NCBI GenBank assembly: GCA_016217545.1
Contig: JACRHT010000002.1
Coordinates: forward strand, 310,001-374,000
DNA from: Opitutia bacterium
GTDB lineage: Bacteria; Verrucomicrobiota; Verrucomicrobiia; Opitutales; Opitutaceae
DNA length: 64,000 nucleotides
Reading direction: 5' to 3'
Under the pieces are notes generated by a model. It was not told the DNA's origin. It saw only the letters and a program-made list of their open reading frames with translations, and made no database searches. How positions within the stretch are numbered: the first letter of the stretch is position 1; every line of letters starts with the position of its first letter. Shown one piece after another: positions 1 through 64,000 of the stretch. The translations under genes were made by a program, and so were the position numbers.

Positions 1-1187
1 CCGTGGCCTATCCGTTCGGCATCCTCGGCATCATCATCGCCATGGTGCTGGTGCGAAAAGTATTCCGCGTCGACGTGGCCAAGGAGGTCCGCGACGCCGA
101 GGCGGCCAACCGCCCAAACGTCCCGCCGCCGACCGGTCGCAGCCTCGAGGTGCGCAACGCGAATCTCGTCGGCCGCCGCATCGAGGCGATCCCGAGCCTG
201 CGCGGCTCGCGGGTCGTGGTGTCGCGCTTCTCCCGCGGCGGCGTCGTGGACGTCGCCCGCCCGGAAACGGAACTCGCGCTCGGCGACGTGCTGCACGTCG
301 TCGGACCCGAGGAGGAAGTCGACGCGCTGCGCGTGGTCATCGGCGCGGAGGCCGGCGTGGATCTGAAATCGCTGCCCGGACACGTCGCGAACCGTCGTCT
401 GCTCGTCACCAAGGTGGCGGTGCTCGGCAAGCCCATCGGCGATCTCGACGTGTTGACGCAGCACAGCGTCGTCATCACGCGCGTCACGCGCAACGCGCTG
501 GAATTTTCCGCGAGCCCGGGCTTCAAGCTGCAGTTCGGCGACATCCTGATGGCGGTGGGCGAAGAGCGCAGCCTCGACGCGGTCGCGTCCGCGGTGGGCA
601 ACTCGTCCAAGGCGCTCGATCACCCGCACCCGATCCCGTTTTTCCTCGGCATCGTGCTGGGCGTGGTCGTCGGTTCGCTCCCGCTCGCGATCCCCGGACT
701 TCCCGCCGCCGTGAAACTCGGCCTCGCCGGCGGCCCGCTGCTCGTCGCGATCTTCCTTTCGCGCCTCGCCAACACCGGGTCACTCGTCTGGCACCTGCCG
801 CCCAGCGCCAATTTCATGCTACGCGAGATGGGCATCACCTTGTTCCTTGCGGCCGTCGGCATGAAGTCCGGCGAAAAATTCGTCAGCGTGCTCCTCGGCG
901 GCAACGGCCTCACTTGGCTCGCGTGGGGCGCGGCGGTCACGATCGTGCCGCTGCTCATCGTCGCGTTCGTGGCGCGTGCGTGGAAGAAAGTGAACTACAC
1001 CGAACTCTGCGGCCTGCTTGCCGGTTCGATGACGGATCCGCCGGCGCTCGCGTTCTCGCAGCAATCCACCGGCAGCGACGCGCCCGCCGTCGCCTACGCG
1101 ACGGTCTATCCGCTCGTGATGCTATTGCGCGTGTTCACGGCACAACTGCTCGTCTTCATTCTCTGGCGCGTGGCCAACGGCGGCTAG
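1..1187 (+). CDS. AspT/YidE-type transporter with two RCK_C domains, C-terminal part (5' truncated)
   Basis: Inner-membrane protein of the AspT/YidE/YbjL family, cut by the window edge; the reading frame is open from position 3 and the true start lies upstream. About 394 residues are visible. A membrane segment at the start is followed by two TrkA-C/RCK_C-like domains (about residues 53-113 and 130-198), then about six hydrophobic segments from residue 210 to the end. The motif TDPPALAFS near the C-terminus matches the second inverted-repeat half of this family. Members are putative anion or amino-acid exchangers, with the cytosolic RCK_C domains presumed to sense ligands; the substrate cannot be read from the sequence. 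The gene converges on dgt across a REP-rich spacer. Confidence 0.8.
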   Translation, partial: VAYPFGILGIIIAMVLVRKVFRVDVAKEVRDAEAANRPNVPPPTGRSLEVRNANLVGRRIEAIPSLRGSRVVVSRFSRGGVVDVARPETELALGDVLHVVGPEEEVDALRVVIGAEAGVDLKSLPGHVANRRLLVTKVAVLGKPIGDLDVLTQHSVVITRVTRNALEFSASPGFKLQFGDILMAVGEERSLDAVASAVGNSSKALDHPHPIPFFLGIVLGVVVGSLPLAIPGLPAAVKLGLAGGPLLVAIFLSRLANTGSLVWHLPPSANFMLREMGITLFLAAVGMKSGEKFVSVLLGGNGLTWLAWGAAVTIVPLLIVAFVARAWKKVNYTELCGLLAGSMTDPPALAFSQQSTGSDAPAVAYATVYPLVMLLRVFTAQLLVFILWRVANGG

Positions 1188-1197
1188 GGCGTTTTCT

Positions 1198-1274
1198 GTA
1201 GCCGGGCTCGCTGAGCCCGGTCGGCGCTTCTTCCCTCGGGAAAGCCCCTTTCCGGGGTCAGCGACCCCGGCTAC
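1198..1274. repeat. REPIN family A, copy 1
   Basis: Two REP-like hairpins in inverted orientation. The left arm is GTAG followed by CCGGGCTCgctGAGCCCGG (1198-1220). The right arm (1252-1274) is the reverse complement of GTAG plus CCGGGGTCgctGACCCCGG. A near-identical copy with the same spacer lies at 12906-12982, and the downstream ATTATTTTTGAAA is also shared. It sits between the convergent transporter and dgt genes. Confidence 0.85.
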
Positions 1275-1315
1275 ATTATTTTTGAAAATGCGGTAGGGCG
1301 TTTTAAGCGGAACTG

Positions 1316-1427
1316 TGGAGGCCAGCGTGACGCAGGCGTCCCGCCTGGGATGACGGAAGATGCAGGCCGGAGGCCTGCGCTACCTCCTCCGCAGCGGCCA
1401 CGGCGGCGAAGGGACTCGCCGCCCTAC
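1316..1427. repeat. Cluster of further REP-like palindromes
   Basis: Three short palindromes follow REPIN A: GCAGGCGtccCGCCTG (about 1332-1347); a hairpin with GCAGGCCtccGGCCTGC that reads GTAG-first on the minus strand (1362-1383); and one at 1402-1427 ending in CCCTAC, again GTAG-first on the minus strand. The 1188-1607 spacer, about 420 bases, is largely filled by such elements. I see no gene in it. Confidence 0.55.
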
Positions 1428-1507
1428 CCATGACGCCGGCCTCGGCCCTTTCAGGCCGTGCCCAATCGCTCCGCCCGAGGAGACGAACCTCCCCCGCCGC
1501 CAGCTTT

Positions 1508-1582
1508 GTAGGAGCCTGCTTGCAGGCGACCCGACCACCGCTCCAGCCCTCGTGTTTCGGTCGCCTGCAAGCAGGCTCCTAC
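1508..1582. repeat. REPIN family B, copy 1
   Basis: An inverted pair of a 24-base unit: GTAG, then a stem with core GCCTGCttGCAGGC and a GCGACC tail (1508-1531), mirrored at 1559-1582. The same unit recurs at 16464-16529 with a different internal spacer, so the paired ends, not the middle, are conserved. It ends 26 bases from the dgt stop codon. Confidence 0.85.
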
Positions 1583-1607
1583 AGCGCGGATCGGGGCGCC
1601 GCGCACC

Positions 1608-2879
1608 TCAGCTCAGATCCCGGAACGACCCGAACTCCGGATCGAACAGGCGGCGATACGTGCGCACGATCATGCCGTCGGTGAGACCGGCAAGGTAGTC
1701 GCAGATGCGGCGCGCCTTGCCGTCGAGCGTCTTCTCGGCGTCGATCAGGCGGCTGACGTTGCCGGGCAGGATCCTGATCACGCGTTCGCTGCGCTGCGCG
1801 TAGTTTTCCCAGATGGCGTTGAAGAGCGCGTTGAGGATGACGCGCGCCTTGTGCTCGAGTTGCTCGAGTTGCGGGCTCTCGAAAATGATGTCGTTCGCCA
1901 TCTTCTTGAAGAAGGCCGACTCCTCGAGCGCAGCCGCGTCGACCACGAGTTCGAAGGCATAGCGGTTGGTCTTTCCCGCCATGAAATTGTCGCGCTCCTT
2001 CAGGCGACACGCTTGGATGAACGCGCCGATCTTCTGCGAGAAGACGTTCTCCAACCGGTCGGCGCGGACGGCGTCGAAGAGCGAATCCATGTGGCGCTGC
2101 TTCGCGGCGTCGATCTCCTCGCCGGCGGCCCAGCGCTCGACGCGCTCGATGGTGAGGAAGCCCGCGCGCACGCCGTCGACAATGTCGTTGAGCGAATACG
2201 CCGCGTCGTCGGCCCAGTCCATGATCTGGCACTCGACGCTCTTGAACTCGTTCAGCGCGTTGCCGCGCATGAGCGAGCCCGGGATGCGGTTGCCCTCGAA
2301 GACCCACTCGCGGATCGGCTCCTGCGGGTCGTAGATGAAGTGGTTGATCGGCGGCGTCGCGAACTCGGTGTAGAGCTTCTTGTATTTCAGGATGCCGTCG
2401 AGCAGTGCGCGGGTCGGCTGCATGCCTTTCACGCCGGTCTCGTTCTGGTAAATCGTCTCGCAGAGCAGGTGCAGCGTCTGCGCGTTGCCCTCGAAGCCGC
2501 CGCGGCGCTTCATCAGCTCCTGCAGCGTGCGCTCGCCCGAGTGCCCGAACGGCGGATGCCCCATGTCGTGCGCGAGGCAGCTCGCCTCGACGAGATCGGA
2601 GTCGATGTAGAAATCTTCCTTCAGCGGCGCGCCGCGACTGAGCAGATATTGGCAAATCGAGCGCCCGATCTGCGCGACCTCCATCGAGTGCGTGAGCCGC
2701 GTGCGGTAGAAATCGTATTCGCCGCTGAGGAACACCTGCGTCTTCGACTGCAGTTTCCGAAATGCATGCGCGTGGATGATGCGGTCGCGGTCGATCTGGA
2801 ACGGACTGCGGTAGTCGGGCTTGCGGCCCCCGCCCCACTCCTGCACGTCGAAGGCGTTGTAGAACTTGTTTTGCGGCAT
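1608..2879 (-). CDS. dgt: dGTPase family deoxynucleotide triphosphohydrolase
   Basis: HD-domain enzyme that cleaves dNTPs, classically dGTP, to the nucleoside and tripolyphosphate; cytosolic, dNTP pool control. At 423 residues it is shorter than the roughly 500-residue E. coli Dgt and fits the shorter dGTPase-like subfamily. Metal ligands are visible: H64 in RLTHSMEVAQ, H104-D105 in CLAHDMGHPPFGHSGE, and a later Asp in AYSLNDIVDG. The N-terminal DYRSPFQIDRDRIIHAHAFR segment is typical. I chose the ATG at 2879 because family homology begins there; the open frame extends further upstream without homology. Divergent from the S9 peptidase gene. Substrate preference within the subfamily is not resolved. 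Confidence 0.92.
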   Translation of the reverse strand: MPQNKFYNAFDVQEWGGGRKPDYRSPFQIDRDRIIHAHAFRKLQSKTQVFLSGEYDFYRTRLTHSMEVAQIGRSICQYLLSRGAPLKEDFYIDSDLVEASCLAHDMGHPPFGHSGERTLQELMKRRGGFEGNAQTLHLLCETIYQNETGVKGMQPTRALLDGILKYKKLYTEFATPPINHFIYDPQEPIREWVFEGNRIPGSLMRGNALNEFKSVECQIMDWADDAAYSLNDIVDGVRAGFLTIERVERWAAGEEIDAAKQRHMDSLFDAVRADRLENVFSQKIGAFIQACRLKERDNFMAGKTNRYAFELVVDAAALEESAFFKKMANDIIFESPQLEQLEHKARVILNALFNAIWENYAQRSERVIRILPGNVSRLIDAEKTLDGKARRICDYLAGLTDGMIVRTYRRLFDPEFGSFRDLS

Positions 2880-3015
2880 CGGCGCTTTCGTCCCGCAAAG
2901 GCCCGCCGGTCGCAACGAGAAAACAGGGCGCCGCGCCGGGCCGGGCGCCCCCGCAGGAATTTTCCCCAGTAGAATGGCTTCGACTCGTCCGCTCGCGCTC
3001 ACAGAGTGCCCCGCC

Positions 3016-5307
3016 ATGCCCCGCCTGACTTTGCCCCGCCTGCTGGTCGTCGCCTGCGCGCTCGCGTTCATCGCGAGCCTCCCCGTCCTCCGCGCCGCCG
3101 ATGCGGCCGCGTCCGGCAAGTCGCTCATCCACGCGACCGATCTGCTGAAGCTCAAGCAACTGGAGTCGCCCGCCCTGTCGCCCGACGGCAAATGGGTTGT
3201 CTACGTCGTGCGCTCGATCGAGCCAAAGCCCGAGGCGAAGGACGACTGGGTCTACCACACGAACCTCTGGCTCGTCGCGGTCGACGGCTCGAGCGCACCG
3301 CGCCAGCTCACCCGCGGCGGCAGCGCCTCCGCGCCCGCATGGAGCCCGCAGGGCGACCGCATCGCGTTCGTGCGCGCGGTCGACGGCAAGCCGCAGATTC
3401 ACGCTCTGCCCGTCGCCGGCGGCGAGGCGGCGCCGCTCACGAAGATCGAGACTGGCGCCGCCGCACCGAGATGGTCGCCCGACGGCTCGCGCATTTTGTT
3501 CACTTCGAGCCTGAGCTACGCCCAAGCACGCGAAGCCCTGGAAAAATCCGGCCAACCCGCCGCGCCGCGCTGGCCCGTCGAGAAACCCGGACGCAGCGCC
3601 AACGACACGAAGAACTACAACGCCGCCAAGAAGGGCCCGCCGGACGCGAAATCCTCTTCCGCCACGAAACCCTCGCACACCGCCAAACCCCACGCGGACG
3701 CCTCCGCCGTCGCTTTGGCGAAGGCGGACGGCTCGCTCCAAGATCGCCGCGAGTGGCTTGCCCAAAACGAAGCCGACGGCAACCCGCGCCCGCTCACGCG
3801 CCTGAACTTCCAGAGCGAGACGGACATCAATCCCGATCTCTCGATCGCGCACCTTTTCGTGCAGGAAGCACGTGAAGGCGCCGAGGCGAAGGACCTCACG
3901 CCCGGCTTCACCGGCTACGTGGGCGCCGAGTGGATGACCGACGGCAAAGCCATCGTCTGCGCCTCGCAGACCAATCCGGAGGAAAACCCCGACCGCTCAC
4001 TCACCGCGAGCCTCTACCTCGTCGACGCGGCCGGCGGCGGCGTGCGCGACTTCCTCAAGGTGCCCGACCACTCCGTCCTCAACCCGCAACCTTCGCCCGA
4101 CGGCCGATGGGTCGCGTTCACGATCAACCGCGGCCGCCTGTTCGGCTACGAACAAGCCGCCGTCGGCTTCGTGCCTGCCACCGGCGGCGCGCATCGCGTG
4201 CTCACGGCCAAACTCGATCGCAGCGCTGGCAACCTGAAATGGTCGCCTGACTGCCGGAGCATCTACTTTGTCGCCGCGAGCCGCGGCGGCTTCCCGCTCT
4301 ACCAAGTCGCCATCGACAGCACGGAAGCCCTGACCGTCACCGCGGAGAAAACTTTCGGCGTGCGCGACTACGATGTCGGCGTGCACGGCTACGTTCAGGT
4401 TCTCACCACGCCCGAAAATCCGTCGGAGCTCTACACCGGCACCAACGCGAAGCTCGGCTACCATGCCCTCACGACTCACAACTCCGACTGGATCGCCGAG
4501 CGCCAACTCTCCGCCGTCGAGGAACACGCGCTCACGAACGACAAAGGCCAGACCGTGCAGTATTGGACGCTGAAACCCACCGTGCTTGAGCGCGGAAAGA
4601 AGTATCCGCTGCTTCTCCAGATTCACGGCGGTCCGTCCGCGATGTGGGGTCCGGGCGAGGACAGCATGTGGTTCGAGTTCCAGTTCTTCGCGGCGCGCGG
4701 CTACGCGGTGGTGTTCGCGAATCCGCGCGGCTCGGGCGGCTACGGTCGCGATTTCCAAGCCGCGAACTACCGCGATTGGGGCAAAGGTCCCGCGAGCGAC
4801 GTGCTCGCGGCGGCGGCCGAGGCGGCGAAGCAACCGTTCGTGGATCCCGCGCGGCAGGTCGTCACCGGCGGTTCCTATGGCGGCTATCTCACCGCGTGGA
4901 TCGTCGGCCACGACCAGCGCTTCAAAGCGGCCGTCGCGCAACGCGGCGTCTACGACCTCCTCACGTTCTTCGGCGAAGGCAACGCCTGGCGCCTCGTTCC
5001 GCTCGCGTGGGGCGGCTATCCGTGGGAGCCGGGCCTGCGCGAAATCCTCACCGAGCAATCGCCGCTCACCTACGTCGCGGACATCAAGACGCCGCTGCTC
5101 ATCCAACACGGCGACAACGACCGCCGCACCGGCTTCGTGCAAAGCGAGATGCTTCTCCGCAGCCTCAAGCAGCTCGGCCGCGACGTGGAATCCGTCCGCT
5201 ACCCGCGCGCGACGCACGAGATGAGCCGCAGCGGCGAGCCGCGGCAGCGCCTCGACAGCCTCGTGCGCTACGAGGAATTTTTCCGCCGCTACCTCGGCGA
5301 GAACTGA
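3016..5307 (+). CDS. Exported S9 family (prolyl oligopeptidase-type) peptidase
   Basis: Serine peptidase of family S9, like dipeptidyl aminopeptidase or acylaminoacyl peptidase; 763 residues. A signal peptide spans about residues 1-27, ending LPVLRA before ADA, so the enzyme is probably periplasmic. The N-terminal part is a WD40-like beta-propeller with repeated SPDGxW-type motifs. The C-terminal alpha/beta hydrolase domain carries the triad S620 (GGSYGGY), D702 (HGDNDRR) and H734 (RATHEMS). A low-complexity Lys/Ala/Ser stretch at about residues 200-240 interrupts the propeller. I chose the ATG at 3016 because it places the signal peptide at the N-terminus; an in-frame ATG at 2974 is the alternative. 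It probably degrades peptides for nutrition. Confidence 0.9.
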   Translation: MPRLTLPRLLVVACALAFIASLPVLRAADAAASGKSLIHATDLLKLKQLESPALSPDGKWVVYVVRSIEPKPEAKDDWVYHTNLWLVAVDGSSAPRQLTRGGSASAPAWSPQGDRIAFVRAVDGKPQIHALPVAGGEAAPLTKIETGAAAPRWSPDGSRILFTSSLSYAQAREALEKSGQPAAPRWPVEKPGRSANDTKNYNAAKKGPPDAKSSSATKPSHTAKPHADASAVALAKADGSLQDRREWLAQNEADGNPRPLTRLNFQSETDINPDLSIAHLFVQEAREGAEAKDLTPGFTGYVGAEWMTDGKAIVCASQTNPEENPDRSLTASLYLVDAAGGGVRDFLKVPDHSVLNPQPSPDGRWVAFTINRGRLFGYEQAAVGFVPATGGAHRVLTAKLDRSAGNLKWSPDCRSIYFVAASRGGFPLYQVAIDSTEALTVTAEKTFGVRDYDVGVHGYVQVLTTPENPSELYTGTNAKLGYHALTTHNSDWIAERQLSAVEEHALTNDKGQTVQYWTLKPTVLERGKKYPLLLQIHGGPSAMWGPGEDSMWFEFQFFAARGYAVVFANPRGSGGYGRDFQAANYRDWGKGPASDVLAAAAEAAKQPFVDPARQVVTGGSYGGYLTAWIVGHDQRFKAAVAQRGVYDLLTFFGEGNAWRLVPLAWGGYPWEPGLREILTEQSPLTYVADIKTPLLIQHGDNDRRTGFVQSEMLLRSLKQLGRDVESVRYPRATHEMSRSGEPRQRLDSLVRYEEFFRRYLGEN

Positions 5308-5332
5308 GCCGCCACGCGACCGCGCGGCGGGT

Positions 5333-6382
5333 TCACTCCGCACCGCGTTCGGTCGCGCCCCGGGATTCCGCGCCGGCCACCGTCGCCACGAACTCAGGCT
5401 CGCTCACGCGGCCGTCGTGGTTGAGGTCGAACGACGCGTAGACGCGCGCCCACTTCATGGGCGAACCTCCTTCGACGGCCTGCAATTCGTAGTCGAACGA
5501 CGGATCGACGGCCGCCAGCCACGCCAGCTCGTCGGCGGAGATGTAGCCATCGGCGTTCTCGTCAGCGTTCACGAAGCCCCGGTGCAGCTGCGCGAAAAAA
5601 TCCGCTCGCGCGTTCTCGGTCGCAGCAAGCGCCGCCGGCGTCGGGAGCGTCGGTGGAAACGGCTGCGGACGCGCGCGCCGGGCGCCCACCGCGAGGCCGA
5701 CCGCCACGAGCGCCGCCGCGACCGCGAGGCGCCGCGGCCACTTGCGCAGAAGCCGCCCGAGGCGATAGGCCCGCGACGGACGCCCCGCCCCGGCGATGGG
5801 CGCGCCCCGCCGGAAATCGTGGATCAGCTTGGGATCAGACACGCGCGCGAACACCGCCGCAAATTCCTCGAACGAGACGTCCGGCAGTAGAAATCGCAGC
5901 CGCTCGTAGCAATACGCGGCGTCGCACGCGAAGCGCGGGAACGCCAGAAACGTGTGCGGAATGTCATGCTGCACGAGCGTCTCGACGAGATGGTGAAACC
6001 GCTCCGCCAGCACCGCGTGCTGCTGCCGCGCATCCTCCGTCCCGACGATGCCACCGGGCGCATGGGCTCCGATGCGCACGCGGCTCGCCGATGCCGACGC
6101 GAGATCGCGCACCGGCACCAAAGCGTGTTCCACCGCGATGCGCCCCTCGGCCAGGATTCCCGGCAACCGCTCGCACAAGTCCGGATCCTTGACGATGCGC
6201 GGCGCGTCCGGAGCGGTGAGATCCTTCTCCATCCCGGCGGAGCAATGCGCGTGCACGTGTTCGCGCCAGTTCTCCCGCGTGAAGCCGGTATCCAACCCCA
6301 GCTCCGTGAGCAACCGCACCAAGAACGTGGTCCCGGCGCGTCCGGTCCCCGTGATGATGATCTTGCTCGGCAGCTCGCCCAT
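5333..6382 (-). CDS. Sulfotransferase-like P-loop protein fused to a membrane segment and two EF-hands
   Basis: Unusual 349-residue fusion. The N-terminus has the P-loop GTGRAGTTFL (residues 12-21) and a fold layout like sulfotransferases or nucleotide-binding relatives; the PAPS-binding loop fits this, but the acceptor is unknown. A hydrophobic segment lies at about 219-234, flanked by basic residues. The C-terminus carries two EF-hand-like calcium loops, NADENADGYISADEL (272-286) and DLNHDGRVSEPEF (319-331). The basic flank before the membrane segment predicts a cytosolic enzyme domain and EF-hands outside the membrane, which is inference. It converges on the S9 peptidase gene, with stop codons about 25 bases apart. 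The individual domains are recognisable; the combination is not one I know. Confidence 0.65.
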   Translation of the reverse strand: MGELPSKIIITGTGRAGTTFLVRLLTELGLDTGFTRENWREHVHAHCSAGMEKDLTAPDAPRIVKDPDLCERLPGILAEGRIAVEHALVPVRDLASASASRVRIGAHAPGGIVGTEDARQQHAVLAERFHHLVETLVQHDIPHTFLAFPRFACDAAYCYERLRFLLPDVSFEEFAAVFARVSDPKLIHDFRRGAPIAGAGRPSRAYRLGRLLRKWPRRLAVAAALVAVGLAVGARRARPQPFPPTLPTPAALAATENARADFFAQLHRGFVNADENADGYISADELAWLAAVDPSFDYELQAVEGGSPMKWARVYASFDLNHDGRVSEPEFVATVAGAESRGATERGAE

Positions 6383-6555
6383 ACGACCGCTAGAGACGCA
6401 GGCGGCGCGCGCGTGTTACAGGCATCCACATCGGGAAATCCCCGATTCATACCAGCTGCCCCCGAAGGGAATTCCACGCCCGATTTTCGTCATCGCACCG
6501 TAAAACGCCGGGCGCTGACTTGCGCGCGATGTCCGCGCCCGCTATCAGCCTCGCC

Positions 6556-7080
6556 ATGCCCCACACGCTTTTTCCCACGGCCTTTGGCACCTGCGGCATC
6601 GCTTGGAACGAGCACGGGCTGACGGGGTTTCAACTGCCGGAGGCCGACGTCGAGGACACCGAGCGCCACCTCGCAAAGAAAGCGCACAGCAAAGCTGCGG
6701 ACGAACCGCGCCCCGAATGGCTGCGGCGCCTGATCGAGCGCGTGCAGGCGCACCTCGAGGGCAAACTTCAGGACTTCGCCGACGCACCGATCGACTGGTC
6801 GCGCGTCAGTGATTTTCAACAGGCGGTCTACCTGCACGCGCTCGCGATCAAGCCCGGCTACAAGAAAAGTTACGGCGAAATCGCGAAGGCGATGGGACTG
6901 GGCAACGAAGCCGCGCGCGCCGTCGGCGTCGCGCTCGCCACGAATCCGTGGCCGCTCGTCGTGCCTTGCCACCGCGTCGTATCCGCCAGCGACAAGATGA
7001 CCGGCTTCTCCGCGCCTGGCGGCGTGCGCACGAAGACGCGCCTCCTCGCGCTCGAAGGCGCCGAGTTGATTTCCGAATGA
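6556..7080 (+). CDS. ogt: Methylated-DNA--protein-cysteine methyltransferase
   Basis: Suicide DNA-repair protein that removes alkyl groups from O6-alkylguanine onto its own cysteine; 174 residues. The acceptor is C138 in PCHRVV, preceded by the helix-turn-helix segment YGEIAKAMG and the A-R-A-V-G block that positions the arginine finger. The start is set at the ATG at 6556; an upstream in-frame ATG at 6520 would add 12 residues with no family match. The stop codon overlaps the start of the AlkA-like gene in an ATGA junction, so the two are probably co-translated as an alkylation-repair unit. Confidence 0.92.
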   Translation: MPHTLFPTAFGTCGIAWNEHGLTGFQLPEADVEDTERHLAKKAHSKAADEPRPEWLRRLIERVQAHLEGKLQDFADAPIDWSRVSDFQQAVYLHALAIKPGYKKSYGEIAKAMGLGNEAARAVGVALATNPWPLVVPCHRVVSASDKMTGFSAPGGVRTKTRLLALEGAELISE

Positions 7081-7736
7081 GCCGCGGCCACCGGTTGCAA
7101 TTCGATCCGGCGGCGGCGCTCAAGCATCTGCGCGAATCGGATGCAGCCCTCGCGAACGTCATCGAGCGCGTCGGACCGTTGGCCCTCGAACTGTTGCCGG
7201 CCGCGAACCTGTTCGAGGCGTTGCTGCGCTCGATCGTCTATCAGCAACTGCACGGCAAGGCCGCGGCGACGATCCACCAGCGCGTGCTGACGCTCCTCGG
7301 AAATCACGGCGGCGCCACCGCGGCCGCACTCGCGCATGCCACCGACGATGAGTTGCGCGCCGCCGGACTCTCACGCGCCAAACTCGCCGCCGCCCGCGAC
7401 CTCGCGGCCAAATGCCTCGACGGCACCGTGCCCGCGTGGGCCGAAATACCCAAGTTGAGCGACGAGCAGCTGATCGAGCGGCTCACCGCCGTGCGCGGCA
7501 TCGGCCCGTGGACGGTGCACATGCTGCTGATTTTTCACCTCGGACGGCCGGACGTGATGCCGACCGGCGACTTCGCCATCCGGCTCGCTTTCCGGAGAAT
7601 CTACCGCAAGCGCCGCGACCCGAAGCCCGAGGTGATCCTCAAGCACGCGCGGCGCTGGCAACCGTATCGCAGCGTCGCGAGCTGGTATTTGTGGCGATCG
7701 CTCGAGTTGCCGGCCGATACAGCCGGCGAGATTTAA
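7077..7736 (+). CDS. alkA: DNA-3-methyladenine glycosylase II (HhH-GPD)
   Basis: Base-excision glycosylase removing alkylated purines; 219 residues. It contains the HhH-GPD module only, with a helix-hairpin-helix at LTAVRGIGPWTVHM and the catalytic aspartate D165 in MPTGDFAIR. It lacks the N-terminal TBP-like domain of E. coli AlkA, so it resembles the shorter DNA glycosylases of Bacillus or yeast Mag1 type. The start overlaps the ogt stop by four bases. With ogt it forms a two-gene alkylation-damage repair operon; no Ada-type regulator is visible here. Confidence 0.88.
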   Translation: MSRGHRLQFDPAAALKHLRESDAALANVIERVGPLALELLPAANLFEALLRSIVYQQLHGKAAATIHQRVLTLLGNHGGATAAALAHATDDELRAAGLSRAKLAAARDLAAKCLDGTVPAWAEIPKLSDEQLIERLTAVRGIGPWTVHMLLIFHLGRPDVMPTGDFAIRLAFRRIYRKRRDPKPEVILKHARRWQPYRSVASWYLWRSLELPADTAGEI

Positions 7737-7850
7737 GGTCGCGAGCCCCCGCGATAAGACCGGCTTGGAACCCGCCGCTGTGGCCGCTTCGGGGTTGTTT
7801 CGCCGGGGGCGCCACGTAGCTTCACGCGCAATCTCAACCCAACCCCTGCC

Positions 7851-8891
7851 ATGCCCGCGAAAATGCGCGCCATTGTGAAGCCCACGGCCGGTCCCGGCCT
7901 GATCATGACCGAAGCCCCGGTGCCGACGCCCGGAGTCAACGACGTCCTGATCAAGATCAAGAAAACCTCCATTTGCGGCACCGACGTGCACATCAACAAG
8001 TGGGACAAGTGGGCGTCGCAGACGATCAAGCCGCCGCTGATCATCGGCCACGAATACGTCGGCACGGTCGCCGACGTCGGCGCAGGCGTCGAGGGCTTCG
8101 AGCTCGGCCAGCTCGTCACCGGCGAAGGCCACATTGTCTGCGGTCACTGCCGCAACTGCCTCGCCGGCCGCCGCCACCTCTGCCCGAACACGAAGGGCGT
8201 CGGCGTGAACCGCGATGGCGCGTTCGCCGACTACGTCATCATCCCGCAGTCCAACGTCTGGAAAGTGCCCGCGGGCATGAACACCGACGTCGTCTCGTGT
8301 TTCGACCCGCTCGGCAACGCCGTGCACACCACCCTCTCGTTCGACCTCGTCGGCGAAGACGTGCTCATCACCGGCGCCGGTCCCATCGGTTGCATGGCCA
8401 TCGCGGTCGCGCGCGCCGCCGGCGCCCGCAAGATCGTCATCACCGACGTGAACGACGGCCGCCTCGCCCTCGCGCAGAAGCTCAATCCCACGCGCGTCGT
8501 GAACGTCGCGAAGGAAAACCTCACCGACGTCTGGCACAAGGAACTCGGCATGACCGAAGGCTTCGACGTCGGCCTCGAGATGTCCGGCAATCCCGCCGCG
8601 CTCCGCCAGATGATCGACAACATGGTCAACGGCGGCCGCATCGCGCTCCTCGGCATCATGCCTGGCGAAGTCGCGATCGATTGGAACAAGGTCGTCTTCA
8701 AGATGCTTCACATAAAGGGCATTTACGGCCGCGAGATGTTCGAGACGTGGTATAAGATGACCGCGCTCGTCCAGGGCGGCATGGACATCACGCCCGTCAT
8801 CACGCACCGCTTCCCCGTCGAGCAATTCCAGGAAGGCTTCGAGCTGATGGGCGCCGGCAAGTCGGGCAAGATCGTCCTCAACTGGGAGTGA
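7851..8891 (+). CDS. tdh: L-threonine 3-dehydrogenase
   Basis: Zinc-dependent medium-chain dehydrogenase oxidising L-threonine to 2-amino-3-ketobutyrate with NAD+. It has 346 residues, close to the 341 of E. coli Tdh. The catalytic zinc site is seen in SICGTDVHI and GHEYVG, the structural zinc lobe in [15 protein letters not shown], and the Rossmann motif in GAGPIG. The C-terminal part with [12 protein letters not shown] is characteristic of Tdh rather than alcohol dehydrogenase. It is followed at once by kbl, the next enzyme of the pathway, and the pair converts threonine to glycine and acetyl-CoA. Confidence 0.95.
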
Positions 8892-8896
8892 GCCGC

Positions 8897-10083
<1,187 letters not shown>

Positions 10084-10087
<4 letters not shown>

Positions 10088-10854
10088 GAAACAAGCTGCT
10101 CATGCTGCTCGCCCTCCTCGGCCTGCTCGCCTGCGTGCCGAATTTCGCGCAGGCAAACGCCAAGGACGAGAAGGTGATGAAGTCGTTCGAAAAAGAACTG
10201 AGAGCGCTGCAGCAGGCGTTTTTCGCATCCGATGACCTCGAGAAGCGGATCGAGGTGCAGAAGCAAATGCAGCAACTGTTCACCACCACCCTGAAGCAAC
10301 TGTCCGACGAGACCCGGCCCGTGATGGAAGTCTCGGTCAAAGTCGTCCTCCCCTTGCAGCAGCAGGCGGCGGAGTTCATGGACCTGGCGGCGAAATTCTC
10401 CAGCTCAGGCCAGGGAGATCCGGCGACGATCAAAGAGCGTGGCGATATCGCGCCGCGCATCGCCACACTCGAAGAGCTGGAGCGACGCAATGCCGCCCTG
10501 CTGGCCGAGATCTCGACCATGAACGAGCGCCTCGGTCACGCGCTCGATGCGGGCAAGATCACAGGAAAGCAACGCGCGGGATTCCTCGCGGGATTCAACG
10601 AAACCACCGGCCGCTCGCTCGGTCCGATGAAGGCGATCCGCACGCTCGACGGACAGATCTTCGCCGAGATGAAGCGCCTCTACCGCTTGCTCGATGAGCA
10701 CTGGGGCAAGTGGAAATACGAGGACGAGGATTTCGTCTGGCAGGACAGCGAAGCCGAGAAAGCCTGCCTTGAGATCCAAACCTCCCTCGGCACCCTTTTG
10801 GAGCGGGAATCCGCCGCCGAAGCCGAACTCTCCAAGCGCACCCAAGTCCCCTGA
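10084..10854 (+). CDS. Exported alpha-helical protein of unknown function
   Basis: 256 residues, not assigned to a family I recognise. The N-terminus [18 protein letters not shown] reads as a signal peptide of about 25 residues ending AQANA; the cysteine at 17 is not in a clear lipobox. The rest is highly charged and helix-prone, with heptad-like stretches at about 30-75 and 120-170 that suggest coiled coils. It overlaps kbl by four bases and sits five bases before the M13 peptidase gene, so it appears to belong to a tdh-kbl-exported protein-peptidase operon. A periplasmic or envelope role is inferred only from the signal peptide. Confidence 0.7.
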
Positions 10855-10859
10855 TCACC

Positions 10860-12863
10860 ATGCCATCCCTCCTCCGCCCCCTCCTGCTGAGCGCCCTCGG
10901 TGCTGCAGCCACCCTTGCCGCCTCGCCCATCACCGCCGTCGACCGCGGCTACATGGACCTCGCGGTCAACCCCGCGAAGGATTTCTACGACTACGCCAAT
11001 GGCTCGTTCAACAAGGTCCCGATCCCGGGCGAATACTCCGCCTACGGCGTCAATCAGGAGATCGACGAGCGGAACTTCGCGATCGTGAAGGAAATTCTCG
11101 AGACGTCGGCGAAGACCAGCGGCCCGAAAGGCAGCATCGCCCAGCGCGTCGGGGATTTCTACGCCGCCGGCATGGACGAGGCCGCCATCGAAGCCGCCGG
11201 CCTCCAGCCGCTCGCCCCCTACTTCGCGCAAATCGACGCACTCGAAAAACCCGCCGACATCGTTCCGCTGCTCGGCAAATTCTATGTGCAAGGCACCGAC
11301 TGCGGCTTCCGCTTCGGCGCGACAGTCGATGACAAGGACAGCACGGCGATGATCGTCGGCTTCTCCCAAGGCGGACTCGGCTTGCCCGAGCGAGAGTTCT
11401 ATTTCCGCACCGACCCGAAGTCCGTCGACATCCGCCAGGCCTACGAAGCGCACGTGGCGCGCATGTTCGTGCTCGCGGGCGAGCAGCCCGAGAAGGCTCT
11501 CGCCGCGGCCGACACCGTCCTCGCCTTCGAGACCAAGCTCGCCGGCGCCTCGCGCAAGCTCGTCGACCTGCGCGACCCCGAGAAAAACTACAACAAGTTC
11601 AAGCTGACCGAACTCGACGGCGCCGTCCCCGGCTTCGACTGGAAAGGATTCTTCGCCGCCGCGCAGCTCCCCGCCAGCGAGCAAACCGTGCTCATCGGCC
11701 AGCCGGAATTCTTCACCGCGTTCGCCGAGCTGACGAAATCCGAGCCGCTCGACACGTGGAAGCTCTACCTGCGGTGGTCGCTGCTCCACGATTCCGCCAA
11801 CTACCTCGGCCACGCCTTCGTCGACGAGACCTTCGCCTTCTACGGCAAGAAGCTCACCGGCCGCACCGAACTGCGTCCGCGCTGGAAGCGCGTCCTCGCC
11901 GCCGCCGACGGAGCCATCGGCTTCGACCTCGGCCAGCTCTACGTGAAGCGCGCCTTCAGCCCCGAAGCCAAGGCCCGCGCGCTCGAAATGGTGAAGTTCC
12001 ACCTCCAGGCCATGCGCAACCGCATCGCCGCCTCGACTTGGATGAGCGACGCCACGAAGCAGGCCGCCTACAAGAAGATCGAGACGATGCGCAGCAAGAT
12101 CGGCTACCCCGACGTCTGGAAGGACTACAGCGAGCTCACGATCACGCGCGATTCCTACCTCGCCAACATGATCGCTGCCTCGGCGTTCAACTACCGCCGC
12201 AACATGGAAAAGCTCGGCAAGCCGGTCGACCGCAACGAGTGGTTCATGACCCCGCAGACGAACAACGCCTACTATTCGCCGCAGCTGAATGAAATGTGCT
12301 TCCCCGCCGGCATCCTGCAGCCGCCGTTCTTCGACGAGAAAGCCGACGACGCGGCGAACTACGGCGCGCTCGCCTCCACCATCGGCCACGAACTCACTCA
12401 CGGCTTCGACGACGAGGGGCGGCAATACGACCACGAAGGCAACCTGAAGGGCTGGTGGAACGACGACGACGTGAAGCGTTTCGAGAAACTCGCCGACAAC
12501 ATCGTCGCGCAATACGACGCCTTCGAACCGCTCCCCGGCCTGCACATCGAAGGCAGACAAACGCTCGGCGAAAACATCGCCGACGTCGGCGGCCTGCGCA
12601 TTTCCTACGAGGCGTTCAAGCTCGCCACGGCGAACAAGCGCCTCGCTCCGATCGACGGGTTCACGCCCGACCAGCGCTTCTTCATCGCCTTCGCCCAAGG
12701 CTGGCGCACCAACCAGCGTCCCGAAGACGTCCGCACTCGCATCCAGTCCGACGTGCACAGCCCGATCAAGTGGCGCGTGCTCGGCCCGGTCGCGAACTTC
12801 CCAGAGTTCTACGACGCCTTCGGCCAGCCGCGCCCGGCGAATTTGCTGCCGGAAGTCTGGTGA
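10860..12863 (+). CDS. M13 family zinc metallopeptidase (neprilysin/PepO-like)
   Basis: Zinc endopeptidase acting on short peptides; 667 residues, typical for the family. A signal peptide of about 20 residues (ending TLAASP) indicates export. The gluzincin motif HELTH gives zinc ligands H510 and H514 with catalytic E511. The third ligand is the glutamate in ENIADVGG, about 60 residues on. The N-terminal PAKDFYDYANGSF block and a C-terminus ending in VW are family hallmarks. It follows the coiled-coil exported protein by five bases. Together with tdh-kbl this suggests a peptide and amino-acid scavenging unit, which is inference. Confidence 0.93.
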   Translation: MPSLLRPLLLSALGAAATLAASPITAVDRGYMDLAVNPAKDFYDYANGSFNKVPIPGEYSAYGVNQEIDERNFAIVKEILETSAKTSGPKGSIAQRVGDFYAAGMDEAAIEAAGLQPLAPYFAQIDALEKPADIVPLLGKFYVQGTDCGFRFGATVDDKDSTAMIVGFSQGGLGLPEREFYFRTDPKSVDIRQAYEAHVARMFVLAGEQPEKALAAADTVLAFETKLAGASRKLVDLRDPEKNYNKFKLTELDGAVPGFDWKGFFAAAQLPASEQTVLIGQPEFFTAFAELTKSEPLDTWKLYLRWSLLHDSANYLGHAFVDETFAFYGKKLTGRTELRPRWKRVLAAADGAIGFDLGQLYVKRAFSPEAKARALEMVKFHLQAMRNRIAASTWMSDATKQAAYKKIETMRSKIGYPDVWKDYSELTITRDSYLANMIAASAFNYRRNMEKLGKPVDRNEWFMTPQTNNAYYSPQLNEMCFPAGILQPPFFDEKADDAANYGALASTIGHELTHGFDDEGRQYDHEGNLKGWWNDDDVKRFEKLADNIVAQYDAFEPLPGLHIEGRQTLGENIADVGGLRISYEAFKLATANKRLAPIDGFTPDQRFFIAFAQGWRTNQRPEDVRTRIQSDVHSPIKWRVLGPVANFPEFYDAFGQPRPANLLPEVW

Positions 12864-12905
12864 GACGCGCGCGACACGTCCGCACCGCCTCGTAGAGCCT
12901 TTTCT

Positions 12906-12982
12906 GTAGCCGGGCTCGCTGAGCCCGGTCGGTGCTTCCTCCCTCGGGAAAGTTCCTTTCCGGGGTCGGCGACCCCGGCTAC
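12906..12982. repeat. REPIN family A, copy 2
   Basis: Near-identical to 1198-1274: GTAG plus CCGGGCTCgctGAGCCCGG at 12906-12928, mirrored by a second hairpin at 12960-12982. The spacer and the flanking TTTTCT and ATTATTTTTGAAA are shared with copy 1. It lies between the convergent M13 peptidase and alpha/beta-hydrolase genes. Confidence 0.87.
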
Positions 12983-13035
12983 ATTATTTTTGAAAGTGCT
13001 CTAGCGGGGACACCAGCGACCAGACATGGCTTGTG

Positions 13036-13107
13036 GTAGGGCGGGACCGCTGGGCCCGCCGCGTGGTCGGCATCACGTTCCCGGCGGGCCCAGCGGTCCC
13101 GCCCTAC
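13036..13107. repeat. REPIN family C, copy 1
   Basis: An inverted pair of a 25-base unit made of GTAG and hairpin arms GGCGGG/CCCGCC (13036-13060 and 13083-13107). The same unit recurs at 43712-43783 with a different spacer. The right end is one base from the stop codon of the next minus-strand gene, so it may also serve as a transcript-end hairpin. Confidence 0.87.
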
Positions 13108-13108
13108 C

Positions 13109-13939
13109 TCACGGCAACGAGGCCGCGAAATCGCGCAGCGCGTTCCAGTAGCGCTCGCCGGCGATCGCGACGAAGTCGTTGTGCTGCGCGCCTTCGATCC
13201 AGAGATGCGACTTCTTGCCGGGCGCCGCAGCGTGGAGCTTTTCGCCGTGCTTGAACGGGATCACCTCATCCGCCGTGCCGTGCACCACGAGCACGGGGCA
13301 TTTCACGCGCGGGAGCTTGCGGAGATTTTCGAATTGGTCGAACGGCAGCAGACGCACGCGCGTCATCACGCGATACACACTCATGAACGCCGACTGGAGC
13401 ACGAGCCCCGCGACCGGTTCGCGCGCCGCGAGATCGGTGGCCGGACCGCCGCCGAGTGAGCGACCGACCAGAATCACACGTGAGAGCGGCACCTTCAGCG
13501 TGTCCTGCAGGTAGCGCGCCGCAGCCGCGTTCGCCGCGTAGATCGCCTCTTCGTTCGGCCGGCCGGTGCTGACGCCGTAGCCGGGATAGTCGTAGGCGAA
13601 CACCGCGTAGCCGCGCGCATGCATTTCGCGCAGGAACGGCTCGAGCGCGCCGAGATCCTCGGCGTTGCCGTGGAAGAACCACAGCGTGTGCTTCGCCGCC
13701 GGATTCGGCAGATACACCGCCGCGACTGAGCCGCCATCGGGCGTCGGAATGCGGATGACGTTTTCCGGTTCCTTGCGCAAGGCGTAGTCCGGAAAATAGA
13801 GCATCCCGTCGACGATCCCCGCCGCCAACGCCGTGAGCGCGACGTAAAGCACGAGTCCCGCGACGACGAGCCAGCCTCCCATTCTCCAATAGTCGTGCGG
13901 CGCCATGCGATCCGGATTCGTCCCCGAATAGTGGCGCAT
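13109..13939 (-). CDS. Membrane-anchored alpha/beta hydrolase (BEM46/ABHD13-like)
   Basis: Serine hydrolase with an N-terminal membrane segment (about residues 22-42); 276 residues. The triad is S161 (GRSLGGG), D224 (GTADEVIP) and H253 (AQHNDF). The HGNAEDLG oxyanion region and YDYPGYG are typical of the BEM46/ABHD13 group. Substrate unknown; esterase or peptidase activity is likely. The start is the ATG at 13939, five bases after the hisS stop. An in-frame ATG ten residues on is also possible. It is probably the last gene of an HU-hisS-hydrolase run on the minus strand. Confidence 0.8.
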   Translation of the reverse strand: MRHYSGTNPDRMAPHDYWRMGGWLVVAGLVLYVALTALAAGIVDGMLYFPDYALRKEPENVIRIPTPDGGSVAAVYLPNPAAKHTLWFFHGNAEDLGALEPFLREMHARGYAVFAYDYPGYGVSTGRPNEEAIYAANAAAARYLQDTLKVPLSRVILVGRSLGGGPATDLAAREPVAGLVLQSAFMSVYRVMTRVRLLPFDQFENLRKLPRVKCPVLVVHGTADEVIPFKHGEKLHAAAPGKKSHLWIEGAQHNDFVAIAGERYWNALRDFAASLP

Positions 13940-13944
13940 GACTC

Positions 13945-15258
13945 TCAGTGTCCGCCGAGCGTATCGCGCACCGCATCCGCGACGCGATCCCGCGGCACTT
14001 CGCGCTCGGAGCGGTCGGTCAGGTCGCGGATTTTCACGACGCCCTTGGCGAGTTCGTCGCCGCCATAGATCAGCGCGAGCTTCGCGCCGGATTCGGCGGC
14101 GGCCTTGAACTGTCTGCCGAAGGCCACGTCCTTGAGCGGATATTCGACGCGCCAACCGGCCGCGCGCAGCGCACGGATGTCGGCGAACGCCGCGGCGCGC
14201 TCGGCCTCGCCGCCGATGACGGCGTAGGCGTCGGGCGCGTTGACGAACGTCGGCGCGAGGCCGCGTTGCTCGAGGAGAATGCCAGTGGTGACGTCGCCGA
14301 TGGCGAAGCCGACGGCGGGCAGATCCGCGTAACCGAGCTTCTTGACGAGATCGTTGTAGCGGCCGCCGCCGGCGAGCGCGCGAAGGTCGCCCTTGCGGTC
14401 GAACGCCTCGAACACGAAGCCGGTGTAGTAAGCGAGGCCGCGCACGACGGCGAGGTCGACGCTGACAAAGTCACTCAGGCCCATCGCGGCGAGGCCGCCG
14501 AGCACCTTGCGCCAATCGGCGAGGCGGGTGTTGAGTTTTTCCGAGGCGAACGGCGCCAGCGCGGCTTCGAGATCGGCGAGCGTTTTGATCTGAAGGAACG
14601 CGAGCACGCGCTGCTTCTTCTCATCGTCGAGCGCGCCGTGCGCCTCGACGTAACCCTTGAAAGCATCGTCACCCATCTTCTCGTAGCGATCGATCGCACC
14701 GAGGATGCCGCGCGATTGCGCGTCGTTGAAACCGAGCGCCTCGAGATAGAAAAACCACAGGTCGCGGTCGCTCAGGCGGACATAGAAATCGTCCTTGGTC
14801 AGGCCGAAGCCCGTCATGCACTGAATGAGCAGTGCGATGAGTTCGATCTCCGCTTCCGGACCGGCTTCGCCGAAGATGTCGGCGTTGAACTGGTTGAAGG
14901 CGCGGAGGCGGCCCTTTTGCGCGCGTTCGTAACGATAAAATTCCGCGATGCTGAACCACTTGATCGGGCGCTTCAGCGCGCCGGCCTTGGCGCCGACCAT
15001 GCGGCACACGGTGGGCGTCATCTCCGGGCGCAACGAGACCTCGCGCTCGCCTTTGTCCGTGAAGGAGAAAAGTTGGCCCTCGATCTCGTCGCCCGACTTC
15101 GTCGTGTAGAGCTCGAGCGGCTCCAGGACGGGCGCGTCGTATTCCTGAAAGCCGTAGCTGGTGGCGGCTTGGCGCCAGACGCGGAAGATGTGCTGACGCC
15201 GGGAGAAGTCTTCCGGATAAAATTCGCGGAAGCCGGGAAGGGACTGAAATCCTGCCAT
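13945..15258 (-). CDS. hisS: Histidyl-tRNA synthetase
   Basis: Class II aminoacyl-tRNA synthetase charging tRNA-His; 437 residues. The motif 2 region (around FRYER-like FYRYERAQKGRLR), the histidine-binding RGLAYYTGFVFE and motif 3 GGGRYNDL are all visible, and the C-terminal part fits the anticodon-binding domain. I set the start at the ATG at 15258 (MAGFQSLPGF); the longer open frame from 15312 would overlap the upstream HU-like gene and adds a basic tail with no family match. It lies 28 bases downstream of the HU/IHF-like gene. Confidence 0.93.
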   Translation of the reverse strand: MAGFQSLPGFREFYPEDFSRRQHIFRVWRQAATSYGFQEYDAPVLEPLELYTTKSGDEIEGQLFSFTDKGEREVSLRPEMTPTVCRMVGAKAGALKRPIKWFSIAEFYRYERAQKGRLRAFNQFNADIFGEAGPEAEIELIALLIQCMTGFGLTKDDFYVRLSDRDLWFFYLEALGFNDAQSRGILGAIDRYEKMGDDAFKGYVEAHGALDDEKKQRVLAFLQIKTLADLEAALAPFASEKLNTRLADWRKVLGGLAAMGLSDFVSVDLAVVRGLAYYTGFVFEAFDRKGDLRALAGGGRYNDLVKKLGYADLPAVGFAIGDVTTGILLEQRGLAPTFVNAPDAYAVIGGEAERAAAFADIRALRAAGWRVEYPLKDVAFGRQFKAAAESGAKLALIYGGDELAKGVVKIRDLTDRSEREVPRDRVADAVRDTLGGH

Positions 15259-15286
15259 GAAGCGGTTGCGGAGGACGGGCGGACGA

Positions 15287-15652
15287 TCAGGTCGTCTCGT
15301 CGTCTTCGCCATCGTCGGCCGAGGCCGGCGCAGGCGGGTTGGCTTTGAGCTGCTCGAGGTTGAGCGCCTTGATCTTCTGCTTCAAAATCTTGCCGCTCTT
15401 GAACTTCACGACGGCGCGCTCGGGAATCACGACTTCCGTCTCCGGTTTGTTCGGATTGCGGCCGACGCGGGCTTTGCGCACTTGGACTTCGAGGACGCCG
15501 AAGTTGCGCAGCTCGACATTTCGGCCGGCAGCAAGGGCTTCCATAACGATGTCGAGGGTCATCTGGACCGTGTCTTGGATTTGCTTCTGCGGAAACCCAG
15601 TCTTCTCGTAGATCTCCAGGACGATTTCGCGTTTGGTGAGGTTGGTCGACAT
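15287..15652 (-). CDS. HU/IHF family DNA-binding protein with acidic tail
   Basis: Small nucleoid protein of 121 residues. It carries the HU/IHF fold: an N-terminal helical dimerisation region starting LTKREIVLEIYEKTG and the beta-arm with GRNPNKP (64-70), whose proline intercalates DNA in the family. About 20 extra C-terminal residues are proline/alanine-rich and end in the acidic DDGEDDETT, unlike the usual 90-100-residue HU. It precedes hisS on the same strand. Whether it is functionally HU or IHF cannot be decided from the sequence. Confidence 0.88.
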   Translation of the reverse strand: MSTNLTKREIVLEIYEKTGFPQKQIQDTVQMTLDIVMEALAAGRNVELRNFGVLEVQVRKARVGRNPNKPETEVVIPERAVVKFKSGKILKQKIKALNLEQLKANPPAPASADDGEDDETT

Positions 15653-15746
15653 GGCGTGGCGGGGTTGAGGTTTGACGGCACAAACAATTCATGAGCGCGT
15701 GCTTGCGTCAACGGCAAACCCGCGTAAGGCGTTACCCCTAATTCCG

Positions 15747-16442
15747 ATGCCCGATCCGAACGCAGTTCGTTCCATGTTCTCCCGTATCGCGGGGCGCTAC
15801 GACGTCGCGAATCACCTGTTGAGCGGCGGCGTGGACTTCTGGTGGCGCCGCGTGCTCGTGCGGCGTGTGCACGACGCCGCACCGCGCGACGTCCTCGATC
15901 TCGCAACTGGCAGCGGCGACGTGGCTTTCGCACTCGCCGATGGCCTGCCGCCGAGCGCGCGGATCGTCGGCATGGATTTCTGCCAGCCGATGCTCGATGA
16001 AGCCGTGAAGAAGCGCGCCGCGAGCCCGCGCTGGCAACCGGTCGATTTTCGCCAGGGCGACGGCATGGCGCTGCCGCTCGGCGATGCGCTGTTCGACGCG
16101 CTCACGATTTCCTTCGGCCTGCGTAACATGGCGGATCGCCACAAGTCGCTGACGGAGATGCGACGCGTGCTGCGGCCAGGCGGACGGCTGTTCGTGTTGG
16201 AATTCTCGCAACCGTTCGCGTGGTTCCGGCCGATCTACTACACCTATCTCAAATACGTGCTGCCCTCGATCGCGGCCGTCGTCACCGGCGATCGCGGTGC
16301 CTACGAATACCTCTGCGGGTCCATCGAACAATTTCCGAACCGCGAAGCGATGAGCGCGGAGATCCTCCGCGCCGGTTTCAAGAGCGTCCGCGCGACGCCG
16401 CTGACATTCGGTATCGTCGCGCTGCACGAAGCGCAGGCGTAA
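15747..16442 (+). CDS. ubiE: Demethylmenaquinone/ubiquinone C-methyltransferase
   Basis: SAM-dependent methyltransferase for the last ring methylation of menaquinone (MenG) or ubiquinone; 231 residues. The N-terminal FSRIAGRYDVANHLLSGG is the UbiE signature, and LDLATGSGDVAF is the SAM-binding loop. The conserved FGLRNMADRH and LEFSQPFA blocks follow. In this lineage menaquinone is the likely product, which is inference. The ATG at 15747 is chosen; the open frame runs upstream to 15672 without homology. It is divergent from the HU-like gene. Confidence 0.92.
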   Translation: MPDPNAVRSMFSRIAGRYDVANHLLSGGVDFWWRRVLVRRVHDAAPRDVLDLATGSGDVAFALADGLPPSARIVGMDFCQPMLDEAVKKRAASPRWQPVDFRQGDGMALPLGDALFDALTISFGLRNMADRHKSLTEMRRVLRPGGRLFVLEFSQPFAWFRPIYYTYLKYVLPSIAAVVTGDRGAYEYLCGSIEQFPNREAMSAEILRAGFKSVRATPLTFGIVALHEAQA

Positions 16443-16463
16443 GCGCGTAACGCGCGGGTGCTG

Positions 16464-16529
16464 TAGGAGCCTGCTTGCAGGCGACCAAGCGTCGCGATCA
16501 TCGGAGGTCGCCTGCGAGCAGGCTCCTAC
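16464..16529. repeat. REPIN family B, copy 2
   Basis: The same 24-base GTAG-led unit as at 1508, with core GCCTGCttGCAGGC, at 16464-16487, mirrored at 16506-16529 with one mismatch in the loop. The internal spacer is shorter than in copy 1. It lies between the convergent ubiE and erpA genes. Confidence 0.86.
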
Positions 16530-16563
16530 ATGATCCCAATCCGTCACATGATCCTGATCCGTC
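16528..16563. repeat. Two tandem 18-base repeats
   Basis: acatgatcccaatccgtc (16528-16545) is followed at once by acatgatcctgatccgtc (16546-16563), matching at 16 of 18 bases. The first copy begins in the last bases of the adjacent REPIN. Function unknown. Confidence 0.7.
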
Positions 16564-16596
16564 GCGATGCCGCGGCAATCAGCCGCTCGCTGCGGC

Positions 16597-16914
16597 TCAG
16601 TTAAACGACTTCCCGCAACCGCACGTGCTCTGCGCGTTCGGGTTCTTGATCTCGAATCCCTTGCCCTGCAGTCCGTCGTCGAAGTCGACGCTCGAACCAT
16701 TGAGATAAACGAGGCTCGTCGGATCCATCAGCACCGGAACGCCCTCGCTCACGAATTCCTGGTCGCCGTCCTTTGCCACGTCGAACGACATGCCGTATTG
16801 GAAGCCGGAGCAGCCGCCGTTCTCGATGAAGACGCGGAGTTTCTTCTGCGCATCGCCCAGGTCGGCGTGCATTTTCCGGACTTGTTGCGCGGCTCGCGGC
16901 GTCAGCGTGATCAT
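16597..16914 (-). CDS. erpA: Iron-sulfur cluster insertion protein (A-type carrier)
   Basis: A-type Fe-S carrier that delivers clusters to apoproteins; 105 residues, full length. The three cluster cysteines are C35 in NGGCSGFQY and C98/C100 in the C-terminal TCGCGKSF. The motif order fits ErpA/IscA/SufA equally; I use erpA because the gene stands alone, outside an isc or suf cluster. It converges on ubiE with REPIN B between, and is divergent from the Ser/Thr kinase gene. Confidence 0.88.
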   Translation of the reverse strand: MITLTPRAAQQVRKMHADLGDAQKKLRVFIENGGCSGFQYGMSFDVAKDGDQEFVSEGVPVLMDPTSLVYLNGSSVDFDDGLQGKGFEIKNPNAQSTCGCGKSFN

Positions 16915-17104
16915 GCGCGCAACGTAGGAGCGAACGAGACGCTGTCAATCGACACGCTCGACGCATCCGCATCGCCGCCGCCCGCCATCGCGTGCCCCAT
17001 GCGCCACGCGCAAAATTCCGCTGCGTCAACCCCTGAGCAGGAATCGTGCAAATTTCGCAGCTGAGTTCTTGCCACGCCCGCGCGCGGCCGGTTTTCTGGA
17101 GTCC

Positions 17105-18106
17105 GTGTCTTCCTTGAAGCACATCTTCAACGAGCTGCATTACGAGCTGACCCGCAAAATTTCCGAAGGCGGCATGGGCGTCGTCTACGAAGCCGTGCAG
17201 CGCGGGGCCGGCCAGTTCCGCAAGGTCGTCGCGATCAAACTGATTCGCGAGGAATACTCCGCGATCGAGGAATTCCAGAAGAACTTCATCGGGGAGGCCC
17301 GCCTCGTGGCCGACCTCATCCACACCAACATCGTCCAAACCTACCACCTCGGCCAGATCGGCGGGCAGTATTTTATGACGATGGAGTTCGTGAACGGCGT
17401 GAACCTCGAGCAGTTCCTCGAACGCCACGCCGAACTCAAACGCCCGGTGCCGGTCGACCTCGCGGCCTTCATCATCTCGCGCGTCTGCCGCGGCCTCAGC
17501 TACGCCCACGCCAAACGCGGCGCCGACGGCCGCCTCCTCGGCATCGTCCACCGCGACGTGAATCCGAAGAACATCATGATCGCCCACGAAGGCGACGTGA
17601 AGCTCACGGACTTCGGCATAGCGAAGGCCTTGGACCTGATGTATAACGAGGAAGGCAAGGTCATCCCGGGCAAGGACGAGTATCTCTCCCCCGAAGGTGC
17701 CAGCTACGCCGTCACCGACGCACGCTCCGACCTCTTCTCGCTCGGCATCGTCCTGTCGGAACTCCTCCTCGGCAAAAACCTCTTCCGCGCCGCCAACCGC
17801 ATCGAGTCGCGCCGCAACATTCTTCAGCTCTCCGTCCCGCGCTTCGGCGCACTGCGGCCGGAAATCGATCCGCGCCTCGACGCGATCCTCCAGCGCGCGC
17901 TCCACCGCGAGCGCAACCAGCGCTACCAGACCGCCGCCGAGATGATGACCGATCTCGAGCTTTACCTCTACAGCGACCGTTACGGCCCCACGAACGAGAA
18001 ACTCTCGGTCTACCTGCGCGAACTTTACTCCCCGACCGCTTCGTCCCACGCACCCCAGCTGTCCTCCCCGCCGCTACCCCCGCCCCCGATTGAGCGCCTT
18101 CGGTAA
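17105..18106 (+). CDS. Serine/threonine protein kinase, soluble
   Basis: Hanks-type kinase of 333 residues consisting of the kinase domain and a short proline-rich tail. The glycine loop is [11 protein letters not shown]; catalytic residues are K45 (VAIK), D151 in HRDVNPKN, N156 and D169 in DFG. The APE motif reads SPE. I see no membrane segment, PASTA or other sensor domain, so it is cytosolic. GTG at 17105 is preferred because GGAG lies a few bases before it; a TTG at 17069 would add 12 residues. It ends 12 bases before rpoN on the same strand, so the two are probably co-transcribed. Its targets are unknown. Confidence 0.88.
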
Positions 18107-18118
18107 TCTCCTGCGCAT

Positions 18119-19588
18119 ATGAGCGGCCCGGGTTTTTCTCAAAGCTTCCAGCAGCGGCAGACGCAGCAACTCGTGCTCGCGCCGCAGATGCGGCAGTCGC
18201 TGAAGATCCTCCAAGTCGCCGCGCTCGATCTCCGCGCGACCATCCAGGAGGAGTTGCAGGCCAACCCCACGCTCGAGGAACTGCCCAGCGAGGGCATCAG
18301 CCTCGACCGCAACGACGCCAACTCCGACCGCGACTCCGACGCCTCCACCGACAAGAGCACCAACGAGGCGATGGATTTCTCGAAGGACAAGGACCTCGAT
18401 ATCCTCGGCAAGCTCAACGACGACTGGCGCGACCACCTCAGCGACACCGGCGGCGTCCGCCAGATGTCGCCCGAAGAAGACGAGCGCCGCCAGCACTTCC
18501 TCGAATCGCTCACCTCCGAGACCTCGCTCTCCGAACACCTCACCCAGCAAGCGGAGCTCTCCGAAGCCCCCTTCGAAGTGAAGACCGCCATTCGCTTCCT
18601 CGTCGGCTCGCTCGATGATCGCGGTTTCCTCAGCTCGTCGCTCTCCGACATCGCCATGATGTCCGGCCTGCCGCTCGATGTCGTGCAACAAGCCTCGAAG
18701 CTCCTGCGCTCTTTCGATCCGCCCGGCATCGGTGCCAACGATCTCGGCGACAGCCTCCTCATCCAACTCGCGCACAAGGGCCGCGAAAAATCCGTCGCCG
18801 CGCGCATCATCCGCGACCATTTCGAGCTCCTCGTCCGCCGCCGCATCCCCGACCTCGCCCGCAAGATGGGCCTCCCGCCCGAGACGATCCAGGAAGCCAT
18901 CGAGGAAATCGGCACGCTCGACCCGTCGCCCGGCCGCCGCTTCGCCGACGACTCGAACCGCGTCGTCGTTCCCGACGTCACCGTCGAGAAGGAAGGCACC
19001 GAGTGGAAGATTCAGCTCAACGCCGACTACATCCCGCGCCTCCGCCTCTCCAACACCTACAAGGACCTCATCGCGAAAGGCACGCTCAACAAACAGGAGC
19101 GCGACTACCTCCGCGAAAAGCTTCGCTCGGGCAAATTCATCATCAACGCCATCGAGCAGCGCCAGCGCACGATCGAGCGCATCACGCGCGAGATCATCCG
19201 GCACCAGACCGAATTCTTCGAGGAAGGCGTCTCGAAACTGAAGCCGCTCACGATGACCCAGATCGCGGACATCATCGGCGTGCACGAGACGACCGTCAGC
19301 CGCGCCGTCGCGAACAAATACATGAAGACCCCGCATGGCGTCTTCGACATGAAGTTCTTCTTCACCTCGGGCTATCAATCCGACGCCGGCCAAGCGGTCG
19401 CGAACACGAGCGTGAAGGAGATGATCGCCGACATCATCGCCGGCGAAGACCCCGGCGCGCCGCTCAGCGATCAGGACATCGTCGGCGTCCTCGTCGGCAA
19501 AGGCCTCAAAATCGCCCGCCGCACTGTCGCCAAATACCGCGAAGAACTCGGCCTCCTCCCGAGCAACCTGCGGCGCCGCTACGACTGA
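18119..19588 (+). CDS. rpoN: RNA polymerase sigma-54 factor
   Basis: Alternative sigma factor that recognises -24/-12 promoters and needs AAA+ activators; 489 residues. Region I is glutamine-rich at the N-terminus (QQLVLAPQMRQSLKILQ); an acidic region II follows at about 60-115. The C-terminal RpoN box ARRTVAKYREEL is intact (about 466-477), and the preceding helix-turn-helix region TMTQIADIIGVHETTVSRAV is present. It follows the Ser/Thr kinase gene by 12 bases. No sigma-54 activator is encoded in the window. Confidence 0.96.
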   Translation: MSGPGFSQSFQQRQTQQLVLAPQMRQSLKILQVAALDLRATIQEELQANPTLEELPSEGISLDRNDANSDRDSDASTDKSTNEAMDFSKDKDLDILGKLNDDWRDHLSDTGGVRQMSPEEDERRQHFLESLTSETSLSEHLTQQAELSEAPFEVKTAIRFLVGSLDDRGFLSSSLSDIAMMSGLPLDVVQQASKLLRSFDPPGIGANDLGDSLLIQLAHKGREKSVAARIIRDHFELLVRRRIPDLARKMGLPPETIQEAIEEIGTLDPSPGRRFADDSNRVVVPDVTVEKEGTEWKIQLNADYIPRLRLSNTYKDLIAKGTLNKQERDYLREKLRSGKFIINAIEQRQRTIERITREIIRHQTEFFEEGVSKLKPLTMTQIADIIGVHETTVSRAVANKYMKTPHGVFDMKFFFTSGYQSDAGQAVANTSVKEMIADIIAGEDPGAPLSDQDIVGVLVGKGLKIARRTVAKYREELGLLPSNLRRRYD

Positions 19589-19599
19589 ATACGATCACC

Positions 19600-20136
19600 G
19601 TGCGCCAACATCTTGTCTGCACCATTGCCGCCGTAACATTGCTCACCTCAAGCGTGTTTGCTGGAATGCATATGTCGTTCTATGCGATTCCGGTAGATGA
19701 GGCCCGCAAACTAACTTCAGCCAAGATCGCCGCGCTGCTTGAAAGCCCGGACACCGAACGGACGATCGACATCGACAAGGCATGGCACGGCATCCATTTT
19801 CTCCTTACGGGCTCGGCCGATCCGACCAGCGATGTCCGCTCCAAGACCCTCTTTGGCGGAAAAGAGATTGGCGATGACCTCGGCTACGGCCCCGCTCGCC
19901 TACTTTTGCCAGACGAGGTCAAGAAAATCGCCGGCACTCTAAAGACCGAATCTGTCGAAAAGTTACGGGCTCGCTACGACCCCAATAAAATGGATGCCCT
20001 GGAAATCTATCCGACCATCTGGTCGCGCGACGGCATTGAAGCATTGAACTATCTCTTGGAGCACTACGTAAAACTCGCAGTATTCTACGAAAAATCCGCT
20101 GCATCGGGCCGCGCAGTCTTGATCGTATTGTCGTAG
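19600..20136 (+). CDS. Exported DUF1877 (YfbM-like) family protein
   Basis: About 178 residues from a GTG start at 19600, 11 bases after the rpoN stop. The motif DKAWHGIHFLLTG is the hallmark of DUF1877, whose function is unknown and whose usual members are cytosolic. Here the GTG start gives an N-terminal hydrophobic stretch (CTIAAVTLLTSSVFA) that reads as a signal peptide; an internal ATG at about 19672 would give the cytosolic form. Its coding sequence is visibly less GC-rich than its neighbours, suggesting recent acquisition. It converges on the receiver genes, separated by a 27-base inverted repeat. Confidence 0.68.
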   Translation: MRQHLVCTIAAVTLLTSSVFAGMHMSFYAIPVDEARKLTSAKIAALLESPDTERTIDIDKAWHGIHFLLTGSADPTSDVRSKTLFGGKEIGDDLGYGPARLLLPDEVKKIAGTLKTESVEKLRARYDPNKMDALEIYPTIWSRDGIEALNYLLEHYVKLAVFYEKSAASGRAVLIVLS

Positions 20137-20170
20137 TTCGACGCGGGAGCAGATTCGCACAACCGCTTTC

Positions 20171-20252
20171 CTCTGTGTCCTCCGCGACCTCTGTGTTTGA
20201 ATCCGTTTAGCGACCTCTTCTGTTTAACACAGAGATCGCGGAGGACACAGAG
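20171..20252. repeat. 27-base inverted repeat (CACAGAG-type)
   Basis: The left arm at 20171-20197 begins CTCTGTGTCCTCCGCG; the right arm at 20226-20252 is its reverse complement with one or two mismatches, around a 28-base loop. It lies between the convergent DUF1877 and receiver genes. It lacks the GTAG ends of the REP families and has a different motif (ACACAGAG), so it appears to be a separate dispersed element. It could also act as a bidirectional terminator. Confidence 0.75.
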
Positions 20253-20296
20253 AAGCGGCCAACCGAAAGACGCGTTCGAGTTTTCTGAACTTCCCC

Positions 20297-20686
20297 TCAC
20301 ACGCTCAACCCCAGCGCATCATGCAGCGCCTTGCGGATGTGTTGCGCCGAGCACGGCTTCAGCAGCACGCCGCTGAGTTGCGCGAGCGTCACGCCGCGCG
20401 CAAGCAGCTCCGGGTTCATGTAGCCCGTCATCAGAATCCGTTTCGCGTTCGGCTGCACCGTCATCGCCTCGACCAGGAAATCCAGCCCCTGCGTCGCGCC
20501 CGGCATCATGTGGTCGCACACCAGCGCATCGAACGCGCGCGAAGCGAACAGCATCCGGGCTTCCTCGACGTTCGCCGCCCCCTCCACTTCGAATTGATCT
20601 TCGAGCATCCGCGCCATCACCGCGCGCAACTCCAGCTCGTCGTCGAGCAACAGCACCACCGGTTTCCTGGTGGCGGCGTCGGACAT
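20297..20686 (-). CDS. Receiver-only response regulator (second of a tandem pair)
   Basis: A stand-alone CheY-like receiver of 129 residues. Acidic pocket D15/D16, phosphoacceptor D58 (ALVCDHMMPG) and switch lysine K110 (LLKP) are present. There is no output domain. It overlaps the upstream receiver gene by an ATGA junction and is clearly its paralogue (shared CDHxMPG and TGYMxPE). It may act in a phosphorelay with a kinase elsewhere; no histidine kinase is adjacent. Confidence 0.85.
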   Translation of the reverse strand: MSDAATRKPVVLLLDDELELRAVMARMLEDQFEVEGAANVEEARMLFASRAFDALVCDHMMPGATQGLDFLVEAMTVQPNAKRILMTGYMNPELLARGVTLAQLSGVLLKPCSAQHIRKALHDALGLSV

Positions 20687-21108
20687 CAGGACGCGGCGAC
20701 CGCTTGGTCGTGCAGTTTGGCGGCCTCTTGCACGGTCTTGATCAGCTCCGGCAGCGACACCGGCTTGAGCAGGTAGCGATAAAGCGCCGCCTCGTTCACG
20801 CTGCGTAGCAGCATCTCGGGCTTCATGTAGCCCGTCACGAGCACGCGCTGCGTGTTCGGATACTCCTCCCGCACGTGCACCAGAAAACTCAGGCCGTTGC
20901 CGCCTGGCATCAGGTGATCGCACACGATCACCTTGTATTGCTTCTTGTGCAGCATGAAGCCCGCCTCGCGCGCCGAGCCGGCGAGATCGCAGTCGAAATA
21001 CGGCGCCAACGCCTCCGCGTAGAGCGCGATCAGCGGCCGCTCGTCGTCCACGAGCAGGACCGCACCTTTCTTCGCCGCGTTGAACGGAGCGTTGGTCGGG
21101 GCTGTCAT
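20686..21108 (-). CDS. Receiver-only response regulator (first of a tandem pair)
   Basis: A 140-residue single receiver domain with a 15-residue N-terminal extension. D21/D22 form the acidic pocket, D64 (VIVCDHLMPG) is the phosphoacceptor and K115 (YLLKPV) the conserved lysine. It has no DNA-binding or enzymatic output. Its stop overlaps the start of the second receiver. It is divergent from the ankyrin-repeat gene, about 110 bases apart, so a shared regulatory region is possible. Confidence 0.85.
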   Translation of the reverse strand: MTAPTNAPFNAAKKGAVLLVDDERPLIALYAEALAPYFDCDLAGSAREAGFMLHKKQYKVIVCDHLMPGGNGLSFLVHVREEYPNTQRVLVTGYMKPEMLLRSVNEAALYRYLLKPVSLPELIKTVQEAAKLHDQAVAAS

Positions 21109-21219
21109 CACCGCCAGAGTTGTTGGAGCGGAATTTGTTGGCAAACCCAAACACCGCGTCGCCGCTCGGGAATTGGGTTGCCTGCCCTTCCCGCAACGTG
21201 TTTCGCTCCGGCTGCTCGC

Positions 21220-23632
<2,413 letters not shown>

Positions 23633-23655
23633 GCCCCGACGCGTTTTTCTCTCTC

Positions 23656-23690
23656 GCCGCGCTCGACTCGATCGAGCGCGGCTTTTTTTC
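23656..23690 (+). terminator. Intrinsic terminator after eno
   Basis: GC-rich stem GCCGCGCTCGA pairs with TCGAGCGCGGC around a 2-base loop and is followed by seven T residues, 23 bases after the enolase stop codon. Confidence 0.9.
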
Positions 23691-23814
23691 GTCGAAACTC
23701 CGAACCTTCGGCGCCAAACCGCGTCAGAGCCTACTCGTCCCGGACGCCTTGCTTTTGTCGCCCGACGCGACAAAGGTGTAGGGGCGATCCCGCAACACTC
23801 AACCGCTCGATACC

Positions 23815-24384
23815 TTGTTCACCGCTCGCAACTTTCTCCTCGGCACCGCGATCCTGGCCGCAGCCTCCCTAACGCTCGCCGCCGAAACCAAGCAGAACAC
23901 GTCCGCGGAAAAGCCCGCGGAGAAAACAGCAGCTCAACCAGCGGAAAAATCGGCCGACGCCACCAAGCCCGCCCCAGCGCCCGCCGCTCCCGCCGCCGAT
24001 CCGAAGAACGCCGGGCTCAAGGTCGAAGGCGAAACCGTGAAGATGCCCGTTTTCACCGTCAGCGCCGAGCGCATGCGCGAGATCGATCACACGATCAAGG
24101 GCCTCGAAAAACAAATTTCCCGCGAGAAAAAGCAGCTCGAAAAGAGCAACCTCGACGAGACGTTGAACAGCGAGAAGGTCGCGAAAGCCGCCGCGATCTT
24201 CGGCGGCAAGTCCACCGCGCAACGCGCCTCTGTCGCCGCCGTTCGCATCGACTCGATGGAAAAGGAACTCCAACTCCTCGAAACGCTCCGCACGCCGCTG
24301 ACCAAATCCGATCGCGCCCTGATCGAGCAGCTCGTCGAGGACCAGCGCGCCTACCGTCGCAACCTCGACGACGCGCTGCGTTGA
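23815..24384 (+). CDS. Exported Ala/Pro/Lys-rich coiled-coil protein
   Basis: 189 residues starting at TTG 23815, the only start that leaves a complete signal peptide (ILAAASLTLAAE). Mature region: a low-complexity Ala/Pro/Lys/Glu linker (about 25-65), a short VKMPVFTVSAERMREID segment, then a charged helical domain with heptad character (about 85-185). I do not recognise a family. The MPVFTVSAER segment resembles a short motif I associate with exported proteins and TonB receptors of this lineage, but that is an impression. A terminator follows, so it is a single-gene unit between eno and the TPR gene. Confidence 0.65.
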   Translation: MFTARNFLLGTAILAAASLTLAAETKQNTSAEKPAEKTAAQPAEKSADATKPAPAPAAPAADPKNAGLKVEGETVKMPVFTVSAERMREIDHTIKGLEKQISREKKQLEKSNLDETLNSEKVAKAAAIFGGKSTAQRASVAAVRIDSMEKELQLLETLRTPLTKSDRALIEQLVEDQRAYRRNLDDALR

Positions 24385-24444
24385 ACCAATTCCGGCCGCG
24401 GCTGCCCTGAGCCGCCCCCGGCGCACACACCAAGCAACCAAGGG

Positions 24445-24480
24445 AAGGCCGGACTTCGCAAGAAGCCCGGCCTTTTCTTT
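24445..24480 (+). terminator. Intrinsic terminator after the exported coiled-coil gene
   Basis: AAGGCCGG pairs with CCGGCCTT around a loop containing acttcgcaagaag and runs into TTTTCTTT. It begins 60 bases after the stop codon. Confidence 0.85.
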
Positions 24481-24569
24481 GGTCGCGCCGGCATCGCACT
24501 CCACCCGCAGCGCGACACCGGAAGAAATTCACGCTCCGGAAAAATCTCGGCGCTTGCAGGTGCGCACCG

Positions 24570-26315
24570 ATGCGTCACCCAATTTCCACCGCGCCGCCGT
24601 CCGTCGCTCCGATGTCTGCTTCTTGGAATCCAATTCACCGCTGGCTCCGCCGCTGGGAGGAACTCTCCTACGGGCAGCAACGCCGGCTGCAGGCCCTCGC
24701 GATCCTCGCGCTACTCGCGGCCATCGCGCCGGTCATCTACATCGTCGCCCGCCCGCACGTGAATCACTGGCGCCACCGCCAGGCCCTCGCGCAAGCCGAG
24801 CGCTTCGAGCAGCAGCAGGATTACCGCAGCGCCGTGCTGGCGCTGCACCGCGCCACCGTTATCGCCCCGGAGGATCTGGAGACATGGCGTCGCGTCGCGC
24901 GCACCCTCGACGCACTCGGCGCAAGCGACGCGTTGGTCGCGCACGAAAACATCGTGGCGCTCGCGCCCAACGACCCTCAGGCGCGCGCCGCTCTTGCCGC
25001 CGCCGCGCTCCGTTTCGGCTCAGCCGCAGCAACGCGCAATGCGCTCGAGGCGCTCAAACGCGATCCTGCCCAGCGCGAATCCTACCTGCGCCTCTCCGCC
25101 GAGCTCGCCCGTGCGCTTGACGATCTGCCGGGCTACGAGACGCACCTGATCGAACTCTCCCACATGCAACCGGACGACGCGGACGTTCGATTCAATTTGG
25201 CCGCGCTCCAAGTCCTGAAGTCTTCGCCTGCCGAACAGGAAGCCGGACGCGATGCCCTGCTGGCGCTGCTCGCTCAACCTCGCGTGCGCGTGCGCGCCGC
25301 GCTCGAGCTATTGCGCGTCGCGGCGCGCCGGCGCGAACCCGCCTTCGCCGGCTCCGTGGTGAATGCGATCATCGCCCGCGCCGGGACCGGCGTCGCCAGC
25401 TCCGCCACCGATCCGTGGCCCGCTCTGCTCGCGACACTCCAACGTGCTGCACTCGCCGGCAGCGACGCCGATATTTCCCGCGTGGCGCAGTGGATGGCGT
25501 CCGTCCGTCGCGCGAGCGAAGCCCTCGCATGGCTCGCCCAGTTGCCCGGCGAATCCTCCGACACTCCCGCCGTGCGCGAGATTGCCGCGGACCTCGCGGC
25601 TCGCACCAACGACATGCCCCGCGCGCGCAATCTGCTCGTGGCCGGAGCGTGGGGCGCGTGGTCGGCCGAAAGCATCGACGCCGCTTTCGCCGCTCACGCC
25701 GAACAACTCGCCTCGCATCCCGGCGCCGCGCGCACCCGCTGGCAGGAAGCGGTGCGCTTCGCCGAACAATCGCCCTTCGCCCTGCGCAATCTCGCGCGCG
25801 TCGCCCGGCTCTGGCAGGATGACGAAAGCGCCGAGATCGCCGCCAAGGCCGCCCTCGCGCTGCAGCCCCGCTCGCCGTGGGCCAATCGCGAACTGCGCGA
25901 CATCTACTTCGCGCGCGGCGATACCGCGAAACTACTGACTCACTACCGCGCCTGGCTTGCCGTCGAACCCGATCGCCCCGCCATCCTGTTCGGCTGCGTT
26001 CGCGCCGCCGTGGCTCTCAACCGCGTCGACGCCGCGCTCGAGCAACAAATCGCTTCCTTAACCAAGGCGGAAAATCCATCGCCACTGGTCCAACTGGCAC
26101 GTGCACTCGCCCTCTCGCGCTCCCAGCCGGACACCGCCGACCGCATCGTAGCCGCTCTTTCGCCAGCCGCCCGGGATCTTCCCGAAGCCCTCCTCGTCCG
26201 GGCCTTGGCGGGACGTGACGCCTCAGCCATCCGAGCAATGACACAGAGACCGCAGGAGCTTCTCCCGGAAGAGCGAACTTTACTTAAGTCGTTAACAGAT
26301 CGGGTCGCTAGGTAA
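24570..26315 (+). CDS. Membrane-anchored TPR protein
   Basis: 581 residues. One membrane segment (ALAILALLAAIAPVIYIVA, about 42-60) is followed by a long alanine-rich helical region with degenerate tetratricopeptide repeats, for example at about residues 75-140 and 380-470. With basic residues before the segment, the repeat domain is predicted outside the cytoplasmic membrane. Two ATGs are possible, 24570 and 24612; neither has a clear ribosome-binding site. The stop overlaps an upstream ATG of the PEP-CTERM gene frame (TAATG), which hints at coupling with it. A role in assembly or sorting of exported protein is inference. Confidence 0.75.
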   Translation: MRHPISTAPPSVAPMSASWNPIHRWLRRWEELSYGQQRRLQALAILALLAAIAPVIYIVARPHVNHWRHRQALAQAERFEQQQDYRSAVLALHRATVIAPEDLETWRRVARTLDALGASDALVAHENIVALAPNDPQARAALAAAALRFGSAAATRNALEALKRDPAQRESYLRLSAELARALDDLPGYETHLIELSHMQPDDADVRFNLAALQVLKSSPAEQEAGRDALLALLAQPRVRVRAALELLRVAARRREPAFAGSVVNAIIARAGTGVASSATDPWPALLATLQRAALAGSDADISRVAQWMASVRRASEALAWLAQLPGESSDTPAVREIAADLAARTNDMPRARNLLVAGAWGAWSAESIDAAFAAHAEQLASHPGAARTRWQEAVRFAEQSPFALRNLARVARLWQDDESAEIAAKAALALQPRSPWANRELRDIYFARGDTAKLLTHYRAWLAVEPDRPAILFGCVRAAVALNRVDAALEQQIASLTKAENPSPLVQLARALALSRSQPDTADRIVAALSPAARDLPEALLVRALAGRDASAIRAMTQRPQELLPEERTLLKSLTDRVAR

Positions 26316-26404
26316 TGCAGAGCCTATCGACCGCCGAAAACGTGCGAACCACGACCACTTGCCAGATTGACAGGGTCTTTCCCCTATTTTTGTCTGGGGC
26401 TGAA

Positions 26405-27547
26405 ATGCGCTTCGCCGTTCGCGCCCTCCTCCTCTGCGCCGTGGTCCTCTCCGTGGGACTCTCGACGCAATTGCGTGCGCAAACGGTGAGCGAACAGGCG
26501 CTGGCGGCCTACGACTACTACTCGCGGAACTACAACGTCGTCACCTTCGGCAACCTGTCGCTCAACGGCACCCACACCGACGGCGGCATCGCGGTAGGAG
26601 GCAACCTCACCGTGAACAACGGCGCGATCATGGCGATGCAGGACTCGCCCTCGATCGGCTCCGATCCCGCGCTCTACGTGAACGGCCAGATCACGCTCGC
26701 AGGCAATGCGCAGTTCAACCGCGGCTATGCCGCCACGCCGAACCTGTCGAACTCGCTCACGTGGACCTACGATCCCGGTAACAACCAAAACCAGCGCGCC
26801 CTGACCAACGGCACCTACACGCTCAGCTACAACACCACGGACGCGCAGGCCTACGTCGATCCCCGCACGGTCTCCGGACCCGCCGGCTGGAATTGGTCCA
26901 CCGCCCAAAACGCCCTCATCGACGCGTCCGCCACCCTCGCCGCCGCGACCGTCAACGGCACCGCCACCATCCAAGGCCAGACACTCACCTTCACCAGCAA
27001 CGGCTCCGGCGTCGTCGTCTTCAACATCGACGCCAACAAGATCGTCAACGGCATCTACGACATCAACAACGACGGCTTCTTCGATCAGAACACCGAGCGC
27101 CTCAGCAACATTCAGGCGAACCTCAACGCCGACCAGTATTTCGTCGTCAACGTCCGCAACGCCACCAGCACCGACGGCAGCAAGATCCTCTTCGATGGCG
27201 TGAACAATTTCAACGGCGGCACCAACAACGAGCACCTGCTCTGGAACATCATCCCGGACGCGAACACCGGCACCGCCGACATCCTGAACCTCGGCACGAA
27301 TTTCTACGGCAGCATCCTCGCGCCGCTCGTCGACGTGCAGAGCAACAACCGCTACCTCAACGGCCAATTCGTCGGCAACAGCCTCACGCAAACCAGCGCG
27401 GAGATCCATTACGCAAACGGTTACTCCGCCCCCGTGAGCTTCTCGCCCGTGCCCGAGCCGAGCGCCTACGCCGTCGTCATCGCCGTGCTTGGCGGAGTCG
27501 GCTTCGTCTGGCACCGCCGCCGCTCGCGCCGCGACGAAAATTCGTGA
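26405..27547 (+). CDS. PEP-CTERM protein, choice-of-anchor A type
   Basis: Exported surface or matrix protein of 380 residues. Signal peptide about 1-27 (ending QLRAQ), then an Asn/Thr/Gly-rich beta-structured domain whose start (AYDYYSRNYNVVTFGNLSL) matches the choice-of-anchor A family. The C-terminus is a PEP-CTERM sorting tag: VPEPSAYA, a hydrophobic stretch and a basic RRRSRR tail, the substrate of exosortase. ATG 26405 is preferred since it begins the signal peptide; the frame is open from 26315. Codon and residue use (Asn-rich) differ from its neighbours, as expected for such proteins. No exosortase is in the window. Confidence 0.88.
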   Translation: MRFAVRALLLCAVVLSVGLSTQLRAQTVSEQALAAYDYYSRNYNVVTFGNLSLNGTHTDGGIAVGGNLTVNNGAIMAMQDSPSIGSDPALYVNGQITLAGNAQFNRGYAATPNLSNSLTWTYDPGNNQNQRALTNGTYTLSYNTTDAQAYVDPRTVSGPAGWNWSTAQNALIDASATLAAATVNGTATIQGQTLTFTSNGSGVVVFNIDANKIVNGIYDINNDGFFDQNTERLSNIQANLNADQYFVVNVRNATSTDGSKILFDGVNNFNGGTNNEHLLWNIIPDANTGTADILNLGTNFYGSILAPLVDVQSNNRYLNGQFVGNSLTQTSAEIHYANGYSAPVSFSPVPEPSAYAVVIAVLGGVGFVWHRRRSRRDENS

Positions 27548-27655
27548 GGCTAGATCGCGCGCCGTAGCGCGCCAACGACGCCCAGCTCTGATCGCGAAGT
27601 CCGCTGTGCGACATCCGCGCTGCAGCCGGAATCCAATTCGCTCGTCGCAAAAAAG

Positions 27656-28456
27656 CTACCGCGACATCGGCGCCTTCTCCACGCCGAGGTGCTTGCAGTG
27701 CCACTTCAACGCGTCCTGCACGTGCCGGTCCCAATAGTCCCAGTCGTGCGCCCCCTTGTGCTCGCGATACTCGTGCGGGATCTTCGCCGCCGTGAGCTGC
27801 CGGTGGAAATCGCGGTTGTCCGCCAACAGATAATCCTCCGTGCCACAATCGAGCAGCAGGTGCGGCAGCTGGCCCGCCCGTTGGGCCTGTTCCGCCAACC
27901 GCAGAATGTCGTGCGGGGTGTCATTCGGCCGCGGGCCGAAAATCCGTCGCAGCTCCGCCATCAACTCCTTGCTCTTCGTCGGATGCCGGCCCTCGGCCTC
28001 CGCCTCGTGGCTGAAGTCGGCATTCGCCCACCCCAGCGCGCCGGAGTGGCTGTTCACCGAGCAAAATTTATCTGCAAAGCCCAAGCCGAGTCGCAACGCG
28101 CCGTAGCCGCCCATCGACAGTCCGCCGATCGCCCGCGCCGCGCGCTCCGGACGCGTCTGGAAATTCCGATCGACGAAATCCACCAACTCGACACCGAGGT
28201 GCCGCGCGTAGGCCGGCCCCTGCTCGTTGTCCGTGTAGAAGCCGCGGTAACCGTCCGGCATCACCACGATCAACGGCAGATCGCGCACATACCACTCGAT
28301 GCGAGTGCGCCGCATCCAGCCGGTCGAATCGTCGGACAGGCCGTGCAGGAGATAGAGCACCGGAAACGGCCCGCGTCCGACGCCCGGCAGCAGCACCTGC
28401 ATCTCGGTGTGTTTCTCGAGGACATCGCTGCGCCAGTGAACTTGGGCCCAAGGCAT
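27656..28456 (-). CDS. Esterase of the esterase D / tributyrin esterase family
   Basis: Alpha/beta hydrolase of 266 residues without a signal peptide. The triad is S114 (GGLSMGGYG), D208 (CGTEDYLL) and H237 (KGAHDWDYW). The N-terminal LYLLHGLSDD gives the oxyanion region, and the overall layout matches S-formylglutathione hydrolase and tributyrin esterase (EstA) relatives. No formaldehyde-detoxification gene is adjacent, so a general carboxylesterase role is more likely. It lies downstream of rlmI on the same strand, about 180 bases away. Confidence 0.85.
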   Translation of the reverse strand: MPWAQVHWRSDVLEKHTEMQVLLPGVGRGPFPVLYLLHGLSDDSTGWMRRTRIEWYVRDLPLIVVMPDGYRGFYTDNEQGPAYARHLGVELVDFVDRNFQTRPERAARAIGGLSMGGYGALRLGLGFADKFCSVNSHSGALGWANADFSHEAEAEGRHPTKSKELMAELRRIFGPRPNDTPHDILRLAEQAQRAGQLPHLLLDCGTEDYLLADNRDFHRQLTAAKIPHEYREHKGAHDWDYWDRHVQDALKWHCKHLGVEKAPMSR

Positions 28457-28561
28457 AGGTCGCGAACTCAATCCACCGCCGCGCCCGGCGCAAGCGCTCG
28501 CTGCGGCACGGCGCTCCTCGTCGGGCAATCGCCCGCCCCTCGCGTGTAGGTTGCGCCCAAT

Positions 28562-28583
28562 GTAGGCCGCGAGCTCACTCGCG
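28562..28583. repeat. Single REP-like element
   Basis: GTAG followed by a palindrome with arms GCGAG/CTCGC around CTCA. It is unpaired, unlike the other REPINs, and lies between the same-strand rlmI and esterase genes. Confidence 0.5.
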
Positions 28584-28634
28584 CCCCTTCCGGCAACGCG
28601 CAACCCAGGCGCTGCCTGCCACCAACCAGCCCCG

Positions 28635-29795
28635 TCACTCCACGCGCAAAATGTATCCGCGCAGGTATTCGCTCTCGGGCATCGTCGCCAACACCGGATG
28701 ATCGGGCGGCTGGTGACACCACTCGAGCACGTGCACCCGCCGCTTCGCATCGTTCGCCGCCTGCGCCAGCACTTGGCGCAACTCGACGTCGTGCATGTGG
28801 TGCGAGCAGGTGTAGGTCGCGAGCACACCGCCGGGCGCCAGCGCTTTCATGGCGCGCAGATTGAGTTCCTTGTAGCCGCGGAGCGCGTTCTCGAGCGAAC
28901 TCTTCGACTTCGCGAACGGCGGCGGATCGAGCACGATCACGTCCCACGCCGGCGCCGCATCGCGCTGCGCCGTGAACCAGTCGAACACGTTTGCGCCGAC
29001 AAATTCCGCCGTCACGCCGTTGCGCTCGGCATTTTTCTTCGCCTGCGTGATGGCGTCGAAAGCGCTGTCGAGTCCGAGCACGCGCGTCGCGCCGGCCCGG
29101 GCCGCGTGCAGCGCGAACGATCCCTGATTGCAGAACGCATCGAGCACGCGCTTGCCGGCCGCGTATTTCGCCACCGCCGGATGTTGGAGCCGCTGGTCGA
29201 GGTAGAAACCCGTTTTCTGTCCGTTCTGCAGATCGAGCCAGTAATCGAAACCATCGATCGTCGCCCAGCGCGGCTCCCACGCCGCGCCGCTGCGCGTGTG
29301 CGTCTCCATCGCGAGCCCTTCGAGCCGGCGCAGGTTCGAGTCGTTGCGGAAAATGATCTCCTTCGCGCCGGTCAGCTCCGCGAGCAAGTCCCCGATCAGC
29401 ACCGCGCGCTTGTCCATCGCCAGCGTCTGAATCTGCAACACGATCGTGTCGCCAAACTGGTCAGCCACGACTCCCGGCAGGCCGTCCGACTCCGACCAGA
29501 CCACGCGCTTGAAGTCCCCCATCCCGCCGCGTCGCGCGATCGCCGCCGCCAGCGCCCCGCGCAGATACGCCTCGTCCAACGTCACGCGCTCGCGGCCGAG
29601 CCGGCGCCAGACGATCTGCGATTTCGAATTGTAGATGCCGGTGCCGAGCAAACGCCCCGTGCGATCGCGACATTCGACCACCTCGCCGTCCTGCTCCACC
29701 GGCAACAGCGCCTCCACTTCGTTCGCGAACACCCACGGATGTCCTTCGAGCACGCGCCCCTTGGCGTTCGGTTTCAGTTTGAGCGAGTTGAGCAC
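28635..29795 (-). CDS. rlmI: Class I rRNA methyltransferase (RlmI-like)
   Basis: SAM-dependent 23S rRNA (cytosine-C5) methyltransferase, 386 residues. The N-terminal PUA domain (about 1-75) has LEGHPWVFANE; the Rossmann domain has LDAFCNQGSFALHAARAG and the catalytic VLDPPPFAKSK motif; the conserved TCSHH follows. E. coli RlmI modifies C1962, and specificity is inferred from similarity. The start is GTG 29795 (LNSLKLKPNAKG), where family homology begins; the frame is open upstream. The prfC gene begins about 245 bases away on the other strand, so two translation genes share a divergent region. Confidence 0.87.
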   Translation of the reverse strand: MLNSLKLKPNAKGRVLEGHPWVFANEVEALLPVEQDGEVVECRDRTGRLLGTGIYNSKSQIVWRRLGRERVTLDEAYLRGALAAAIARRGGMGDFKRVVWSESDGLPGVVADQFGDTIVLQIQTLAMDKRAVLIGDLLAELTGAKEIIFRNDSNLRRLEGLAMETHTRSGAAWEPRWATIDGFDYWLDLQNGQKTGFYLDQRLQHPAVAKYAAGKRVLDAFCNQGSFALHAARAGATRVLGLDSAFDAITQAKKNAERNGVTAEFVGANVFDWFTAQRDAAPAWDVIVLDPPPFAKSKSSLENALRGYKELNLRAMKALAPGGVLATYTCSHHMHDVELRQVLAQAANDAKRRVHVLEWCHQPPDHPVLATMPESEYLRGYILRVE

Positions 29796-29841
29796 AGGCC
29801 GGCATCGTTGCCGGTTCGCCCGCCTGCGGAAGCACAAAATG

Positions 29842-29937
29842 CTACCGCACCGCCCGCCGGGTCAGATGCCAGGCGCGCGCGATCTCCGAGAGCACCTCGC
29901 GCAGATCGGCCCACAGCTTTTGCTTGATGGGATCCAT
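29842..29937 (-). CDS. Possible 31-residue small protein
   Basis: A short frame in the rlmI-prfC intergenic region, from an ATG at 29937. The product is charged and could form one amphipathic helix (for example KQKLWADLREVLSEIARAW), with a basic C-terminus. It sits immediately upstream of rlmI on the same strand. There is no family match I know, and the putative Shine-Dalgarno-like AGGGG is too close to the ATG. It may be chance; conservation in relatives would decide. Confidence 0.3.
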   Translation of the reverse strand: MDPIKQKLWADLREVLSEIARAWHLTRRAVR

Positions 29938-30040
29938 GCCCCTGAAATCGGCGCGTCGCCCATCTGGCTTGAGTCGGCGTTTTGTAACTCCAAAAAAGGC
30001 TTCCCTCGCCCGGCGCCGCCCCGTTTCCTGACCGACTCCC

Positions 30041-31723
30041 ATGTCGCCCGCTCAAGAAATCGCCCGCCGCCGCACCTTCGCGATCATCTCGCACCCCGAC
30101 GCGGGCAAGACGACGCTGACCGAGAAATTCCTCCTCTACGGCAACGCCATCCACCTCGCCGGCGCCGTGAAGGACCGCAAGAACCAGCGCGCCACCGCCT
30201 CCGACTGGATGGAACTCGAGAAACAGCGCGGCATCTCGATCAGCTCGACCGTCCTCCAATTCGATTTCGCCGGCTGCGCCGTCAACCTCCTCGACACGCC
30301 CGGCCACAAGGACTTTTCCGAAGACACCTACCGCGTGCTCACCGCCGTGGACGCGGCGCTCATGGTGATCGACGCCGCCAAGGGCGTTGAAACACAGACG
30401 CGCAAGCTCTTCGAAGTCTGCCGCCGCCGCGGCGTGCCGATCTTCACGTTCATGAACAAGTGCGACCGGCCGACGCGCAACCCGCTCGAGCTGCTCGACG
30501 AACTCGAGAGCGTCCTCGGGCTGCAATCGTCGCCCGTCATCTGGCCGCTCGGCAACGGCCCGTCGTTCAAGGGCGTCTTCGATCGTCGCACGCGGCAGGT
30601 GCACCTCTTCGAGCGCGTGCCCGGCGGCGCGTTTCAGGCGCCTGTCAACGTCACTTCGCTCAATGATCCCGCGGTCCGCGCCAAGCTCGACGACGACACC
30701 TACGCCGCCGTCACCGAGCAACTCGAGATGCTCGACGGCGCCGGTCATCCCTTCGACCTCGACGCCGTGCAGCGCGGCCAGCAGACGCCCGTCTATTTCG
30801 GCAGCGCGGTGAACAATTTCGGCATCGAACTCCTCCTGAACGGATTCTTGAAGGACTCGGTCCCGCCCGCGCCGCGCCGCGCGATGACGGTGAGCGGCGT
30901 CGGTCTCGAGGAGATTGCAAAGGCCGCCTCCGAACCCGCGAACGAGACGAACTCGCGCGTGATCCCCGTCGATTTCCCGAAGTTCTCCGGCTTCATTTTC
31001 AAGATTCAGGCGAACATGGACCCGAAGCACCGCGACCGCATCGCGTTCCTGCGCGTGTGCTCCGGCAAATTCGAGCGCGACATGGTCGTCACGCATCAGC
31101 GCACCGGCAAACAGGTCCGCCTCTCGTCCTCGCACAAACTCTTCGGCCAGGAGCGCGAGACCGTCGACGAGGCGTGGCCGGGCGACGTCATCGGCATCGT
31201 CGGCCACGACGCCTTCGGCATCGGCGACACGCTCACCGAGGACCGCACGATCCTCTACAACGAGATCCCGCGCTTCCCGCCCGAAGTCTTCACCTACATT
31301 TCGAATCCGACCGCCGGCGACGCGAAGAAATACCGCGCCGGCCTCGAACAGCTCCTGCAGGAAGGCGTCGTCCAATCCTTCACGGCGAAAAACGCCCCGG
31401 CCGGCGCCACGCTGCTCGCCGCCGTCGGTCCGCTGCAATTCGAAGTCGTGCAATGGCGCCTGCAGAGCGAATACAACGCCGAGTCGCGCCTCGCGCCGAC
31501 TCCGTGGACATTGCTCAAGTGGGTCGTCGTGCCCGACGCGATGAAGGGTCCGAAGGGCTTCGACAGCTCGCGCGTGATCGTCGCCACCGGCGTGAGTTTC
31601 GGCGCGGACAAGTTCGAGAATCCCGTCGTGCTTTTCCCGAACGATTGGACGATGCGCTACTTCACGGAAAAAAATCCCGAGCTGAAGCTCCTCGATCTGC
31701 CGCCGGAACAACACGGCGAATAG
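30041..31723 (+). CDS. prfC: Peptide chain release factor 3
   Basis: Translational GTPase that recycles RF1/RF2 from the ribosome; 560 residues, somewhat longer than the 529 of E. coli. G1 SHPDAGKTTLTE, G2 region RGISISSTV, G3 DTPGHKDFSEDT and G4 NKCDRP are clear. The C-terminal half carries the RF3-specific domains II and III (for example EYNAESRLAP). The ATG at 30041 gives the canonical N-terminus. It is divergent from rlmI. Confidence 0.95.
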   Translation: MSPAQEIARRRTFAIISHPDAGKTTLTEKFLLYGNAIHLAGAVKDRKNQRATASDWMELEKQRGISISSTVLQFDFAGCAVNLLDTPGHKDFSEDTYRVLTAVDAALMVIDAAKGVETQTRKLFEVCRRRGVPIFTFMNKCDRPTRNPLELLDELESVLGLQSSPVIWPLGNGPSFKGVFDRRTRQVHLFERVPGGAFQAPVNVTSLNDPAVRAKLDDDTYAAVTEQLEMLDGAGHPFDLDAVQRGQQTPVYFGSAVNNFGIELLLNGFLKDSVPPAPRRAMTVSGVGLEEIAKAASEPANETNSRVIPVDFPKFSGFIFKIQANMDPKHRDRIAFLRVCSGKFERDMVVTHQRTGKQVRLSSSHKLFGQERETVDEAWPGDVIGIVGHDAFGIGDTLTEDRTILYNEIPRFPPEVFTYISNPTAGDAKKYRAGLEQLLQEGVVQSFTAKNAPAGATLLAAVGPLQFEVVQWRLQSEYNAESRLAPTPWTLLKWVVVPDAMKGPKGFDSSRVIVATGVSFGADKFENPVVLFPNDWTMRYFTEKNPELKLLDLPPEQHGE

Positions 31724-31864
31724 CGCCGGCTCCTTTCCCGGGATATTTGCAGCTGTCCCGTTCGCCAGACGAGGCAGCCCCGGCGTGCCAGTCATCGCCA
31801 CTCCGTGATTGAGCCCCACGTCCGCTCGCGCAAGCTGCCTCGACGGGCCGCCCTCCTCTTCACG

Positions 31865-32890
31865 ATGCGCTTTCCCCTTCGGTTCTTCCTCTGCGCCCTT
31901 TCCGTCGTCGCGCTCACCAGTGCCGCCCACGCCACCGACTTCTCCTGGCCCGGCCACGGCACGATCCATTTCGATGTGCCCGATTCCTGGCGGCTGGTCG
32001 GCAAACAAGCCGAGGAAATCGGCTATGCCTTCAACGCGAAACCGAAGTCCGGCGCCGCGGCGAAACTCCAAATCACGCTCGCCGCCGGGAAAGGCATGAA
32101 ACCCGCCAACCCCGCCGATTTGCCTCAACTCCTCCAGCGCGTGGTGAAGGATTATCTCGCTGAATCGGTGGAGAAGAAATTTTCGCCCGAGCCACTCCCC
32201 TTGAGCCAAGGCACCGGCTACTACGTCCACCTCACCGATCGTTCGCTCGTCGGCAAACCGGCGCGACCGGGCAACTTCAAGGCGATGCGCAACGCCGTCG
32301 CCGCACTCGATCCGGGCGCACTCGTCATCATCACGATCCAATTCGACGACCCCAACGGCCCCGAGCTGGGCGACATGATGGCGATGGTGCGCAGCATGCG
32401 TTTCATCCGCGACGAATCCGTGCGCGCCCCCGCGCCCGTCGCGCGCACCGGCCCGTTCGAGTTCACAGTGCCGCAGAGCAAGCTCCTCCTGCGAATCACG
32501 GATGCGCAGATGATCGAAGACGGCGCCGGCTCGAAACCGAACTACTTCCAGCTCTCTGACCGCGCCGTCTCCCGCATCCTCAGCGGCTGGTTCGAGCCCG
32601 CCGAGCGCTACGACGGCCTGAAGAAGTTCTGGCGCGGCGAATCGGCGACACTCACGAAAAACGGCTTCAAGCCCGAAGGCGTGGAGTTCGCCCAGATCGG
32701 CGACTGGGAGGTGATCTACTATCACCAAACCCTCTCGCCCGAGACTCGCATGTGCCACCTCCGCGCCGAGCTGGCACGCGCCGGCACGTGGATCGATCTC
32801 CACTTCTCCGCCACGGGACCGGAGCCCATCTCCGAATTGCGCCAGCGTCTCACCTCACTTCTCTCTGCCGTCGCGATCGTCGAAAAATGA
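31865..32890 (+). CDS. Exported protein of unknown function
   Basis: 341 residues with a clear signal peptide (FFLCALSVVALTSAAHA, cleavage about residue 23). The mature protein starts TDFSWPGHGTIHFDVPDSW and looks beta-rich, with two similar halves each containing a short hydrophobic ITIQF/LLLRI-type strand. No catalytic motif, lipobox or membrane anchor is seen. The stop overlaps the next hydrolase start in an ATGA junction, implying co-translation. The ATG at 31865 is chosen because it puts the signal peptide at the N-terminus; the frame is open from 31805. Confidence 0.7.
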   Translation: MRFPLRFFLCALSVVALTSAAHATDFSWPGHGTIHFDVPDSWRLVGKQAEEIGYAFNAKPKSGAAAKLQITLAAGKGMKPANPADLPQLLQRVVKDYLAESVEKKFSPEPLPLSQGTGYYVHLTDRSLVGKPARPGNFKAMRNAVAALDPGALVIITIQFDDPNGPELGDMMAMVRSMRFIRDESVRAPAPVARTGPFEFTVPQSKLLLRITDAQMIEDGAGSKPNYFQLSDRAVSRILSGWFEPAERYDGLKKFWRGESATLTKNGFKPEGVEFAQIGDWEVIYYHQTLSPETRMCHLRAELARAGTWIDLHFSATGPEPISELRQRLTSLLSAVAIVEK

Positions 32891-33654
32891 AAACTCTCCT
32901 CCTCACCTGTCTCGCGTTGCTCTCCGTCGGCCCGGCCCTGCGCGCCGCCGACTCCGCGGCCGCGCCGGTCCCCGCCACCAAGCCCGTGATGCTCATCGTC
33001 CACGGCGCGTGGGGTGGTGCGTGGCAATTCTCCAAGGTCGATCCGCTCCTTCGCGAAAAGGGCTTCGACGTTCGCCGCCCGACGCTCACCGGCCTCGGCG
33101 AACGTTCGCACCTCGCGTCGAAGGACATCGGTCTCGAGACGCACATCCAGGACGTCGTGAACGTCATCCTCTTTGAAAACCTCCACGACATCATCCTCGT
33201 CGGCCACAGCTACGGCGGCATGATCATCACCGGCGTCGCCGACCGCCTGCCGGACCGCATCAAGAAACTCGTCTACCTCGACGCCATGGTCCCGAACGAC
33301 GGCGAGTGCGCCCAGGACGTCATGGGCATCTCCGACTGGATCAAGGGCATGACCAAAGACGGCATGATCGTCCCGCCCTGGGCCAAGCCCGCCGGCGTTT
33401 ACCCCAACGACGTGCCGCATCCGCTCAAGACCTTCACCGATCCGATCTCCCTCAAGAATCCCGCCCGCGAAAAAATCCCCGCCGCCTACATCCTCACGGT
33501 CGATCCCGGCAAGAAACCGGAAGAGGACGCCTTCTGGAAATCCGCCGAACGCGCCCGCGCCCGCGGCTGGACGGTCACGATCATGGAAGCCGACCACAAC
33601 CCGCAGTGGCGCAAACCCGTCGAAACCGCCGAACTGCTCGGGACGATGAAGTGA
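32887..33654 (+). CDS. Exported alpha/beta hydrolase
   Basis: 255 residues with an N-terminal signal peptide (about 1-21, ending ALRA). The nucleophile is S108 in GHSYGG and the catalytic histidine is probably H237 in EADHNPQW. LIVHGAWGGAWQF resembles the plant methylesterase/hydroxynitrile lyase (MES) group of hydrolases. The substrate is unknown. The start overlaps the stop of the preceding exported protein, and the stop overlaps a GTG of the following membrane-protein gene, so the three likely form a translationally coupled operon. Confidence 0.83.
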   Translation: MKTLLLTCLALLSVGPALRAADSAAAPVPATKPVMLIVHGAWGGAWQFSKVDPLLREKGFDVRRPTLTGLGERSHLASKDIGLETHIQDVVNVILFENLHDIILVGHSYGGMIITGVADRLPDRIKKLVYLDAMVPNDGECAQDVMGISDWIKGMTKDGMIVPPWAKPAGVYPNDVPHPLKTFTDPISLKNPAREKIPAAYILTVDPGKKPEEDAFWKSAERARARGWTVTIMEADHNPQWRKPVETAELLGTMK

Positions 33655-33659
33655 GCGCG

Positions 33660-34103
33660 ATGAGAATCCGTCCGATCGCGCTCGCGGTGTCGGTGGCCGT
33701 TCCCGCCTTGTTCGGAGCGCGCAGCCTCCTCGGAATTTCCGCCGAATTCGCCGCAATCGACCATGGCGCGCCGCTCGAGCCCTTTCGGTTGGGCGCGATT
33801 CTCGGCGTCGCCACCTCTTCTTTCTTCTGGTTTGCGCTCGCTTTCGGCCAGTGGCGAACGCGCGGCCAGTGGGGAATCGCCGTAGCGATCGCCGGTTTCA
33901 TCAGCATCGTCGCCCAATCGGCCCTGTTCTATCTCGCCGTCAGCAGCGGGCGCGTTGCGCCAACGCCCGGAGTCATCGCCCATTTCGCGCTGTTTGCCGC
34001 GCTTCCGAGTTGGGCTCTGGTCGGAGCGGGATTTCTCACCCATTTGAAAAGACCGACCGCCGATCAGGATGGATCAAGCGATCGAGCGGCGCAGGATACC
34101 TGA
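33660..34103 (+). CDS. Small integral membrane protein
   Basis: 147 residues with about four hydrophobic segments (roughly 8-28, 43-63, 72-93, 105-127) and a short charged C-terminal tail. I do not recognise a family. A GTG at 33651, overlapping the stop of the hydrolase gene (GTGA), is an alternative start three residues upstream. It ends the three-gene operon and is followed by a perfect hairpin. Confidence 0.65.
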   Translation: MRIRPIALAVSVAVPALFGARSLLGISAEFAAIDHGAPLEPFRLGAILGVATSSFFWFALAFGQWRTRGQWGIAVAIAGFISIVAQSALFYLAVSSGRVAPTPGVIAHFALFAALPSWALVGAGFLTHLKRPTADQDGSSDRAAQDT

Positions 34104-34110
34104 AAAATGA

Positions 34111-34138
34111 GAAGGCCGCCTACCCCTAGGCGGCCTTC
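34111..34138 (+). terminator. Perfect 12-bp hairpin after the exported-hydrolase operon
   Basis: GAAGGCCGCCTA and TAGGCGGCCTTC pair around a CCCC loop, eight bases after the membrane-protein stop codon. No T-run follows on the plus strand, so it is a strong transcript-end hairpin but not a textbook intrinsic terminator. Confidence 0.65.
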
Positions 34139-34279
34139 ACCCTAACACCAAGCAAACACTATGAACGTGGAGAAAGACGCACGGTGCCCCGAAAACGTTC
34201 AAGCGTCCTCACACTTTCTGCGCGAGAGTTCACCTCGCCGCCGCAATCGCGTCACCGCGCTGACACAATCGCGCTGAAA

Positions 34280-34723
34280 ATGCCCCGCCCCGCCGTCACC
34301 GACCGCCTCTTCGCCCCGCGCACCTCGCACCCGCACGCCTGGTTGTGGGAACCGCTCGAAAACGAGCCGGGCTTCGTCCTCCGCACCATGTTCGGAGCCA
34401 AGGCAGTCTACCTCGACGGCAAGATCGTGCTCTGCTTCAGCACCGGCGACGAACCTTGGCGCGGCCTGCTCCTGCCGACTCACCGCGAGCACCACGCCGC
34501 CCTCCGCGCCGAATTCCCCGATCTCGTCGTGCACTCCGTCCTCGGCAAATGGCTCTATCTGCCCGAAGCCGCGGCATCCTTCGAGCGCACCGCGCAAACC
34601 CTCGTCGCCCTCGTGCGACGCCGCGATCCGCGCCTCGGCGTCGTGCCGCCGCCGAAAAAACGCCGTGCCGCGAAAGCCGACCGCGCCACCCGCCCCCGCC
34701 AACCTCGTCGCCGCGCCCAATGA
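34280..34723 (+). CDS. TfoX/Sxy N-terminal-like protein with basic tail
   Basis: 147 residues. The segment RTMFGAKAVYLDGKIVLCF resembles the TfoX/Sxy N-terminal domain signature, but the match is short and the call tentative. The C-terminal 30 residues are strongly basic (KKRRAAKADRATRPRQPRRR), suggesting nucleic-acid binding. I set the start at ATG 34280; an upstream in-frame ATG at 34184 would add 32 residues of poor quality. It overlaps the next gene by an ATGA junction. Confidence 0.55.
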   Translation: MPRPAVTDRLFAPRTSHPHAWLWEPLENEPGFVLRTMFGAKAVYLDGKIVLCFSTGDEPWRGLLLPTHREHHAALRAEFPDLVVHSVLGKWLYLPEAAASFERTAQTLVALVRRRDPRLGVVPPPKKRRAAKADRATRPRQPRRRAQ

Positions 34724-35280
34724 ATCCCCGTTTCTTCAAAACTCCCGCGGCCTTCCGCTCCTGGCTCGAGAAAAACCACGCCAGCGCCACCGAGCTCTGG
34801 GTCGGTCTCTACAAGAAAGCCCACGCCCACAAGGGCATCACCTATCACGACGCACTGATGGAGGCGCTGTGCTTCGGCTGGATCGACGGCGTGATGCGCC
34901 GCATCGACGACGAGAGCCACATGCAGCGTTTCACGCCGCGCAAATCCGGCAGCACCTGGAGCAACATCAACGTCGCGCACGTCGAGCGCCTCACGCGCGA
35001 AGGCCGCATGGCGCCCGCCGGCCTCGCCGCCTTCAACGCCCGCTCCGCGGCGAAGACCGGCATCTACTCCTTCGAACGCAAGCAACCCGCCCAATTCCCG
35101 CCCGCCCTCCTGCGCGAGTTCAAAGCCCACGCCGCCGCGTGGAAGTTCTTCAACGCCCAGCCGCCGGGCTACCGTCGTCTCGCCACCTTCCACGTCGCCT
35201 CCGCAAAGCAGGAGGAGACGCGCGCCCGCCGCCTCGCGAAACTCATCGCCGCTTCCGCCGCCGGCCAGCGCCTCGAGTAG
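34720..35280 (+). CDS. YdeI/OmpD-associated family protein
   Basis: 186 residues. The pattern FRSWLEKNHASATELWVGLY, ALMEALCFGWIDG, RFTPRKSGSTWSNIN and GRMAPAGLAAF is characteristic of the YdeI/OmpD-associated (OmdA) family, which has been linked to resistance to antimicrobial peptides in Salmonella; a biochemical activity is not established. It is cytosolic by sequence. It is coupled to the TfoX-like gene by a four-base overlap and converges on the large pseudokinase gene. Confidence 0.85.
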   Translation: MNPRFFKTPAAFRSWLEKNHASATELWVGLYKKAHAHKGITYHDALMEALCFGWIDGVMRRIDDESHMQRFTPRKSGSTWSNINVAHVERLTREGRMAPAGLAAFNARSAAKTGIYSFERKQPAQFPPALLREFKAHAAAWKFFNAQPPGYRRLATFHVASAKQEETRARRLAKLIAASAAGQRLE

Positions 35281-35307
35281 GCCGCGTTCGCCGCGCCACC
35301 GCGCCGG

Positions 35308-37938
35308 TCATTTCTCCAGGAAGAACACCCACGTGTCGCCGATCTGCATCCACATGCGGGGAAACGGCACGAAGTTGATTTTCACTCCGTTGCGGCTGTG
35401 CAGCGCGCCCTTGCGCGCATCGAAGAACAACAGTCCCGCGTGCCCGTCGTTCTCGAGTGGCACGTAGACCGCCAGCAACGCGTCGATCGTCTCCGCCTTG
35501 AACTTCGCAACCAGCGCGCGGCCCCGGCCCTGCGCCGATGCGGCCTGCTCACGCGTCGGCCGGAATTCGCCTTGCACCGACACCTCCACCGGCGGCTCCA
35601 AGGGACGCTTGAACGGCCAGGTGATTTTCATGGCCTCCTCCGAAATCGGTTCCGCCTGCGGGCCCCACGCCGCCGTGTGCGCCGCCAGCGAAGGCGGCTG
35701 ACGCCACGCCTGCCACGCGCTCACGCCCGCGAGCACAGCCACGAGCGTCCAGCTCGCGACCGAGGCGCCCCACGTGACCGCATGCCACGGTGCGCCATGC
35801 ACCGGCGCGCATTTCTGCGGCTTGGATAATTCCGCGCGCTCGCGATTCGCGCGCTCAAAACGTTCCGCCACCGCCTCGGCCACCCTCGGCAATCCCGCGG
35901 CATCCGCGACTCGCGCGGCCTCGCGCCCGCAACGCTCCGGGCCGTCGCGCCAGCCCCACGGCGCGGCCGCCGGATCGTGTTGTCCGATCACGCGGGCATG
36001 CCACCGCTGGGCGAAGGCGCGCAGGCCCGCGAACGCCACCAACGGCACCAAGCCCGCCGCGATGCCACGCGGTCCGGGCAAATGCACCGCCACGAGCGCG
36101 ATCACTCCCAGCGCGCCCGCGATCAGGCACCACGCCCGACCAAACAGCAGTTGCCCCGTGGCCAGTGCGCGCCCGAGGCGGTGCCAGAACAGCGCGCGCG
36201 CCGCCGCCGCCGCTTCCGCGGTCAACGCCGCAAGTTGCCGGCGCTTCAATTCCTCGGCGGTCACGTAACGAAAACGCTCCGGTGCCAGCGCCGTCCAGGC
36301 GAGCAACACGAGCACCTTGTTCGGCGGATGCGGCGTCGCGAACACCCGCTGCAACGCCTCATCGTCGGTCTGCACGAAGCTCTCGCGCAGCCGCCGATTC
36401 GTCGCCTCCACGTGCGACAGCGGCGGCACCGCCACCGCCCAGATTTCCGAAATCGGCAGGTCGCCGGCCAGCCGGTCCAGCTTCAATTGCCACGCGAGCT
36501 GCTCCGCTTCGATCGCCGCCTTCACGGTCATTTCGAGGAAGGTCGCGGCGCCGTGATCGTGGCGCTTCAGCAAGTGCACGACGGGCGGCGCCGCGATCGC
36601 CTTCAGCTCCTCGATTGCCTGCGCGCGGCGCGACAAATCCCCCAGCGCTTCCGCCGCCGTTACGTGGACGGGCTTGCCCTTCCAGCGAAACTCGCCGCCG
36701 GCCAGCGTGTGCAACGCGACGGCCGCAATCACCTCGCGCAACAGCTCCTGCGGCACGCCGCGCATCGCCTGCGACTCGGCGAGACCGAAGATGGGCCGGA
36801 GCGCATCCAGCGACGCCTTCTGCGCGGAATCCCGCCGCAGGAACGCGATCAGCGTGTCGGCATCGTCGCTGCCGAAGATCTGCCGCACCGCGTCGCCGCA
36901 ATGCTCCGGCCCCTGCAACACGTGCGCCGCCTCCGCCGCGGTGTAGCCGCGCCGGTTCAGACGGAAGAAGCGCGCCCGTTTCGGCTGCGCGTAGCGCTCC
37001 TTCGGCGACGCCCCGGCGATCCACTCGCGCACTTCCGCCTCGCCCCAGCGGCCCTCGGGCGCGCCGGTCAACAAACCCCGCAACAGCAAATCGACCCGCG
37101 GATCGACTTGTTCCATCAACTCGACTCCGCCCGCGTGCAGGACGCCGACGTTGCGCTCCGCCAGCATCGCTTCCGCGTGCGCCCGCAGCTCGCTGGGCAG
37201 GCACATCTTGACGCTGTCCGGCAGCAGCCGGGCCACGGGATGGCCCAGCACCGTTTCCTGCACCAAGCGGCCGAGCGACCACCAATCCCAGGTCGTGAGC
37301 GCAAAATCCGACGCATGCTTGAACAAACCCGCGGCCTCCGGTGGCGCCGAGAACGGGTCGACCGCGATCTCCACCAGCTCCGCCTGCACCAATTCTTCGA
37401 TCGCATCGAAGCCCGCCAGCGTGAACCGCGGCGCCTCCGGCGTGCCGGCGATGTGCACGGTGTCCGGCGACACCGCAAAATGCCCCAAGCCCGATGCGTG
37501 CAGCGCCACGATCGCGTCGGCGATTTGCCGGACGAGCTCCGCCAACTCCCGTGGCGTCACCTCCGGACGCTCCGCCCGCCACAACCGCAGCGTCGGTCCC
37601 GCCGGCGCGGTCCAAATCTCGACGCGCTCCGCGCCGTCGTGCGCCTCGAGCAGTTGCACACGTCCGTGCGTCGGCGCATTTTTTAACCGGTCCGTCACGC
37701 GCGCCCGCCGCGATTCGCCCTGCTCCACGCTCGCCCGCAAGTGGCACTCCAGTCCATCCGCCAGACGTTTGGCGTGGAACCATCGGCCGGACTTCACCTC
37801 GAGTCTGTTTCCGACCGCATACGCGCCGCGGCACAGCATGCCGGGCGCGACGCGTCCTTCCGCGCCCGGGACAGGGGCAAGCGCGGCGTGGTCTGCGCCG
37901 GACAAAGCCGGCGCATCCGAGCCAGGGACGGGGGACAT
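35308..37938 (-). CDS. Large membrane protein with a pseudokinase-like N-terminal domain
   Basis: 876 residues. The N-terminal 280 residues follow the layout of a protein kinase C-lobe, with helices before and after a catalytic-loop position. However, HRDxxxxN is replaced by HFAVSPDTVHI (153-163) and DFG by LAGFD (174-178), so catalysis is unlikely. A long middle domain (about 300-590) is unassigned. Hydrophobic segments lie at about 600-620, 622-640 and 722-742. The last 130 residues are a probable extracytoplasmic domain ending QIGDTWVFFLEK. The start is ATG 37938, with GTG 37941 possible. It stands alone and is divergent from yecH. It may bind nucleotide or a partner kinase; this is inference. 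Confidence 0.68.
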   Translation of the reverse strand: MSPVPGSDAPALSGADHAALAPVPGAEGRVAPGMLCRGAYAVGNRLEVKSGRWFHAKRLADGLECHLRASVEQGESRRARVTDRLKNAPTHGRVQLLEAHDGAERVEIWTAPAGPTLRLWRAERPEVTPRELAELVRQIADAIVALHASGLGHFAVSPDTVHIAGTPEAPRFTLAGFDAIEELVQAELVEIAVDPFSAPPEAAGLFKHASDFALTTWDWWSLGRLVQETVLGHPVARLLPDSVKMCLPSELRAHAEAMLAERNVGVLHAGGVELMEQVDPRVDLLLRGLLTGAPEGRWGEAEVREWIAGASPKERYAQPKRARFFRLNRRGYTAAEAAHVLQGPEHCGDAVRQIFGSDDADTLIAFLRRDSAQKASLDALRPIFGLAESQAMRGVPQELLREVIAAVALHTLAGGEFRWKGKPVHVTAAEALGDLSRRAQAIEELKAIAAPPVVHLLKRHDHGAATFLEMTVKAAIEAEQLAWQLKLDRLAGDLPISEIWAVAVPPLSHVEATNRRLRESFVQTDDEALQRVFATPHPPNKVLVLLAWTALAPERFRYVTAEELKRRQLAALTAEAAAAARALFWHRLGRALATGQLLFGRAWCLIAGALGVIALVAVHLPGPRGIAAGLVPLVAFAGLRAFAQRWHARVIGQHDPAAAPWGWRDGPERCGREAARVADAAGLPRVAEAVAERFERANRERAELSKPQKCAPVHGAPWHAVTWGASVASWTLVAVLAGVSAWQAWRQPPSLAAHTAAWGPQAEPISEEAMKITWPFKRPLEPPVEVSVQGEFRPTREQAASAQGRGRALVAKFKAETIDALLAVYVPLENDGHAGLLFFDARKGALHSRNGVKINFVPFPRMWMQIGDTWVFFLEK

Positions 37939-38062
37939 CACGTCGGTAATTCGTCACGTTCCCCCGGGACTTAATACCGGTCGGGCACAGCTCCGTAAAA
38001 ACGCGCCGCAAGCCCGCCAAGCCATGCGCAGCCCGCTTCGTCCCCGACTGCTTGAATGGCGG

Positions 38063-38317
38063 ATGCACCCGCAACTCACTCCCAGCGTCCACGGCCATGA
38101 AGTGATGGATGCCCTGCTCGCGTCCGGCCGCCTGTTCACCCGCGACACCGCCGCCAATTTCATCGTGGAAAAATTCGGCGCCAGCGCGCGCTACCACACC
38201 TGCTCGGCCGAAGGCATGACCGCGGCCGAACTCGTGGATTTCCTCGCGTCCCGCGGCAAATTCGTCGGCACCGAGGAGGGCTTCACGGTCAACACGCACC
38301 GCGTCTGCCAGCACTGA
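38063..38317 (+). CDS. yecH: YecH family metal-binding protein
   Basis: 84 residues matching E. coli YecH over its length: SVHGHEVMDALL, a basic helical middle, RYHTCSAEGMTAAELVDFL and a C-terminus ending CQH. Conserved histidines and cysteines imply a metal site; function is unknown. The start at ATG 38063 gives the usual N-terminus. It is followed about 57 bases later by the ROK kinase gene on the same strand. Confidence 0.82.
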   Translation: MHPQLTPSVHGHEVMDALLASGRLFTRDTAANFIVEKFGASARYHTCSAEGMTAAELVDFLASRGKFVGTEEGFTVNTHRVCQH

Positions 38318-38374
38318 TGCACGCAACGGGAGATTGCGCCGTCTCCCCTCCACCGCTTCACTAGACGAACCCCC

Positions 38375-39415
38375 ATGAGCACGGCCCAAATCTATCTCGG
38401 CACCGACAGCGGCGCGACGACCTCGAAGACCGGCGGCATTTTCGCCGACGGCACGATCATTTCCCACCAGCTCCGCCAGAGCTCCACGAATTCCCAGGCC
38501 GGCACCGCCGCCGTCGTGCGCGGCTGGATCGACGGCGTGAACGGCTTCCTCGCCGAGAACAACCTCACGTGGGCCCAGGTGCGCGGCGTCGGCCTCGCCA
38601 TCCCCGGTCCCTACGACAGCTACGGTGTGCTCGGCCGCTCCGCCAACCTCCCGGCGAGTTTCGCCGGCTGGGATTTCCACGCCGACTACGGCCGTGCGCT
38701 CGCCGAGGCTGCCGGCCGCGCCATCCCGCTCGTCGTCGGCAACGACGGCAACTACGGCGGCGTCGCCGAGGCGTTCCGCGTCTGCGCCGGCCGCAAGGCG
38801 GGCGTGCTCATGCTCGCGCCCGGCTCCGGCCTCGGCGCGGCCTACGTCGACCCGCACGGCGCACCGCTCGACGGCGACACGCTTTGCGGCATGGAGTCCG
38901 GCCACGTGCCCGCCGCGCTCCATTTGCTCGGCAATATCCGTCCCTTCAAGTGCGGCTGCGGCCGCGACTGGGGTTGCGTCGAGGCCTACACGACCATCTC
39001 CGGCCTGCCCCAGCTCCTCGCTGAATTCCTGAAAAAATATCCGGATCACCCGCTCGCCAAATCGACCGCGCCCGAAAAGGAAAAGGCCCTCTCGCTCCGC
39101 AGCCTCGCGCAAAAAGGCGACGCGCTCGCGAACGACATCTTCGATTTCCAGGCGCGCGCCCTCGGTCTGCATGTCGCGTCGCTCGCCATGTCGCTCGATC
39201 CGGAGTTCGTCGTCATCGGCGGCGGCCTCATCGATCCGCACGCCACGACCGAGGAGTTCCGCGCCCGCTACCTCAAGGGCATCCACGACGCCGCGCTGCC
39301 TTATCTCTTCCCGCAACAGCGGCAGAAGCTGAAGGTCGTTCCCGCCACCCTCGGCGAACTCTCCCAAGCCATCGGCGCCGCCCTCGTCGCCCGCCACGCC
39401 TTCGCCGGCGTCTGA
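38375..39415 (+). CDS. ROK family sugar kinase
   Basis: 346-residue ASKHA-fold kinase. An N-terminal phosphate-binding LGTDSGATTSK, catalytic D124 in GNDGNYGG, and the ROK zinc site with H177 (ESGHV) and cysteines 193, 195 and 201 in CGCGRDWGC are visible. The second nucleotide-binding block VIGGGLI follows. Glucokinase is the commonest activity, but other hexoses or N-acetyl sugars are possible. It lacks the DNA-binding domain of ROK repressors. No sugar transporter is nearby. Confidence 0.88.
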   Translation: MSTAQIYLGTDSGATTSKTGGIFADGTIISHQLRQSSTNSQAGTAAVVRGWIDGVNGFLAENNLTWAQVRGVGLAIPGPYDSYGVLGRSANLPASFAGWDFHADYGRALAEAAGRAIPLVVGNDGNYGGVAEAFRVCAGRKAGVLMLAPGSGLGAAYVDPHGAPLDGDTLCGMESGHVPAALHLLGNIRPFKCGCGRDWGCVEAYTTISGLPQLLAEFLKKYPDHPLAKSTAPEKEKALSLRSLAQKGDALANDIFDFQARALGLHVASLAMSLDPEFVVIGGGLIDPHATTEEFRARYLKGIHDAALPYLFPQQRQKLKVVPATLGELSQAIGAALVARHAFAGV

Positions 39416-39507
39416 TCTGGAGCTTCTCCCGCCTGCGTCCCGAGGCTTTACCTCAGTGACGGGGTCTGTCGTTGCGCGAGCGCGTCAATGACACCTAGCG
39501 TGCCCCC

Positions 39508-41523
39508 ATGCCTCGCTGGTTCGCGTTCTGGCTGGTGTTCGCGCTCCTCGCTGGCGGTAGCCGCGCCGCCGACGCGAACCGCGTCAGCGCGCTGGAACAG
39601 CAGCTGCAATCCGCTCCGCCCGAGGCCCGCAGCGGCATTCTCGTCCAGCTTTCCACCGAGATCGAAGCCGACGACATGCAGCGCGCGCTCAACTACGCGC
39701 AACAAGCCCGCGAACTCGCCCGCGAAAAACCGGATCAAATCCGCGCCGACACCCGCCTCGCCGCCGTCGAGCGCCGCCGCGGCCGCTACAAGGAAGCGCT
39801 CGCCCTCGCCACCGACGCCGCCAACCGCGCGCGGGACCTCCACGACGACACGCTCCGCGCCGACGCGCTGCTCATCGTCGGCTGGACGCAAGGCAGCCTC
39901 GCCAACTTTCCCGCCGCGCTCGACACCTACCGCGAACTGCTGCCGCTCGCCGACCAGCGCGCCGACGAAGTCTTCCTCGCCCGCGTCTACACCGCGATCG
40001 GCATCGCCTACGCCGACTCAGGCGACAGCGCGCGTTCCCTCGAAGCCTACCAGACCGCCCTCACGCACGCCCAACGCGGCACCGACCGGCGCATCGTCGC
40101 TTCCGTGCTGAACAATCTCGGCAACCTCGCCACGGAGGCCCGGAACTTCGCCGCCGCCCACCGCTACCACGAGGAGGCGCTGGCGCTCCGCCTCGCCAAC
40201 GGCGCCGACACGCGCGGCATCGCCGACTCCCGCCAGAACCTCGCCGAACTCGCGGTCGCCGAGGGCAAACCCGCCGCCGCCATCCCCTTCATCGAGGAAG
40301 CCATCGCCGCCCACGCCAAACTCAACCTCCGCCGCAACCTCGCCAACGCCCGCCTCACCTACGCCGCCGCCCTGCGCGCGCTCGACCGTCCGAAGGACGC
40401 GCTCGTGCAGCTCCAATCCGCGCAGCAACTCGCCGAGTCGCTCAACACACCCACCATTCGCGAACGCGTCTATCGCGCCCTCGCCGATCACCACGAGGCG
40501 CAAGGCGACTACCGCGCCGCCCTCGACTGGCAGCGCAAGACCGAAGCCGCGCACGACCAAGCCCTCGGCGAACGCTCGCGCCAGCGGCTCGACGCTCTTC
40601 AGGCGCTCTACGACGCCGAACGTCGCCAGCTCGAGATCGAAACGCTCCGTCGCGCTCAAACCGAAAAGGACGCCGCCCTCGCCACCGCGCGCTGGCAACG
40701 CACCGCTCTCCTCGCCCTGATCGGCATCGGCATCATCGCGGCCTTCGCCCTCCTGAGCCGCCACCGCATCCAGCGCCGCGCCGAGGAACGCATCCTCGCC
40801 GAAACCCGCACGGCCAAGGAGACCGCCGAGCGCGCCGACTCCCTCAAGACGCGCCTCGTCGCGATGGTTTCCCACGACATCCGCGGTCCGCTGCACAACA
40901 TCCTGCACTTCGCTGAGGAAGCGCGCCGCGAACCCGACCCGCGTGCCACCGCGCCACATCTCGACTTCATCGTCTCCGAAACTCAACGCGTCGCGAGTCT
41001 CGCGCAGGACTTGCTCGACGTCACCGCCCTCGAATCCGGCGCGCTCTCGATCGATCGCCGCCCGGCCGACCTCACCGAGATCGTGCGCGCCACGCTGGGA
41101 CAACTCGAACCCACCGCTCGCGCGAAAGGACAAACACTCGTCTTCGCTCCGCCCGGCCGCGACGACGGCGTGCTGCACGCCGATGCCGGCCGCCTCGGCC
41201 AAGTCGTCGCGAACCTCGTCAGCAACGCGATCAAGTATTCGCCGCGAGACAGCACGATTTCCCTCGCGCTCGAACGCACGGCGCACGCCATCCGGCTTTT
41301 CGTGCGCGACCGCGGCCCCGGCATCCCCGAGGCCGAGCGCGCGGCGCTCTTTCAGCCCTTCTCGCGCCTCTCCGCGCGTCCCACCGGTGGCGAATCCTCC
41401 CACGGCCTCGGCCTTTCTCTCGCGCGCGACCTCGTGCGCCTCCACGGCGGCACGATCGACGTGCACTGCCCGCCGGAAGGCGGCTCGGTCTTCACTGTCG
41501 AACTGCCTGTCGCCGCGACCTGA
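39508..41523 (+). CDS. TPR sensor histidine kinase
   Basis: 671 residues. A signal-like N-terminus (residues 1-21) is followed by five or six tetratricopeptide repeats (about 40-380) predicted outside the membrane, a short coiled coil and one membrane segment (ALLALIGIGIIAAFALL, about 400-420). The cytoplasmic kinase follows, with phosphoacceptor H456 in VSHDIRGPLHN. The ATPase domain has the N box NLVSNAIKYSP, G1 DRGPGIPE and G2 SHGLGLSLA. No response regulator is adjacent, so its partner may be one of the receiver-only proteins at 20.3-21.1 kb or lie elsewhere. The TPR sensor suggests protein or peptide sensing. Confidence 0.9.
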   Translation: MPRWFAFWLVFALLAGGSRAADANRVSALEQQLQSAPPEARSGILVQLSTEIEADDMQRALNYAQQARELAREKPDQIRADTRLAAVERRRGRYKEALALATDAANRARDLHDDTLRADALLIVGWTQGSLANFPAALDTYRELLPLADQRADEVFLARVYTAIGIAYADSGDSARSLEAYQTALTHAQRGTDRRIVASVLNNLGNLATEARNFAAAHRYHEEALALRLANGADTRGIADSRQNLAELAVAEGKPAAAIPFIEEAIAAHAKLNLRRNLANARLTYAAALRALDRPKDALVQLQSAQQLAESLNTPTIRERVYRALADHHEAQGDYRAALDWQRKTEAAHDQALGERSRQRLDALQALYDAERRQLEIETLRRAQTEKDAALATARWQRTALLALIGIGIIAAFALLSRHRIQRRAEERILAETRTAKETAERADSLKTRLVAMVSHDIRGPLHNILHFAEEARREPDPRATAPHLDFIVSETQRVASLAQDLLDVTALESGALSIDRRPADLTEIVRATLGQLEPTARAKGQTLVFAPPGRDDGVLHADAGRLGQVVANLVSNAIKYSPRDSTISLALERTAHAIRLFVRDRGPGIPEAERAALFQPFSRLSARPTGGESSHGLGLSLARDLVRLHGGTIDVHCPPEGGSVFTVELPVAAT

Positions 41524-41567
41524 GTTCCGCGATTGCCCCGGGACGCGACGCGCGCACTTTCTGCCGC

Positions 41568-42152
41568 ATGACTTCCGGCGAAATCCACTCCCTGCTCGCT
41601 TTCCTCCGTCGCGCCGAGCGGCTGAAAACCGTCACGCGCACCTCGTGGACCTCCGAGGGCAAACAGGAAAGCACGGCCGAGCACACGTGGCGCCTGTGCC
41701 TTTTCGCGCTGAGTGTGAAGCCGTGGTTCCCTGAGCTGAACTTCGAGCGCGTGCTCGCCATCGCGCTCGTGCACGACCTCGGCGAAGCGATCAGCGGCGA
41801 CATCTCAGCGGTGCTCCAAGTCGGCGCGCCGCCGAAACACGAGCAGGAGCGCCGCGATCTCGTCCAACTCCTCGGCGACGCGCCCGCCGTGACGCACGCC
41901 AACCTTCTCGCCCTCTTCGACGAATACAACGCCGCCGCGACGCCCGAGGCGAAGTTCGTGAAGGCCGTCGATAAGCTCGAGACGATCCTCCAGCACAACC
42001 AGGGTCGCAATCCCGCGAGTTTCGACTACGCCTTCAACCTGCCCTACGGCCAGCAATACACGGCCGGTCACCCTGTGATCGTGAAGCTGCGCGAGATCCT
42101 CGACGCCGAGACGCAGGCACGCGCCGCCGGCGACCGCCCGCCGCCGCTCTGA
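41568..42152 (+). CDS. HD-domain phosphohydrolase (YfbR/HDDC2-like)
   Basis: 194 residues. The HD pattern is H39 (STAEHTW), H69-D70 (LVHDLGE) and a later aspartate in AVDKLET, the layout of 5'-deoxynucleotidase YfbR and human HDDC2. It probably removes phosphate from deoxynucleoside monophosphates; the substrate is inferred. It is cytosolic and follows the TPR sensor kinase gene by 44 bases. The amidohydrolase gene follows after about 143 bases with no obvious terminator. Confidence 0.85.
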   Translation: MTSGEIHSLLAFLRRAERLKTVTRTSWTSEGKQESTAEHTWRLCLFALSVKPWFPELNFERVLAIALVHDLGEAISGDISAVLQVGAPPKHEQERRDLVQLLGDAPAVTHANLLALFDEYNAAATPEAKFVKAVDKLETILQHNQGRNPASFDYAFNLPYGQQYTAGHPVIVKLREILDAETQARAAGDRPPPL

Positions 42153-42295
42153 GGAATCCGCGATCGCGCCGAGGCAACCCGCGACCTCCGGGCGCGGGAC
42201 GCTCGCGACACGCCCCTCGCACCGTCAGCCGCGCACCGACCGCCGCGAGCCAACCACTCGCTTGCGTCGCACCCGCAATCCGATTTCGTGCCCGC

Positions 42296-43627
42296 ATGCT
42301 TCGTCGCCTTGCCCTCCTCGTCGCCGCGGTCTGTTCGACCGCCGCCTTCGCCGCCGAAACAACCGCTCCCGCCGTCCCCGTCGTCACCTACCTCAAGGCC
42401 GCGCGCGTGATCGAGCCGAAGTCCGGCACGGTGCTGCAGGACCAGATCATCACCGTCACCGGCGACAAGATCACGTCCGTCACCGCGCTCGCCGCCACGA
42501 CGCTGCCGGCAGGCGCACACATGATCGACCTCGGCAGCGCCACCGTGTTGCCCGGGCTCATCGATTGCCACACCCACGTCACCGGACAGCCGGAGAATTT
42601 CTACGAGGACATCTTCCGCAAGAGCCCGATCGACGAAGCGACCACTTCGCACATCTACGCGAAACGCACGCTGCTCGCTGGCTTCACCACGATCCGCAAC
42701 GTCGGCGCCGGCAACTATGTCGACTTCGCGCTGCGCCGCGCGATCGAGAAGGGTGAACTCGCCGGTCCGCGCATGCAGGCCAGCGGCCCGTCGCTCAGCG
42801 CCACCGGCGGCCACGGCGATCTCAACGGCATGTCGCCCTACGTCCGCTTCGAAGGCGACATCAACGGCGTCGCCGACGGCATCGACGCGGTGCGAAAGAA
42901 GGTCCGCGAAAACGTCAAATTCGGCGCCGACGTCATCAAGATGCTCGCGACCGCCGGCGTGTTGTCCGAAGAGGAATCCGTCGGCGCGCCGCAATACCAG
43001 CTCGACGAGATGAAGGCCATCGTCGAGGAAGCCGCACTCTGGGGCCGCAAGGTCGCCGCCCACGCGCACGGCACCGAAGGCATCAAGATGGCGATCCGCG
43101 CCGGCGTCGCCTCGATCGAGCACGCCAGCTTCATCGACGACGAAGGCATCAAGCTCGCGCTCGAACGCGGCACCTACCTCGTGCCCGACATTTACAACGA
43201 CGACTACATCCTCGCCGAGTATTCGCGCATGGGTTACCCGGACAAAATCATCGAGAAGGAGCGCAAGGTCGGCCGCACGCAGCGCGAGAATTTCGCCAAG
43301 GCCGTGAAGGCCGGCTGCAAGATCGCCTACGGCACCGACTCCGGCGTCTACCCGCACGGCTGGAACGGAAAACAGTTCTTCCACATGGTGAAATGGGGCA
43401 TGACGCCGATGCAGGCCATCCAGTCCGCCACCATCGCCGCCGCCGATCTGCTCGGCTGGCAGACCAAGGTCGGGCAGATCGCGCCCGGCTTCTACGCCGA
43501 CCTCATCGCCGTCAAAGGCGACCCGCTCGCCGACGTCACTGTGCTCGAGAAAGTCGATTTCGTAATGAAAGGCGGCGAGGTCTACAAGGACGCCCTCGCC
43601 GGCCAACCGGTGAAGCTGTTCGAGTAA
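42296..43627 (+). CDS. Exported metal-dependent amidohydrolase (prolidase-like)
   Basis: 443 residues with a signal peptide (about 1-19, ending AAFA). The TIM-barrel amidohydrolase site is visible: H92 and H94 in DCHTHVTG, a probable carboxylated lysine in VIKMLATAG, histidines in AAHAHG and SIEHAS, and the aspartate in GTDSGVYPHG. The layout resembles the Xaa-Pro dipeptidase and Sgx9260-type enzymes, which cleave dipeptides ending in proline or arginine. Export suggests peptide scavenging, like the S9 and M13 enzymes here. It is the end of its strand run and faces a REPIN. Confidence 0.87.
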   Translation: MLRRLALLVAAVCSTAAFAAETTAPAVPVVTYLKAARVIEPKSGTVLQDQIITVTGDKITSVTALAATTLPAGAHMIDLGSATVLPGLIDCHTHVTGQPENFYEDIFRKSPIDEATTSHIYAKRTLLAGFTTIRNVGAGNYVDFALRRAIEKGELAGPRMQASGPSLSATGGHGDLNGMSPYVRFEGDINGVADGIDAVRKKVRENVKFGADVIKMLATAGVLSEEESVGAPQYQLDEMKAIVEEAALWGRKVAAHAHGTEGIKMAIRAGVASIEHASFIDDEGIKLALERGTYLVPDIYNDDYILAEYSRMGYPDKIIEKERKVGRTQRENFAKAVKAGCKIAYGTDSGVYPHGWNGKQFFHMVKWGMTPMQAIQSATIAAADLLGWQTKVGQIAPGFYADLIAVKGDPLADVTVLEKVDFVMKGGEVYKDALAGQPVKLFE

Positions 43628-43711
43628 CGATCCCGGCAAAGTAGCGCCGGATTCCGCGACTAACGCCGCGCAACGCCGCTTCGAAACTCATCCGCAGCAA
43701 CGCCACGTGCG

Positions 43712-43783
43712 GTAGGGCGGGACCGCTGGGCCCGCCGGGAACATGATACCACCCTCGCGGCGGGCCCAGCGGTCCCGCCCTAC
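43712..43783. repeat. REPIN family C, copy 2
   Basis: The same 25-base GTAG unit as at 13036, at 43712-43736 and inverted at 43759-43783, with a different 22-base spacer. It lies between the convergent amidohydrolase and membrane-protein genes. Confidence 0.87.
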
Positions 43784-43811
43784 CCTTCGCTCCCGCGCTG
43801 ACCTTGCTCCC

Positions 43812-44519
43812 TCAATGCCCGTGCTCGAGGAACAGCATCATCAGCCCGAGCGCGGCAAAGATCGTGCCGAGCAACGCCGCCTCATAGCGTTCCAGCTTCT
43901 GTAGCGGCAATTTCGAGAAGCCCACCAGCGTCAGCCAGGTGAACAGCAGCATTCCGATCAGCGTGCCCGCCGCGAGAATCGCGCTCAGCACCATGAAGCC
44001 CCGCCAACCGTAGTGCACTCCGGATAGATAAACCGGCAGGAAGCCTTCGCAGGGCGACAGCGTCAGCATCATGAACAGCCCGCCAATCGCCGCCCAATCG
44101 CCTGAACTCCGCGACACGATCGGTGAGTCCGCGATCTCTTCCTCCATGTGCGTGTGGTCGTCCGCATGACCACAGTGCTCGGATTCCGCGTGATGCCCGC
44201 CGGCGTGGTGATGCAGCACGCCGCCGCGCGCCTGACGCCAGAAAAACCACCCGCCGATCACGAGCAGCGCGCCGCCCGCCACCTGATTGAACAGCTCGCC
44301 GAAATGCTCGTCGAGTTGCACGCCCAGCCACGCGATCGCCAAGCCGAGCAAACTCGTCAGCAGCACATGCCCCAAGCCTGCGGCCATCGACACCGCGAAG
44401 GTCTTCCCGCGCGTCCACCCGCGCGCCCGCGCCACGAGCACGAACGGCAGCCAGTGCGTCGGAATCGCAGCGTGGAAGAAGGCGACCGTGAAGCCGGTCG
44501 CGGCGAGAGTGGCGAGCAT
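43812..44519 (-). CDS. Polytopic membrane protein, possible metal transporter (NicO/UreH-like)
   Basis: 235 residues with about six hydrophobic segments. The first contains HAAIPTHWLPFV. A central hydrophilic loop is histidine-rich (HHHAGGHH and later histidines, about 103-125), then SPCEGFLPVYLS opens the second half. The architecture, two three-helix halves around a histidine-rich loop, recalls NicO/UreH-type nickel or cobalt transporters, but no urease or hydrogenase gene is near and the call rests on layout. It is divergent from hemF. Confidence 0.6.
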   Translation of the reverse strand: MLATLAATGFTVAFFHAAIPTHWLPFVLVARARGWTRGKTFAVSMAAGLGHVLLTSLLGLAIAWLGVQLDEHFGELFNQVAGGALLVIGGWFFWRQARGGVLHHHAGGHHAESEHCGHADDHTHMEEEIADSPIVSRSSGDWAAIGGLFMMLTLSPCEGFLPVYLSGVHYGWRGFMVLSAILAAGTLIGMLLFTWLTLVGFSKLPLQKLERYEAALLGTIFAALGLMMLFLEHGH

Positions 44520-44619
44520 GGGAAAGGTTGGAAGGTCGAGCGAATCGGCGGGCTCCGCCGGTGTCGAATCCGGACTTTAGCAAAGTCGTCAAGAGGGTGC
44601 CCGCCACAGCGTCCGATCT

Positions 44620-44677
44620 ATGGGAGTGAGCTTGCTCGCGACTCAACCGCACCCGTCGCGAGCAAGCTCGCTCCCAC
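44620..44677. repeat. REPIN family D (GTGG type)
   Basis: Inverted pair of a 23-base unit with core GAGCTTGCTCGC-like hairpins. The right copy (44655-44677) reads GTGGGAGCGAGCTTGCTCGC on the minus strand, close to the REP consensus known from Pseudomonas. The left copy (44620-44642) starts ATGG with one more mismatch. It is the only REPIN here in a divergent intergenic region. Confidence 0.82.
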
Positions 44678-44779
44678 ACTGCCCCGCCTCACCCGGCGCC
44701 CCGACAAACCACGCGCGAAAGCCGGCAACTCCTGCGCGGCATGCCCCGCCCCGGATTGTTACCGTTGGATAAGGTTGTT

Positions 44780-44805
44780 GCCGGCCGTTCGCGGTCGGCT
44801 TTCTT
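44780..44805 (+). promoter_or_regulatory. Hairpin plus T-run in the hemF leader
   Basis: GCCGGCCG pairs with CGGTCGGC around TTCG and is followed by TTTCTT, ending 14 bases before the hemF ATG. No gene on this strand ends upstream, so it is not an ordinary terminator. It could be an attenuator or a translation-affecting leader hairpin. No clear Shine-Dalgarno sequence separates it from the ATG. Confidence 0.45.
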
Positions 44806-44807
44806 AA

Positions 44808-46810
<2,003 letters not shown>

Positions 46811-46826
46811 GTTTACCCGCCTCTTC

Positions 46827-48224
46827 ATGAGCACCTCGAACCCGCAGAAATCAGTCGCGATCATCGGTGCCGGCATCGCCGGCCTCACTGCCGCCTACCG
46901 GCTGCACGAGCGCGGTTTTCGCGTGAAGGTGTTCGAGCGCTCCGCGCAAGCCGGCGGCTCCATCCGCACGATCCGCGAGGACGGCTGGCTCGCCGAAGCG
47001 GGCCCGAACTCCGTCCAATACAGCTCCCCCGAACTCAAGAAACTCGTCGGCGACATCGGTCTCGAGCCGGAACTCCAGATCGCCAATCCGTCGGCCAAGA
47101 AGCGCTTCATCGTCCGCGGCGGCAAGTTCGTGCCGGTGCCGATGGGGCCCGGCTCGTTCCTCGCCACGCCGATCTTCGGCTTCCGCACGAAGCTCTCGCT
47201 GTTCACCGAGCTCTTCTCGCGCCCGCGCATCCGCAACACCGACGTCAGCCTCGCCGAACTCGTCCGCTCGCACTACACGCAGGAGCTCGTCGACTACGCG
47301 GTGAACCCGCTCGTCGCCGGCATCTACGCGGGCGATCCGGAAAAGCTCTCGGTCAAGAACGCCTTCCCCAGCCTCTGGGAAGCCGAGCGCCTCAAGGGTT
47401 CGCTCCCGCGCGGCTTCATCGCCGCCGCGAAGGCCAAGCGCCTCGCCAGCGGCGCCCCGAAGAAAAAAGGCGCCGCGCCGCTCGTCTCTTTCCGGCTCGG
47501 GCTCCAGCAACTCACCGACATGCTCGTCGCCAAGCTGCCTGCCGGCGCCGTCGAACTGAACACCACCGTCGAAACGATCATTCCCGGCCAACCGCACCGC
47601 CTCGTCTGCTCGCGCGGCACCGAGAAATGCGGCGGCGAGTTCGACTACATCGTGCTCGCGGTTCCCGCGCCCGCCCTCGCCCACCTCACCTTCGGCACGC
47701 TGGCCGAGCGCCCGCTGGCCACGCTCGACACGATCACGCACCCGCCCGTCTCGTCGCTCTTCCTCGGCTTCAAGCGCGAGGATGTCACCCACCCGCTCGA
47801 CGGCTTCGGCGGTCTGACGCCGGAAAAGGAACGCCGCGACGTCCTCGGCATTCTGTTTTCGTCGACGCTCTTCCCCGGCCGCGCACCGGAGGGTCACGTC
47901 GGCCTCACGGTATTCGCCGGCGGCATGCGCCAGCCCGAGCACGCGCGCCTCCACACCGAGCAGCTCCTCGAGCGTGTCGACCGCGACCTGCGCGAACTGG
48001 TCGGCGTGAAGGGCAAACCGGTCTTCGTGAAACACACGTTCTGGCCCCGCGCGATCCCCCAATACCAGATCGGCTACGAGCGCCATTTCGAGACGATGAC
48101 CGCCCTCGAGAACCGCACGCCCGGCCTCTTCATCGGCGGCCAGTGCCGCGACGGCATCTCGCTCCCGGATTGCTGCAAGAGCGGCGAAAAACTGGCCGCC
48201 CGCGTCGCCGAGTTCGCGAGGTGA
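46827..48224 (+). CDS. hemG: Protoporphyrinogen oxidase (oxygen-dependent, HemY type)
   Basis: FAD enzyme oxidising protoporphyrinogen IX to protoporphyrin IX; 465 residues. The N-terminal IIGAGIAGLTAAYRL is the dinucleotide-binding motif, followed by AGGSIRTI. The C-terminal FAD-binding GLFIGGQCRDGISLPDC matches the HemY/PPO family. The older name hemY is also used for this type. ATG 46827 is preferred; an in-frame upstream ATG lies inside hemE. It is the last gene of the haem cluster. Both oxidases here use oxygen, which implies aerobic haem synthesis. Confidence 0.93.
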   Translation: MSTSNPQKSVAIIGAGIAGLTAAYRLHERGFRVKVFERSAQAGGSIRTIREDGWLAEAGPNSVQYSSPELKKLVGDIGLEPELQIANPSAKKRFIVRGGKFVPVPMGPGSFLATPIFGFRTKLSLFTELFSRPRIRNTDVSLAELVRSHYTQELVDYAVNPLVAGIYAGDPEKLSVKNAFPSLWEAERLKGSLPRGFIAAAKAKRLASGAPKKKGAAPLVSFRLGLQQLTDMLVAKLPAGAVELNTTVETIIPGQPHRLVCSRGTEKCGGEFDYIVLAVPAPALAHLTFGTLAERPLATLDTITHPPVSSLFLGFKREDVTHPLDGFGGLTPEKERRDVLGILFSSTLFPGRAPEGHVGLTVFAGGMRQPEHARLHTEQLLERVDRDLRELVGVKGKPVFVKHTFWPRAIPQYQIGYERHFETMTALENRTPGLFIGGQCRDGISLPDCCKSGEKLAARVAEFAR

Positions 48225-48244
48225 GGCCGATATCACCGCCGAGC

Positions 48245-48284
48245 GGTTAGAGAAATCTAACCTGCTCCGCACGGTTTTCTAACG
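48245..48284. promoter_or_regulatory. GTTAGA palindrome upstream of the exported rubrerythrin
   Basis: GGTTAGAgaaaTCTAACC is a perfect 7-bp inverted repeat (48245-48262). A third half-site TTTTCTAAC follows at 48275-48284, 24 bases before the ATG. Three copies of GTTAGA in the intergenic space suggest a repressor or redox-regulator operator. The regulator is unknown; the spacing does not match PerR or Fur boxes. Confidence 0.5.
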
Positions 48285-48308
48285 CGCGGCCCGCTATTCT
48301 GCGGGCGC

Positions 48309-48914
48309 ATGAAAGCCAACTTCCTCCGCCCGCTTGCATCCACGCTGGCCGCGCTGGCCCTCTCGGCCGCCGCCCAAGCCGCCACCACCCTCGAGAATCT
48401 GAACCAGGCATTCGCCGGCGAATCCAACGCCGCGAATCGCTACGCCGCCTTCGCCCAGAAGGCCGACGCCGAAGGCTACCCGCAGGTCGCCACGCTCTTC
48501 CGCGCCGCGGCGAAGTCCGAACAGATCCACCGCGAGCGCCACCGCTCCGCGATCAAGAAACTCGGCGGCACCGACGCCGACGCGAAGCTCGACGCCCTCA
48601 ACGTCGGCACGACCGCTGAAAATCTCCGCGCCGCGATCGCCGGCGAGAGTTACGAGCGCGACACGATGTATCCCGCCTTCATCGCCCAGGCGAAGGCCGA
48701 CGACGCACGCGCCGCCGTGCGCACGCTGAACGCCGCGATGTCCGCCGAGAAGGAGCACGCGAAACTCTTCCAGCAAGCGCTCGACACCCTCGGCCAGCAG
48801 ACGACCACCGAATACTACGTTTGCCGCGACTGCGGTTACACCGTCACGCACCGCCCCACCAAGGAATGCCCGGTCTGTCGCGAAGACCCCGACAAATTCC
48901 AAAAGATCAACTAA
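48309..48914 (+). CDS. Exported rubrerythrin-type protein
   Basis: 201 residues. A signal peptide of about 24 residues (ending AAQA) precedes a ferritin-like di-iron domain whose glutamate and histidine ligands sit in AGESNAANRY, SEQIHRERH, AGESYERD and AEKEHAKLF. The C-terminus is a rubredoxin-like CRDCG ... CPVCRED iron or zinc site. Rubrerythrins reduce hydrogen peroxide and are normally cytosolic; the signal peptide makes this one probably periplasmic. It is preceded by the GTTAGA palindrome. A DUF2231 gene follows 22 bases on and may be co-transcribed. Confidence 0.9.
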   Translation: MKANFLRPLASTLAALALSAAAQAATTLENLNQAFAGESNAANRYAAFAQKADAEGYPQVATLFRAAAKSEQIHRERHRSAIKKLGGTDADAKLDALNVGTTAENLRAAIAGESYERDTMYPAFIAQAKADDARAAVRTLNAAMSAEKEHAKLFQQALDTLGQQTTTEYYVCRDCGYTVTHRPTKECPVCREDPDKFQKIN

Positions 48915-48936
48915 CCGCGCGCCCCGCGCCCTTGCC

Positions 48937-49455
48937 ATGCCCTCGCCGCTCCATCCCGCCATCGTTCACTTCCCGATCGTCCTGATCGTTCTCGGAACGC
49001 TCGTCACCTTGCCTGCCGCTTTCACGCCGCGTTGGCATCTCCGCTGGATCGCCGCGATCCTCCTCGCACTGGGTGCGGCCGGCGCCGGTGCCGCCCTCGC
49101 CACCGGCGAGGAGGACGGCGAGGCCGTCGAGCAGGTGGCCGGCATCGACACCGTGCTCGACCAGCACGAGCAATGGGCCGATCGCACGCTCGGGTTCAGC
49201 GTCGTGGCAGGCGTATGCGCGCTGGTCGCCGCCGGCGCCACGACGCACTGGCCCCGCTTCGCGCGCGGCGCGAGCTTGGCGGGCTTGGGGGTGGCGGCGG
49301 CCGCGACTTTCGCGGTCGTCCAGACCGGGCACTACGGCGGCCAACTCGTCTATCGCCACGGCGCGGGAGTGAATCTCGCATCCACCACCTCGGGCGGCGA
49401 AACCAAGGGCACCGTGCCCGCCCGCGCGAAGCGGCACGATGACGACGACAATTGA
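48937..49455 (+). CDS. DUF2231 membrane protein
   Basis: 172 residues with four hydrophobic segments. HPAIVHFPIVL near the N-terminus and TGHYGGQLVYRHG near the C-terminus are the DUF2231 signatures; the conserved histidines in transmembrane positions suggest haem or redox-metal binding, which is inference. A short charged tail ends RHDDDDN. It follows the rubrerythrin gene by 22 bases, and the response-regulator gene begins 117 bases later, so the cluster rubrerythrin-DUF2231-two-component system may form one envelope redox-stress unit. Confidence 0.82.
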   Translation: MPSPLHPAIVHFPIVLIVLGTLVTLPAAFTPRWHLRWIAAILLALGAAGAGAALATGEEDGEAVEQVAGIDTVLDQHEQWADRTLGFSVVAGVCALVAAGATTHWPRFARGASLAGLGVAAAATFAVVQTGHYGGQLVYRHGAGVNLASTTSGGETKGTVPARAKRHDDDDN

Positions 49456-49572
49456 GCGGACTTTTGCGCGCAGCTCATGCCGGCCGGTGTCAACGGGTGA
49501 TGTGTGCGCCCCGCACCGGCCGGCTTCGACGCCGCACTCGCCTTCACCCGCGTCTCCTGGCTAAGTTACCGT

Positions 49573-50250
49573 ATGCGCATCCTGGTCGCCGAAGATGAAC
49601 CCAAGGTCGCCGCCCACGTGCGGCGCGGCCTCGAGGAGGCCGGCTACGCGGTCGACGCCGCGGCCGACGGCTCCGAGGCGCTCTGGCTCGCGGAGAACCA
49701 CGACTACGACGCGCTCGTGCTCGACGTCATGATGCCCGGACTGGATGGCATCAGCGTCCTCCGCCAGCTCCGGCACAAAGGCCGCCACGTGCCCGCCATC
49801 CTGCTCACGGCGCGGCACGAACTCGAGGACCGCGTCCGCGGACTCGACGCCGGCGCCGACGATTATCTCGCGAAGCCGTTCTCGATGATCGAACTGCTCG
49901 CGCGCCTGCGCGCCGTGCTCCGCCGCCAGCGTCCCGAGCCGGTGGACCGCCTGCGCGTCGCCGACCTCGAGCTCGATCTGCGCGCCCGCACGGCGCGTCG
50001 CGGCGGCGAGGAGATCCCGCTCACCAACCGCGAGTTCGCCCTGCTGGAGCTGTTGATGCTCTCGTCGCCGAAGCCCGTGAGCAAGACCGCCATCGTCGAG
50101 CACGTCTGGGATCAGCACTTCGACTCGGGCACGAACGTCGTGAATGTTTACGTGAAATACCTGCGCGAGAAAATCGACCGACCCGGCCTCGCGCCGTTGA
50201 TCCAGACCGTGCGCGGCGTCGGCTTCGCCCTGCGGGAGTCCGGCGCATGA
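49573..50250 (+). CDS. OmpR/PhoB family response regulator
   Basis: 225 residues. A receiver with D8 in the acidic pocket, phosphoacceptor D51 (LVLDVMMPGLDG) and KPF lysine is followed by a winged-helix DNA-binding domain ending in TVRGVGFAL. The ATG at 49573 gives the usual start. The stop overlaps the sensor-kinase start (ATGA). The nearest upstream genes are DUF2231 and rubrerythrin, which are candidate targets. Confidence 0.93.
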   Translation: MRILVAEDEPKVAAHVRRGLEEAGYAVDAAADGSEALWLAENHDYDALVLDVMMPGLDGISVLRQLRHKGRHVPAILLTARHELEDRVRGLDAGADDYLAKPFSMIELLARLRAVLRRQRPEPVDRLRVADLELDLRARTARRGGEEIPLTNREFALLELLMLSSPKPVSKTAIVEHVWDQHFDSGTNVVNVYVKYLREKIDRPGLAPLIQTVRGVGFALRESGA

Positions 50251-51281
50251 AATCGCTGCGCTTGCGCGTCGCCCTTTGGTTCGCGGCGAGCGTCGCTGCG
50301 GTGATGCTGGTGTTCGTCGGCGTCACGTTCCTGCATCTCCGCCACGAGTTGCGCGTCGAGAAATGGGAGCGCGCGCAAGGCCGCGACGCCGACTGGTCGC
50401 TGCACGGCAGCTACTCCGAATCCGAGATCGCCGACATCGTCGGCGAACTTTGGTCGCTTTCCCTGCTCTACGCGACGCCCGTGCTGCTGCTGGCGATGGC
50501 CGCCGGCTACGTGGTCGCGCGCCGGGCGTTCCAGCCGATCGAGGAGATGAATCGCCAGCTCCAGCGCATCGGCGCGAGCAATCTCGGCGCGCGCGTCGAC
50601 GTGGCGCGCGCTGACCGCGAGATCCGCGCCATCGGCGAGAACATCAACGGCCTGCTGGTGCGCCTCGAAACCTCGTTTCAGCAGCTGTCGGACTTCTCCG
50701 CGCAAGTCGCGCATGAGCTGCGCACGCCGCTCACCCTCATGCGCCTGCAGATCGAGGAGGCGGCCGGGCGCATCGAACCCGCGCTCGCCGAATCGATGCA
50801 GGAGGAGCTGAAACGTCTTTCCGACTACGTCGACCAGTGCCTGCTCCTCGCGGTCGCTGAGCAGGGCCGGCTGCAAACGCAACCCGCATCCCTGAATCTC
50901 CGCGAAGTCGTCGGCGACGTGGTCGAAGCCTACACGCTCCTCGCCCGCGAAGCCGGCCGCGCCATCGAGTGGCAGGCCGTCGACTGTCCGGTGGTGGCCG
51001 ACCCGCGCTACGTGCGCCAGTTGCTGCACATCCTGCTGAGCAACGCCCTCCGCCATGGCGAAGGCCCGATCGCAGTGCACGTGCGCGCGGATGGACACGG
51101 CGCGATTTGCCAAGTGATCAACCGCACGCGTTCCGGCCCCGCTGCGGCCTCCGCCGGCAACGGCATCGGCCTGCGACTCGCGCGCGCCCTCGCGACCGTG
51201 CTCGCCGTCGATCTCGCCGCCGGCCCGACGGAAGCAGGCCAATACGCGGCGAGCCTGCGTTTCCGGCCCCCGGCGGCCTGA
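50247..51281 (+). CDS. Sensor histidine kinase partner of the OmpR-type regulator
   Basis: 344 residues. Two membrane segments (about 8-30 and 70-92) enclose a very short periplasmic loop of about 40 residues. A HAMP linker follows, and H156 lies in SAQVAHELRTPLT. The ATPase domain has an N-box-like HILLSNALRHGEG and a G2 GNGIGLRLA, but the usual DxGxG G1 box is not clear (NRTRSGPAAAS stands there). The stimulus probably acts within the membrane or via a partner. It is coupled to the regulator gene by a four-base overlap. Confidence 0.9.
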   Translation: MKSLRLRVALWFAASVAAVMLVFVGVTFLHLRHELRVEKWERAQGRDADWSLHGSYSESEIADIVGELWSLSLLYATPVLLLAMAAGYVVARRAFQPIEEMNRQLQRIGASNLGARVDVARADREIRAIGENINGLLVRLETSFQQLSDFSAQVAHELRTPLTLMRLQIEEAAGRIEPALAESMQEELKRLSDYVDQCLLLAVAEQGRLQTQPASLNLREVVGDVVEAYTLLAREAGRAIEWQAVDCPVVADPRYVRQLLHILLSNALRHGEGPIAVHVRADGHGAICQVINRTRSGPAAASAGNGIGLRLARALATVLAVDLAAGPTEAGQYAASLRFRPPAA

Positions 51282-51404
51282 AAACACCACCCCGGAGCGG
51301 CGTTTCCGCGCTCCGATTTCCGCCCTCCGTCAAGGGGCCCGATCCTCCGTTCTGCCCCCTTGACTCCCCTCTGGCCTGGAGTAGCGTCCGGCGCTTTTCC
51401 CAGA

Positions 51405-54335
51405 ATGGCCCAAGAACTTAAAGACACACTCCTGCTTCCGAAGACGGATTTCCCCATGCGGGCAAATCTCGTGTCCCGCGAGCCGGAGCGAATTAAGCAC
51501 TGGGACAAACTCGGCCTCTACGCCCGCATCCAGGCCAAGCGCGCCGACTCCGGGAAGAAATACGTCCTGCACGACGGCCCGCCCTTCACCAACGGCGACG
51601 TCCACATCGGCACCGCGCTGAACAAGTCGCTCAAGGATTTCGTCAACCGCTACAAGTCCATGCGCGGCTTCGCGACGCCCTACGTGCCGGGCTGGGACTG
51701 CCACGGCCTGCCGATCGAGCAGAAGGTCAGCCGCGAAATCCAGGAGCAGAAGCTCAACCTCACCACCGCCGAGCTGCGCGCGAAGTGCGACGCGTTTTCC
51801 GAGAGCTGGATCGCGAAGCAGACCGCGCAATTCAAGCGCGTCGGCGTCCTCGCCGACTGGGCCAGCCAATACAAGACGAAGGCGCCCGCCTACGAGGCCG
51901 ACATCCTGCGCACGTTCGCCGCGTTCGTGGAGCAAGGCCTCGTCTACCGCTCCAAGAAACCCGTTTACTGGTCGATCCCCTTCGAGACCGCGCTCGCCGA
52001 AGCCGAGATCGAATACAAGGACCACGTCTCTCCCTCGATCTGGGTGAAGTTCGCCGTCCCCGCCGATCAGGCCGCGAAGTTCGGCCTGCCGACCGACAAG
52101 CCACTCTTCGTCGTCATCTGGACGACCACGCCGTGGACGATTCCCGCCAATCTCGCGATCGCGGTGCACCCGGAGGTCGATTACGTCGTCGCCGACCTCG
52201 GCGCAGAGCGCATCGTCGTCGCCGAGGCGTTGCTCGGCTCCGTCGCGACTGCGGCCAAGCTCGAAGCTCAGCCGACGGTCATGAAGACCGTCAAGGGCGC
52301 GACGCTCGAGCATCTCGCGCCGCGCCACCCGTTCATCGACCGCGCTTCGCCTGTCGTGCTCGCCGACTACGTCACGACCGACAGCGGCACCGGCTGCGTG
52401 CACACCGCGCCCGGCCACGGCGCGGAGGACTATCTCACCGGCCTCAAATACAAGCTCGAGATCTACTGCCCCGTCGGCGACGACGGCCGCTATGTCGACG
52501 ACGGCAAGGTGCCCGCCGACATGGTTGGCCTCACGACGCTCGAGAGCGTCGAAGACCTCGCCGCCAAGAAGACCTCGCCCGCCAACATCGCCGTGTTGAA
52601 GAAACTCGACGCTGCCGGCGCGCTCCTCGCGAAGCAGCGTTACGAGCACCAATACCCGCATTGCTGGCGCTCGAAGACCCCGATCGTTTTCCGCGCCGTC
52701 GACCAGTGGTTCGTCTCGCTCGATGTTGCCCGCAGTGCCCCTGTAGCCGGGGTCGCCGACCCCGGCCCGGCCTCAGCGAGGCCGGCTACATCAACCCCGC
52801 GTCAGGTCGCGCTCGGCGAAATCACGAAGATCGCCGAGGCTCAGGGCTGGATTCCCGCCTGGGGCGAAGCGCGCATTCGCGGCGCCGTCGAATCGCGTCC
52901 GGATTGGTGCATCAGCCGCCAGCGCTCGTGGGGCGTCCCGATCATCGCCTTCTACGGCCCGAACAAACAGGCCTACATCGACGGCGGCGTCATCCGCGCC
53001 GTCGCCGACAAGATCGCCACCCAAGGCACCAACTTCTGGTATGCCGCCCCCGCCGCCGAGATCCTCGCCGGCGTGACGCTGCCCGCCGGCTGGCCGAGCG
53101 CCGACCAACTCACCTGCGGTCGCGACACCCTCGACGTCTGGATCGACTCCGGCTCGTCGCACGTGTTCATGCGCGATTTCATGGCGCGCACGTTCGGCCA
53201 GGACCGCCAAGCCACGCCCGCCGACCTCTACCTCGAAGGCAGCGACCAGCACCGCGGTTGGTTCCAATCGTCACTCTGGACGAGCGTCATCGCCTACGGC
53301 GCCGCGCCCTACAAGGCCGTCCTGACGCACGGCTTCATCGTCGACAAGAACCGCCAGAAAATCTCCAAGAGTTCGACCTACCAGAAGCCGCAGACCGCCG
53401 AAGCCTACATCAAGGACCACGGCGCGGACGTCATCCGCCTCTGGATCGCCTCGCAGGATTTTCGCGACGACATCCCGGTCGACGAGGAAATCCTCAAGCA
53501 CGTCGGCGAGGCGTATCGCCTTTTCCGCAATACCTTCCGCTTCCAGCTCTCGAACCTGTTCGATTTCGACGCGACGCAGCACGCCGTGCCCTACGCGCAA
53601 CTCGACGCGCTCGACCGCTGGGCGTTGCACCAGACCGCGAAGCTCCTCGCCGAGTGCACCGCCGCCTACGACGCGTTCGAGTTCCACCGCGTCTACCAGC
53701 TCTGCAACCAGTTCTGCTCGGTCACGCTGTCCGCGACCTATCACGACATCCTGAAGGACCGCCTCTACACGCTCGGCGCCAAGCACCCGCTCCGCCGCTC
53801 GTCGCAGACCGCGATCCACGCGATCTTCACCACGCTCGTGAAGATCCTCGCGCCCGTCCTGACCTTCACCGCCGACGAAGCCTGGAGCTTCGCCACCACC
53901 GGCAAGGAATACGCCGACGACTCGATCCATTTGCAGGACTGGCCGACCGCCCCCGCCGAGTGGACCGACGCCGCGCTCGACGCCGACTTCGCCACGCTGC
54001 TCAAGCTCCGCGCCAAGGTCACCGAGTCGCTCGAGCCGCTCCGCCAAGCCGGCAACATCGGCAAATCGCTCGATGCGACGCTCAGCTTCTCCGGCGCGCC
54101 AGACACCGCGGAGATGGTTGCACTCGCGAAGCATCACGGTTTCCTGCCGGAGTTCTTCATCGTTTCGTCCGTCGCCTTGGAACCAAAGCTCGGCGCGGCG
54201 CTCGAAATCAAATCGCTCAACGCCCGCGAAGCCGGCCTCCACCGCTGCCCGCGCTGCTGGCGCTGGGTCCCGGCCCTCGCCCATTCCCCGCACGGAGAGA
54301 TTTGCCCTCGGTGCGCCGACGCACTTAATTCCTGA
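51405..54335 (+). CDS. ileS: Isoleucyl-tRNA synthetase carrying an in-frame REPIN
   Basis: Class I aminoacyl-tRNA synthetase charging tRNA-Ile; 976 residues. The HIGH-type motif is NGDVHIGTALN (H67), KMSKS is KISKS (652-656), and the C-terminal zinc finger is CPRCWRW ... CPRCAD. Residues 447-462 (VAGVADPGPASARPAT) are encoded by the 48-base REPIN at 52743-52790, between WFVSLDVARS and the conserved GWIPAWGEARI. The frame is intact on both sides. The start is ATG 51405; a TTG 45 bases earlier is unlikely. It is followed 14 bases later by a DksA-like gene and then lspA, so the order is ileS-dksA-like-lspA. Confidence 0.96.
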   Translation: MAQELKDTLLLPKTDFPMRANLVSREPERIKHWDKLGLYARIQAKRADSGKKYVLHDGPPFTNGDVHIGTALNKSLKDFVNRYKSMRGFATPYVPGWDCHGLPIEQKVSREIQEQKLNLTTAELRAKCDAFSESWIAKQTAQFKRVGVLADWASQYKTKAPAYEADILRTFAAFVEQGLVYRSKKPVYWSIPFETALAEAEIEYKDHVSPSIWVKFAVPADQAAKFGLPTDKPLFVVIWTTTPWTIPANLAIAVHPEVDYVVADLGAERIVVAEALLGSVATAAKLEAQPTVMKTVKGATLEHLAPRHPFIDRASPVVLADYVTTDSGTGCVHTAPGHGAEDYLTGLKYKLEIYCPVGDDGRYVDDGKVPADMVGLTTLESVEDLAAKKTSPANIAVLKKLDAAGALLAKQRYEHQYPHCWRSKTPIVFRAVDQWFVSLDVARSAPVAGVADPGPASARPATSTPRQVALGEITKIAEAQGWIPAWGEARIRGAVESRPDWCISRQRSWGVPIIAFYGPNKQAYIDGGVIRAVADKIATQGTNFWYAAPAAEILAGVTLPAGWPSADQLTCGRDTLDVWIDSGSSHVFMRDFMARTFGQDRQATPADLYLEGSDQHRGWFQSSLWTSVIAYGAAPYKAVLTHGFIVDKNRQKISKSSTYQKPQTAEAYIKDHGADVIRLWIASQDFRDDIPVDEEILKHVGEAYRLFRNTFRFQLSNLFDFDATQHAVPYAQLDALDRWALHQTAKLLAECTAAYDAFEFHRVYQLCNQFCSVTLSATYHDILKDRLYTLGAKHPLRRSSQTAIHAIFTTLVKILAPVLTFTADEAWSFATTGKEYADDSIHLQDWPTAPAEWTDAALDADFATLLKLRAKVTESLEPLRQAGNIGKSLDATLSFSGAPDTAEMVALAKHHGFLPEFFIVSSVALEPKLGAALEIKSLNAREAGLHRCPRCWRWVPALAHSPHGEICPRCADALNS
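52743..52790. repeat. In-frame REPIN inside ileS
   Basis: 48 bases, exactly 16 codons. The left hairpin is GTAG plus CCGGGGTCgccGACCCCGG (52743-52765), the same as the right half of REPIN A. The right hairpin, read on the minus strand, is GTAG plus CCGGCCTCgctGAGGCCGG (52767-52789). The two hairpins abut with a single base between them, unlike the intergenic copies which have spacers of about 20-40 bases. Confidence 0.9.
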
Positions 54336-54349
54336 CCCCCGAACTCCCC

Positions 54350-55300
54350 ATGGCCAAGAAGCACCCCGCCAAAAAGCTTGTGAAGAAAGCGACTCCCACG
54401 AAATCCGCCAAGCCGGCGAAAACTCTCCCGGCCAAGAAAACTCCCGCGCCCACCAAGATCGCGGCCAAGCCCGCCGCGGCCAAGCCCGAGCCTTCCAAAT
54501 CCGCTCCGGCCACCGCGCCCAAGGCTAAAGGCGCGATGAGCGCGGCCGATTTGAAGCGCATGATTCTCGAGCGGAAATCCGCGGGCCCCGCTAAATCCAT
54601 TTCCTTCTCGCTCGATGAGGTTCGCGAGATCGCGAAGAAAAACGAGTCGACCGTCACCTCGACCGAGAAGACGACCAAGACCGCAAAGACCGTCGGTGGC
54701 AAAGCCGCCGACGCCCACGCGAAGCAGGACAAGCCGCACAAGCCGAACCACGTGAAGCCGGCCTCGCTCGCCGACATCCTCGGTTTCGCCCCCGGCAAGA
54801 AGTCGCACAAGCCCGTCATCGTCCACGAGGACGAGGTCCCGGAAAAATTCCGCCGCTACTACAAGATGCTCACCGAACTCCGCTCCCACGTGATGGAGAA
54901 GCTCGGCGAGCACACCGAGGACACGCTGATGAAGTCCTCCAAGGACGACTCCGGCGACCTCTCCGGCTACGGCCAGCACATGGCCGATGCGGGCACCGAC
55001 ACCTTCGACCGCGACTTCGCCCTCTCGCTCGTCTCGAGCGAACAGGAGGCCCTCTCCGAGATCGAAGCCGCCATCAAGCGCATCCACGACGGCACCTACG
55101 GCATCTGCGAATCCACCCAGAAGCCCATCGCCAAGGAGCGCCTGCTCGCCGTGCCCTTCACCCGCTATTCCGCCGAGGCCCAGAAGGACGTCGAACGCCA
55201 CTCGCACCGCTCCCAGCAGCGCGGCGGCCTCTTCGGCGACGCCGGCGATGAAGAAGGCGGCGGCAAAGTGTCCGACGACGACGGCGGCGGCGACGAGTAA
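54350..55300 (+). CDS. DksA/TraR-like protein with histone-like basic tail and degenerate zinc finger
   Basis: 316 residues. The N-terminal 65 are lysine/alanine/proline-rich (AKKHPAKKLVKKA-type), resembling histone H1 or bacterial Hc1 tails and implying nucleic-acid binding. A less ordered middle follows. The C-terminal 130 residues match the DksA/TraR coiled-coil plus finger (EIEAAIKRIHDGTYGICE, KPIAKERLLAVPFTRYSAE). However, only C253 of the four finger cysteines remains, so it should not bind zinc in the normal way. The C-terminus is acidic and glycine-rich. It sits between ileS and lspA, probably co-transcribed. A role at RNA polymerase is inferred from the family. Confidence 0.8.
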   Translation: MAKKHPAKKLVKKATPTKSAKPAKTLPAKKTPAPTKIAAKPAAAKPEPSKSAPATAPKAKGAMSAADLKRMILERKSAGPAKSISFSLDEVREIAKKNESTVTSTEKTTKTAKTVGGKAADAHAKQDKPHKPNHVKPASLADILGFAPGKKSHKPVIVHEDEVPEKFRRYYKMLTELRSHVMEKLGEHTEDTLMKSSKDDSGDLSGYGQHMADAGTDTFDRDFALSLVSSEQEALSEIEAAIKRIHDGTYGICESTQKPIAKERLLAVPFTRYSAEAQKDVERHSHRSQQRGGLFGDAGDEEGGGKVSDDDGGGDE

Positions 55301-55326
55301 GCGCCGCCCACGGTCCATCGCCCCGT

Positions 55327-55884
55327 TTGAACACCGGCCCGGCCAGCTCCGGTTCTGTTTCCGTCCCCCCCGCATCCCGGACGCCGTCCGAACGCGTCCG
55401 GGCTTATCGGCGCCTGTGGCTCGTCGCGTTCGGCGTCTACGTGCTCGACCAGCTGACCAAGCTCGCGATCGAGGCCCGCCTGCCTTACCCGACCTACGGC
55501 CCGCCCGCGCACATCCCGATCGTCGACGGATTCTTCAACCTCGTGCACGTTGGCAACACCGGCGCGGCGTGGAGCATCCTGAGCGGCCGCGGCCACTGGC
55601 TCGGCCTGCTCGCCGTCGCGACGCTGATCGCGATCTATTTCTGGCGCCACACGCTCGGCCTGCGCAACGGCGTCGTCCAACTTTGCTTCGGCGGACTCAT
55701 CGGCGGCACCGTGGGCAACCTGACGGACCGCATCCGCGTGGGCCACGTCGTCGACTTCCTCGACTTCCATTTCGGCAGCTACATCTACCCGTCGTTCAAC
55801 GTCGCCGACATGGGCATCGTGTGCGGCGTGTTCGGCTACATCCTGTGGTCCCTCCGCCAGCCGGCGGAGCCGGTTGGCAAGTAG
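55327..55884 (+). CDS. lspA: Lipoprotein signal peptidase (signal peptidase II)
   Basis: Integral-membrane aspartic peptidase removing signal peptides of lipoproteins; 185 residues with four membrane segments. The catalytic aspartates are D143 (VVDFLDF) and D161 (NVADMGI), with the conserved NTGAAWSI and GNLTDR blocks. The start is TTG 55327, giving a roughly 25-residue non-membrane N-terminal extension. A later start is possible. It follows the DksA-like gene by 26 bases. Convergent with yicC. Confidence 0.93.
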   Translation: MNTGPASSGSVSVPPASRTPSERVRAYRRLWLVAFGVYVLDQLTKLAIEARLPYPTYGPPAHIPIVDGFFNLVHVGNTGAAWSILSGRGHWLGLLAVATLIAIYFWRHTLGLRNGVVQLCFGGLIGGTVGNLTDRIRVGHVVDFLDFHFGSYIYPSFNVADMGIVCGVFGYILWSLRQPAEPVGK

Positions 55885-55898
55885 CAGGTGACAAATTC

Positions 55899-55955
55899 CA
55901 AGTAACAAGGTCCCGAACGTCGGCCGTGGCGGGGATCGCAGGTTCTTGTTACTTG
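55899..55955. repeat. 11-bp inverted repeat after lspA
   Basis: CAAGTAACAAG (55899-55909) is mirrored by CTTGTTACTTG (55945-55955). It is AT-richer than its surroundings and lies between the convergent lspA and yicC genes. It may be a terminator hairpin or a different small dispersed repeat. Confidence 0.55.
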
Positions 55956-55979
55956 TCCCTTGATCCTTCCCACTTCGTG

Positions 55980-55998
55980 GAGTGAGCGAAGCTCACTC
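55980..55998. terminator. Hairpin at the yicC stop codon
   Basis: GAGTGAGC gaa GCTCACTC, a perfect 8-bp stem that includes the yicC stop codon. On the minus strand it could end yicC transcription; it has no T-run. Confidence 0.5.
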
Positions 55999-56856
55999 GA
56001 CATTCGCCATCTGCTCGCGCACGCGCTCGAGCTCGTTCTTGCACTCGATCACGCGCTGGCCGATCTGGAGGTCGTTCGCCTTGCTGCCGATGGTGTGAAT
56101 CTCGCGGCCGATCTCCTGGATGATAAACTCGGCCTTGCGCCCCACTTCGCCCTCGGAGCGCAGCAATTCCCGCAGTTGTCCGAAGTGGCTCCGTAGCCGC
56201 GTAATTTCCTCCGTCACGTCGCAACGGTCGGCGAACAGCGCCACTTCCTTGAGCACGCGCTCGTCGCTGACGTCCAATTCGAGTCCCGCCGCGCGCAGGC
56301 GCTGCATCAGCTGCTCACGGTAGGCCGGTGCCACGTGTGGCGTGCGCTGCGCGATCGCTTCGACGTGGGTGTGCAGCTTTTCGATCCGCCCGAGAAAATC
56401 CACCAACAGCGCCTCGCCTTCCTTTGCGCGCATCGCTCCGAGCCCGCGCAACGCCGCCAACAGCGCTTGCTCCACTGCCGGCCACGCCTGCTCCACCGCG
56501 CCGAGTTTTCCGCCGCCGCCCTGCGAGCTGGCGATTTCCCAGAGCAGCTCCGCCGTCGGCTCGAACGGCACGCCCCGCGCCTGCGCGAGCGAGCGCAGCC
56601 GGTCGAGCGTCTCCGCGACCGCCTCTTCGTCCCATTCCGCCTCCGTTCCGCCCGTGACCTCCACGACAACGTGAACCTTGCCGCGCACGACCACTTTGCG
56701 GACGGCCTCAGCCACTGCCGCTTCCATTGCGTCCCACGCGTCCGGCAGCGCCATCGTGAGATCGAGTCCGCGACGGTTGACCGAGTTCACCTGCACGGTG
56801 ATCGCATGGGAGCCAAACTGGGCGGATCCGCGGCCGAAGCCGGTCATGGAGTTCAT
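55993..56856 (-). CDS. yicC: YicC family endoribonuclease
   Basis: 287 residues, full length for the family. The N-terminal MTGFGRG signature, the central domain, and the C-terminal DUF1732 part (LRSHFGQLRELL, GRKAEFIIQEIGREI, NTIGSKAND-type TIGSKAND) are all present. E. coli YicC is linked to RNA decay and regulation of small-RNA levels. The ATG at 56856 is used; the ATG three residues on would also fit. The gene ends at the hairpin above and converges on lspA. Confidence 0.9.
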   Translation of the reverse strand: MNSMTGFGRGSAQFGSHAITVQVNSVNRRGLDLTMALPDAWDAMEAAVAEAVRKVVVRGKVHVVVEVTGGTEAEWDEEAVAETLDRLRSLAQARGVPFEPTAELLWEIASSQGGGGKLGAVEQAWPAVEQALLAALRGLGAMRAKEGEALLVDFLGRIEKLHTHVEAIAQRTPHVAPAYREQLMQRLRAAGLELDVSDERVLKEVALFADRCDVTEEITRLRSHFGQLRELLRSEGEVGRKAEFIIQEIGREIHTIGSKANDLQIGQRVIECKNELERVREQMANVE

Positions 56857-56866
56857 GTGAGGAAAA

Positions 56867-56895
56867 GTCCAAACTCCAAACGGCCAAACGCCAAA
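56867..56895 (+). repeat. Left CCAAA-heptamer repeat of the four-helix-bundle gene
   Basis: Four tandem units of the type nnCCAAA (starting TCCAAAC TCCAAAC), reading on the plus strand. An inverted counterpart of four units lies at 57273-57303 on the other side of the four-helix-bundle gene, so the pair frames a segment of about 435 bases. Confidence 0.7.
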
Positions 56896-56917
56896 GCTAA
56901 AGTCAGCGCATCGCGCA

Positions 56918-57271
56918 TCATTCCAGTCTCTTGACGATTGTCGTCAAAATGAGCTTCAGCTCGTGCGCTTCTTGGATCAACGCCGCTCGAGTTTCGTCGA
57001 GGGAGCGATTGTCAGCCGTATTAACCAAACGCAGCCGCAACCGGCACTCTTTCGCCTCCTTCCTGGCGATGCGGAAACGCATCACACGGTCCTTCGCACC
57101 CAGCGATTCGTTGGCCTCGATGCAATTGGCGGCCACTGAACCCGACGCGCGAACCAGCTGCCTCACGTCCTCGATATTTCCGATCGTTCGCGGCAAAGCG
57201 CGAATGAAACGCCTCACGTCAGCTGCGAACTTTTCTGTCCTTTCCTCCAGATCGTGAGGCTTGTCGGGCAC
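56918..57271 (-). CDS. Four-helix-bundle protein (23S rRNA intervening-sequence family)
   Basis: 117 residues, helical throughout: charged heptad-like segments, FAADVRRFIRALPRTIGN, then GSVAANCIEANES, RFRIARKEAKECRLRL and a last helix ending TIVKRLE. This is the S23/IVS-type four-helix bundle, also seen in diversity-generating-retroelement Avd proteins. Function is unknown; homologues occur as orphan genes and inside 23S rRNA genes of some bacteria. It is framed by inverted CCAAA repeats and ends beside trpB, which suggests a small mobile or inserted module. Start at ATG 57271. Confidence 0.85.
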   Translation of the reverse strand: MPDKPHDLEERTEKFAADVRRFIRALPRTIGNIEDVRQLVRASGSVAANCIEANESLGAKDRVMRFRIARKEAKECRLRLRLVNTADNRSLDETRAALIQEAHELKLILTTIVKRLE

Positions 57272-57272
57272 G

Positions 57273-57303
57273 ATTTGGAATTTGGACGTTTGGCGTTTGG
57301 GAT
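57273..57303 (-). repeat. Right CCAAA-heptamer repeat of the four-helix-bundle gene
   Basis: Four TTTGG-type units (TTTGGAATTTGGACGTTTGG and one more), the inverse of the left repeat. It starts just upstream of the four-helix-bundle start codon and ends one base before the trpB stop codon. Confidence 0.7.
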
Positions 57304-57304
57304 T

Positions 57305-58519
<1,215 letters not shown>

Positions 58520-58593
58520 CGGGCCCAACGGGTAGGCCCGGAGCAGGCAAACGCAAACGCCTTTTCCCGACATGCCACGAAAGCCCCGCTGTC

Positions 58594-60108
58594 TCAGGAC
58601 GCCGGCGCGGAAGCCGGTTTTTGCTCCCGCGGCTCGAGGCGCGAATAGAGCGAAAGGATCACTTCGCGCGGCAAACTCAAGGTGTTGACGAGACGCACCG
58701 GCGACGCGGTGGCCAGCATCGAGCGACTGGAGAAATCCACGGCCTTGATCGGCGGATAGCGGACGCCGAGCGGCTGGCGGCCCCGAGTTTGCCAGCGCGC
58801 CGCCGCGTCCGGCGCGCCGCACACGAGTCCGCACACCCAAAGACCCGAGGCCGGCGCGCTCGCCTCCAAGGCCGGGTCGCGCGCGATGCGGCTCACCAGC
58901 GCCCGATAGGCGGTCGCGTTCGGATGACGGATCAGCACGCCGGCAACTCGATCGATGCGCTGGGCCGTGAGCGGTTGCCGCAACACGTCCGCGAACGCGC
59001 CCTGCGCGACCGCAACGTCGCCCTCCGCCTGCGCCACGACGAACTGCATCAGCGACCGCTCGTGCGGCCCGATCCGCGCCGCATAGAAATCGAGCACGGT
59101 CTGCGCCTCCCGCGTCGCGCCGAGATCGGCCAATCGCTCCACCTGGTAGGTGGCGTAGAACGGATGCAACGGCCCGCCTCGCGGTTGAGCCCAGCGCTGG
59201 AGCACGCGCGCGCCGTGGCGCAGGCCGATCTCGCCTTGGAGCAGCGTCTGCGCCGGCTCGGAGAGGCGCGGCAGCAACGTCCGCGTTGCCTGCAAAAAAT
59301 CGCCCAACTCCACCGGCGGCAGCGCGCGAACCGCGAGCAGTGCGGAGCGCACCCAAATCGCTTCCTGCGCTTTGTCTTCCACCGCCATTTCCAAACTGAA
59401 AACGGCGAGCCGCGGCATGCGATCCACGCCGAGCAGAGTGTCGTGGTAGGCGATGGCCGTCCGGGCCGCTTCGTGCGGCACGCGTCGGCGCAGTTGCTCG
59501 AAACCCGCGTCAGCGGCGAAGAAACTGCCCTGGAACATCCCAATCTGCGCAAGCAGCAGGGACGCGGTGTAATTGTTCGCGTCGCGTTCGACCGCGGTCG
59601 ACAGCGCCAGCTGCGATTCGGCCAGGCGTCCGTCCAGAAACGCGCGGACGGCGCGCTCGAGCAGTTCTTCGGATTGAACGCGCCGAATCTCGGCCCACTT
59701 ACCCGGCCACGCCACCTGCACAAACCGCACGGGCACGTGGCCCACCACGCGCAACGCCGCAAATCCCGCGAGCGCCGCCGCGAGGTAACCGACGATCAGA
59801 AACGCCAGCACGCCTGCAACCACGCGGCCCCAGAACGGCCGCACTTGCGCGGCGGGCACCGAGCAAACCCAGCCCTCGTCGGTTCCGAACAGCAAGGGGC
59901 ACACGCGGCGGAAGCGCTCCGGCTCGTGCCATCCGAGGACGGCGTCGCATGCGACCATCTTGCCGCGCCCGAGGTCGCTCTCGTTCTGGCACGGGCAACG
60001 GCCGCGGCGGCCGCGCAGCACGTAGGCGGTTTTGCGCGTGTTCCAATAGAACGCCGCCCCGACCAATCGCGCGCCATCGGCCAGCCAGCGGGAAATGCGT
60101 CGCAGCAT
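58594..60108 (-). CDS. Membrane protein with N-terminal cysteine cluster and TPR-like repeats
   Basis: 504 residues. The N-terminal cytosolic part has a cysteine pattern CPCQNESD (C38, C40), C54, C70 and C82 with [16 protein letters not shown], which could bind a metal. One strong membrane segment (about 95-120, [20 protein letters not shown]) separates it from a large alpha-helical domain with TPR-like repeats (about 140-420). No family I recognise. The gene lies about 75 bases upstream of trpB on the same strand and follows the PEP-CTERM gene. A TTG or ATG three codons up is possible; ATG 60108 is used. Confidence 0.7.
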
Positions 60109-60118
60109 GCTGCGCAAC

Positions 60119-61090
60119 TCAGGGCGTGCGCGCAGTCTGCCGGCGCCGACGATAGGCGATCGCGCCGCCGGCCAGCAGTAGAACCCCGAGCTGCGCGTAG
60201 GTCGCGGGTTCCGGCACGCGGCCGAACGCGTTCATCGCCGGCGTGATCGCGCCGAGGTCCGCCCACGTCATCTGGTTCTCCGCCGAGCCGTTCGTCAGCG
60301 CGGATTTGCTCGCGCCGAAGAGGTCCTGATTGAGCGCGTTCAGCTGCGTCGAGGTATAGGAGATGAACGAAATCATCGTGTTGTCGGTCATCGTCAGCGC
60401 GGTGGTGCCCGCCTTGCGGTAGGCGTTGATGCCGTTTTGAAAATCCTGGTAGCTGATCGCGAACGTGAGCCACGCGTCGGCGGTGCCGCCGAAGTTCGCC
60501 GTGTCGTTCGCCTGCTGGAGATCGTAGGTGACATTCAACTGCAAGGCCACAGCGGTGGTCTGCGCCGTGTCGATCGTCCAGGTCGTGGTGCTGGGGCCGG
60601 TGTTCGCGCCCGCTCCGGGCGTGCCGAAGTAGATCGTGCGCGTGCGGTTGTTCACATTGCCCGAGCCTTCGGACATGACCATGATCACGTCGATGGCACC
60701 GTCCTGCCCGAGCGAGCCATCGGCCTTGTAGAGATCCAGCCCGAGCCCGACGTTGCCGCCATTGCCGCCGAACTTGTCGGCGCCCGCGAAGTCATCGAAG
60801 CGAAACCGCCACGCGAGATAACTGCCGGTTTTCCCAGTGATCGTGCCGGCATTCTGCAACATGCCGTAGTAGGTCGAGTCTCCCACGAAATCGTCGGTGT
60901 GCTGGCCCGTTTGCTGGTCGTTCTGAATGTCAGACATGACAGCGCCAGTGCCGGTCTTCCACGCGTTCCAACCCGTGTTGTTGTTCTGGGTCACGACAAC
61001 TTGCGCCCGTGCGCCGATCGCGGCGACGGCCACCAACACGCCGAGAATCACGGCGCGGACTGTGCGGTGAGCGGCGTGGTTGTGACTCAT
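60119..61090 (-). CDS. PEP-CTERM surface protein
   Basis: 323 residues. Signal peptide to about residue 29 (ending GARA), then an Asn/Thr/Gly-rich beta-structured domain without recognisable catalytic residues. The C-terminal sorting tag is VPEPATYA, a hydrophobic AQLGVLLLAGGAIAY and RRRRQ. It is probably processed by an exosortase and exported to the surface or extracellular matrix. It ends ten bases before the cysteine-cluster TPR gene, so the two may be co-transcribed. Confidence 0.88.
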   Translation of the reverse strand: MSHNHAAHRTVRAVILGVLVAVAAIGARAQVVVTQNNNTGWNAWKTGTGAVMSDIQNDQQTGQHTDDFVGDSTYYGMLQNAGTITGKTGSYLAWRFRFDDFAGADKFGGNGGNVGLGLDLYKADGSLGQDGAIDVIMVMSEGSGNVNNRTRTIYFGTPGAGANTGPSTTTWTIDTAQTTAVALQLNVTYDLQQANDTANFGGTADAWLTFAISYQDFQNGINAYRKAGTTALTMTDNTMISFISYTSTQLNALNQDLFGASKSALTNGSAENQMTWADLGAITPAMNAFGRVPEPATYAQLGVLLLAGGAIAYRRRRQTARTP

Positions 61091-61152
61091 CCCGCAGCAT
61101 CAGTGGCAGGTTTTCTCCCCACTTGAGAACCAAGCAGGTGCACATGGCCACT

Positions 61153-61173
61153 AGGCCCTAGCGACTAGGGCCT
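61153..61173 (-). terminator. Hairpin after the RsbU-like gene
   Basis: AGGCCCTAG cga CTAGGGCCT, a perfect 9-bp stem with a 3-base loop, nine bases downstream of the RsbU-like stop codon (minus strand) and upstream of the PEP-CTERM start. No T-run. Confidence 0.6.
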
Positions 61174-61181
61174 GCTCCGCT

Positions 61182-62615
61182 TCACGCGCGGTGACGAATC
61201 GTGAGCAGGGTGAAATCGTCCCGCGGTTCGCCGCGACTGAAACTGCTGACGGCCTTCATGATCGCCGTGTTCACGGCCGCCGCGGGCTGGTCGCGGTTGG
61301 CGCGCACCACGTCGGCGAGCCGGGCGTTGCCGAACTCGCGCCCGTCGTCGTTCGGCGCCTCGGTCAAACCGTCGGTGAACAGCACCAGCGTGCCGCCGAC
61401 GCTGAAACTCACCTCACGGTCGACGATCGCGCCATCGAACACCTCGCCATCCACCAACCCGAGCGGCATGCCCTCGGAGCCGAGGAATTCGTGAGAAAAT
61501 TCCGAGCCGACGGTTCGCGCCAGCAAAGGCAACTCGTGCCCGGCCCGGGCGAAGACCACCTGCGAACGTGCAGCGTCGATGATCGCGTAGGTCATCGTCA
61601 CATACATGCCCGCACGGATGTCGGACGACAGTCCGCGATTCAAATCGCGCAGCGCCGCCGCGGGCGATGCGTGCCGGGGCGCGACCGCGCGCAGCTGGGT
61701 GCGGCAGATCGCCATGAGCAACGAAGCCGAGATGCCCTTGCCCGAGACGTCCGCCACCGCGACGCCGAGCCGGCCGCCCTCGAGCGGGAACACGTCGTAG
61801 AAATCGCCGCCGACCTTCTGCGCGGCCATGTAGCGCGCGTCGATCTCGAGGCCGGGCATGAGCGGCATCTCGCGCGGCAGGAGCATCTGCTGCACGTCAC
61901 TCGCGAGCGTGAGGTCGAGATCGATGCGCTGTTTCTCGACTTGGAGCGCGACGAAGTCGGCGTTGTGCACCGCGAGACCCGCCTGCTCGGCGAGCGTTTC
62001 GACGAGCGAATAATCGGTGCCGGTGAACGGCAGGCCGTCGGCCGCGTTGCATACGCAGAGCACGCCGATGAGTTTTTCGCGCACCATGATCGGCGCAGCG
62101 ATGACGGAACGGACAACGAGCGCGGGATCGTCGTGCTTCACGATGCGCGGATCGCCCGGCGCGTTGACGACGAGTTCGCCGCGGCCGGTCGCCGCGACGC
62201 GGCCCACGATGCCCTCGCCCACCGGGAACGATTCGGAGCGCAGCACCTGCTCGATGAATTTCGCGCGCGAGCCCATCTGCATGCGCTGCGTATCGCCGAT
62301 CGGACGGTGCGGCGGGAACAGTCCCTCGACCGCCACGCCGCGCATCATGTCGTCCGCGCCCTTCTCGAAGATGCACGCGCTGAGCGCCCCGGTGCTGAGC
62401 ATCGAGGCGTGCACGATGCGCTGGAAAAGTTCGTCACGCGAAAGGCGCTCGCCCACCGCGTCGACCATCGTGTGCATGTAGTCGAGGACGATTTGCCGCT
62501 CCTCGAGCAGCGACGTCTTTTCCTCTTCAACTCGCGCCGCCTGACGCTTCGCCCGCCAGTAGAAGGCGTAGACGAGAATGGCACCGGCCATCGCGCCAAG
62601 GAGGAACAGCATCAT
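61182..62615 (-). CDS. RsbU/SpoIIE-type PP2C phosphatase with GAF domain
   Basis: 477 residues. One N-terminal membrane segment (about 3-20), a short coiled coil, a GAF sensor domain (about 55-225) and a PP2C-like phosphatase domain (about 255-477) with GGDFYDV, ADVSGKG, RAGHELP and TDGLTEAPND. Such proteins dephosphorylate anti-sigma-antagonists in partner-switching systems. The STAS protein encoded about 140 bases upstream on the same strand is the obvious substrate. The matching anti-sigma kinase and sigma factor are not in the window. Start at ATG 62615. Confidence 0.9.
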   Translation of the reverse strand: MMLFLLGAMAGAILVYAFYWRAKRQAARVEEEKTSLLEERQIVLDYMHTMVDAVGERLSRDELFQRIVHASMLSTGALSACIFEKGADDMMRGVAVEGLFPPHRPIGDTQRMQMGSRAKFIEQVLRSESFPVGEGIVGRVAATGRGELVVNAPGDPRIVKHDDPALVVRSVIAAPIMVREKLIGVLCVCNAADGLPFTGTDYSLVETLAEQAGLAVHNADFVALQVEKQRIDLDLTLASDVQQMLLPREMPLMPGLEIDARYMAAQKVGGDFYDVFPLEGGRLGVAVADVSGKGISASLLMAICRTQLRAVAPRHASPAAALRDLNRGLSSDIRAGMYVTMTYAIIDAARSQVVFARAGHELPLLARTVGSEFSHEFLGSEGMPLGLVDGEVFDGAIVDREVSFSVGGTLVLFTDGLTEAPNDDGREFGNARLADVVRANRDQPAAAVNTAIMKAVSSFSRGEPRDDFTLLTIRHRA

Positions 62616-62754
62616 GGTCCGAACAAATTGAAACTCCGTCGGCGCAAAGCCCAGCCGATTTCGACGACCGGCGGCGACCACCTGCGGCCTCCGGGCGCAG
62701 GAGCGCGAACAACCTGCGCGACCAACTCCGACTTAAAGAAGCCGGACGGCCGAA

Positions 62755-63270
62755 TCAGCGGCCGGTTTCCACCCGGCTGCGCAGAAAGGCGAGCACGTCC
62801 TGGAACTTGGCCGCGTTGGCCGAATCGGCGCTGACGAGATTCTCGTGCGCTTCGAGGACGAGCTTGGCGCTCTCGATCTCGTTCTTCTTGGCTTCGGTCA
62901 GCGCCTGCGACGTCGAGCCGTCGAAGGAGAGATTCGCGGCGCCGGAGTCGACCGTGGCGAGGCGGTGCAGGCCGAGGTTGCGGATGAGTTCGAGGTTGCG
63001 CTCGCCGACGCGCACGAGCGTGAGGCTGCCCGGCGGATTGAGTTTCCGCATCTGCAGCGCGGCGCCCGCGAGGACGCCGAGGAAGGTGCTGTCCATGCTC
63101 GTGCACGCCTGAAAATCGAGCGCGAAGCGGGTCTTCCCCTGCTTCACCATCTCGTTGAAGAAATCCTTCAGGCAGCCGCTGTTCGTGAACGCCGCGCGTC
63201 CGTCGATGCGAACGAGCACCGGGTCCGAGTAGGCGTTGACGAGGAAGACGGGTTTGGCGGTTTCGGGCAT
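62755..63270 (-). CDS. STAS-domain anti-sigma factor antagonist
   Basis: 171 residues. The first 110 residues form a STAS domain; S61 in CTSMDSTFLGVLAG is the expected phosphorylatable serine. About 60 extra C-terminal residues are helical and charged, unlike the minimal 110-residue SpoIIAA type. It is the likely target of the RsbU-like phosphatase gene that follows. The intergenic space to acnA holds a REP-like palindrome. Confidence 0.85.
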   Translation of the reverse strand: MPETAKPVFLVNAYSDPVLVRIDGRAAFTNSGCLKDFFNEMVKQGKTRFALDFQACTSMDSTFLGVLAGAALQMRKLNPPGSLTLVRVGERNLELIRNLGLHRLATVDSGAANLSFDGSTSQALTEAKKNEIESAKLVLEAHENLVSADSANAAKFQDVLAFLRSRVETGR

Positions 63271-63279
63271 GGGTGAAAG

Positions 63280-63332
63280 GTAGGGCGAATCCTCTGGATG
63301 AGCCGCGGCTCGTCGAGGACGACTCGCCCTAC
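63280..63332. repeat. REP-like palindrome between acnA and the STAS gene
   Basis: 53 bases from GTAGGGCGAAT to ACTCGCCCTAC: the ends are inverted copies and the centre is the perfect palindrome AGCCGCGGCT. It has the GTAG ends of the REP families but a new core, so it may be a fifth family. It lies between two same-strand genes, ten bases from the STAS start. Confidence 0.7.
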
Positions 63333-63343
63333 CGTTTTCAGAG

Positions 63344-64000
<657 letters not shown>

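Follow-up and report, generated by a model that had tools for sequence, protein, structure and literature searches.

The gene for isoleucyl-tRNA synthetase (ileS) of the Opitutia bacterium examined here carries a complete GTAG-tagged REP doublet (REPIN) that is read as amino acids within the open frame of the enzyme. The analysis covered a stretch of 64,000 nucleotides (the window), the genome from which it was taken (G000), 12 congeners and a set of named genomes. Since the insert lies in frame, is absent from the relatives compared and is repeated in the genome, and since a REP-associated tyrosine transposase (RAYT) gene accompanied by REPs of the same family is present, the segment is interpreted from sequence comparison as a REPIN that was probably copied by the RAYT into ileS after the split from the sampled congeners, passed through a filter of selection and was kept as an inert flexible linker of 21 residues.

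A REP doublet within the ileS frame

The ileS gene occupies positions 51405 to 54335 of the forward strand. The ATG at 51405 was chosen as the start codon; a TTG further upstream, at 51360, is also in frame. Profile matching and a genome search found no other full-length isoleucyl-tRNA synthetase gene, and the five other matches obtained in the same genome when a second ileS was sought were partial and 27-35% identical. The segment at 52743-52790 consists of GTAG, two hairpins and CTAC(A), and is translated as VAGVADPGPASARPAT within the open IleS frame. Folding of 52736-52800 as single-stranded DNA yielded two abutting hairpins (MFE -21.3 kcal/mol, z -3.83), a result equalled by none of 200 shuffled sequences. 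Hairpin 1, a REP, was folded from 52746-52766, with its GTAG at 52743-52746; hairpin 2, an inverted REP, directly abuts it at 52767-52785, with CTAC at 52786-52789 (both on the forward strand). Sequence, frame and folding thus agree with the preliminary description of two GTAG-ended hairpins inside ileS. That description had delimited the element as 48 nt at 52743-52790; its in-frame hairpins were recovered, but the compact REPIN core is better given as the 49-nt T-GTAG...CTAC-A at 52742-52790 (forward strand), read as a T followed by codons (T-GTA GCC...ACA).

The TIGR00392 (ileS) profile spans the insert in one continuous match of 816 bits (cut-off 621), in keeping with the earlier statement that the synthetase is intact on either side. 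The copy has the structure of a REPIN, with two REPs in inverted orientation, each bearing GTAG at its outer end, and palindromic cores that fold as hairpins, but it departs from the extragenic location of such elements. It corresponds to an intragenic GTAG REP dimer, the whole doublet lying within an open reading frame (ORF) and being read as amino acids.

The insert is absent from related synthetases

The ileS site is covered by a contig in all of the 12 congeners searched except one (G002), and the insert is absent from each of these 11 genomes. Where the present genome reads VARSAP-VAGVADPGPASARPAT-STP, nine of the congeners have KAGH and the other two HAGH or KSGA; SLDKAGHRQ or close variants stand in place of SLDVARSAPVAGVADPGPASARPATSTPRQ, a net difference of 21 amino acids or 63 nt. 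The net insert was placed by alignment at 52737-52799 of the forward strand, with ends that are ambiguous by a few codons. An insert of exactly 16 codons, as originally proposed, therefore falls short, and about 15 nt were gained beside the 48 nt. As the net insert of 63 nt exceeds the 49-nt element, the bare element was not cleanly inserted.

The insert was likewise lacking in all 30 other IleS sequences aligned (8 from the genus, 22 from the order), and a search of these for the same residues in the absence of the nucleotide palindromes found none. A motif search of 42 ileS loci read the site in 23, two of which represent the present genome, and the other 21 were without the insert; 14 of the 19 loci that gave no match to the search motif are covered by the 30-sequence alignment and five are outside it. 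When IleS was aligned with solved IleS structures, the match was broken at the insert site in the three alignments listed. An AlphaFold2 model based on 31 sequences reached a mean pLDDT of 87.5, with residues 443-460 of 976 below 50, and replaced an earlier model based on 9 sequences (mean pLDDT 42.2). This low-confidence stretch lies between a strand (430-437) and a helix (465-479), and according to the model the insert is probably a floppy loop. The view of a REPIN in an essential gene that is tolerated as a loop, much like Rickettsia palindromic elements, is supported by these findings.

Compact and long copies of the element in the genome

The ileS element is repeated in its own genome far beyond chance, with at least 46 matches at E<=0.001, self and some second strands included. 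A covariance model was built from 28 copies, mostly compact, which had first been found by likeness to the ileS copy. The model recovers the long form as well and gave at least 110 matches on both strands, which collapsed to at least 57 places across the genome (family 1). This census may be incomplete, as 150 of 12,397 first-look candidates were scored. Two family 1 REPINs of 79 nt, neither of them gene-internal, lie on the reverse strand of the window at 1197-1275 and 12905-12983. The likeness of the ileS hairpins to those of intergenic spacers, noted in the preliminary description, holds for the hairpins themselves, but the copies at these two places are of the long form, with a spacer of about 30 nt.

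Length and location were found to go together. Among the 28 compact copies found (45-55 nt), 26 were gene-internal, one was C-terminal and one fell under the codon score in a 1221-aa PDH E1-E2 ORF; all 28 lie in ORFs, 24 in all. None of the 19 long copies found (>=73 nt) was gene-internal, and one lay at an ORF start. Seven copies measured 56-72 nt (three internal, one at an ORF start, three not) and three were shorter than 45 nt (one internal). The difference between compact and long copies in gene-internal location (26/28 versus 0/19) is significant (Fisher p = 3e-11). Random 49-nt positions were gene-internal in 1247 of 2000 cases in the window and in 1953 of 3000 cases in REPIN-bearing loci (62-65%), and random 79-nt positions in 1165 of 2000; compact copies are, if anything, over-represented in genes (26 of 28, p = 7.5e-4).

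The search for other coding REPINs thus placed ileS among 24 ORFs with a compact copy, which are named here by their best profile family only, several scoring under the model cut-off and being '-like' at best. PurL, a CobW-like GTPase, a PDH E1-E2 fusion and RecD2 carry two compact copies each. Single copies are found in lipoamide dehydrogenase, carboxyl transferase, pyruvate dehydrogenase E2, 2-oxoglutarate dehydrogenase E2, monomeric isocitrate dehydrogenase, an RND permease-like protein, IleS, an ABC-F ATPase, PurK, NAD(P)H-hydrate dehydratase, MurF, NuoC-like, NuoG-like and NuoM proteins, an RlmB-like methyltransferase, an alpha-galacturonidase-like protein, a sodium:solute symporter, a UvrA-like protein and two helicases. 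When lipoamide dehydrogenase, PurK and MurF were aligned with solved structures, the element fell in gaps of 9 to 14 residues.

A similar split was seen in the congener G002, which has at least 38 family 1 places: at least 27 long copies, none of the 27 listed being internal, one internal 67-nt copy and at least 10 compact copies. Ten compact copies among those listed comprised three that were internal by the strict score, two C-terminal, one at an ORF start and four under the score; three of these four lie in ORFs of 428-594 aa, and the fourth belongs to a 224-aa ORF close to the edge of a contig. Among the copies listed, G002 shares with G000 the sites of five of its 10 compact copies and that of the 67-nt copy, against one of 27 long copies (p = 0.001 with the 67-nt site, 0.003 without it).

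When named genomes were scanned for the exact compact pattern, 54 matches were obtained on 53 stretches; of these stretches, 51 belong to Opitutaceae, other Opitutae or Verrucomicrobia and the other two to Lentisphaerae and Kiritimatiellaeota. The matches partly overlap the data from the congeners G002, G003 and G005. The strict score placed 16 of them inside genes, three at C-termini and one at an ORF start and did not score 34 as coding, whereas a looser score gave 25 coding and 29 not; linkers rich in A/P can escape the strict score. A universal rule that compact copies are coding was considered and rejected, as it is true of the places found in G000 and largely of G002 but is contradicted by the 34 of 54. 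Family-wide, the compact form is therefore not confined to genes.

Codon phase and encoded peptide

Every copy that the strict score classed as internal is read in the same phase (T-GTA GCC..., the T standing before codon GTA): 30 of 30 in G000, 4 of 4 in G002 and 16 of 16 among the matches in named genomes. This GTA phase is used whichever strand carries the gene, and mostly yields VAGVxDPGPxSxxPAT or VAGLxEPGPGSxTPAT. The looser coding test assigned two of 25 copies (L196 and L231, both doubtful) to another phase. The bias is partly mechanical, since one phase is closed by TAG and a second often by TGA; 19 of the 30 internal copies in G000 have a single open coding-strand phase, and in the other 11 a second one is available but unused. 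Over 46 copies, some of which belong to two samples, the compact peptide is composed of 76% P/G/A/S/T and 2% K/R; K/R make up 15% of what the long form encodes in the GTA phase. At least 16 of the 19 long copies in G000 can be read through in this phase, and long copies agree in length with compact ones modulo three in 15 of 19 cases in G000 and 13 of the 27 listed in G002. Frame alone cannot, on these figures, explain the absence of the long form from genes, and its basic spacer peptide may be what keeps it out.

The same figures bear on a different origin of the compact form, in which a 79-nt REPIN would insert into a gene and the in-frame loss of its 27-30 nt basic-peptide spacer would then be selected. 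Subtraction of the commonest compact lengths (49 and 52 nt) from the commonest long length (79 nt) does leave 30 or 27 nt, the 52-nt copies retain what resembles the final part of the long spacer, and no long copy found is gene-internal (0/19 in G000, 0/27 listed in G002), although the GTA phase is open through most of those in G000. The long form also has the higher K/R content in that phase. The 34 named-genome compact copies that were not scored as coding suggest, however, that the compact form is mobile as such; 16 gene-internal copies in G000 are exactly 49 nt long, which independent deletions would not readily give, and the hairpin 2 variants GGCC and GGTC of compact copies are absent among the long copies listed. 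Trimming of long copies inside genes is considered possible but doubtful.

Conservation at shared sites

Copies of family 1 were also found in other genomes, where they occupy the corresponding loops of isocitrate dehydrogenase, RecD2, 2-oxoglutarate E2, PDH E2 and NuoC. At sites shared between genomes, the element was more alike than both of its flanks in 20 of 22 pairs, a sample biased to well-kept elements because 13 of the pairs involve copies from the exact-pattern search. Twelve of the 13 pairs with other genomes had elements identical at 42-48 of 49 positions and flanks of 52-89%, and the remaining pair had 37 of 49 with flanks of 49 and 73%. The element was the more conserved part in seven of the nine pairs within the genus, the exceptions being an ABC-F pair (53/67 versus flanks of 84 and 79%) and the RecD2 site 2 pair (44/49 versus 90 and 90%). 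Such a pattern is not expected from the neutral decay of an old insert, but would follow from recent or repeated insertion or from selection on the element. The E2 and E3 copies are present in G000 and G002 and absent in G007 and G005, and the PurL of G007 and G005 is closer to that of G000 than is the PurL of G002 (92 and 89% versus 81%). Repeated insertion, or loss and replacement, would both fit the distribution of the E2 and E3 copies.

Selection on the element would be expected if the insert had acquired a role in IleS or in its mRNA, such as that of a translational pause hairpin or a binding loop. The palindromes are kept in coding copies and the 20 of 22 pairs, which come from other genes, point in this direction, though with the sampling bias described. 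The carriers are nevertheless unrelated proteins, the insert in ileS occurs in this species alone among those compared, and the loop is modelled with pLDDT below 50, so that recruitment appears improbable and the added residues are better regarded as a putative inert linker.

Reuse of loops by other GTAG hairpins

Site 1 of RecD2 holds family 1 in G000, a different GTAG...CTAC hairpin of 72 nt in G005 and yet another, of 58 nt, in G009. Site 2 holds family 1 in G000 and G003 and a 64-nt copy of G009's own family in G009. PurL site 2 has a 62-nt GTAG...CTAC hairpin in G005, and the insert at PurL site 1 of G005 matches an arm of the 72-nt element of that genome. The G005 RecD2 repeat, ended by GTAG...CTAC, lies at 1374-1447 of locus L183 and is read in frame as GRVVPDEP...RLTEDGSPYP. 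A copy related to it, with TTAG at its left end, was observed in the PurL site 1 loop of L150, and one arm of the repeat also matches L048 (a Y1_Tnp locus of G000) and L153 (G004). In L185 (G009), one GTAG...CTAC family occurs twice in RecD2, at 925-983 and 1671-1736, which are the two family 1 sites of G000. In other congeners these loops are short or hold low-complexity inserts such as STLNSQL. Short repeats of the AACTCTC type coding for STLNSQL were observed in L075 at about 3884-3920 (G000 PurL, directly after the REPIN) and also in loops of G005 and G009.

We give even odds to the proposition that a few loops serve as a shared landing ground, where unrelated GTAG families independently insert in frame at the same loops of sister species and other Opitutaceae. 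The form surviving there would be the compact, hairpin-to-hairpin one, which encodes a flexible P/G/A/S/T peptide in one phase from either strand.

RAYT gene and other repeats

The genome contains a RAYT gene of 153 aa (L041, 1444-1905), which scores 113.9 bits with NF047646 (cut-off 80). A 62-nt REP doublet precedes the gene, and its stop codon is immediately followed by a REP palindrome of 29 nt. The gene is thus flanked on both sides by family 1 REPs, as in REPIN systems. Ten Y1_Tnp matches were obtained in G000, and by their coordinates only one, on contig C4, lies directly beside family 1 REPs among the places found. The bases directly 5' of GTAG were CT in 20 of the 30 copies listed (the ileS copy included), TT in 8 and AT in 2. 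The E. coli transposase TnpA-REP is described in PMC8266576 as cleaving at a CT that adjoins REPs.

The window holds another GTAG-tagged REPIN family (GTAGGGCGGGACCGCTGGGCCCGCC...), at 13035-13108 and 43709-43784. This second family (GTAGGGCGGGACC...) is gene-internal at 4 of the 40 places found in G000, which shows that entry into genes is not unique to family 1. The window also holds eight direct repeats with a spacing of 99 nt at 21321-22067; the protein encoded by them is presumably an ankyrin-repeat protein.

Relation to known systems and proposed origin

Opitutus terrae belongs to the same bacterial family as the source genome. The preliminary description knew of no REPIN inside an essential gene, but intragenic GTAG REPs are already documented by Di Nocera et al. 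2013 (PMC3733652) and this kind of insertion is thus known. The available text of that report finds them most numerous in O. terrae, names uvrA, DNA ligase and RNA helicases in that species as well as tRNA synthetase genes in others, and argues that the insertions may lie in flexible linkers or loops. The present copies resemble that description in being GTAG palindromes, often dimers, inside housekeeping and repair ORFs, with a UvrA-like ORF and two helicase ORFs among those hit. Likeness to the O. terrae repeats themselves is by description, and many records of Opitutaceae and Opitutae contain the compact motif. In contrast to the findings here, the available text of PMC3733652 does not name ileS and describes no single codon phase and no compact-versus-long spacing; different REPs at one site are given there only for recB of two Xanthomonas, at about the same site. 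Beyond this report, a search of the open-access literature found nothing on intragenic REPs in Opitutus or on in-frame repeats in Opitutaceae. As far as searched, and judged against the available text of PMC3733652, the ileS case, the split between spacing and location and the reuse of loops are new, though O. terrae may have an ileS case as well. The habit of carrying REPs in genes is one that has been reported in a related bacterium and little studied.

The inverted REP doublet and the RAYT gene with REPs beside it are shared with the REPIN/RAYT systems of Bertels and Rainey 2011 (PMC3116915). Those of SBW25 are, in the available part of that paper, mainly extragenic (14 of 1,067 occurrences of the commonest 16-mers overlap genes), unlike the compact form here, which is found in genes. 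Small palindromic repeats lying in frame in conserved genes and apparently tolerated are known as Rickettsia palindromic elements; these are described as 105-146 bp long and Rickettsia-specific, with no link to a RAYT given in the available text of PMC2229807, and were compared by description only.

The favoured origin of the insert is the entry of a non-autonomous REP doublet of the GTAG superfamily into ileS after the species had split from the sampled congeners. The RAYT would have copied the element into the gene. Selection would then have kept only insertions that total a multiple of three, that sit in a surface loop and that are read in the GTA phase, which is usually stop-free on both strands and gives a P/G/A/S/T-rich peptide with few charges. 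The 21 added residues would form an inert flexible linker rather than a functional part of IleS. An old IleS feature lost in relatives is extremely unlikely, given its absence from all 30 other IleS aligned from genus and order and from all 11 congeners, and given the match of the insert DNA to the REPIN consensus of the genome. Similarly negligible is an assembly error, a pseudogene or a second non-essential copy, as the genome, though in 17 contigs, has one full-length ileS with a full profile match and shows the same pattern in 24 ORFs.

The ileS insert is a clear example of an essential enzyme that gained a segment from mobile DNA, with the empty site seen in 11 congeners. The 28 compact copies in 24 ORFs are numerous enough for tests of how protein sequence arises from mobile elements, and with the split between compact copies in genes and long copies that are not internal, seen in two species, the part played by selection can be tested apart from that of the RAYT. 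For annotation, peptides of the VAGVADPG... and VAGLxEPG... types should be taken as repeat-derived and not as conserved motifs. If the loops do act as a shared landing ground, REPINs would amount to linker-insertion screening in nature and would steadily supply new protein loops.
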